A stretch of 35,341 bases of DNA from an uncultured Verrucomicrobiota bacterium (lineage in GTDB: Bacteria > Verrucomicrobiota > Verrucomicrobiia > Limisphaerales > AAA164-E04): NCBI GenBank assembly GCA_913061285.1, contig CAJXVR010000034.1:1-35341 (forward strand). Reading direction: 5' to 3'. Position 1 is the stretch's first letter. Every line of letters starts with the position of its first letter. The translations under genes and the position numbers were made by a program. This document shows, piece by piece, positions 1-35,341 of this stretch. The notes below the pieces were generated by a model. It was not told the origin of the DNA. It worked only from the letters and a program-made list of their open reading frames with translations, and ran no database searches.

Positions 1-50
1 GATCTACACTAGATCGCTCGTCGGCAGCGTCAGATGTGTATAAGAGACAG
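1..50 (+). other. Illumina Nextera adapter (sequencing artefact)
   Basis: This is not genomic DNA. It reads as the tail of the P5 flow-cell sequence, then TAGATCGC (the Nextera N501/S501 index), then TCGTCGGCAGCGTC, then the 19-base transposon mosaic end finishing at base 50. An ATG at base 34, inside the mosaic end, gives the artefactual N-terminal peptide MCIRDS, a known adapter signature in protein databases. Genomic sequence starts at about base 51. Confidence 0.98.
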
Positions 51-309
51 CGAATGCCTCGATAAGGAAGTCAGTGGCACGTACCACGCGGTCAATTCCG
101 GAGCTGCATCGCGTTTTGAATTTGCTGAAGCGTTAAAATCACACAGCCCATCTTTTCAATCAACGATCCTCCCAGCAAGTTCTACTGAATTTGCTAGCGA
201 GGCACGACGGCCTGGGTATTCAGTCCTTAGCCCAAGGAAGCTTGAAGAGGCGTTAGGACACCCCTTTCCTCATTGGACTGACGGGCTCGCTCGATTCCTG
301 CGTCAATAA
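51..309 (+). CDS. rmlD: dTDP-4-dehydrorhamnose reductase, C-terminal fragment
   Basis: This is the 3' end of an RmlD/RfbD-type reductase, which performs the last NADPH-dependent step of dTDP-L-rhamnose synthesis in the cytoplasm. Visible C-terminal family features are GTYHAVNSG (substrate-domain strand), FEFAEAL, the ARRPGYSVLS block and a final PHWTDGLARFL. About 85 codons are present out of the roughly 290-300 usual for the family. The N-terminal Rossmann half lies outside the contig, so the gene is cut by the assembly and need not be broken. The ATG at base 34 is adapter and is not the start. The gene implies rhamnose supply for the polysaccharide locus that follows. The family call is firm. 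Confidence 0.88.
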
Positions 310-330
310 ACAAATGATAGTTGCCAATAG

Positions 331-486
331 ATGCGTACGAGCGCCCAATCAAGGCTCGCTCATTTGAAAGCTATTCGCCACAGTCGAATAACGGCCGCAC
401 TCGCTCGACGTTTCCGCAACATTGGAAGATTCGTTGATTCGGTTGCATCAACGGTACTCAGCCAATACGCTCCCCAGGAACTGTGA
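331..486 (+). pseudogene. Short ORF, probable 3' remnant of a deleted gene
   Basis: This is a 51-codon ORF (begins MRTSAQSRLAHLK, ends YAPQEL) that opens right after an in-frame TAG at 328-330. It is basic and predicted helical, with no recognisable domain. Its TGA (484-486) overlaps the GTG start of the nitroreductase at 483 in a GTGA arrangement, the same junction seen between real genes elsewhere in this locus (4050/4053, 5228/5231). I therefore infer that it is the tail of a real upstream gene whose 5' part has been lost, leaving only 21 bases after rmlD. A coenzyme F420 hydrogenase/dehydrogenase beta-subunit-like protein is a plausible parent, because such genes often sit with nitroreductase and pyruvyl transferase genes. 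The sequence itself does not prove that. Confidence 0.4.
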
Positions 487-1067
487 GCGCGACTCCTTAC
501 GAACGGGCTAGCCGAAAACACCAGCTTCCAAGCTACGATTCCCTCGTCCAACTCTCCCAACAACGGCGTTCAGTAAGATGGTTCGAGCAACGTCCAGTTG
601 ATCGTTCGCTGATATTGAAGGCCCTTGAGATTGCCACACAGGCACCCAGTGCCTGTAATCGCCAACCGTATGTTTTCCGATTCTACGACGACCCCTAACT
701 ACTACGCGAAGTGGCAGCACTGCCAGAGGGCACGAAGGGCTTCGACCACAACTTCCCTATGATCGCTCTCGTTATCGGGGAACTCAGGAATTACTACGCT
801 GAAAAAGACCGACATCTGATCTACATCGACAGTTCACTAGCAGTGATGAGTTTCATCTTCGCTTTCGAACCCCTTGGGCTCAGTTCATGTTGCATCAACT
901 GGCCTGATATCAAAGAAGCCGAAGAAAAAGCCCGCGTTGTCCTTAACCCTGAGAGCGACCAACGACCAATAATGTTCATCGCGATTGGCCATGCCGATCC
1001 GGAAGGGCTTGTCGCCTATTCTCAAGAGAAATCTCCAGCTGAACTCGCACCCTTTAACTTCAAGTGA
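483..1067 (+). pseudogene. Nitroreductase-family protein with in-frame stop
   Basis: This is an FMN-dependent nitroreductase-family gene of the type found in polysaccharide clusters. The frame is interrupted once, by TAA at 696-698, and resumes without any shift, so both halves (70 codons upstream, 123 downstream) lie in one frame and together give a near full-length protein of about 194 residues. Family features are the FMN-binding RRSVRWF segment (residues 28-34), the APSACNRQPY segment and a C-terminal PIMFIAIGHAD core. The start is GTG at 483, overlapping the upstream TGA. The 3' end overlaps the next gene's GTG start at 1064 (GTGA). The stop is either a recent nonsense mutation or a base error. 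Readthrough is less likely. Confidence 0.75.
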
Positions 1068-1691
1068 CTATTCTCGTCACAGGCGTAGGTAATAGAAACA
1101 AAGGTACTGAGTTGATGTTTCTAGCCATTCAGTCACACTTTAGAAGCAAAGAACCTCGTCCCAAACGCTAGGATGCTCGACAAGACACCGAAGGATCAAG
1201 CTTCTGCCTATATTGGAACCCTGGTAAGGTGCATCAATCTCGTGCGTGCCCAAAATGCGGTTCCAAGCCTGCTAATCCATGATGCAATCGAAGACCGTTG
1301 TCTCGTCCCAAAGATTCAAGAACATCTCCAATTCCACATCGAGGTCATTGAGGAACCTGATCCACTAGAATTGAAGAACCGAATATCTCGTTGCAGCCTC
1401 CTTATCGGTTCTCGTTTTCACGCCTTGATCGGAGCTCTCTCTCAATCTATTCCGGCAATCGGATTCGGCTGGAGCCACAAATACGAGCGACTTTTTGAAG
1501 ACTTTGATTGTGTCGATCTAGCGATGCCCGTTCACGCGACCAACGAAGAATTGAAAGAAACAATCAGTCAACTATTGTCTCCCGAATCCAGTAGATCTGT
1601 GGGGAAGAGACTAAACAGGTCAGCTACGCGACAGTTGGCACAGACGGAAGCGATGTGGGATAAAATCGAACAAAGGATCGCGATAAACTAA
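1064..1691 (+). pseudogene. Polysaccharide pyruvyl transferase, internally deleted
   Basis: The N-terminal piece (GTG at 1064, closed by TAG at 1169-1171) reads VTILVTGVGNRNKGTELMFL, the nucleotide-binding start of the polysaccharide pyruvyl transferase family (WcaK/CsaB-like). The C-terminal piece runs in another frame up to 1691 and holds the family's SRFHALIGALSQSIPAIGFGW block and a KYERLFEDF segment. Together they make about 200 codons against a usual 370-400, so roughly 170-200 residues are missing and the halves are out of frame. This is an internal deletion plus frameshift, not a single stop. Intact family members add pyruvate ketals or act as related transferases on surface glycans. 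It overlaps the broken nitroreductase by GTGA, so adjacent co-transcribed genes have decayed. Confidence 0.75.
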
Positions 1692-1786
1692 GCACGGTTC
1701 CGAAAGGGAAGATACCATCCCTGAATCAAGAACAGACATTCGACGCAAGGGCACTTTAATATTCTGTCCGCACAAATCATTTTCCT

Positions 1787-2701
1787 GTGAGAATTTCAGT
1801 AATCATCGTTGCCTACCAAGGCGACAAGTGGCTACCAAAGTGCATTGAATCGATCAATGCATCCAGTCATCACAGGATCGAACTGCTTTTAGTCGACAAC
1901 TACGATTCTCCATGTCTTGCAGGACTCAAGACTCCCGGACTGACTCGACGAATTGTCAAGACACCCCGTGTCATGGGCTTCGCTGAAGCCAATAATTTTG
2001 CTCTTACCAATGGAGGTTGCGACAGTGACGCCGTGCTCCTTCTCAATCAAGATACCTGGAGTGAGTCGCAGTGGATCCCTCAATGCGCTGATATCCTCGA
2101 GAGCGATCAAAGCGTCAACGCAGTCTCCCCGATCATTAAGCAATACGATAATGATCAATTGGATCCAAATTTCGAAACAAGTGTCGCCGATGCAGGTTTC
2201 ATGCCGCAGGGAGCTACTCCCGTAACCGTAGAGCATGTTCCAGCAGTGGCATTGATGATTAGAACCGAAACATTAAAGGCTGTAGGACCACTCGACCCGA
2301 TCTTTGGAAGTTACTACGAAGACTACGACCTCTGTCTACGGCTCAATCGCCATGAAGGTCGTATCGTCATAGCGACCGACGCATCGGTTCGCCACTTTTC
2401 TGGCTCTGCGTCAACAACGGATGCATCAAGACGAAAACGTAGTGTTCAAATCATCCGAAATCGACTCATTTATAAGCTAAGAAAAGAAGGCGGTCCACGA
2501 TGGATGAGGCTACTCGGCCATTTCGGAAGAGATCTCCCTAGAAATCTTCTCCGAGGCCTTCTCCGCACCCAATCTTCCCAACCAATCTCAGTCACGATCG
2601 AAGGGAATTTGGAAATCCTTAAATTACTCAGACGTATTTCATCGAAGAAACAGGACGAGCTTGGATGGAGACAATACCTAGATCAGATTGCGTGGCATTG
2701 A
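1787..2701 (+). CDS. Glycosyltransferase family 2 (rhamnosyltransferase-like)
   Basis: This is a 304-aa cytoplasmic or membrane-associated GT-A transferase that would add a sugar to the lipid-linked repeat unit. Visible features are the N-terminal nucleotide-binding ISVIIVAYQGDKWLPKCIESI, VDNYDS, GFAEANNFAL, the LLLNQDTW segment (metal-binding position, NQD instead of DxD, as in the WbbL rhamnosyltransferase subgroup) and the acceptor-side FGSYYEDYDLCLRL with its catalytic acidic residues. The subgroup and the neighbouring rmlD suggest rhamnose as donor, but this is inference. GTG at 1787 places the first beta strand at residue 2, so it is the natural start. The 95 bases before it hold no gene that I can see. 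Confidence 0.85.
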   Translation: MRISVIIVAYQGDKWLPKCIESINASSHHRIELLLVDNYDSPCLAGLKTPGLTRRIVKTPRVMGFAEANNFALTNGGCDSDAVLLLNQDTWSESQWIPQCADILESDQSVNAVSPIIKQYDNDQLDPNFETSVADAGFMPQGATPVTVEHVPAVALMIRTETLKAVGPLDPIFGSYYEDYDLCLRLNRHEGRIVIATDASVRHFSGSASTTDASRRKRSVQIIRNRLIYKLRKEGGPRWMRLLGHFGRDLPRNLLRGLLRTQSSQPISVTIEGNLEILKLLRRISSKKQDELGWRQYLDQIAWH

Positions 2702-2787
2702 ATGAGGTATTGATTAGTCATGAAGGCCTCAGAGTCTCTTGCTAATTCAAGAGCCATCCTCAGCCAAATCATGCGAAGCCAATAAGA

Positions 2788-4053
2788 ATGAATCGCCCGA
2801 ACAAAATCTACCTTCTAGCAGCCGTGTTCTTCATCGTCGCGCCCCTATCCGTTTCCGGAACAGCATCCGATGGAATCAAATACGCACGACTCGCGATCAC
2901 TGCGGCAATGATCGGAATGGGACTTTTTGTCTATCGTGCAGACCCGCTTAATTCCACAACAAAGACATTTACATTTTTCGTTGTCTTGTTCACCGCAGGA
3001 GCACTATGGAGCGATAGTATTTTCTATGCACTGTTTAACAAGAGCATGTTTTTAATGTCGGCTCTAGCGGGAGTCTACATGGTCTATACAACGAAATCCG
3101 AGGAAGAACTCACTTCAGGCATCAAACTCCTGGCGTTGACCGGGACCATTGCTGGATTCCTACTCTTCGCCACATACCTTCAGAACCCTGACAGTGGAAC
3201 AGCGGGTGACCGCTTGGCCGTTGGGGGAATGAATGCAAATACCATCGGTGCTGCAGCGGGGCCAATGTTCATCTTTTCTTTCTTCCTCGGTCTTTGGCGA
3301 CCCGAATTCAAACTCCGCGTTGTCTGTTTTTCTAGTGCCCTCCTATTAGCGATTGTTATTTTAGGAACAGGCAGTAGAGGCGCAACACTCATGGCTATTG
3401 TCGGCACTCTTATCGCCACCAAACCCTTTCTTCAAAAGAGGGCTTCGACCGTCCTCCTGGCAATTGCTTTACCTATTGGAATGCTTCAAATATACGCCGT
3501 TGCGACCGGCACGAGCGTTGCTAGCAAAATCCCCGGACTTGAGAGAATCGTATCGGGAGGAAATAAGGAGAACACCCGAGCTGGCATGTGGAATTTCGCA
3601 CTCAAGAAGTTCAACAAGAGCCCGATTATTGGAATTGGATGGCTAAGTTGGGGGAAGAAAAGCTCCGCAAACTGTCACAACGCCTATCTTCAGATTCTGG
3701 TGGAAGTTGGAATTCTAGGCGCTGCGGTTTTCCTGGCCTCAACTGTCCAGCTCATCCTGCGCCTCTCATCTGTCAAATACACGCTAAGAGAAAGCTCACA
3801 TCCAGAGCTACTAGCACTACCACTCGGTCTTCTTGCATCCCTAGCCGTACACGGAATGATTGAAGCTTCATTCTTGTTTGGGACCACGGCGCTACCACTT
3901 CTACTAGGTTTTTCGATTGCCTTGATTGATCGTCTACCTAGCCTTCTGGCCACGAGTTCCGCGACAATCCCGATATCAAGAACAACTCCGGCAATTCCAC
4001 GTCTTGATATTCGCCCGAGACGAAGGCACCCGGATTCAAGGGGACACGAGTGA
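2788..4053 (+). CDS. O-antigen ligase / Wzy-type polymerase family membrane protein
   Basis: This is a 421-aa polytopic inner-membrane protein with about ten or more hydrophobic segments, the first at residues 7-24. The diagnostic part is the large periplasmic loop and following helix: NTRAGMWNFALKKFNKSPI, IGIGWLSWG, then CHNAYLQILVEVGILGAA, which matches the Wzy_C (O-antigen ligase/polymerase) pattern of Arg near the loop start and H-N before a Gly-rich helix. It would join repeat units into chains or ligate them to a carrier. Ligase and polymerase roles cannot be separated from sequence. In this locus, with Wza- and Wzc-like genes, polymerase is the better guess. The C-terminus is a basic hydrophilic tail. 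Its TGA overlaps the next gene's GTG (GTGA at 4050). Confidence 0.85.
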   Translation: MNRPNKIYLLAAVFFIVAPLSVSGTASDGIKYARLAITAAMIGMGLFVYRADPLNSTTKTFTFFVVLFTAGALWSDSIFYALFNKSMFLMSALAGVYMVYTTKSEEELTSGIKLLALTGTIAGFLLFATYLQNPDSGTAGDRLAVGGMNANTIGAAAGPMFIFSFFLGLWRPEFKLRVVCFSSALLLAIVILGTGSRGATLMAIVGTLIATKPFLQKRASTVLLAIALPIGMLQIYAVATGTSVASKIPGLERIVSGGNKENTRAGMWNFALKKFNKSPIIGIGWLSWGKKSSANCHNAYLQILVEVGILGAAVFLASTVQLILRLSSVKYTLRESSHPELLALPLGLLASLAVHGMIEASFLFGTTALPLLLGFSIALIDRLPSLLATSSATIPISRTTPAIPRLDIRPRRRHPDSRGHE

Positions 4054-5231
4054 GGGTTCTCCACATTATTCCAGGACTAACGAATGCCTCAGGGCCGACC
4101 CACGCGCTGATTCAACTCGTGGAAAGTCTTGAGGCAAGCGGCATTGATGTGTCAGTCACCTACCTCAGCAATCGGCTCAAGGAACAAATCGAACCAACCC
4201 TCAATCGAGGAAACGTCTACCCATTCAAGACCACTCTTCTCAATTACTGGGGTTTCTCCCCTCAACTCCGGTCGTTCCTCGATAAGAACATCAACTCTTT
4301 TGACCTCATCCATATTCATAGCCTCTGGCTTTATCCCGGACTTATTGGCAGCAAGATGGCTCAAAGACATAACGTACCGTATCTGATTCGTCCTGCAGGC
4401 TCTCTTGAGCCAGAAGCATTGAAACACAAGAGTTTTTCAAAACGACTGTACTACTCGCAAATCGAGAGAGCAATTATCAACAACGCAGCACTGATTCACG
4501 CCGTATCTCCCCAAGAACAGCGGAATATCGAGCGCCTAGATTTTCAGCCTCCGTGCGTCACTGTCCCAAACGGAATCGAGCCAGGAACTTTTGCCAACCT
4601 TCCTTCAAGGGTTTCGGCCCGTCAGAGTCTAGGCATCCTCCCCAGTTCCCCAGTCCTATGCTACGTTGGCCGAATCCACCCGATCAAGGGCCTTGAACTC
4701 CTGATCCCCGTCATGAAGGGATTAATACTGGAGTTCCCAGAACTCCGGCTACTCATCGGTGGCCCTGACACACATTCTTATGCGAAAAACCTCATAAGCC
4801 AGTTTGAATCTGCCAAGCTACTACACGCGGTGTCCTTCCTTGGCGAATTAGACCAGCAGAAGAAAATCCTCGCGTATCGAGCTGCGGACCTCGCCATTCT
4901 ACCCAGCAAGTCTGAGAATTTCGCGATCGTGGTTGCTGAGGCACTCGCATCAGAGACGCCGGTCATCGCCTCAAACAGAACACCTTGGGCCATTCTCAAC
5001 GAAGCAGATGCCGGGGAATGGATCGACCTCATCCCCAGCGTTTGGATCGAAACCATCAAGCGCCGACTCCGGTCCAAAGAATGGATTTCGGATGCGGGGA
5101 GCCGAGGACGTGAATTAGTGCTAAAAGAATTCAGCTGGCCGAGCATCGGGAAGCGGCTCAATCAAGTCTATCATGAGATTCTTGAATCACGACAATGTGG
5201 GACCAAGGCGATCCAAACAGATTCCGAGTGA
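4050..5231 (+). CDS. Glycosyltransferase family 4
   Basis: This is a 393-aa GT-B fold retaining transferase. The N-terminal domain begins MRVLHIIPGLTNASGPTHAL (Gly-rich acceptor loop). The donor-binding C-terminal domain shows YVGRIHPIKGLELLIPV, LLIGGP, FLGELDQQKKILAYRAADLAILPS and the EALASETPVIASNRTPW block, where the first Glu is the conserved E of the EX7E motif. The second Glu position is replaced in NEADAGEW, which is common in GT4. The start is GTG at 4050, overlapping the preceding stop by GTGA, which supports translational coupling. The donor sugar cannot be predicted. It probably acts on the growing lipid-linked oligosaccharide at the cytoplasmic face. Confidence 0.87.
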   Translation: MRVLHIIPGLTNASGPTHALIQLVESLEASGIDVSVTYLSNRLKEQIEPTLNRGNVYPFKTTLLNYWGFSPQLRSFLDKNINSFDLIHIHSLWLYPGLIGSKMAQRHNVPYLIRPAGSLEPEALKHKSFSKRLYYSQIERAIINNAALIHAVSPQEQRNIERLDFQPPCVTVPNGIEPGTFANLPSRVSARQSLGILPSSPVLCYVGRIHPIKGLELLIPVMKGLILEFPELRLLIGGPDTHSYAKNLISQFESAKLLHAVSFLGELDQQKKILAYRAADLAILPSKSENFAIVVAEALASETPVIASNRTPWAILNEADAGEWIDLIPSVWIETIKRRLRSKEWISDAGSRGRELVLKEFSWPSIGKRLNQVYHEILESRQCGTKAIQTDSE

Positions 5232-6109
5232 AACCAATAAATAATCACAAGCTGGCGATAACGGTCGTCATTGCCACTAAGAATGAAGAGATTAATCTTC
5301 CAGACTGCCTCGAAAGCATAAAATTTGCCGACCAAGTTGTCATTGTTGACTCACAAAGCACAGACAAGACGATAGAACTAGCAACGAAACAGGGCGCGGA
5401 AGTTCATCAATTCTTCTATGATGGCGGATGGCCAAAGAAACGGAACTGGGCACTACATGAAGTCGACATTCGAAATGATTGGATTCTCATTTTAGATGCT
5501 GACGAGAGGGTTTCACCGGATCTTAGGAACGAAATCCAAATAGCCATTCAATCTCAGATAACCGACGCCTACTATATTCGCTGGAAGTTTCTATTTCTCG
5601 GAAGATGGATGAAACACTCATGGAGCCATGGCTGGATGCTTCGACTTTTTAGAAAAGGAAAAGCTCAATATGAAGATTTAGGCATGCGAAGTGAGGGAGG
5701 GTGGGATGCAGAAGTTCACGAAAACATCGTATCATCAGGGGTCACGAATCGCCTCTCAAATCCACTTGACCATGATTCAAACCAGGATCTTTCGTTTTGG
5801 ATACGAAAGCAAAATGAATTCTCAGATTGGAATGCAGCAAGGAGATTGCACCAATTGAACCAGGGGGTTCCGCCGCTAAAAACTCTCTTTTCAAAGGACC
5901 TAGTGAAACGGCGAAAATTCTTGAAGAGCCTTTTCATTCGGCTTCCGGCCAAGCCCCTATTCATGTTCGGATTTCTCTACATATTCAAGAGGGGCTTCCT
6001 TGACGGAAGAGAAGGTCTCTATTTCTGTTGGCTTCGGGCGATTCATGAATTCAACATTGGCGCAAAAGTCTTCGAAGCAAAAATCAAGACCTCATTGAAG
6101 CACAGGTAG
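5228..6109 (+). CDS. Glycosyltransferase family 2, WaaE/KdtX-like
   Basis: This is a 293-aa inverting GT2. The pattern LAITVVIATKNEEINLPDCL, VVIVDSQSTDKT, GGWPKKRNWAL and the DXD-bearing WILILDADERV is typical of the WaaE/KdtX subgroup (LPS core or EPS glucosyl- or galactosyltransferases). The C-terminus has a hydrophobic stretch (PLFMFGFLYIF) as in that subgroup. I prefer GTG at 5228 over the in-frame ATG at 5195. The GTG overlaps the previous gene's TGA as GTGA, the junction repeated in this locus, and the extra 11 residues would precede the conserved domain. It sits 5 bases before the heparinase-like gene. Donor and linkage are unknown. Confidence 0.87.
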   Translation: MKPINNHKLAITVVIATKNEEINLPDCLESIKFADQVVIVDSQSTDKTIELATKQGAEVHQFFYDGGWPKKRNWALHEVDIRNDWILILDADERVSPDLRNEIQIAIQSQITDAYYIRWKFLFLGRWMKHSWSHGWMLRLFRKGKAQYEDLGMRSEGGWDAEVHENIVSSGVTNRLSNPLDHDSNQDLSFWIRKQNEFSDWNAARRLHQLNQGVPPLKTLFSKDLVKRRKFLKSLFIRLPAKPLFMFGFLYIFKRGFLDGREGLYFCWLRAIHEFNIGAKVFEAKIKTSLKHR

Positions 6110-6114
6110 CGTAA

Positions 6115-7806
6115 ATGCAATTCATCCGCCTCTTTCATACGCTTAAGCATCTGAAACTGCGCCAGATCACCGGCCAGCTCTCGCGTCGCATTCTCCCGTT
6201 TCGACATAGCGCTTCCCGGGTCGCGGATTTCAAGGCAGGAGCCTACCCTGGGGTTGCATGGGGCATAGATACTCCGTTGCTCCCGCCTCCACCAGGCAAC
6301 AATTCGGAAGATCGTATCCTCGCCGGAAAATTCGAGTTTCTCAATGAATCAATGAATCTCGGGTTTCCACCACGTTGGTCGGAAGGTTCAAGAATGAAGC
6401 TCTTGTGGGAATACAACCTACACTATTTCGATTGGATGCATACACTTCCATTCGATCAGGCAGCAAAGGCAGCAGTCAATTGGATTGATTGTCACCCGCC
6501 TCGCAATGCTCTCCAAGCATGGGCTCCTTACCCGACTTCCTTAAGAATTCTTAACTGGATCGTTTTCTTCTTTAAGAATCATCAATCCGAAACCGATTCC
6601 AAGGTCGAACTGAGAAGGCGGCTTTGGGCAAGCATTGCTCAGCAATCAACCTATCTCAAAGGGAACCTAGAAACACATCTCCTGGGAAACCACCTGTTCG
6701 AAAACTTAACTACCCTGGTCCTTGTCGGCGCATGCTTCAATGGTCCCCTCGCTGCAGATTGCCGACTCACCGCGAAACAAGAGCTTCCTGCTCAACTCGT
6801 GGAGCAGTTTCTCCCGGACGGACTTCATTTCGAGCTTAGCCCGATGTATCACGTAAGAATGGTCTACCTGCTATACCTGATCGTCAGCACACAAAACCCA
6901 GAGTTCGCCGAAATCGTTTCAGTGAAGCTTTGTCGTAGCCTCTGGGCACTGAATTCGGTCAGACACCCTGATGGAGAAATCGCACTCCTCAACGACAGTG
7001 CAATCGGCATCTACCACAATCCGGCCCCCCTATTAGAACAGGCGAGCAATGCCTTAGAATCAACCGAATATCCGCTTTCCTCACTCCAAGCACCACCTGG
7101 TGCTTGGCAACTTGAATCCGGCGGCTACTACGGCTTTCGGGATCGAGATCAAAACTACTTGATTTGCGACGCAGGATCCCCTGGCCCCGACTACATTCCA
7201 GGCCACGCACACGCCGACATTTTCACCTATGAAGTGTCAATGAAAGGGATACGGGTGATCGTCGACACCGGGAATCACGACTACGAAACAGGACCGATCC
7301 GAGGATATTGCCGATCAACGAGGGCTCACAACACCCTTGAATTGGAAGAATGCGATCAGTGCGATCTCTGGGGTAGTTTCCGTCTTGGACGCCGAGGCCA
7401 CCCCGCGGACATTTCGTTTTCAGGAAACGAAACTAGTTTCAAGCTTTCTGGGCATCATACAGGATACGCACACGCAGACATCAAGGCGGTACATGAGCGA
7501 ACATTTGAAGTTTCCAAGGGATTCAACATAAAGATTTCAGATCGAGTAACAGCCCCGAAGCCGGTGCGAATCAAATCCTACATCCATCTAGCACCAGACT
7601 GTAAAATCGCTCGACAAGCCGAACAGGAGATTATCGTTCGTTACAGTAAAGGTGAGTTTTCCATTTGCTTTAGCGCAAACGGAAAACTCGAAATTCAAAA
7701 AACAGAATACTACCCGGAGTTTGGCATCCGAAGAGAACGAGACACTCTCTGCTATTCGACAACGAGCGCCGACTGTAGCAATTCCTACAGGATCACACCG
7801 TGCTAA
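6115..7806 (+). CDS. Heparinase II/III family protein (polysaccharide lyase-like)
   Basis: This is a 563-aa protein of the alginate-lyase/heparinase II/III superfamily, with an alpha-toroid N-terminal part and a beta-sandwich C-terminal part. Markers are LWEYNLHYFDWM (about residues 99-110), GNLETHLLGNHLFEN (about 183-197, bearing the conserved Asn/His), then PGHAHADIFTYEVS and RSTRAHNTLELEE with the metal-binding and catalytic His/Tyr region. I see no clear signal peptide in the first 30 residues, so it may stay in the cytoplasm or leave by another route. Genes of this type inside capsule and EPS loci trim or release their own polysaccharide, or handle uronic-acid chains, which would hint at uronate in this polymer. 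The start is ATG 5 bases after the previous stop. Confidence 0.85.
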   Translation: MQFIRLFHTLKHLKLRQITGQLSRRILPFRHSASRVADFKAGAYPGVAWGIDTPLLPPPPGNNSEDRILAGKFEFLNESMNLGFPPRWSEGSRMKLLWEYNLHYFDWMHTLPFDQAAKAAVNWIDCHPPRNALQAWAPYPTSLRILNWIVFFFKNHQSETDSKVELRRRLWASIAQQSTYLKGNLETHLLGNHLFENLTTLVLVGACFNGPLAADCRLTAKQELPAQLVEQFLPDGLHFELSPMYHVRMVYLLYLIVSTQNPEFAEIVSVKLCRSLWALNSVRHPDGEIALLNDSAIGIYHNPAPLLEQASNALESTEYPLSSLQAPPGAWQLESGGYYGFRDRDQNYLICDAGSPGPDYIPGHAHADIFTYEVSMKGIRVIVDTGNHDYETGPIRGYCRSTRAHNTLELEECDQCDLWGSFRLGRRGHPADISFSGNETSFKLSGHHTGYAHADIKAVHERTFEVSKGFNIKISDRVTAPKPVRIKSYIHLAPDCKIARQAEQEIIVRYSKGEFSICFSANGKLEIQKTEYYPEFGIRRERDTLCYSTTSADCSNSYRITPC

Positions 7807-7859
7807 GGGATCGGAAGCGAGTCTAATCCGTCCGGATCAAACCAGTGCCAACGCGCGGA

Positions 7860-9086
7860 ATGAAAGTCCTTTTCCTATCCCACTACTTTGCCCCCGAAGG
7901 CAACGCACCGGCGACTCGGACGTTTGAGCATGCCAAACGCTGGATAGAAGCGGGATTGGATGTCACCGTAATAACGAGCAATCCAAATGTTCCCCACGGT
8001 AGACTCTACGCGGGTTACCGAAATCGACTTTGTCAGACGGAGTATCTAGATGGGATTCGCGTCGTCCGGGTTTGGACCTACTTAGCCGCCAACGCGGGAA
8101 ATCTTCGGAGGAGCCTAAACTACCTCAGTTTTCTGTTCTCGGCAGTCATCGCTGGACTCACTGTTTCCAAGCCCAAGGTCATTGTAGCTACGTCCCCGCA
8201 GTTCTTCTGTGGCTGGGCCGGTGTGATCCTCAGTCGGCTGCTAAATGTTAAGCTAGTGATCGAAATTCGAGACATATGGCCAGATTCGATCGCTGCTGTC
8301 GGAGCAATCAAGAACCCACTTCCGTTAAGGGTGTTAACGATGCTCGAGAAAACGATGTATGAAGCTGCGGATCACATCGTCACCGTGGGAGATGGGTATC
8401 GCGAGGTCCTTGTTGAAAGACATGTCCCTCTCCCAAAAATTACAGTCATCCCAAACGGCGCTGACCTCGACCGGTTCAGACTCGATGTTTCTCCTATCCA
8501 GGTTGATGAAGACGCAACAGATTCATCAACCTTTCGCTGCCTCTACGTCGGAACCGTAGGCATGGCAAGCGGGCTGGATTTGATTATTCGAGCTGCTAAG
8601 ATCCTAAAAATCCGGGGAGACGAAAGTATTCGCTTTATCATCGTAGGCGACGGAGCGGACCGATCACGCTTGCAGAGATTATGCTGTGAGTCGGGGCTAA
8701 CGAACGTCATTTTCACCGGACTTGTAAAAAAATCACTTATTCCCGCCTACGTAAAAGCCGCTCATGCATGCTTGGTTCATCTGCGCAACGATCCGCTCTT
8801 TAAAACGGTCCTTCCTTCCAAATTATTTGAAGCGTTGGCCATGGAGAAACCAGTCATCCTCGGAGTAAAGGGATCGGCATCGGCCCTTCTCATCGAATCA
8901 GGCGGAGGAATCTCGATCGAACCAGAAAATGAGCAAGAACTCCTGACCGCGATCGATACCTTGAAGGGCTCAGATCGACGCTGCAAGGCACTAGGAAACG
9001 CAGGAAGGCGCTATGTTTCAGAGTATTTCAATCGAGACCACTTCGCTCGCCTCTATGTGACTCGAGTACTTGAAAAATACCGTTAG
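7860..9086 (+). CDS. Glycosyltransferase family 4, WbuB/WcaI-like
   Basis: This is a 408-aa GT-B transferase. It opens MKVLFLSHYFAPEGNAPATR and then has VTVITSNPNVPHG, VIEIRDIWPDSI, the NGADLDRF loop, CLYVGTVGMASGLD and a C-terminal EALAMEKPVILGV donor site. The IRDIWPDSI block is characteristic of the WbuB/WcaI group, which includes GlcNAc and fucosaminyl transferases of O-antigen and colanic-acid loci. ATG at 7860 starts the protein exactly at the first beta strand. An in-frame GTG at 7845 would add five residues (VPTRG). The gene lies directly before the WecA-type initiating transferase, so it could add the second sugar to the lipid-linked monosaccharide. That is inference from order only. 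Confidence 0.87.
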   Translation: MKVLFLSHYFAPEGNAPATRTFEHAKRWIEAGLDVTVITSNPNVPHGRLYAGYRNRLCQTEYLDGIRVVRVWTYLAANAGNLRRSLNYLSFLFSAVIAGLTVSKPKVIVATSPQFFCGWAGVILSRLLNVKLVIEIRDIWPDSIAAVGAIKNPLPLRVLTMLEKTMYEAADHIVTVGDGYREVLVERHVPLPKITVIPNGADLDRFRLDVSPIQVDEDATDSSTFRCLYVGTVGMASGLDLIIRAAKILKIRGDESIRFIIVGDGADRSRLQRLCCESGLTNVIFTGLVKKSLIPAYVKAAHACLVHLRNDPLFKTVLPSKLFEALAMEKPVILGVKGSASALLIESGGGISIEPENEQELLTAIDTLKGSDRRCKALGNAGRRYVSEYFNRDHFARLYVTRVLEKYR

Positions 9087-9144
9087 AATTAGGCACGTGA
9101 CTCGGTCAAGCAGCTTGCAGATGATTACGACATTGTCCGGCACC

Positions 9145-9166
9145 CGCCCTCGCCCTCGCCCTCGCC
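9145..9166 (+). repeat. CGCCCT hexanucleotide repeat, about 3.7 copies
   Basis: Three perfect CGCCCT units and a partial fourth lie in the gap between the second GT4 and the WecA-like gene, 34-61 bases before that gene's two candidate ATG starts. A TTG directly after the repeat could also serve as an in-frame start. The repeat is outside any coding frame I accept. Short repeats of this kind can change copy number by slippage. Confidence 0.8.
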
Positions 9167-9226
9167 TTGCATTCCAATTCCAATTGTCGGGACCCGCCGA
9201 TGACGCCTCTCATAATTAGCCAAACG

Positions 9227-10699
9227 ATGACAACCAACTCCATCGCTACGATTTTCGGCATCGCGTTTATTTCCACTGTCCTAGCTACGCCTGCAGCAAA
9301 ATGGCTAGGGACGCAGCTTGGACTCGTTGACAATCCTGACAACTACCGAAAAATCCATAAGAATGCCATTCCGTTAGGTGGGGGAATCGCTGTATTCTTT
9401 GGATTCGTCGTTCCAATACTTTTTTCCGTTCGCTTCTCCGACGTCAATCAATTCTTGCCTCAGGATGCCACCGATATGATCGTGATGCTCATCGTAGGAG
9501 GCTCAACAGCATTACTAATGGGCCTCGCGGACGATCTGAGAAATCTCAAGGCAAGGTGGAAAATCGTGTTTCAGATTCTCGCAGCTCTTCTTGCCTATTC
9601 GGGGGGATTTAGAATCGATTCTATTTCAAGCCCGTTTGGAGCATCGATCGAACTAGGCTATGTCGGTTTTCTCGTAACAATGCTTTGGTTCCTAGTCTGC
9701 ATGAACGCGATTAATCTCGCCGATGGGCTCGACGGACTGTCAGCGGGTATCGGGTTTATTGTCAGCCTTACCCTACTCGGCGTAAACATTGCTGCCGGAA
9801 ACACGCTTGGAATTCTCCTTAACGCGTGCCTAAGTGGCGCCCTTTTAGGTTTCCTAATCTTTAATTTTAACCCAGCCAGCATCTTCCTTGGAGACTCCGG
9901 TAGCATGTTTATCGGATTCCTTGTGGCCGCAATCAGCTTACTCACGAAAAACAAAGCTGAAACAGCAACGGCGCTGCTGATACCACTCATGGCTCTAGGC
10001 TTGCCGATTTATGATATGGCGATTGCCATCGTGCGTCGGTGGGCTGGTAGAAATCCAATATCTGTGGCCGACAAGAGACACATTCATCATAGCCTCTTGT
10101 CCCTTGGATTCAGTCATCGAGAAACCGTGGTCGTTCTTTATTGCATATCCATTGCTCTGTGCCTTGCGTCGGTAATCATGGTATTGACCCGGAGCCAATA
10201 CTCGGCATTGATCCTTGTTCTCCTAGTCTTAGCAATAATTATTGGAACGAGAGTTCTCAAGTTGATCAATATGTCCGAGCTAAGAAGCAGACTTCGCCAG
10301 GACCACGAAGAACATTTATGGCGAAAGGCCGTGACACTTGACGTCGAAAAAGCGGTTCAACAAGCCACGCTAGCGAACTCTACGAAGGAGCTCTACGAAT
10401 GTTTCACCTCGGCATTCGAAGCACTTGAACTCGACAAAGCCGAGCTTCATCTAGTCGGCGATCAGGATGAAGCCCCTCTCATATGGAGGAACCCACAATT
10501 GGCTGATCTGAGCAACGCGAAGGAGCAGGTTGAACTGGATACATGGCAGCTCAAATTGATGATTCGCTCAACAACCGGAACCCCGGGGCATTTGAGCGTA
10601 TTAAAACGAGGTGGAATCCGAAAAACCAAGAATCTGGAAATATTCATTGATCGGATTAGAAATGCCATTCAACTCAGACTTGGACCAATTAATCGTTAG
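9227..10699 (+). CDS. Undecaprenyl-phosphate sugar-1-phosphate transferase, WecA/MraY family, with C-terminal extension
   Basis: This is an integral membrane enzyme that would start repeat-unit synthesis by moving a HexNAc-1-phosphate from a UDP-sugar to undecaprenyl phosphate. Family motifs in order are PLGGGIAVFFGF, ADDLRNLKARWK (the DDxxxLxxxxK Mg site), NAINLADGLDGLSAG (NxxNxxDGLDGL), FLGDSGSMFIGF and HIHHSLLSLGFSHR (HxHH cytoplasmic loop). About eleven hydrophobic segments end near position 10260. A hydrophilic extension of about 150 residues follows (LRSRLRQDHEEHLW onward), longer than in classic WecA of about 350-370 aa. ATG at 9227 puts the first membrane helix near the N-terminus. 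ATG at 9200 or TTG at 9167 are in-frame alternatives. No clear ribosome-binding site decides between them. Confidence 0.88.
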   Translation: MTTNSIATIFGIAFISTVLATPAAKWLGTQLGLVDNPDNYRKIHKNAIPLGGGIAVFFGFVVPILFSVRFSDVNQFLPQDATDMIVMLIVGGSTALLMGLADDLRNLKARWKIVFQILAALLAYSGGFRIDSISSPFGASIELGYVGFLVTMLWFLVCMNAINLADGLDGLSAGIGFIVSLTLLGVNIAAGNTLGILLNACLSGALLGFLIFNFNPASIFLGDSGSMFIGFLVAAISLLTKNKAETATALLIPLMALGLPIYDMAIAIVRRWAGRNPISVADKRHIHHSLLSLGFSHRETVVVLYCISIALCLASVIMVLTRSQYSALILVLLVLAIIIGTRVLKLINMSELRSRLRQDHEEHLWRKAVTLDVEKAVQQATLANSTKELYECFTSAFEALELDKAELHLVGDQDEAPLIWRNPQLADLSNAKEQVELDTWQLKLMIRSTTGTPGHLSVLKRGGIRKTKNLEIFIDRIRNAIQLRLGPINR

Positions 10700-10770
10700 G
10701 AGAAAACGATTAGCGCCTCAATAACAACCATTCGCCGCATGGAAGAGCCTCGCCCTGCCCACTTGGCCAG

Positions 10771-12252
10771 ATGATGTCAAAAGGGAACACAATAATCGCG
10801 ACAGGAATTCTTCTCGCCTATTGTTGCCTTGGACAGAGCGGTTTTTCAACGCCCAGCCCATTTACTCAAAGCAGTAGCCAATTGATAGAGAATTCGTTAG
10901 AACTGGAAAGCCATCAAAGCGCATTCTATGCAGATTTTGACGAATTTGGAAACCGACAAATAAACGCCAGAACCGACGGGATCACTTCCAGAGTTGATTT
11001 TGAGCAGGATTTTACCGGAAAAGATTCGTGGGCGGATCTGGGCATCACCTATCGAACGAAACACCAACCTATTCTCCCCCTCAACAACAACCCCTACTCA
11101 CTGACGCCAGCAATTGACATACTCCAACGATTCGGCCGGTTCGATATACTAAGGCCAGAGGTTTCACTCTCCGTCCGGCATGATTCAGCCCTTCAGATCC
11201 CAGGCAGCGCACAGACAACGCGCGATATTACGAACGAATTGAGCACTGGATTGATAATTCAGACAGCCAAAGACCGAGTTGGAAAGAGCACAACCACGAT
11301 GGGATACAACCCAACAATGAGGAGATATGTCGAAAACCCAGGACTGGATGCTACAGACCACGCTGCCTTCGTCACCATGGCGATGTTCCATCAACATCTA
11401 GACCTCGCAATTGCAGCAACCTACGCAAAATCAACAACGCCATCACTACTCCTTGGGGCAGGCACAACGAGTACAACGTTCAGCCAAACGCTTAGAGCAA
11501 CCTGGAATCTATCCGAGAAACTCAATCTCACAACCGCGATTAACAATTCAGCAGGAACCCAAACCTCATCACTTGCTCTACCGGTCGGGCAGAGCGCGAC
11601 CCAAAATCAGGAATCCAGTAGCAGAGGAATCAGTACGGCATTGAGTATTATAAAAAATGAGAAGCTCTCTATTGCACCGACGATTCGTTACACCGTTAAC
11701 TCTCAACCGGTCCGAGGCATTGGACTTACCCGATTCGGTGGGAAAACGACAGTTCTGAATCCTTTCGTTCAGATGACGATCATTGCCTCCGAGAAATTTG
11801 AAGTTGCCGTGGGGGGTGGCGTTACAATTAGCAAGGGGGACGGTCGCTCAAAGTCTGATTCAGGCGCCTCCTACGACATCCTAACGACCTATAAACCCTC
11901 TACGAGATTAGAATTTTCGGCATCAGCAGGAGTAGCGACAATTCCCAATCCAGCAATTGGAGGAACAACCACATCGGAGTTCATGACGGTCAGCGTCAAC
12001 AAGAAGTTCTCTCGCAATATCGTAGCCTCCGCTAGCTACTCAGAGAGCACCCAATCAGCAGTCAACGCAGATTCGCTAGCCGCCGCTCTCGGTGATATTT
12101 TACAGAGCAACTACAGCTTTTCAATCCTATCCCCGATCGGGCAGAAAACGACGATGACCCTCAGTTACCAGCTTTCCTCGATAGAAACGATTCAACTTCT
12201 TCAACGCCCCGACAATACAACATTTTCACTCCGATTGGACTATAGATTCTAG
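10771..12252 (+). CDS. Outer-membrane beta-barrel protein of the EPS locus (candidate)
   Basis: This is a 493-aa exported protein. The N-terminus (KGNTIIATGILLAYCCLGQS) looks like a signal peptide. The rest is a run of alternating amphipathic strands rich in Ser, Thr, Gln and Asn with almost no cysteine, ending in LRLDYRF. The terminal aromatic Phe is typical of Bam-inserted outer-membrane barrels. I do not recognise a named family. Position between the initiating transferase and the Wza-like lipoprotein fits the outer-membrane beta-barrel proteins that accompany EPS export genes in several Gram-negative groups. It could assist the final passage of polymer or modify the export channel. The start could be either of two adjacent ATGs at 10771 and 10774. 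Confidence 0.6.
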   Translation: MMSKGNTIIATGILLAYCCLGQSGFSTPSPFTQSSSQLIENSLELESHQSAFYADFDEFGNRQINARTDGITSRVDFEQDFTGKDSWADLGITYRTKHQPILPLNNNPYSLTPAIDILQRFGRFDILRPEVSLSVRHDSALQIPGSAQTTRDITNELSTGLIIQTAKDRVGKSTTTMGYNPTMRRYVENPGLDATDHAAFVTMAMFHQHLDLAIAATYAKSTTPSLLLGAGTTSTTFSQTLRATWNLSEKLNLTTAINNSAGTQTSSLALPVGQSATQNQESSSRGISTALSIIKNEKLSIAPTIRYTVNSQPVRGIGLTRFGGKTTVLNPFVQMTIIASEKFEVAVGGGVTISKGDGRSKSDSGASYDILTTYKPSTRLEFSASAGVATIPNPAIGGTTTSEFMTVSVNKKFSRNIVASASYSESTQSAVNADSLAAALGDILQSNYSFSILSPIGQKTTMTLSYQLSSIETIQLLQRPDNTTFSLRLDYRF

Positions 12253-12447
12253 TTCGAAGAATGGGATTAGATCCGAAAACGGAGAACCCCAATCAAGCGG
12301 CCGGCACAAAACCGACAAATCCCGCAGAAACTTCTGGATATTTTCTAGGTTCCCACGATATTGAGAACCGGGAGCGAGTGGATATTCAAGATACAGACAG
12401 GGCACAACGATTAGGTCACAGGTGCTCGACTACTCGCAAAATGAGCT

Positions 12448-13173
12448 ATGACGAAGGTTGCCAATAATTTCAGGCTAAACATAGGACTCGGAACTCAAGT
12501 CCAGCTTCTGGTCGTCGTGATCGCTACCGGATGCCTTCTTGGATGTACCGCATCAAGAAACTCAAAGAGCGCAGTCTCGGCTGACGCAATTGCAAGCAAC
12601 GAGCAAACAGAGGAGGCAGCCGCTGAGCAAAGCGAGGAAGAAGAATTCCTTTCAGCACTCAAGGAACCAGATGATCCAGATCTTTATATTATTAGGCCAT
12701 CAGACAAAATAAGGATTAAAGTTTTCGATGAAGAGGAGTTAGACGGCGAGCACGTTGTCGATAGTGCTGGGAATGTTCTGCTTGAACTGATTGAGACCGT
12801 CAAGATTGGGGGACTCACGCTGAAGGCTGCTAAGGAACATGTTCTCTCGCGTTACGAAGCAGAATACCTCTTCGATCCTAAGATTACTCTGAGCATCGTT
12901 GAAAAAGCAAAGCGACGTTTCGTCATTCTTGGGCAGGTTCGCAACCCAGGTTATTATGAGGTCCCACGCTCAATTAAATTGGATATATTTCAAGCCATTG
13001 CCATGGCTGGAGGATACACAAGAATAGCAGGAAAGGTCACTATCAAGCGGACCACGAGTCGAGGTGAAACATCAATGAAATTTAAGCTTTCACGGCTAAA
13101 GAAAAAACCAAAGTCAGAAGTGCCGCTAGTGGCAGAGGATGACACCGTAATCGTCGGTGAGAGTTGGTTCTAG
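12448..13173 (+). CDS. Polysaccharide export lipoprotein, Wza/GumB-type
   Basis: This is a 241-aa outer-membrane auxiliary protein. A type II signal peptide with lipobox LLGC places the lipidated Cys at residue 33. After an acidic Glu-rich linker (about 45-75) come the poly_export domain (YIIRPSDKIRIKVFDEEELDG to LDPKITLSIVEKA-like strand) and one SLBB-type domain (FVILGQVRNPGYYEVP, FQAIAMAGGYTRIA). It is shorter than E. coli Wza (379 aa) and lacks its second SLBB copy and C-terminal amphipathic membrane helix, so it resembles GumB/EpsA-type short exporters. That makes the neighbouring barrel protein a sensible partner. It precedes the Wzc-type kinase, the usual order for Wzx/Wzy or Gum-type secretion. 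Confidence 0.87.
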   Translation: MTKVANNFRLNIGLGTQVQLLVVVIATGCLLGCTASRNSKSAVSADAIASNEQTEEAAAEQSEEEEFLSALKEPDDPDLYIIRPSDKIRIKVFDEEELDGEHVVDSAGNVLLELIETVKIGGLTLKAAKEHVLSRYEAEYLFDPKITLSIVEKAKRRFVILGQVRNPGYYEVPRSIKLDIFQAIAMAGGYTRIAGKVTIKRTTSRGETSMKFKLSRLKKKPKSEVPLVAEDDTVIVGESWF

Positions 13174-13223
13174 TTCTCCTTTCTCCTTGAAATCCTTCAG
13201 TTGTAGCTCCTCCGCTAAATAAA

Positions 13224-13400
13224 ATGAATTTTCCAAGCATTATTGCAACGCACATGCATTGCAATAATGCTTGGAAAAACAATCCTCTGCCCAAGCAATT
13301 CAGTACAAGTACTGAGAGCATTTCCTTGAGAAGCAGCGTAAAACAACTCAAGAATTTAGCTAACCCAGTCGATACACACGGAAACGACAGAATCAATTAG
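13224..13400 (+). CDS. Possible 58-aa small protein abutting wzc (doubtful)
   Basis: This is an open frame of 58 codons beginning MNFPSIIATHMHCNNAW, whose TAG (13398-13400) directly touches the ATG of the Wzc-type gene. No domain, signal peptide or membrane helix is visible. Its first 18 codons lie inside the perfect inverted repeat described separately, which may make the open frame accidental. In favour are the exact abutment to wzc and an ATG just upstream of the repeat. Against are the lack of a ribosome-binding site and no recognisable family. I treat it as a leader-ORF candidate only. Confidence 0.18.
   Translation: MNFPSIIATHMHCNNAWKNNPLPKQFSTSTESISLRSSVKQLKNLANPVDTHGNDRIN
13229..13278. 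repeat. Perfect 20-bp inverted repeat (hairpin) between wza and wzc
   Basis: The left arm (13229-13248, beginning TTTTCCAAGC) and the right arm (13259-13278) are perfect reverse complements of 20 bases, separated by a 10-base loop. The right arm is followed by AAAAACAATCC, with no T-tract, so this is not a normal intrinsic terminator for the + strand. It lies in the only sizeable gap (227 bases) between wza and wzc. It may be an attenuating or stabilising mRNA hairpin, a dyad protein-binding site, or the remains of a small inverted-repeat element. Confidence 0.9.
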
Positions 13401-15695
13401 ATGTCTGAGCAAGGAGTCAACGTCAAAGAATTAGGACAACTTTTCTTGGAAAAGTATCCAATCATTGTCTTGGCGACAATTATTGCCACGGCCGTCGGAT
13501 TCCAAAAATCAAAGAATATCGTTGAGCGATATAGCGCCAAGGCGACCATTCAAGTCGACTACCAGCAGTCCAGTGTTCTCTCAGACATCGAACAGGTCAA
13601 CAACCAAGACTTCAGTGATTATGACGTCCTCAATACGATTGTAGAGACGATCAGCAACACAAAGCTGATGCGAGAGGTCATTATCGATCACGATCTCATC
13701 AACAGAGAAGAATTTGCTGGGAAAGATGCGGGTTCGGGTTCAATCGACCGCTTGGCAAGGTCACTGGCTTTTGCCACTACGGCAACCCTTAGAGACGAAA
13801 CACGCCTTATCGATCTCAAGATTGAAAACAACGACGGTCCCCTCGCCCGGGATCTTATTAATTGGATTGCAGAAGGCTTTATCAAGCAACACAAACACCG
13901 GAGGCTCAGCAACAATCAATTAGCAACTGATGTCCTGAACGAAGAAGCAGAGCGACTGCAACTTAGGCTTAAGAACGCCGAACTGGCGCTAATCGAGTTT
14001 AGAAGATCCTCTACTTTAGTGGTTTCACTTCAAGACCGAACAGACCTCCTTGCCTCTCTAATCGCTACTCGAACAGAATCGCTCAACGAAATCACGGCAC
14101 AGATTTCGCTTTTAGAGAGTGACCTAAACCTAATCAAGAGCTACGGGCCAAAACCGACACATGAACAACTTCGACTGGTTCCTGGAATCTCCAATAACCA
14201 GCTCATTCAAGATAAGTATGCCGAAGTTAAGTCTCAAGAAGGACTCGTTAACAGTCTAAAGAGTCGTTACAAAGACCAGCATCCGAGAGTCAGGCTTGAA
14301 AATCGCAACCTCAAAGACATGGAGTCCGCTTTCAATCGCGCTTTGGAAGATGCTCCATTCATTTTGGAAGCTTCCTTAAGCAAACTGAAGAGCCAGGAGG
14401 CGAGCCTCATCTCTCAAGTCAAAGATGCGGAAACAGAATCGCTAGATCTCTCAGGAAAAGCTGTCGAGTACAACGTTCTGCAAAGAGAAGTTGAAGCAAC
14501 AAAGGTTCTCTACGAATCTGTTCTCAATAGAATTAAGGAAATTGATCTCACCTCAGGGCTTCAGGATGAGGTTATCTCTGTTGTTGAAGAATGCCACGCA
14601 GCTAGGGATATCACTCCTGATAGCGAGTCAACCGTCATCTTGGGGGCCTTCTTTGGAATGTTTCTCGGAATGGGGGTTATTTATCTGCTTCACATGCTAG
14701 ATACGACGCTCAAATCGATTGATCAGGCAGAACAATCTCTTGAATTGCCTGCGTTGGGAGCAATCCCTGGCAGCGAACCTAAGAACCGCCTTGCCAAGTC
14801 CCGACTCGTACTACTCTCAGACCCGAGTTCTTCTTGCGCTGAAGCCTTCCGCTCCCTTCGAGCGAACATTGAAAGTCTCGGCTCTCGAGACAAAAAGGTA
14901 ACCCTCTTTACAAGCTCAATGCCGGCGGAGGGCAAGACCTTTGCCTGCATCAACTACGCCATCACCCTCGCGCAACGTGGATTGAAAACGATTGTCATTG
15001 ATCTCGACCTGAGACATCCGAGTGTCGGGGGTGACTTTTCGTTTACTGGAAATAAACTCAATGTTGGGGACATTCTTCAAGATCCTCGGGCATTTAGCCA
15101 GTTTTCTGAGGAAGCATTAGAAAACCCGACAGAAAATCTCTACGTCATGCCAGTCGGCGCACAGTTGCAGAATCCTGCAGAAAAGCTGGCTAGCGAGCCA
15201 ATTACCAACCTTATCCGACGAGCAACCGACCAATTCGATCGGGTTATCATCGATTCTGCCCCTCTCAATCCAGTTGGAGATACACTTTCTATCGTTCAAC
15301 TCGTCGATGTAATTTGTATGGTTATTCGATGTAAGAAAACCCCTATTCGCACGATTCAACGATCACTGGAAACGCTTCGTCGCTTCAACAGCCCTGCATC
15401 TGGTGTTATTCTCAACTTTGTTCCAGCTAAAAAGAACTTAGGCAACTATTACTACTACGGCGGTAGCAATTCGCCCTATGAAGGAGTCAATCACTATCAA
15501 GCCAAACCAGTAGATCAGGTGGCGCCTACTAAGGCTCCAACAAGTGCGGCAGCAAGACCGATAGCCGCACGTTCTGGCGAGCTTGAAGACTCATCAACGA
15601 CTCCCCCTCCGAGACATCGTCGTCGTCGTATTCGCCGCCCCGACGTGCAACCGGAAGCAGAAGTTGAAACCAGGGCAAACTTACCAACGGCATAG
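13401..15695 (+). CDS. Polysaccharide co-polymerase / BY-type tyrosine autokinase, Wzc/GumC-type
   Basis: This is a 764-aa inner-membrane protein. The Wzz domain (about residues 1-100) has a first hydrophobic segment near 18-35. Then come long periplasmic coiled coils, with the GumC-like SLKSRYKDQHPRV at about 290, and a second membrane segment (VILGAFFGMFLGMGVIYLL, about 413-431). The cytoplasmic kinase has Walker A SSMPAEGKT (about 504-512), Walker A' VIDLDLRHP (about 532-540) and Walker B VIIDSAP (about 615-621). A tyrosine cluster, NYYYYGG (about 682), is the expected autophosphorylation site. An unusual tail of about 65 residues follows, rich in Pro and Ala with an Arg run (RHRRRRIRR). 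It controls chain length and export together with the Wza-like protein, cycling with tyrosine phosphorylation. Confidence 0.9.
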   Translation: MSEQGVNVKELGQLFLEKYPIIVLATIIATAVGFQKSKNIVERYSAKATIQVDYQQSSVLSDIEQVNNQDFSDYDVLNTIVETISNTKLMREVIIDHDLINREEFAGKDAGSGSIDRLARSLAFATTATLRDETRLIDLKIENNDGPLARDLINWIAEGFIKQHKHRRLSNNQLATDVLNEEAERLQLRLKNAELALIEFRRSSTLVVSLQDRTDLLASLIATRTESLNEITAQISLLESDLNLIKSYGPKPTHEQLRLVPGISNNQLIQDKYAEVKSQEGLVNSLKSRYKDQHPRVRLENRNLKDMESAFNRALEDAPFILEASLSKLKSQEASLISQVKDAETESLDLSGKAVEYNVLQREVEATKVLYESVLNRIKEIDLTSGLQDEVISVVEECHAARDITPDSESTVILGAFFGMFLGMGVIYLLHMLDTTLKSIDQAEQSLELPALGAIPGSEPKNRLAKSRLVLLSDPSSSCAEAFRSLRANIESLGSRDKKVTLFTSSMPAEGKTFACINYAITLAQRGLKTIVIDLDLRHPSVGGDFSFTGNKLNVGDILQDPRAFSQFSEEALENPTENLYVMPVGAQLQNPAEKLASEPITNLIRRATDQFDRVIIDSAPLNPVGDTLSIVQLVDVICMVIRCKKTPIRTIQRSLETLRRFNSPASGVILNFVPAKKNLGNYYYYGGSNSPYEGVNHYQAKPVDQVAPTKAPTSAAARPIAARSGELEDSSTTPPPRHRRRRIRRPDVQPEAEVETRANLPTA

Positions 15696-15728
15696 CGGCC
15701 ACCTCCTCTGCAAGGAAACGGGCCTTCC

Positions 15729-16658
15729 TTGCTAGTCGTTATCAGTTCTTCACGACCCCCTCTCCGTCCAAGACTCACTGAGTTGTTACAAGGCGTGCGA
15801 TCAGTTTTTTCCTCAGAATCAATATTACCAATTCCCAGCGGGCTCAAATTTGAGTGGATCAGACAGCGCCCAGGGGAAGACGGAGGGGAATTCCTGCTCA
15901 TTGGTAAAAGCGAAAGATACTACCTTGTACGCTACGCTGGTATCGCCGATTATATTATTGATCTAGAAGCCGGTTCAATCAACTGGAGTCCCCATTCGTC
16001 AAGTGAGGAAGATTCAGATTCCGGATTTCATCTTGGCAAAAACCAGGTCATCCCGATGATCCTCTCCACCCAAAACCAACTGGTTCTCCACGCCAGCGCC
16101 GTCCGCTTGCCTTCTGGAGCAGCAATCGCATTCTCAGGCCCATCTGGATTTGGGAAATCGACACTGGCAAACGCGATTGCAAGAAAACCTGACGTCGAAC
16201 ACTTTGCGGACGATTGGATAACCGTCTCTCAAAGTTCAGAGTCCGCGGAGGCGTCTGCATACGAGGAAGAGGTCATTTCCGCGATGGAGCAACCAATCGA
16301 ACCGTGCGAACCTTCCCCGGTGTCTGAAGGATCAAGCAGTCTCAAATTCAGCATCGATGATCTGGCGGCGTTCAAATTGCCACACTGCCCTCTCGAACGA
16401 ATCTATCTCATCAGCCCTGAAACTTACGGTGGCAGGATTACAACAAGGCCTATGAAAGCGAAAGAAGCCTACGTTTCCCTAGCACGCAACCTCTTTCGAC
16501 TCGATTCAACCGATCGAAACCATCTTGCCAAGGAAGTGAAATTGCTCAGCTTGCTACTCAATAAGATACCGATATTCTCGCTTTCCTATCCTCGACGTAA
16601 ACGAGACATACCAGCACTCGTTCGTCACATTCTTGACGATCAACCTCAAGACAACTAG
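15729..16658 (+). CDS. HprK-like P-loop serine kinase (RiPP/lasso-associated type)
   Basis: This is a 309-aa protein whose core matches HPr-kinase-like enzymes of RiPP clusters: LVLHASAVRLPSG (about 119-131), the P-loop GPSGFGKST (about 137-145) and FADDW (about 159-163), the counterpart of the ADD that follows the P-loop in HprK. It lacks the N-terminal HprK domain that senses metabolites, so HPr is an unlikely substrate. Homologues such as PadeK and ThcoK phosphorylate the C-terminal Ser of lasso precursors (established knowledge), and the RiPP-like peptide at 27413 ends in Ser. An acidic, Ser/Glu-rich insertion (about 167-205) follows the DD motif. The start is TTG at 15729. It lies 33 bases after wzc and is followed at once by the methyltransferase, so it probably belongs to the same transcript. 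Confidence 0.72.
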   Translation: MLVVISSSRPPLRPRLTELLQGVRSVFSSESILPIPSGLKFEWIRQRPGEDGGEFLLIGKSERYYLVRYAGIADYIIDLEAGSINWSPHSSSEEDSDSGFHLGKNQVIPMILSTQNQLVLHASAVRLPSGAAIAFSGPSGFGKSTLANAIARKPDVEHFADDWITVSQSSESAEASAYEEEVISAMEQPIEPCEPSPVSEGSSSLKFSIDDLAAFKLPHCPLERIYLISPETYGGRITTRPMKAKEAYVSLARNLFRLDSTDRNHLAKEVKLLSLLLNKIPIFSLSYPRRKRDIPALVRHILDDQPQDN

Positions 16659-16660
16659 CT

Positions 16661-17815
16661 ATGGCCTACACCCCTCACGACTACGCATCAATGCTTGGTG
16701 ACAAAGGTCGTATGAACGCTTATTCAGCGGCACTGAAGCGTGCAATCAATCCAGATTCCGTCGTCCTTGACCTAGGAACGGGAACGGGATACTTCGCCGT
16801 ACTCTCTTGCCTCCTCGGAGCGAAGAAGGTCTATGCAATCGAACCAAACCCCGCGATTTGTATCGGGGAACAGCTCGCCGCAGACAATGGCGTTGGCAAG
16901 CAAATTACCTGGTTCGAAGACTACTCAAGCAACGTGACTCTACCCGAACAGGTCGACATCATCGTCTCAGATCTCCGGGGATTACTCCCACAAAACGAAG
17001 GCAATCTCCCAGCCATCAAAGACGCCCGGACCCGATTCCTAAAACCGAACGGAATACTCCTTCCCCAACGAGACAAACTTTGGATTGCGGTAGCATCGGA
17101 CGAAGAAATCTACAAGCAAATCAAGCAGCCTTGGCTACCGATCGAATTCCCAGAGTTCGATCTTTCCTCTTTTGAAGCAGCACACTCACACACCTATGTT
17201 TCACGTGAGGCACGAAGCGCTAACCTCCTTTCAAAAGCATCCCTGTGGACTGAAATAGAATACGCTACGGCCACAACAATGAATCATCGTCAGCAACTCG
17301 ATTTCCCAATCAAGAAGGACGGAACGGGCCACGGTATTTACGTTTGGTTCGAAACACACATCGATTCTGAATCAAGCTACTCATTCGGTCCCGACGTCCC
17401 GATGACCGTCTACGGCTGCGCTTTTTTCCCCTGGAAACGACCGCTCGAACTGAAACAAGACGACAGGGTGTCAATCGATCTTGCCGTCCATCTTGGAGCC
17501 GAAGGATACGACTGGACTTGGAACACAACCTTCGCACCCGTCAGCACGGAGCGAACAGGCGAGTCATTTCAACAGTCCACCTTCTTTGCCCCTTCGTCAT
17601 TAAAGAAAACTGAAATAGCAAAGCGCTCTCACCGATTCAAACCAAGGTGTAAAGAGCGAGGTAGTGTGGCAATTCAAGCTCTGAGCTTGATGAATCAAGA
17701 AAGGACGATCGAAGAAATCGCTCGTATCCTGAGCACCGAGTTTCCTTCGATCAAGAAATCTCCCGAAGAATGGATCAACATGGTCGCTTCACTCTCTCAA
17801 GAATTCGCCGACTAG
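16661..17815 (+). CDS. PRMT-like SAM methyltransferase with C-terminal PqqD/RRE-like tail
   Basis: This is a 384-aa protein. The class I SAM-binding motif VLDLGTGTGYFAVL (about residues 35-48) and the acidic AIEP loop are clear. The order of motifs (IIVSDLRGLLPQNEGNL, then FLKPNGILLP, then a beta-barrel-like half) resembles protein arginine methyltransferases, though the first position of the double-E loop reads D. The last 55-60 residues (SVAIQALSLMNQERTIEEIARIL onward) have the small winged-helix pattern of PqqD or RRE leader-binding domains. This would make it a self-guiding modification enzyme for a leader-bearing peptide. The gene begins 3 bases after the kinase stop and ends 8 bases before the ABC exporter. 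The methyltransferase is firm, the PRMT relation moderate, and the RRE assignment an inference from pattern. Confidence 0.72.
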   Translation: MAYTPHDYASMLGDKGRMNAYSAALKRAINPDSVVLDLGTGTGYFAVLSCLLGAKKVYAIEPNPAICIGEQLAADNGVGKQITWFEDYSSNVTLPEQVDIIVSDLRGLLPQNEGNLPAIKDARTRFLKPNGILLPQRDKLWIAVASDEEIYKQIKQPWLPIEFPEFDLSSFEAAHSHTYVSREARSANLLSKASLWTEIEYATATTMNHRQQLDFPIKKDGTGHGIYVWFETHIDSESSYSFGPDVPMTVYGCAFFPWKRPLELKQDDRVSIDLAVHLGAEGYDWTWNTTFAPVSTERTGESFQQSTFFAPSSLKKTEIAKRSHRFKPRCKERGSVAIQALSLMNQERTIEEIARILSTEFPSIKKSPEEWINMVASLSQEFAD

Positions 17816-17822
17816 TCCCACC

Positions 17823-19634
17823 TTGCCCCCCCATTACACAGCCGTGGAAAACATCCCCCGATTCCATACGCTGATATCCCATACTAAGTGCTTGTTCCGA
17901 ACATGGAATCTAGTCCATTCTTTCGCATCCACTTGGCTCGTCGGACTTGGCTTCACGACGCTTGCTGCCAGTCTCATCCCCCTCGCCTACGTCTACCTCA
18001 CGAAGGAAGTCGTTGACACCTTTGCAACTCTTCAATCCTCACCGAACGACTCCCTACCTCGATTCGCTCTACTGATCGGAATTCTGGTCGCAATCATAAT
18101 CACCTCACAGATTCTTGATGCCGTGTCAAACTGGATCACAATGGGATTTTCTGATGTCATCTCAGACAATATACAGACACAGATTCACCACCTCTCGATC
18201 AGAGCTGAATTCAAATTCTTCGAAATCCCTTCATTCCAAGACCAACTATACCATGCGACAGCTGGAGCCGAGGACCAGTTTTCATCGACCATCGACAATT
18301 TATTTACCTTGTTGAGAAACGCAGTCACGCTTCTAGCAATGATCACCGTAATCGCTGGTTTCAGTTTATGGCTCCCGCTCATCCTCATTGTAGCATCCGT
18401 CCCCACAATGTTCCTCATAATGGCACAGAACCGAAAAGGCTATGAACTCCAGAAAGCACTCGTCCCTTCCGAGAGGAAAGCCGACTACTACGACTGGCTG
18501 ATTCAGTCGAGCGACGCGGCTGCCGAAATCCGAACGTTTGGCCTTGGCGACCTATTCGCGGGCCGCTATCAACGCATTCGCTCAAGAGTTCGAACCAAAC
18601 AGTTGGATCTTGAGAAACGACATCTCATCCACAGATTTGGCTCTCATCTTTTCGGGCTCACAATCGTTGGAGGGGCCATGTCGTTCGTTATCATGAGGGC
18701 AGTCTCAGGGCAAGCAACGATGGGAGACGTTGCTATGTTCTATCGCACTATAAAATACTCTCAGGACCTCGGCACCGAGTTTGTCAAAGGACTTGCCAGT
18801 CTTCACAAGAATGCTGTTTTTCTCAACGAGTTCTATCAGTTCATCGACACAGACCATACCTCTCCAGAAGTATCGGATCCAGTGTCGTTTCCCGAGAGGC
18901 TCCAGCGAGGCATCAAATTCCAAGACGTCACGTTTTCGTATCCTGGCACCGAGAAACAAGTATTAAAGCAGCTCAATCTTTCTATTCCTGCGGGTAAAAT
19001 GACAGCAATTCTGGGTCCCAACGGATCAGGAAAAAGCACAGTGTTAAAGCTCATCGCGAAGCTCTACCGCGACTACGAAGGAAGCATTCTCATCGATGAC
19101 GAGAATCTCCACCAGATATCGGATTTATCGATGAAGAAGGGCTCGTCATTTCTCTTCCAAGACCCGATGGAATATCATTTTTCGGCACAAGAAAACATTA
19201 CACTGAGCGAAGAATCCCCACCACCACGGTCTGACAAGATTGGGGATGCCACGAAGGCTGCAGCTGCTGGCACTATCATAGAGAAGCTGCCAAACAAGGA
19301 GCAAACGCTACTGGGCAAGTGGTTTCAGGAAGGCTATGAACTGAGCGGAGGAGAATGGCACCGAATTGCTACAGCCAGAACCCTCTACGGAAAAAAACAA
19401 CTTGTTGTCATGGACGAACCAACAAGTTCGCTAGATCCCTGGGCTGAAATTAACTGGACGAAGAGAATTCGCAAGCACCTCACCGATCATACCGTCGTCA
19501 TTATCACCCATCGAGTATCCGTAGCGCAACTAGCCGATCACATTTGCGTAATGGAGAACGGTCAGTTGGCCGAACAAGGCAGCCACGAGGAACTCATGGA
19601 ACATCAGGGAACCTACGCCTGTATTAACACCTGA
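17823..19634 (+). CDS. ABC exporter half-transporter (membrane domain fused to ATPase)
   Basis: This is a 603-aa type IV ABC exporter. The N-terminal membrane domain (about residues 35-330) has hydrophobic segments at about 38-60, 80-100 and 160-195. The nucleotide-binding domain shows Walker A GPNGSGKST (about 398-406), a Q-loop FLFQDP, the signature ELSGGEWHRIATA, Walker B LVVMDEPTSSLDP and the H-loop IITHR. No N-terminal C39 peptidase domain is present, so it does not itself cleave leaders. Exporters of this layout (McjD type) secrete lasso and other RiPPs. Lipid or glycan export is the alternative, but the locus is tied to the kinase and methyltransferase. The start is TTG at 17823 or, 7 codons later, GTG at 17844. 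It converges with the nucleotidyltransferase after 6 bases. Confidence 0.85.
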   Translation: MPPHYTAVENIPRFHTLISHTKCLFRTWNLVHSFASTWLVGLGFTTLAASLIPLAYVYLTKEVVDTFATLQSSPNDSLPRFALLIGILVAIIITSQILDAVSNWITMGFSDVISDNIQTQIHHLSIRAEFKFFEIPSFQDQLYHATAGAEDQFSSTIDNLFTLLRNAVTLLAMITVIAGFSLWLPLILIVASVPTMFLIMAQNRKGYELQKALVPSERKADYYDWLIQSSDAAAEIRTFGLGDLFAGRYQRIRSRVRTKQLDLEKRHLIHRFGSHLFGLTIVGGAMSFVIMRAVSGQATMGDVAMFYRTIKYSQDLGTEFVKGLASLHKNAVFLNEFYQFIDTDHTSPEVSDPVSFPERLQRGIKFQDVTFSYPGTEKQVLKQLNLSIPAGKMTAILGPNGSGKSTVLKLIAKLYRDYEGSILIDDENLHQISDLSMKKGSSFLFQDPMEYHFSAQENITLSEESPPPRSDKIGDATKAAAAGTIIEKLPNKEQTLLGKWFQEGYELSGGEWHRIATARTLYGKKQLVVMDEPTSSLDPWAEINWTKRIRKHLTDHTVVIITHRVSVAQLADHICVMENGQLAEQGSHEELMEHQGTYACINT

Positions 19635-19640
19635 CGGCAT

Positions 19641-20762
19641 TCAATCTCTATTTCCAAAGATCTTAAGCCATCGCTTCAAGTAAAGGCTAAGCAACGGCAA
19701 ACTTCGGCTATCGTCAAACTGAGCCCGCATGTAGTCGGGACGCGGAAAAACAAATAACAACAAAGCCTTTACTCGGAGCTTCACCGTCGGCAACGACCGA
19801 ATCCCAACAAGTAGATCCTTCCGTCGATCTCTTCCCTCCTTCAGATAATAAGAGGAGGCTTCAGAGCGATTTTGATACCAGGCATCGGCCCAAGCAGAAG
19901 CGCCCTGAGGAATCGATCCCGGAACAATCCGTTTCAATTCCTGAATCTCGCTTGCCACAATAGCCCGACAGGCAGCCGTTTCTGCTAACGAAACGACCGA
20001 GGACCAATCAGAATCACTCATTCGTTTACTGAGTAGCAGCAAGTCATAAAACCATAGAAATCTGCGATCATGTTCCAAGTGCCCCACCCGATGCAGCGAA
20101 GCGAGAACAAAGGCTTCAGGGATTTTTGGAACTCGAAAGGAGTGCTTTCCGATTCTCACTCGGTCGCAACGGGACTCGAAATACTCAAATCCAAACGGCA
20201 CCAGTAGATGCCGGTTGTTAGCTTCGACGTGAAATTCAAAGACGTGTTCCATCCCACCAAGGCCGGTCCGACAAAACTGTTTCTGCTGCGAAACCGTACC
20301 AAACATCAGATCAGGGGTTTCCTCATATCCGAGCGCAAGCATCTTCTCCGAGACCAAAGGCAGAAATGCTGCATTGATAAGAATATCGGTATCAGAACTC
20401 GTTCGATGGTGAGGTCGTCGATAGATCGTAAATGAGAACGGTATTCCCTTGAGAAGCAAGCAATCAACGCCACTCTTTTGGAGCAGCGTCAGGACTCGTT
20501 CTATTTCCTGGGCACGCAATTCGAAACCAACGAAACGGGAACGATTGGCCTCCTTGAAACGTTTCACCACCGAAGCAGGCCAAAGCGATTCTTGATTCTT
20601 TTCCAGCAGACCGGCATAGAGAACCGGCTGCACTTCCATCTCCTCCGTCACCTGTAAGAACAGCGCCTCGTTCTCACCATCAAAGGAGGGCGCATGCGCC
20701 CCGTGAATCAAGCAATCCATGACGCAATCACGGATTTCGTTCTCGAGTTCTTTGTCGGCCAT
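19641..20762 (-). CDS. NTP_transf_5-type nucleotidyltransferase-family protein
   Basis: This is a 373-aa protein of the uncharacterised nucleotidyltransferase family (PF14907-like). The active-site pattern LLLKGIPFSFTIYRR (about residues 102-116), then SSDTDILI with paired Asp at 124 and 126, matches the LLKG...Y...R...DiDlLv signature. A helical second half ends in a basic tail. Members recur beside HprK-like kinases, PqqD proteins and lasso precursors (established association). Their chemistry is poorly defined, with nucleotidyl transfer to a peptide or small molecule assumed. It is the only gene of the cassette on the minus strand and converges on the ABC exporter with a 6-base gap, so it needs its own promoter. 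A short GCGATG/CATCGC dyad sits directly upstream of its ATG. Confidence 0.8.
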   Translation of the reverse strand: MADKELENEIRDCVMDCLIHGAHAPSFDGENEALFLQVTEEMEVQPVLYAGLLEKNQESLWPASVVKRFKEANRSRFVGFELRAQEIERVLTLLQKSGVDCLLLKGIPFSFTIYRRPHHRTSSDTDILINAAFLPLVSEKMLALGYEETPDLMFGTVSQQKQFCRTGLGGMEHVFEFHVEANNRHLLVPFGFEYFESRCDRVRIGKHSFRVPKIPEAFVLASLHRVGHLEHDRRFLWFYDLLLLSKRMSDSDWSSVVSLAETAACRAIVASEIQELKRIVPGSIPQGASAWADAWYQNRSEASSYYLKEGRDRRKDLLVGIRSLPTVKLRVKALLLFVFPRPDYMRAQFDDSRSLPLLSLYLKRWLKIFGNRD

Positions 20763-20962
20763 GGCGATGCATCACCATCGCGAAAGAAGCTAAAGGAAAC
20801 AACGGTTTTCTGTCCTTAGTAATCCGCTCTGCCCCGCAGGCTTGATTACCGCATTTTCTCGCCTGCAAGGCCTTCGACCTTCGCTCACACCCCTTCACGA
20901 TCCACGTGAGCCAAGTTTTTCCTTCTGTTTTCCTCTCAAATCACAGACCCTCAGAGACTACT
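20763..20962. other. Divergent intergenic region
   Basis: This 200-base stretch separates the minus-strand nucleotidyltransferase from the plus-strand CE15 esterase and must hold promoters for both. I see a small 6-bp dyad with a 6-base loop at 20764-20781 and no convincing -35/-10 pair. An in-frame GTG at 20906 could start the esterase earlier, but the signal peptide argues for 20963. Confidence 0.5.
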
Positions 20963-22249
20963 ATGACGATTCAATCTATGGGAGTTTGCCTGCTGTCGGT
21001 AATCGCAGCAGCCATGGTCGCAACGGCACCTCATTCAGCTGTCGCAGCCAACTACGACGAATCCAAGGTTCCTGTTTACCAACTCCCCCCCCTTCTGAAG
21101 GCGGCTGATGGATTAGAAATCCGCTCGGCTTCTGATTGGACGGAGCAGCGTCGCCCAGAGATTCTCAAACTTTTTCGAACCGAAGTTTTCGGAATCGCGC
21201 CGGCTGCTCCAGAGACGGTTTCTTTCAGAGTTGATAAAATCATCGAGAACAGCCTCAACGGTATTGCCACTCAAAAAGAAGTGACCGTGTTCTTCTCAAA
21301 AAACGAGCAGGGACCGAAAATGCGCCTCTTGCTCTTCATTCCCAACAATCAGAGAAGCGCCCGCCCAGCGTTCCTTGGATTGAATTTCAATGGCAATCAC
21401 ACCGTCCACCGCTCACCAAAGATTAGCATTCCTTCCTCATGGGTAAGAAACAATAAGACGACTGGTGTCACCGACAACCGAGCTACAGCCAAGTCCCGAG
21501 GCACGGCATCAAATCGCTGGGCCGTCGACAAGATCGTTAAACGCGGCTACGCTCTTATCACCGCCTACTATGGAGATATTGATCCTGATTTTGACGATAG
21601 CTTTCAGAATGGTGTCCATGCTCTCTTTCACTCTCCAAATGAGAAACCCGCCCCGAATGAATGGGGTTCCATCGCTGCTTGGTCTTGGGGCTTGAGTCGC
21701 GCTCTAGACTATCTTGTCCTCGACTCGACAATCGATCATGAACGCGTGGCGCTCCTCGGCCACTCACGACTGGGAAAAACATCTCTTTGGGCAGGCGCAA
21801 GTGACGAGCGATTCGCCCTCGTGATTTCGAACAATTCAGGCTGTGGCGGAGCAGCTCTTAGCCGGCGTGAGTTCGGCGAAACCGTTTCCAGGATCAACCA
21901 TTCGTTCCCTCATTGGTTTTGCGACAATTTCCAACATTACAATGATCACGTCAACAGCCTCCCTATCGATCAACACATGCTCATCGCCTTGAGCGCTCCC
22001 CGACCAATCTACGTCGCAAGCGCCACCGACGATCAATGGGCAGACCCGAAAGGTGAGTTTCTCGCCGCAAGGGAAGCGTCGTCCGTGTATGCGCTATTTG
22101 GTTTCAAGGGTATTGAAGCCACGGAACAACCGCCTGCTAACACCCCTATTGGAGACAGAATTGGCTATCATCTTAGGGAAGGAAAACACGACGTCACGGA
22201 CTACGACTGGGACCAGTATCTCAATTTTGCGGACCGGCACCTCCACTAA
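20963..22249 (+). CDS. Secreted glucuronoyl esterase-like alpha/beta hydrolase (CE15)
   Basis: This is a 428-aa exported protein. The signal peptide (SMGVCLLSVIAAAMVATAP, ending at an AVA-A site near residue 29) depends on the ATG at 20963. The earlier GTG at 20906 adds 19 residues in front of it. The nucleophile elbow is GHSRLGKTSLWAGA, the CE15 G-x-S-R-x-G-K pattern with His in place of the usual Cys at x. The downstream SNNSGCGGAALSRREFGE, INHSFPHWF, LPIDQHMLIALSAPRP and the C-terminal GKHDVTDYDW (catalytic His) are all CE15 hallmarks. The family cleaves 4-O-methyl-glucuronoyl esters that link xylan to lignin, or related uronate esters. It would act in the periplasm or outside the cell. 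The sugar isomerase 15 bases downstream suggests a catabolic role. Confidence 0.87.
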   Translation: MTIQSMGVCLLSVIAAAMVATAPHSAVAANYDESKVPVYQLPPLLKAADGLEIRSASDWTEQRRPEILKLFRTEVFGIAPAAPETVSFRVDKIIENSLNGIATQKEVTVFFSKNEQGPKMRLLLFIPNNQRSARPAFLGLNFNGNHTVHRSPKISIPSSWVRNNKTTGVTDNRATAKSRGTASNRWAVDKIVKRGYALITAYYGDIDPDFDDSFQNGVHALFHSPNEKPAPNEWGSIAAWSWGLSRALDYLVLDSTIDHERVALLGHSRLGKTSLWAGASDERFALVISNNSGCGGAALSRREFGETVSRINHSFPHWFCDNFQHYNDHVNSLPIDQHMLIALSAPRPIYVASATDDQWADPKGEFLAAREASSVYALFGFKGIEATEQPPANTPIGDRIGYHLREGKHDVTDYDWDQYLNFADRHLH

Positions 22250-22264
22250 ACGATCGAACTCGAC

Positions 22265-23104
22265 GTGAATAACCCGCTCTCGCTCTCAGTCCGAATCGCG
22301 GAAGGATTCTTATCCAAAGAAGAATCCATATTGAATCTTGACGAACTCACCGTTCTCACGCGACAGGCAGGTTACGATGCCATCTGTATGCGTGCCTCCC
22401 AACTTGGGGTGCACAGTTCCATCGTCGACCTCACTACAGGAATCAAGACCATCGAGGCGAGCAGATTACCTGTTACCATGGTGACCGGCAATTTTGACAT
22501 CGTCTACAACAATGACTGCGGACCGGACTGCCTTCAGCACATCACCCCTTTCCTCGATCTAGCAGAACGACTTAACGCACCACTCGTCCGGGTTGCAATC
22601 AAGACTGATGATGATATCAAAGCAACCCAAAGAGCGGCGGACGAAGCAGCCGAACGCAATCTTTCCCTGGTCCATCAGTGCCACACGTTAAGCCTTTTTG
22701 AAACCGTTGATGCGTGCGAATCAACCGTCAAGAAAATCAACCGGCCTAACTTTGGCATTATCTACGAACCTGCAAACCTGGAGATCTGTAATCAGCCCTA
22801 CACAGGAGAGGTCTTCGATCGACTCGCCCCCTGGATCAAGAACGTCTACCTCCAAAACCAACGACTGACACCAAACGGTGCGGTGACCCTAGACACCTGG
22901 TGTCGTGGACCGGTGAGTTTCGATCTCATTCCGGTTCACTCAGAACATGGCATACGTTTCGAATCCGTATTCTCCGAACTCCAACGCATCGGATACGAGG
23001 GACCAATTACGGTCCATCAGTCAGCCCAACCAGGAGAAGGACCATTAGAGACGGCTAAACGCTCGGCAACATTTCTCCGTACAATCATGCACGCCGCTCC
23101 TTGA
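22265..23104 (+). CDS. Sugar phosphate isomerase/epimerase (AP-endonuclease-2 TIM barrel)
   Basis: This is a 279-aa cytoplasmic TIM-barrel protein of the xylose-isomerase-like superfamily. I see the barrel strands LSVRIAEGF, AICMRASQLG, VTMVTGNFD, APLVRVAIKTDDD, LSLVHQCHT, FGIIYEPANL (metal-ligand Glu), IKNVYLQNQ and YEGPITVHQS in the correct order. Members isomerise or epimerise ketoses and inositols, and the substrate cannot be read from sequence. The start is GTG at 22265, 15 bases after the CE15 stop, so it is probably in one operon. Its last 20 bases overlap tail-to-tail with the minus-strand DJ-1/PfpI gene. No other start better positions the first strand. Confidence 0.82.
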   Translation: MNNPLSLSVRIAEGFLSKEESILNLDELTVLTRQAGYDAICMRASQLGVHSSIVDLTTGIKTIEASRLPVTMVTGNFDIVYNNDCGPDCLQHITPFLDLAERLNAPLVRVAIKTDDDIKATQRAADEAAERNLSLVHQCHTLSLFETVDACESTVKKINRPNFGIIYEPANLEICNQPYTGEVFDRLAPWIKNVYLQNQRLTPNGAVTLDTWCRGPVSFDLIPVHSEHGIRFESVFSELQRIGYEGPITVHQSAQPGEGPLETAKRSATFLRTIMHAAP

Positions 23105-23651
23105 GTTTTTGAATAAACGATTTGAGAACGACTGTATTTTCAGCATACCCTCGCCCCGTCACTAACCAGTCATCCTCAACCCAATCTTCATCGACATAGG
23201 TAGCCCCTCCCTGCTCAGCATCGAGAGCACATTTCGGAACTGTCGTCACGCGCTTGCCCTGAATTACGCCAGCAGCGCTGAGGATCTCAATCCCATGGCA
23301 CAAACAAGCCACGGGCAAGCCACGTTCAACGATTCCCCGAATGAGCCCCAGAAGATTCTCGTCATATCGAAGATATTCTGGAGCCCTTCCGCCTGATATG
23401 AACGCTCCTTCAAAGCCCCCGGCATCCAGGTCGCAGAAAGCGGCACTCGTCTTAAGATGGTACCCTGGCCGTTCCTGGGTAATATCCCACGGCACGTCAG
23501 GGTTGGGCGGAATCTCGTGAAGCACGGTATGGTAGAGCCGTTTTTCCAGTCCGGCGACGACGACCTTGTATCCATCCTCAGGAAGTCGGTAATAGGCATA
23601 GAAGGTATCAAGAACCTCTGTTCCATCCCCTATGGGCATCAAAATATTCAT
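23085..23651 (-). CDS. DJ-1/PfpI family protein
   Basis: This is a 188-aa member of the DJ-1/PfpI glutamine-amidotransferase-like fold. It starts directly with the first strand (MNILMPIGDGTEVLDTF) and carries the acidic residue of that loop. It then has FEGAFISGGRAPEYLR and the nucleophile elbow VACLCHGIEIL with Cys118-His119. Relatives are intracellular proteases, chaperones, glyoxalases or deglycases. The specific activity is unknown, and the metabolic neighbours favour aldehyde or glycation detoxification (inference). It is a single-gene transcript, convergent with the sugar isomerase (20-base overlap) and divergent from the CotH protein. Confidence 0.85.
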   Translation of the reverse strand: MNILMPIGDGTEVLDTFYAYYRLPEDGYKVVVAGLEKRLYHTVLHEIPPNPDVPWDITQERPGYHLKTSAAFCDLDAGGFEGAFISGGRAPEYLRYDENLLGLIRGIVERGLPVACLCHGIEILSAAGVIQGKRVTTVPKCALDAEQGGATYVDEDWVEDDWLVTGRGYAENTVVLKSFIQKLKERRA

Positions 23652-23860
23652 CTCGTCTTTTCCGAGATACTAGATCTAATTTGGAAACCTAACAAGTCGA
23701 CACAAATTGAGCGACATGGAAGGCAATGAGCTCCTCCCGGCGTTGCCTTCACCGGTCCTTCAAATCGACTAGTCAGGGAAGCATTAGACTTGATCGCATT
23801 GCTCCTCTCGTCGAAAATCGTCCTGTCGAATTGATTTTCACCGCCCTCCCAACAACACGA

Positions 23861-26800
23861 ATGCCAAAGGAACGATTCGAATCGCATGGTCCGTTTCGGG
23901 CTTGGCCTCTGTTCACCCTCTCTTGGTTCACACAATTGCCCCACTCGACTCTGCCGGCGCTCTTACTTGCCTCCCTACTGTTCCCGACAGCAGGCTTGCT
24001 ACGGGCGGAAACAACGAAAAGAGCCGCCCAGGTCTTCATCAGCGAAATCCTGGCAAACAATTCATCATTGGAGAAGGATAACTACCACCAGTATTCCGAC
24101 TGGCTGGAGTTGCACAACCCCTCGCCACAGCCAATCAACCTCTGGGATTGGGGCCTCAGCGATGACTCTCAAGAACTTCATAAATGGTATCTTCCCAATC
24201 TAACCTTACGTTCCGGCGAGTCGCTGAGAATTTGGTGTTCAGGGCGAAACGACCGAAACCCTAAAGCCCCACTCCACACTAACTTCAAACTCTCAGCCAA
24301 AGGGGAAACACTCTACCTAACAAAGCCAGAAGACGATCGTCCGTCCTACATCTTCGACTATACCAATCGCCCTCAGTTCCCAAACGTTTCTTTCGGAATC
24401 AGCAAGGAAGCGTTTGGTCAGAACGTTTTCGGCGACGGACTCAAGGGAAGATTCTACCTCCCGACAGAAGCCCCCATTCCTAGGAATTGGTACTCACCCA
24501 CCTTCAACGATTATGAATGGAGCCAAGGAAAGGCTCCCTTTGGACTGGACCGGCAAGCGATCCCCACGAATGCCGCCGAAATCCGAACGGACTTGAGTAT
24601 GCTAGTTCCTCAAAAGGCAACGAAGGCGTTCTTCCGGTTTCCCTTCCAATTCAACAAACACGGAAACCGATCTGGTCGCCTTCAACTCAACGTTCGGTAT
24701 AAGGATGGTCTCGTTTGTTACCTCAATGGCGAACGAATTGCGAGAACCGGAGTCCTCAAAGGAACCCATTGGGACCCCCGTGCCAAGCGATTTATCGCCA
24801 AGAACGAACTAGGTTCCATGCAAAGCCTTGAGATAGATAACATCACGGAGAAGCTTATTGATGGGATCAATCTCTTGGCCTTCGAAGTCTCCTTTGGAGA
24901 AGGAAGCCCCATTGATTTTCATCTTTCTCCTAACCTCAGCTACGTATCAGAAAAGGCGCCCACAAAAACCAATGGCATGTATCTACTCGCGCCGAGCCCA
25001 GGGAAGAGCAACGGAACAGGATTCGCCCAGGTCGCTCCACGGCCAAGCCATTCAATGGATGGAGGTTTTTTCGCAAACGACATCATCCTCAATTTAACGC
25101 TTCCTCAAGACGCCAATGGATCAATTCACTACACGACAGACGGAACAATTCCCACACGCGATTCAACAGTTTACACAGGGCCACTAATCTTAACGTCGAG
25201 TGTCGAAGTAAAATCTCGCACCTATCAGCCCAACGCGCACCCGAGCCCTGTTACCACTGAATCCTACAGCATCCTCGATTCAAATTCCCTCAAATTCCAT
25301 TCCAATCTACCAATCATTCTTATCGACACCCACGGCAAAGAAATCGGCCTCAGCGACTACACATCGGCGGGGATTCAAATCTTTGAGAACGGAACAGATC
25401 ACCGAACAAGACTCACAGGAACCCCCAGCTACTCAGGGCGGGCGGGCATCAAGCTGCGAGGATCGAGCACGCTCGTTCGCCCTAAGAAAGGGTATCGGAT
25501 TGAACTCCTCTCAAAATCAGGAGACGAAGCACCTTCCAGACTTCTGGGAATGCCCAGTGACGGGGACTGGATTCTTTACGGACCGTACAATCACAATAAG
25601 ACTCTCATTAACAATGCTCTCGTCTATGAGATGAGCCGCCGAATGGGGCGCTACGCGCCACGGACTCGATTCGTCGAAGCGTTTGTGAATGACGATGCGG
25701 AGCCGATGTCGATGACTGCCTACGTCGGCCTCTACATCCTCATGGAGAAAATAGAACGCTCCGCCAATCGCGTTGCCGTTCATAAGCCTGGCCTGGGTGG
25801 CGCCAGCCTCTCAGGAGGATATATCTTCAAAATTGATCGCCGCGGCCCGGGAGAACTCGGTTTTCGCGCAGGAATGCAAGACCTCGTCAACGTGGACCCT
25901 AATGAAACGAAGATCTCTACGAGCCAATCTCAGTGGCTGCGCCAGTATCTGAATCAATTTTTCGATGTGCTCGCAGGCCCCAATTTTGCCGACCCGAAAA
26001 ATGGCTATGCAGCCTACATCGACGTCGATAGCTGGATAGATCATCGCTTCCTTCAAGAAATCACCCGAAATCCGGATGCCTACAGCTTGAGCACCTACTT
26101 TACAAAACCTCGCGGTTCAAAACTCCAAGCAGGCCCCGTTTGGGATTTCGATCGAGCCTTCTATTTTGGAGCCGACCTCATGGAGCGAGGCTACTACGAG
26201 CGCTGGATGACTTGGTCAGAAGAACTCGGCTACAATTGGGATAAGTTGCTGATGGATGACCCTCAATTTCGAAAGCGCTTTAGAGCCCGAGGGCTTGCCC
26301 TAATGGACTCCGTTTGGAGTACATCCAATGTCCACGCTCTCATCGATAACATCGCATCTGAAATCGAGGAAGCCCAGGAAAGGAACTACCGACGGTGGGG
26401 ACATCTCACCCCGGAAGAATGGCGAACTTGGATTGGCTATCAGAAGCGTTACATCGCGAGACGCCTTTCCTGGCTGCGAGGCGAATGCCTCGAACCCCCA
26501 GAATATGTTACTCAAGAATCGGAGCATGGATCCAAATGCATCGTCTCTCTTCACACGAGTCATGCCAATGCATCGATCTACTACACAAAATCTGCACGCG
26601 AGCCCTATAAGGACAACGGTGACTTGGATAAACAAGCCAAGCGCTACATCGAACCAATCCAACTCAAGGAAAACGAAACCCTGACCGCTGCAATCAAACT
26701 CGACGAAGTATGGAGCAACCCAAGCCAATACCATTGCAACACGGCCCCGATTCCTCTCGCAATCACCGAGATCATGTACCACCCAGAGAAAGTTCCAGAG

Positions 26801-27247
26801 CTCGAGTTCATCGAATTTCAGAATATTGGAACTGTCCCCATCGAACTCAAAGAACTTGAGATCACTGAAGGGGTAGACTTCGACTTCTCCGAAAGCCAAA
26901 TCGACACAATCGATCCTGGTGAGGTCATCGTAATAGTGAGAGATTTGCAGGCCTTCAAAACTGCTTACGATGTGGCGGGAATCAATATCGCAGGCGAGTA
27001 TGAAGACAGTCTCTCCGACACCTCAGAACGAATTCATGTCTCCAATTCAAATGGCAAGACAGTCTTGGATATTTTCTACTCTGACACGTGGTATCCGGAA
27101 ACCGATCAAAGAGGCCATTCTCTGATGCTAAAAACCCCATCAAGCACGAACGCACATCGCTGGCGTGACCCTCGAAATTGGCGACCAAGTCCAAGCGCCG
27201 GTGGCTCTCCAGGAGTTCTGGAGGCAACGGTGCCCTACTGGTACTAA
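23861..27247 (+). CDS. Secreted CotH-kinase/lamin-tail-domain protein
   Basis: This is an exported protein of 1128 aa from the ATG at 23861. The frame is open back to 23726, but only the later ATG puts the hydrophobic signal segment (PALLLASLLFPTAGLLRA, about 33-50) near the N-terminus. Domains in order: lamin-tail (about 55-155, ISEILANNSS and SDWLELHNPS); a beta-sandwich (about 205-350) with VCYLNGERIARTG; a chitobiase-type C-terminal repeat (about 395-465, GSIHYTTDGTIPT); a CotH kinase-like domain (about 480-860) with LRGSSTLVRPKKGYRI, YVGLYILMEKIERS and the metal/catalytic WDFDRAF at about 761; and a second lamin-tail (about 965-1120, ITEIMYHPE). Bacillus CotH phosphorylates Ser in secreted coat proteins (established). 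The RiPP-like peptide gene lies 165 bases downstream. Confidence 0.87.
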   Translation: MPKERFESHGPFRAWPLFTLSWFTQLPHSTLPALLLASLLFPTAGLLRAETTKRAAQVFISEILANNSSLEKDNYHQYSDWLELHNPSPQPINLWDWGLSDDSQELHKWYLPNLTLRSGESLRIWCSGRNDRNPKAPLHTNFKLSAKGETLYLTKPEDDRPSYIFDYTNRPQFPNVSFGISKEAFGQNVFGDGLKGRFYLPTEAPIPRNWYSPTFNDYEWSQGKAPFGLDRQAIPTNAAEIRTDLSMLVPQKATKAFFRFPFQFNKHGNRSGRLQLNVRYKDGLVCYLNGERIARTGVLKGTHWDPRAKRFIAKNELGSMQSLEIDNITEKLIDGINLLAFEVSFGEGSPIDFHLSPNLSYVSEKAPTKTNGMYLLAPSPGKSNGTGFAQVAPRPSHSMDGGFFANDIILNLTLPQDANGSIHYTTDGTIPTRDSTVYTGPLILTSSVEVKSRTYQPNAHPSPVTTESYSILDSNSLKFHSNLPIILIDTHGKEIGLSDYTSAGIQIFENGTDHRTRLTGTPSYSGRAGIKLRGSSTLVRPKKGYRIELLSKSGDEAPSRLLGMPSDGDWILYGPYNHNKTLINNALVYEMSRRMGRYAPRTRFVEAFVNDDAEPMSMTAYVGLYILMEKIERSANRVAVHKPGLGGASLSGGYIFKIDRRGPGELGFRAGMQDLVNVDPNETKISTSQSQWLRQYLNQFFDVLAGPNFADPKNGYAAYIDVDSWIDHRFLQEITRNPDAYSLSTYFTKPRGSKLQAGPVWDFDRAFYFGADLMERGYYERWMTWSEELGYNWDKLLMDDPQFRKRFRARGLALMDSVWSTSNVHALIDNIASEIEEAQERNYRRWGHLTPEEWRTWIGYQKRYIARRLSWLRGECLEPPEYVTQESEHGSKCIVSLHTSHANASIYYTKSAREPYKDNGDLDKQAKRYIEPIQLKENETLTAAIKLDEVWSNPSQYHCNTAPIPLAITEIMYHPEKVPELEFIEFQNIGTVPIELKELEITEGVDFDFSESQIDTIDPGEVIVIVRDLQAFKTAYDVAGINIAGEYEDSLSDTSERIHVSNSNGKTVLDIFYSDTWYPETDQRGHSLMLKTPSSTNAHRWRDPRNWRPSPSAGGSPGVLEATVPYWY

Positions 27248-27412
27248 TCGCCTAACCGATCAGACTGAACGCACTTTGCTCTCGGACTATTCTCTCAAGA
27301 GTGCTTCACCGATCGCAACCACAGCACATGCTACTTCGAAGAAGGTAACCCAAAGCAGCTATGTCGCAATTTTAGTATTGTTGTCGCGATCATTCTTTGA
27401 GATCTTTGTCCT

Positions 27413-27592
27413 ATGAAGCGAATCTACACATCTCCGATTTTAGAGCACTACGGTCCAATCGCGAACTTTACAACCGGCGGAAGCACCAAAAAAACCGAGT
27501 GGATGCAAAAGAGCAGCATGAGCAGCATGGGCAACTCCAGTAGCAGCTGGTCCCAGAGCATGTCAAAAAAGAAAAACGTCGTTAAGTCTTAG
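27413..27592 (+). CDS. Lasso-type RiPP precursor peptide
   Basis: This is a 59-aa peptide gene. The start is fixed, since an in-frame TGA lies at 27398-27400 and the only following start is ATG 27413. The leader has Tyr5, Pro8, Leu10, Gly14 and Thr20, which is exactly the lasso leader motif YxxPxLxxxGxxxxxT with the family's spacing (positions -17, -14, -12, -8 and -2 if cleavage follows Thr21). The core would be Gly22 to Ser59: Gly1, Glu29 at core position 8 (compatible with a Gly1-Glu8 macrolactam), a Ser/Met-rich middle (11 Ser and 4 Met in 34-51), Trp30 and Trp46, a KKK run and a C-terminal Ser. It has no Cys, so lanthionine or thioether chemistry is excluded. A 38-residue core is long for a lasso peptide. 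A hairpin follows the stop. The precursor call is firm, the final structure unknown. Confidence 0.85.
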   Translation: MKRIYTSPILEHYGPIANFTTGGSTKKTEWMQKSSMSSMGNSSSSWSQSMSKKKNVVKS

Positions 27593-27627
27593 GTATTTGC
27601 CGAATCAATCTTCGGCTCAATACCTTT
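27592..27627 (+). terminator. Probable terminator hairpin after the RiPP precursor
   Basis: GGTATT (27592-27597) pairs with AATACC (27619-27624), and GCCGAA (27599-27604) pairs with TTCGGC (27611-27616) around a TCAATC loop, with one- and two-base bulges. The last stem base is followed by TTTCCCTCC. The T-tract is short, so termination is probably partial, but the position directly at the stop codon of the precursor fits a short monocistronic transcript. Confidence 0.6.
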
Positions 27628-27633
27628 CCCTCC

Positions 27634-28857
27634 TTGAGAACCCTATTAAGCATTCTCATCCCCCTACTCGCTAACTCGGTCCTTGCTTCAAGGATCGATT
27701 CGGAACTCATATTCCCTCTTGAATCGTGGCACAACCATGGTTCGTGCATCGTCCAAGCCCCAAACGGAGATTTGCTCGTCTGCTGGTTTCACGGTTCAGG
27801 TGAACGAAAATCTGATGACGTCGTCATCTTAGGCGCCAGAAAGCCTCAAGGATCAGAAGTTTGGAGCCCCCCTTTTCTGCTCGCTGATACCCCTGGCTAC
27901 CCTGACACCAACTGCTGCATGCTCATCGATTCAAAGGAGCGCCTCTGGCTCCTCTGGCCGACCATTCAAGCGAATCTCTAGGAGAGCGCACTGATGAACT
28001 ATAAGATTTCATCGGATTACCAAACACCAGAAGCCGCCCCAAAGTGGCAGATAGAGAAAGTACTCCACGTCAAACCTGGTCCGGCATTTTCCGAACTGGT
28101 TCGAACAAAGACAGCCGACTACCTGAGTCATAAACAAATCGCACCGGGAAGCATCGAGTGGGCAGCAAACAATTTCCAACAGGCCGACGACAAGCTAACC
28201 CGACGACTAGGATGGTTCACACGCGCCCATCCCTACGTTACCAACGAAGGGAGGATGCTAGTGGGGCTTTACTCGGACGGGTTTTCATTCTCATTGGTCG
28301 CGTTCACCGATGACCTCGGAAAGTCTTGGAACGTTAGCGAGCCAATCGTTGGCGGCGGAAATATCCAGCCGAGCTTTGCCCAAGCTAGCAATGGATCGAT
28401 CGTCGCCTATATGCGTGACAATGGACCTGCTCCGAAACGAGTTCACGTTTCCGAATCGGCCGACCAGGGCGAAACTTGGTCAATGGTCTACGATCATCCA
28501 GAACTAGCAAACCCCGGTGCCGGACTCGAGTTGATGAAACTCAACGATGGTCGATTCTTAACCATCTACAATGATACCGAGAGTGGCCGCCACCGTTTGG
28601 CTGTTTCCATTTCAAATGACGAAGGGCAGAGCTACCCCGTCACTCGCTATCTAGAAAACCGTAACGAGAGTGAAGGTGCTTTCCATTATCCATCCATCAT
28701 CCAAGGAAAGGATGGCATGCTCCACGCGACCTATAGCTATTTCGTCCCTGCAGCCAACGGCAAGGGCCAGGTGAAATCGATCAAATACGCCTCTTTTGAC
28801 ACTGATTGGATCGAGTCCGGCACTTCTGAGAGCTCTAAAAAAGAACGATCTCATTGA
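27634..28857 (+). pseudogene. Sialidase-like BNR-repeat protein interrupted by one TAG
   Basis: This is a gene of about 407 codons for a secreted exo-sialidase-type beta-propeller, split by TAG at 27979-27981 with no frame change. The first part has a TTG start, a signal peptide (LLSILIPLLANSVLA) and then SWHNHGSCIVQAPNGDLLVCWFHG. The second has the Asp boxes FTDDLGKSW and SADQGETW and a weaker SNDEGQSY. Around the stop the reading is IQANL-stop-ESALMNYKISSDY. Homologues commonly have Trp there, and TGG to TAG is one G-to-A change. The second half could begin again at ATG 27994, but it would lack a signal peptide and the first propeller blade. It is either a recent pseudogene or a base-call error. 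The product would act outside the cytoplasm on glycans. Confidence 0.78.
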
Positions 28858-28877
28858 AATCCCTATTCTAAGGGATT
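28858..28877 (+). terminator. Small hairpin after the sialidase-like gene (weak)
   Basis: AATCCCT and AGGGATT form a perfect 7-bp stem around a 6-base loop, beginning at the base after the stop codon. There is no immediate T-tract. T-runs come about 20-35 bases later (28899-28917). It could stabilise the 3' end or assist termination. Confidence 0.3.
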
Positions 28878-29008
28878 CCAGCCAATCCCCGCCCGTTTTT
28901 CTCGTTTTTTGGTTTCGACGTTCCTTCCTTGGAGCAGTAACCTCATTGAATATCAAAAATGAACAATTTCGATTTATCGCGAAAGAACCCAGAACCGCTT
29001 AGGTCTCA

Positions 29009-31438
29009 ATGATCGTTTCTCCAAAAAATGCCGCCACTGAACGACTCGTATGCCCTTGCTTGTCGCTCATCGTCTCGCTCTTTCTTGCCGTCGGAGTATC
29101 GTTGAAGGCCAACGACTACCTGACTGAGGTCAAACCGATTCTAAGAGAGAACTGCTACCGCTGCCACGCAGGCGATCAGCCAAAATCCGGTCTGCGACTC
29201 GACACTGCTGCCGCTCTAATCAAAGGCGGAAACCGAGGAGGCGTCATTATACCTGGGAATGCCAAATCGAGCGCACTGATCGAGGTTTTGACCGGCACAC
29301 ATGCACAAATCCCACCAATGCCGTACCGCGACACCCCCCTCTCCCCAGAAGCGGTCGATACGATCGCACGGTGGATTGATTCAGGAGCCCATCATCCCAC
29401 CGATGAAATCCCAGAAGAACACGTTCACTGGGCCTTCAAGAAACCAACGAGACCTCTCCCCCCGGATAACAAGACACGCTTCTTCGCCAAAAACGCCATT
29501 GACCATTTCATTTTCTCACGACTCACCGATTCCAAACTCCTCCCTTCACCTGAAGCTAGCCGAGAAGTTCTCTTGCGCCGGCTCTACCTAGACATTGTTG
29601 GCATTCCTCCATCTACCGATGCCATCGATGCGTATTTGACTGACTACTCGATAAACGCCACCGAAAAGGTTATCGATGAACTCCTCAGTTCGCCACAATT
29701 CGGCGAGCGCTGGGGGCGTCACTGGCTCGATATCGCCCGCTACGCAGACTCAAATGGATACAGTATTGATTCCCCCCGTTCAATTTGGCGCTACCGTGAC
29801 TATGTCGTCGATGCAATCAACGGCAATCTTCCATTTGATCAATTCGTTACAGAACAACTCGCAGGGGATCTGCTTCCTCAGCCAACACGGCAACAACTCA
29901 TTGCCACAGGATTTCACCGCAACACGCAGATCAACCAAGAAGGCGGAATTGACCGAGAACAATTCAGAATCGAATCGGTCGTTGATCGAGTCGCCACGAC
30001 TGGATCCGCCTTTCTGGGATTGACGATCGCCTGCGCCCAGTGTCATGACCACAAATTCGATCCGATACGACAATCGGAATACTACCAGTTCTTCGCATTC
30101 TTCAACAACCAAGATGAGCCAACCATAGAGACCCCTCTTGAACATGAACTCGTCGCGAGAGACAAATACCAAGCAGCTCTGAGCCACCTCGAAAAAGCGA
30201 TCCAGGAAAGTGAGTCCAAAATCCAGCAGCGAATCTTCGACTGGGAAAAACACCTTTCCGAAGCGGACATTCAGGAGCTGCCAGCATCCTATCGGATCAT
30301 CCTAACCAAACCCCGCGAGCTGCGAACAGGTGACGAATTGCAAGAACTCCTCGATCATTTCTCCGAAGAAAACGAGGCTCACCAAGCGCTCATGAAGCGC
30401 CAAAAAGATCTCAAGCGAAAGCGTCCACGCGTCACGACTACCATGATTCTCCGAGAGCGGGACAAGAAACGCGACACCCACATTCACATCAAGGGCGACT
30501 TCACACGGCATGGCGAGAAAGTCGAGCCAGGAACGCCGAGCATACTGAATCCCTTTCAAGGATCAGACAGAGCGAATCGGCTTGAACTAGCTCACTGGCT
30601 CGCATCCGAAGAAAATCCACTTCTTGCCCGCGTCACGGTGAATCGCATCTGGCAGCAATACTTCGGAAGGGGCATTGTCGAAACGGAAAACGATTTTGGC
30701 ACCCAAGGGATCCCCCCATCCCATCCAGCTCTCCTCGATTGGCTGGCCATTGAATTCATCGAAAGCGGCTGGGACGTTAAGGCCCTTCATAAGAAAATCT
30801 TAATGTCGACCACCTACCAGCAGTCCTCCAAAGTCTCGGCCAGTCACGCTATGATTGATCCCGACAACCGGCTCTTCGGACGTCAAACCCGAATGAGATT
30901 GGAATCCGAAATCGTCCGAGATGTGGCCCTAACGGCGGCCAACCTTCTCTCCACCAGGATCGGGGGACCAAGCGCACATCCTCCACAGCCCAAGGGAGTC
31001 ATGACCCTCGGACAGGTCCAACGCTCTTGGAAACCCGATGAGGGAGAGAACCGCTATCGACGCGGCCTCTATACCTTCTTCTGGCGAGCAACACCACATC
31101 CCGCCCTAACCGTGTTCGACAGCCCCGACGCCTTTAGCACCTGTAGTCGCCGAATCCGTTCGAACACCCCGTTGCAAGCGCTAACGCTTTTGAATGACCC
31201 AGCCTATTTCGAAATCGCTCTTGTCCTCGCAGACCGTATCAAGAGCCTAAATTGCGATAGCGATAAATCCCGAGTCAAGGAGGCCTTTCGAATCTGCCTT
31301 AGCCGATTCCCTAGCAGGGCCGAAACCAGGCACCTCCTTGCTGCGATTCAAGCCCCCGATCGGAGCGAATCAAAGGACAAATGGCTTTTCTTGGCTCGCA
31401 TCCTTCTCAATCTAGACGAAACCATCACCCGTGAATAA
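29009..31438 (+). CDS. PSCyt1 / DUF1549 / DUF1553 secreted protein
   Basis: This is an 809-aa exported protein of the PVC-specific 'planctomycete cytochrome c' group. Signal segment LSLIVSLFLAVGVSLKA (about 18-34). PSCyt1 domain with haem motif CYRCH at 49-53 and a PPMPYRDTPLSPEAV segment. DUF1549 (about 165-375) with VLLRRLYLDIVGIPPS, FGERWGRHWLDIARYADSNGY and a second CxxCH (CAQCHDH). After a coiled, charged spacer, DUF1553 (about 525-780) with NRLELAHWLASEENPLLARV, NRIWQQYFGRGIVETENDFG and STTYQQSS. The spacer is shorter than in many relatives of 900-1100 aa. Proteins of this family are always paired with DUF1501 partners, as here (8-base overlap). They are thought to act in periplasmic redox-linked carbohydrate breakdown, but the reaction is not established. 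Confidence 0.9.
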   Translation: MIVSPKNAATERLVCPCLSLIVSLFLAVGVSLKANDYLTEVKPILRENCYRCHAGDQPKSGLRLDTAAALIKGGNRGGVIIPGNAKSSALIEVLTGTHAQIPPMPYRDTPLSPEAVDTIARWIDSGAHHPTDEIPEEHVHWAFKKPTRPLPPDNKTRFFAKNAIDHFIFSRLTDSKLLPSPEASREVLLRRLYLDIVGIPPSTDAIDAYLTDYSINATEKVIDELLSSPQFGERWGRHWLDIARYADSNGYSIDSPRSIWRYRDYVVDAINGNLPFDQFVTEQLAGDLLPQPTRQQLIATGFHRNTQINQEGGIDREQFRIESVVDRVATTGSAFLGLTIACAQCHDHKFDPIRQSEYYQFFAFFNNQDEPTIETPLEHELVARDKYQAALSHLEKAIQESESKIQQRIFDWEKHLSEADIQELPASYRIILTKPRELRTGDELQELLDHFSEENEAHQALMKRQKDLKRKRPRVTTTMILRERDKKRDTHIHIKGDFTRHGEKVEPGTPSILNPFQGSDRANRLELAHWLASEENPLLARVTVNRIWQQYFGRGIVETENDFGTQGIPPSHPALLDWLAIEFIESGWDVKALHKKILMSTTYQQSSKVSASHAMIDPDNRLFGRQTRMRLESEIVRDVALTAANLLSTRIGGPSAHPPQPKGVMTLGQVQRSWKPDEGENRYRRGLYTFFWRATPHPALTVFDSPDAFSTCSRRIRSNTPLQALTLLNDPAYFEIALVLADRIKSLNCDSDKSRVKEAFRICLSRFPSRAETRHLLAAIQAPDRSESKDKWLFLARILLNLDETITRE

Positions 31439-32873
31439 GCAAAAGAGCATGAATTCGTCTCCTCTCGCAAGAAGCACACGAAGGCATTTTTTTAGCCAGT
31501 GCGGGCTCGGCCTCGGATCTGTGGCGCTCACTTCGCTCCTAAGACAAGAAGGCTTGGCAGCATCAGCTCACAGCGCTGCTCCCCATTTCGCCCCCCGAGC
31601 CAAAAACGTCATCTATATGTTCATGGCAGGGGGCCCGTCTCAGTTGGAACTGTTTGACTATAAGCCGGACCTGGTTGCATTGAACGGGCAGGCCATTCCT
31701 GATTCGTATCTGGAAGGCCGAAGGTTCGCCTTCATGGACAGCTCTTTTAAAGAACGTTCGAAGCTTCTTGGAACCCGACGAGAGTTTACCCAACACGGGC
31801 AATCAGGCATGTGGATGTCGAACCTTCTTCCCCACACGGCAAAGATCGTCGATGAGATCACGATGGTCAAATCGTGCGCCACAAACCTATTCAATCATGC
31901 ACCGGCCAAGCTATTCATGAATACCGGCTCTGGCCAGTTCGGCCGGCCAAGTATTGGTTCTTGGGTAACCTATGGCATCGGAAGCGAGTGTGATAATCTC
32001 CCCGGATTCGTCGTTCTCCAAAGCGGTCCCCGGGGACCACGCGGTGGTGCCGTCAACTGGGGCAGCGGCTTTCTGCCAACTACCTATCAAGGCGTTCCCC
32101 TTCGAGGTCAAGGAGAGCCAATCCTCAACCTGACGAATCCCAAGAATATCACCAGTAAATCACAACGAGATCTTATCGACAGCGTCAATCAACTCAATCT
32201 CCAGCGACTCGTCGAAACTAATGATCCTGAAATCTCTACCCGAATCGCCGCCTACGAAATGGCCTATCGTATGCAAACGAGCGCCCCGGATCTCATTGAT
32301 CTTGCCGGAGAATCGGCGGCAACTCTGAATCTCTACGGGGTTGAAAAAGACAAACCGTCCTATGCGCGAAACTGCCTCCTAGCCCGACGTCTTGTTGAAC
32401 GCGGTGTCCGATTCGTCCAACTCTACCACACCAGTTGGGACAGCCACGGCGGCCCAGGCGAAACCCTTCAAGGGGATTTCGAAAAGGTTTGCCATCAAGT
32501 CGACCAAGCATCGGCGGCTCTGATCATCGACCTAAAGAAACGCGGATTACTCGAGGATACCCTGGTTGTTTGGGGGGGCGAATTCGGGCGCACCCCGATG
32601 GGAGAAAACCGGAAAACGACGGGGAGAAACCATCACATTGATGCGTTCTCCATGTGGTTTGCCGGCGGTGGCACGAAGAAGGGATTCCAACTTGGTGAAA
32701 CGGATGAACTAGGGTTTAGCCCCACCGAGGATCGAGCTCACGTTCATGATATCCACGCAACAATGCTACACCAGCTCGGGTTGAACCACGAAGCACTCAC
32801 CTTCCGTAGCCAAGGGCGTGACTTCAGACTCACGGACGTTCATGGCAGCGTTCTTCACAAAATGCTAGCGTAG
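31431..32873 (+). CDS. DUF1501 protein with Tat signal
   Basis: This is a 480-aa partner of the preceding gene. The twin-arginine signal is STRRHFFSQCGLGLGSVAL (RR at 17-18), so it is probably exported folded. The DUF1501 core, a sulfatase/alkaline-phosphatase-like fold, shows NVIYMFMAGGPSQLELFDYKP, then LLPHTAKIVDEI, a VQLYHTSWDSHGGPGE block, and near the end VVWGGEFGRTPMGE and GRNHHIDAFSMWFAGGG, carrying likely metal-binding Asp/His residues. The start is GTG at 31431, overlapping the upstream stop by 8 bases. ATG at 31449 is possible and would still leave the Tat motif. Function is unknown. The strict pairing with DUF1549/DUF1553 implies a joint periplasmic process. Confidence 0.9.
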   Translation: MNKQKSMNSSPLARSTRRHFFSQCGLGLGSVALTSLLRQEGLAASAHSAAPHFAPRAKNVIYMFMAGGPSQLELFDYKPDLVALNGQAIPDSYLEGRRFAFMDSSFKERSKLLGTRREFTQHGQSGMWMSNLLPHTAKIVDEITMVKSCATNLFNHAPAKLFMNTGSGQFGRPSIGSWVTYGIGSECDNLPGFVVLQSGPRGPRGGAVNWGSGFLPTTYQGVPLRGQGEPILNLTNPKNITSKSQRDLIDSVNQLNLQRLVETNDPEISTRIAAYEMAYRMQTSAPDLIDLAGESAATLNLYGVEKDKPSYARNCLLARRLVERGVRFVQLYHTSWDSHGGPGETLQGDFEKVCHQVDQASAALIIDLKKRGLLEDTLVVWGGEFGRTPMGENRKTTGRNHHIDAFSMWFAGGGTKKGFQLGETDELGFSPTEDRAHVHDIHATMLHQLGLNHEALTFRSQGRDFRLTDVHGSVLHKMLA

Positions 32874-32910
32874 TCTTCTCAAGCATTCCAAATCCGATAC
32901 GATACGACGC

Positions 32911-33669
32911 ATGAATAAAAACGTCTCACTATGGCTCCTCTGTGCGGCCGCTTGTCTTTTCCCCAACAAGCAAACACTCGCTGGCACTCATCACGTTGTC
33001 TTTATCATCGCCGAGGATGAATACAAGGCAAGTGAATCGCTCCCTGCGTTTTCCGCCAAACATCTCACCGAAGCGGCGGGTTTCAAAACGACATTCCTCT
33101 CTCAGGATCCCAACAACAAATACAAGATCCAAGGATTGGATAAACTAGCAACCGCCGATCTCGCCGTACTCTACGTCCGTCGGCGTTCGCTCCCAGAGCA
33201 AGGCATGAAACAGTTACGACAATACCTGGATCGCGGCAAACCTCTGCTCGCTCTCAGAACATCCAGCCACGCATGGGATACTCGCGGCAAAGGGCCCAAA
33301 AACAACGTCGAGTGGACAAGCTTCGATCCAGAAGTTCTCGGCGGCAATTATCATGGTCACCATGGAAACACAATCCAGAGCACGATTGAGATCGTTCCCG
33401 GAATGAGTGCCCACCCAATTCTTCAATCTGTCGACGCTGCGTCAATGATCGGAAAAGGGTCACTATACAAAGTCTCTCCCCTTGCCGCATCGGCTCAGGT
33501 TCTTCTCCTCGGCACTATTCCCAACCAACCGACGGAACCAATCTTGTGGACCAACCACTACGGAGACAGCCGGGTGGTTTACACCTCTCTTGGACACGTT
33601 GGAGATTTTGCCCAAGACGGATTCAATCAATTGCTCAAGAACACGATCTTGTTTCTCGTCGGCAACTAA
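32911..33669 (+). CDS. Secreted ThuA-like domain protein
   Basis: This is a 252-aa protein with a signal peptide (VSLWLLCAAACLFPNKQTLAG). The body is a class-I glutamine-amidotransferase-like (ThuA) fold: VVFIIAEDEYKASESLPAF, LAVLYVRRRSLPEQGMKQL, KPLLALRTSSHAWD, an NYHGHHGN loop (usual ThuA Tyr/His-rich loop), HPILQSV and a final RVVYTSLGHVGDF. ThuA proteins are linked to trehalose or other sugar use, though the periplasmic PVC versions are uncharacterised. It lies 37 bases after the DUF1501 stop and is probably in the same transcript. It converges on the second CotH gene after 28 bases. Confidence 0.87.
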   Translation: MNKNVSLWLLCAAACLFPNKQTLAGTHHVVFIIAEDEYKASESLPAFSAKHLTEAAGFKTTFLSQDPNNKYKIQGLDKLATADLAVLYVRRRSLPEQGMKQLRQYLDRGKPLLALRTSSHAWDTRGKGPKNNVEWTSFDPEVLGGNYHGHHGNTIQSTIEIVPGMSAHPILQSVDAASMIGKGSLYKVSPLAASAQVLLLGTIPNQPTEPILWTNHYGDSRVVYTSLGHVGDFAQDGFNQLLKNTILFLVGN

Positions 33670-33697
33670 TCCAGCCCCCCCTCTCTTGAAGGTTAGA

Positions 33698-35333
33698 TCA
33701 CCACAAGTTGATTTTCTCCAATTGCGAAACCACCCGTTCTGACCGATTAGGAAAGTAATCAATTAACAATCGTTGCACCTCTGTTTCCCAATGCTCTTCC
33801 GGGTCGTATAGGACGTACGGACCGACTCGGTAGGGATGAACGTCACGTCGATAGTCACCCCACCGAGCTGATTCGAGAACCATCGCATCTCGAAGGCGAT
33901 CGGCCATTAGCTTATAACGCTCTTGATTTGCCCCCGCTCCCAATGGCCCCTCGTCAGCAAGGACACTTCTTGCCCGTTTGGCAAACGCCTTTCTAAATTC
34001 TGAATTTGCTCGAAGCCTTTGAAATAGCCTCGTCGGAGACATATCATCGTCTGCTGCGGTAACGTCGACCTCTAACCCTTCAAGAGCTCGCTCACCATCC
34101 CACAAGAAGAACTGATATTTTCCTATCGGCTGAATCTGTCGCCCGGCATACCAATTTGAGCTACTATCCCAATCCGAGCTTCCTCCGTAGATCTGAACCA
34201 GCATCAAATCGATAAAGGCATCAATATCCAGCACCGACTGAATCTTCTCGTACGCCTGTTTCGACTCGAGCCCCGCATTGGCAATCTCAAAGAGACGTCG
34301 CCAAACATCTTCAGAACCACTCAGTACCTTCGATGCGTTTCGACTTTCGTATTCGTCTGCGTTGCCCCCAAAGGAAGTCGCCTGAAAGTAGGCATCCGGG
34401 CGCTCGCAGGGATTATAAACACCCCAATAGATCCCATTGAGAAATAGGTGAACGAATTGCCCTTGAGAAACAGGGCGCCCTAAGGCCTTCATTGATCGCC
34501 GCATCCATTCATCGCGAATGAGATCGCCTCTCAATCGCTCATCGCTGTTCCAGTGCAACCAGCTATTGTTACAACCCGCGCGAAGAATAAGGTTCTTGAA
34601 TCGCTTTGCTCCGTCTTTTCCAAACATTTTGTATCTCAGCTCTGGGCTGCCATACTGTTCACGGAATACCAGGCGAAAGGAATGCTTTGGACTTTCCTCG
34701 GGCCGACGACTCCATCCCCCTTGGATTCTCACCCCACAATCTTCGCGATATTCCTTTCCGTCATTGGGGAAGAAAATCTCCATCGAACCAGGACGTTCCC
34801 AAGATCTTCCCGTCGATTCAGGATTGGCGTAAATTCCCCCGTCACGATCGAAAAGCGCTGACGGGTCTAGACTGAGTGAAATGCTAGGCAGCGAATCTAG
34901 CCCCACAAGCAGGCGATCCCGAAAGCGTTCATCATTAACAATCTCAGGATCCATCTCATAGTCGGCGGGCACCGTCCAATCCCCATCCACTCCCCAGTTC
35001 GAAGGAAAGCCTTCCCCGCGTTCGACTAGAATCTGTTCGCGAAAAAGATAAGTATGGGTATCGACATTCGACGGCTTATAGTTTTTTCGAAACGCTCCCA
35101 CACGAATGACCGTTGTATGGTCAATCATTATCGGTTCAGAATAAACCCTTCCCGTATCTGCCGAAGGCCAACTTCCATCAAGGGTATACCGGATTTCCGT
35201 TTTCGGCGTTGACGTATCAAGCTGCAGTCGGAACGGACCGTCCACAAATCCTCCCTTCCGACTGAAGTGCGTGTCAGAGACTTGCCCCCAGAACTCGCCC
35301 TGATTCGCCCGCCCCGGCGTGGGACGCCCAAGG
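33698..35333 (-). CDS. CotH-kinase-family protein, 5' end missing
   Basis: This is the C-terminal part (about 545 codons) of a second CotH/lamin-tail protein. The frame stays open upstream of a GTG at 35245 to the contig end, and those codons read LGRPTPGRANQGEFWGQVSD, the usual end of a lamin-tail domain, so the GTG is not the start. What remains is a chitobiase-type repeat (KTEIRYTLDGSWPSADTG), then a CotH kinase domain with IQGGWSRRPEESPKHSFRL, LNGIYWGVYNPCERPD and the late acidic motif FFLWDGERALEG. No second lamin-tail domain follows the kinase, unlike the 23861 protein. It would be a secreted protein or sugar kinase-like enzyme. The last 8 bases of the contig are adapter, so coding ends at about 35333. 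Confidence 0.82.
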
Positions 35334-35341
35334 CTGTCTCT
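35334..35341 (-). other. Partial Nextera mosaic-end sequence at contig end
   Basis: The last 8 bases, CTGTCTCT, equal the first 8 bases of the reverse-complemented transposon mosaic end whose full copy is at 32-50. With the complete adapter at the other end, this is best read as residual adapter. Eight bases alone could be chance. Confidence 0.75.

Follow-up and report, generated by a model that had tools for sequence, protein, structure and literature searches.

An uncultured Verrucomicrobiota bacterium very probably encodes, in a 59-codon open reading frame, the precursor of a lasso peptide that would be matured by a B1-B2-C operon on a different contig of its assembly, and tailored and exported by a gene module in the window (the whole stretch of DNA analysed, 35,341 nucleotides), with one such set of genes serving four precursors. 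The initial annotation had read the frame as a lasso-type RiPP precursor, and this proposal is supported by a ten-member precursor family in which the ring residues Gly1 and Glu8 of the core are invariant, by a relative that lies within a complete lasso cluster in another genome (G002), by the presence of B1-B2-C in the same genome, by a phyletic pattern in which precursor and enzymes match, and by decayed copies of B1 and C in a congener otherwise lacking the pathway.

The frame, at positions 27413..27592 of the forward strand, translates to MKRIYTSPILEHYGPIANFTTGGSTKKTEWMQKSSMSSMGNSSSSWSQSMSKKKNVVKS, 59 amino acids. As it opens just four codons upstream of the ATG there is one possible start, in agreement with the initial annotation. 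The 59-codon frame is a real gene; a chance open reading frame is ruled out by the existence of homologues and by a shuffled-window test, in which the leader pattern alone arose at a rate of 0.027 per shuffled window, and no match was seen in 300 shuffled windows once the core Gly and an acidic eighth core residue were also required. A simple scan detected no promoter-like signal for the precursor, although such scans cover this phylum poorly, and no clear ribosome-binding site is visible. The upstream regions of the six genus-level precursors contain no common motif except the overlap of a tandem pair, and a shared promoter is thus without support. The next gene, which encodes a BNR-repeat protein (27634-28857), is interrupted by an in-frame stop codon (TAG, 27979-27981), reflecting either a recent nonsense change or an assembly error; its orthologue in a congener is open over 421 amino acids (L097 7722-8987).

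The best paralogue of the precursor within its own assembly (G000) was found with E=2.5e-18 and two further paralogues are present there, the three being distributed as a tandem pair on contig C19 and a single copy on C152. Six additional relatives occur in four genomes of the same family, bringing the total to 10 precursors in 5 genomes: two in tandem in the congener G006 and, recovered by a profile and by direct reading, four in the sister genus (one each in G002 and G003, two in G004). Alignment of all 10 revealed exactly nine invariant columns: Y5, P8, L10, G14, T20, G22, G23, S24 and E29. The first five are the leader positions that had been recognized, at lasso-family spacing, in the window sequence, and all 10 precursors thus display the Tyr-Pro-Leu-Gly pattern and the penultimate leader Thr, the latter described for lasso precursors (PMC10368454). 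If cleavage leaves T20 penultimate in the leader (residues 1-21, 27413..27475), then G22 becomes the new N-terminus, and counting from it E29 is number 8, where lasso cores have their ring acceptor. A Gly at core position 1 with an acidic residue at position 7, 8 or 9 is what a lasso core requires, given rings of 7-9 residues (PMC5067487), and G22 and E29 occupy these sites in 10/10 precursors. Taken singly, no other feature points to a lasso core as strongly as E29, which the initial annotation did not mention.

The predicted macrolactam ring, GGSTKKTE (G22-E29, 27476..27499), is followed by a variable middle rich in Ser, Met and Gly (27500..27553) and by a conserved C-terminal segment of 12 residues, QSMSKKKNVVKS (27554..27589), whose final Ser is a candidate kinase site. 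The composition previously described for the core holds with respect to 11 Ser within residues 34-51, two Trp, KKK, the lack of Cys and the C-terminal Ser; the interval contains three Met, however, rather than four, the fourth being M31. The C-termini define subtypes: NVVKS in the window precursor and C19a; NTQMC or NTQRC together with a second Cys in C19b, the C152 precursor and both G006 precursors; and, in the sister genus, tails that are short and basic. The final residue is Ser in two of the four G000 precursors and Cys in the other two, and Pro or Thr in the sister genus.

Among NCBIfam models the best match of the precursor was lasso_cyano NF033528 (E=0.0029, 17.6 bits, below the cut-off of 33). 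No lasso-leader model matched above its curated cut-off, which is a property of the models and not of the class. The search with NF033521 that had been recommended gave no match in the genome at E<=0.001, a result of little weight as the control matched nowhere. No match was obtained in the plasmid collection, and a class-wide search identified no precursor outside this family save one weak leader match. A genome from another family of the order, G123, contains three scattered precursors (L061 8670-8972; L062 8130-8435 and 8636-8941) with a lasso-like leader and unusually long conserved cores of about 80 residues, and its B1-B2-C genes lie on a different contig (L063).

An absence of homologues, or equal synonymous and nonsynonymous change in the leader, had been named as grounds for abandoning the lasso assignment. 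Homologues exist, and between the window precursor and its nearest paralogue, C19a, leader change is mostly synonymous per site (pS 0.83 versus pN 0.24, on small counts and with synonymous sites near saturation). On similarly small counts, the ring codons together with W30 differ by five synonymous and no nonsynonymous changes, the last 12 codons by three synonymous and one nonsynonymous (11/12 residues identical), and the middle of the core has a pN of 0.31. The synonymous bias indicates that leader, ring and tail are under purifying selection, with the Ser/Met/Gly-rich middle freer. The expectation of a conserved leader and a variable core was thus correct for the leader and the middle, but not for the ring and the C-terminal 12 residues, which are also conserved.

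The genes that define a lasso pathway, B1 (RRE), B2 (protease) and C (cyclase), form an operon on contig C159 of G000. Its B2, the only one found in G000, matches NF033537 lasso_biosyn_B2 at 67.9 bits (cut-off 33), B1 has a PqqD match, and C has the lasso cyclase model NF033535 as its best match, below the cut-off of that model. No precursor lies on C159 beside B1-B2-C, and no biosynthetic gene occurs within about 6.6 kb of the window precursor; the four precursors of G000 are located on three contigs (C19, C34 and C152) of a fragmented assembly (570 contigs, 89% complete). Clustering of precursor with B1-B2-C, which is usual for the class but not defining, is absent from G000 and G006 and present in the homologous locus of G002, where wzc-precursor-hprK-ABC-NTP_transf_5-PqqD-B2-AsnS-ABC form one contiguous stretch. 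In G004 the order is wzc-hprK-ABC-NTP_transf_5-B1-B2-C, and in G003 wzc-precursor-hprK-ABC-NTP_transf_5 runs to the contig end. On C34, C152 and C159, the genes flanking the precursor or B1-B2-C encode proteins with 71-80% identity to counterparts in congeners, indicating that these three contigs belong to the genus and are not stray contamination. The lasso cyclase of G006 is in two overlapping frames (L021 3077-4932), through assembly error or a recent frameshift.

The window itself contains the accessory half of the system, wzc-hprK-methyltransferase-ABC-NTP_transf_5, at 13401-20762, 6.6 kb from the precursor. A Wzc-type chain-length determinant/tyrosine autokinase of an exopolysaccharide locus (13401..15695, forward strand) adjoins a candidate lasso-tailoring kinase that is HprK-like (15729..16658, forward) and whose orthologues lie within lasso loci (L022 and L059). 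Next are a PRMT-like methyltransferase (16661..17815, forward), found in the same place in G006 (49% identity) and missing from the sister-genus version of the module, a candidate exporter of the ABC transporter type (17823..19634, forward) and a PF14907 nucleotidyltransferase (NTP_transf_5), a candidate tailoring enzyme, on the reverse strand (19641..20762). A His-Lys-Asp-Asp motif is reported for lasso kinases that place a phosphate on the precursor's C-terminal Ser (PMC9266682); the PadeK-type motif is present here as H121, K143, D161 and D162, invariant among four orthologues, and the PDB holds no clear sequence relative of the HprK-like protein. The kinase, ABC and nucleotidyltransferase genes lie directly beside wzc in G000, G002, G003 and G004, an association with exopolysaccharide genes that recurs in two genera and is at most suggestive. 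It should be emphasized that the view of kinase/nucleotidyltransferase sets as lasso-specific is weakened by a second PqqD/HprK-like/nucleotidyltransferase-like set on C15 (L106 4041-5943, 16523-19501), which lacks B2 and C. A third PqqD-like protein of G000 (L105 4552-4857) is encoded beside large secreted proteins.

Five of the 11 family genomes carry the precursor, and the same five carry HprK and NTP_transf_5 (p=0.002, a rough value as the genomes are related). B2 is present in four of the five precursor-bearing genomes, the exception being the fragmented assembly of G003, and in none of the other six. Across the 293 genomes of the order, B2 was found in 6/7 precursor-bearing genomes versus 16/286 others (p=6e-7, again rough owing to relatedness). 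The congener G007 is without precursor, HprK, NTP_transf_5 and intact B2, and at the site syntenic to C159 it retains stop-riddled remnants of C and B1. The C152-syntenic site in G007 and G008 showed no relic of a precursor; at the locus syntenic to the window precursor, the G006 contig stops about 50 bases short of the BNR gene on its upstream side. On the simplest interpretation, these dispersed parts constitute one pathway, which was lost as a whole in G007.

From sequence we infer a cleavage site, ring formation, threading, tailoring, export and an action of the C159 enzymes on the window precursor, which we link to these enzymes through homology and co-occurrence. The PqqD-like B1 would bind the 21-residue leader via the conserved Y-P-L-G residues, B2 would cut after residue 21, leaving T20 penultimate, and the asparagine-synthetase-like cyclase would connect the N-terminal Gly22 with the Glu29 side chain. 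This would create a ring of 8 residues, and the rest of the core, long and rich in Ser and Met, would supply loop and tail. The HprK-like kinase may then tailor the peptide; Ser59 would be the likeliest phosphate site, and its phosphorylation is a guess, given that a final Ser is missing from most precursors. The window's nucleotidyltransferase and methyltransferase possibly tailor the peptide too, the neighbouring ABC transporter would export the product, and the same maturation set may serve all four precursors scattered over three contigs.

It is possible, if on balance doubtful, that the mature lasso is shorter than this scheme implies. The conserved basic C-terminus (SKKKNVVKS, or RNTQMC in the other subtype) would then act as a follower or recognition segment that is trimmed after lasso formation, yielding a product of ordinary length; on all points except length this agrees with the preferred explanation. 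The near identity of the last 12 residues between the window precursor and C19a, set against a varying middle, is consistent with trimming, as is the length of known lasso peptides, which reach 33 residues (PMC13352647). No protease gene was recognized in the module, however, and the Ser that characterized lasso kinases modify is the C-terminal one of the precursor (PMC9266682), a modification that would serve no purpose if this end were cut off. It could also be argued that the ring is closed between Gly22 and Glu29 but that the product is unthreaded or surface-bound, phosphorylated or glycosylated, and stays with the exopolysaccharide rather than being secreted as a free lasso. The position of the kinase-ABC-nucleotidyltransferase module next to wzc in four genomes, and a Ser-rich core whose middle tolerates change, are in keeping with this view, which we nevertheless consider unlikely: characterized B1-B2-C sets yield threaded lassos, and gene neighbourhood alone is no proof of shared function.

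That the window copy is a relic no longer in use is very improbable. It stands alone without a recognizable promoter, the next gene has an in-frame stop and the congener G007 lost the pathway; the ring, tail and leader, however, show a strong synonymous bias relative to the paralogue, the frame is open, and so are those of the kinase, ABC transporter, nucleotidyltransferase, B1, B2 and C in G000. The two further PqqD proteins and the second HprK/nucleotidyltransferase set in the genome bring to mind another kind of PqqD-dependent RiPP whose leader is related to that of lassos by descent. We regard this as extremely unlikely, since the invariant Glu8 suits a lasso cyclase and the G002 relative sits within a cluster containing lasso B2 and C; indeed, another RiPP class was rejected on invariant Glu8 and the lasso B2.

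The preferred explanation, a lasso precursor served in trans, has parallels in paeninodin (PadeK) and pseudomycoidin (PsmK, PsmN), lasso peptides with kinase/nucleotidyltransferase tailoring (PMC9266682). The split B1/B2 with C, the His-Lys-Asp-Asp kinase, the nucleotidyltransferase and the ABC transporter are shared, and the window peptide ends in Ser, as do their substrates. In contrast to these systems, the genes described here are spread over several contigs, with four precursors apparently dependent on one B1-B2-C; the cores in this genus are of 38-43 residues with an invariant GGSxxxxE ring, and most of the paralogues lack a final Ser; and a methyltransferase is added to a module that lies within an exopolysaccharide locus. 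The longest-tail lasso named in a 2026 review is pandonodin, with 33 residues overall (PMC13352647); the predicted core of the window peptide, at 38 residues, exceeds this and every other lasso peptide named there. The unusually long core is common to both, and the two-Cys paralogues might carry a disulfide in the tail, like class IV lassos, but the window peptide is without Cys, longer and Ser/Met-rich. The leader shares its residue pattern with the NF033521 and NF033528 families, although the window peptide reaches neither curated cut-off.

The lasso class is already known; what is unusual here is that scattered precursors are apparently served by one enzyme set; the length is unusual too, as is the constancy of ring and C-terminus. 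The open-access literature, covered mostly as titles and abstracts, contained no report of such a scattered-precursor lasso system. We propose tentatively, as a rather unlikely but broader interpretation, a dispersed multi-precursor system in which a variable segment rich in Ser and Met lies between a constant GGSxxxxE ring and a constant C-terminus, the peptides being matured in trans by one B1-B2-C, tailored by an exopolysaccharide-locus module, longer than any known lasso, and serving the matrix or cell surface rather than acting as antibiotics. If the full 38-43-residue cores mature, the known size range of lasso peptides would be extended. One enzyme set with four precursors that end in two different ways, a sister genus whose cluster is contiguous and a congener that lost the pathway also provide natural test material. 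Genome mining seeks lasso precursors beside B and C genes, and scattered ones such as these would escape; thus, lasso diversity may be undercounted.
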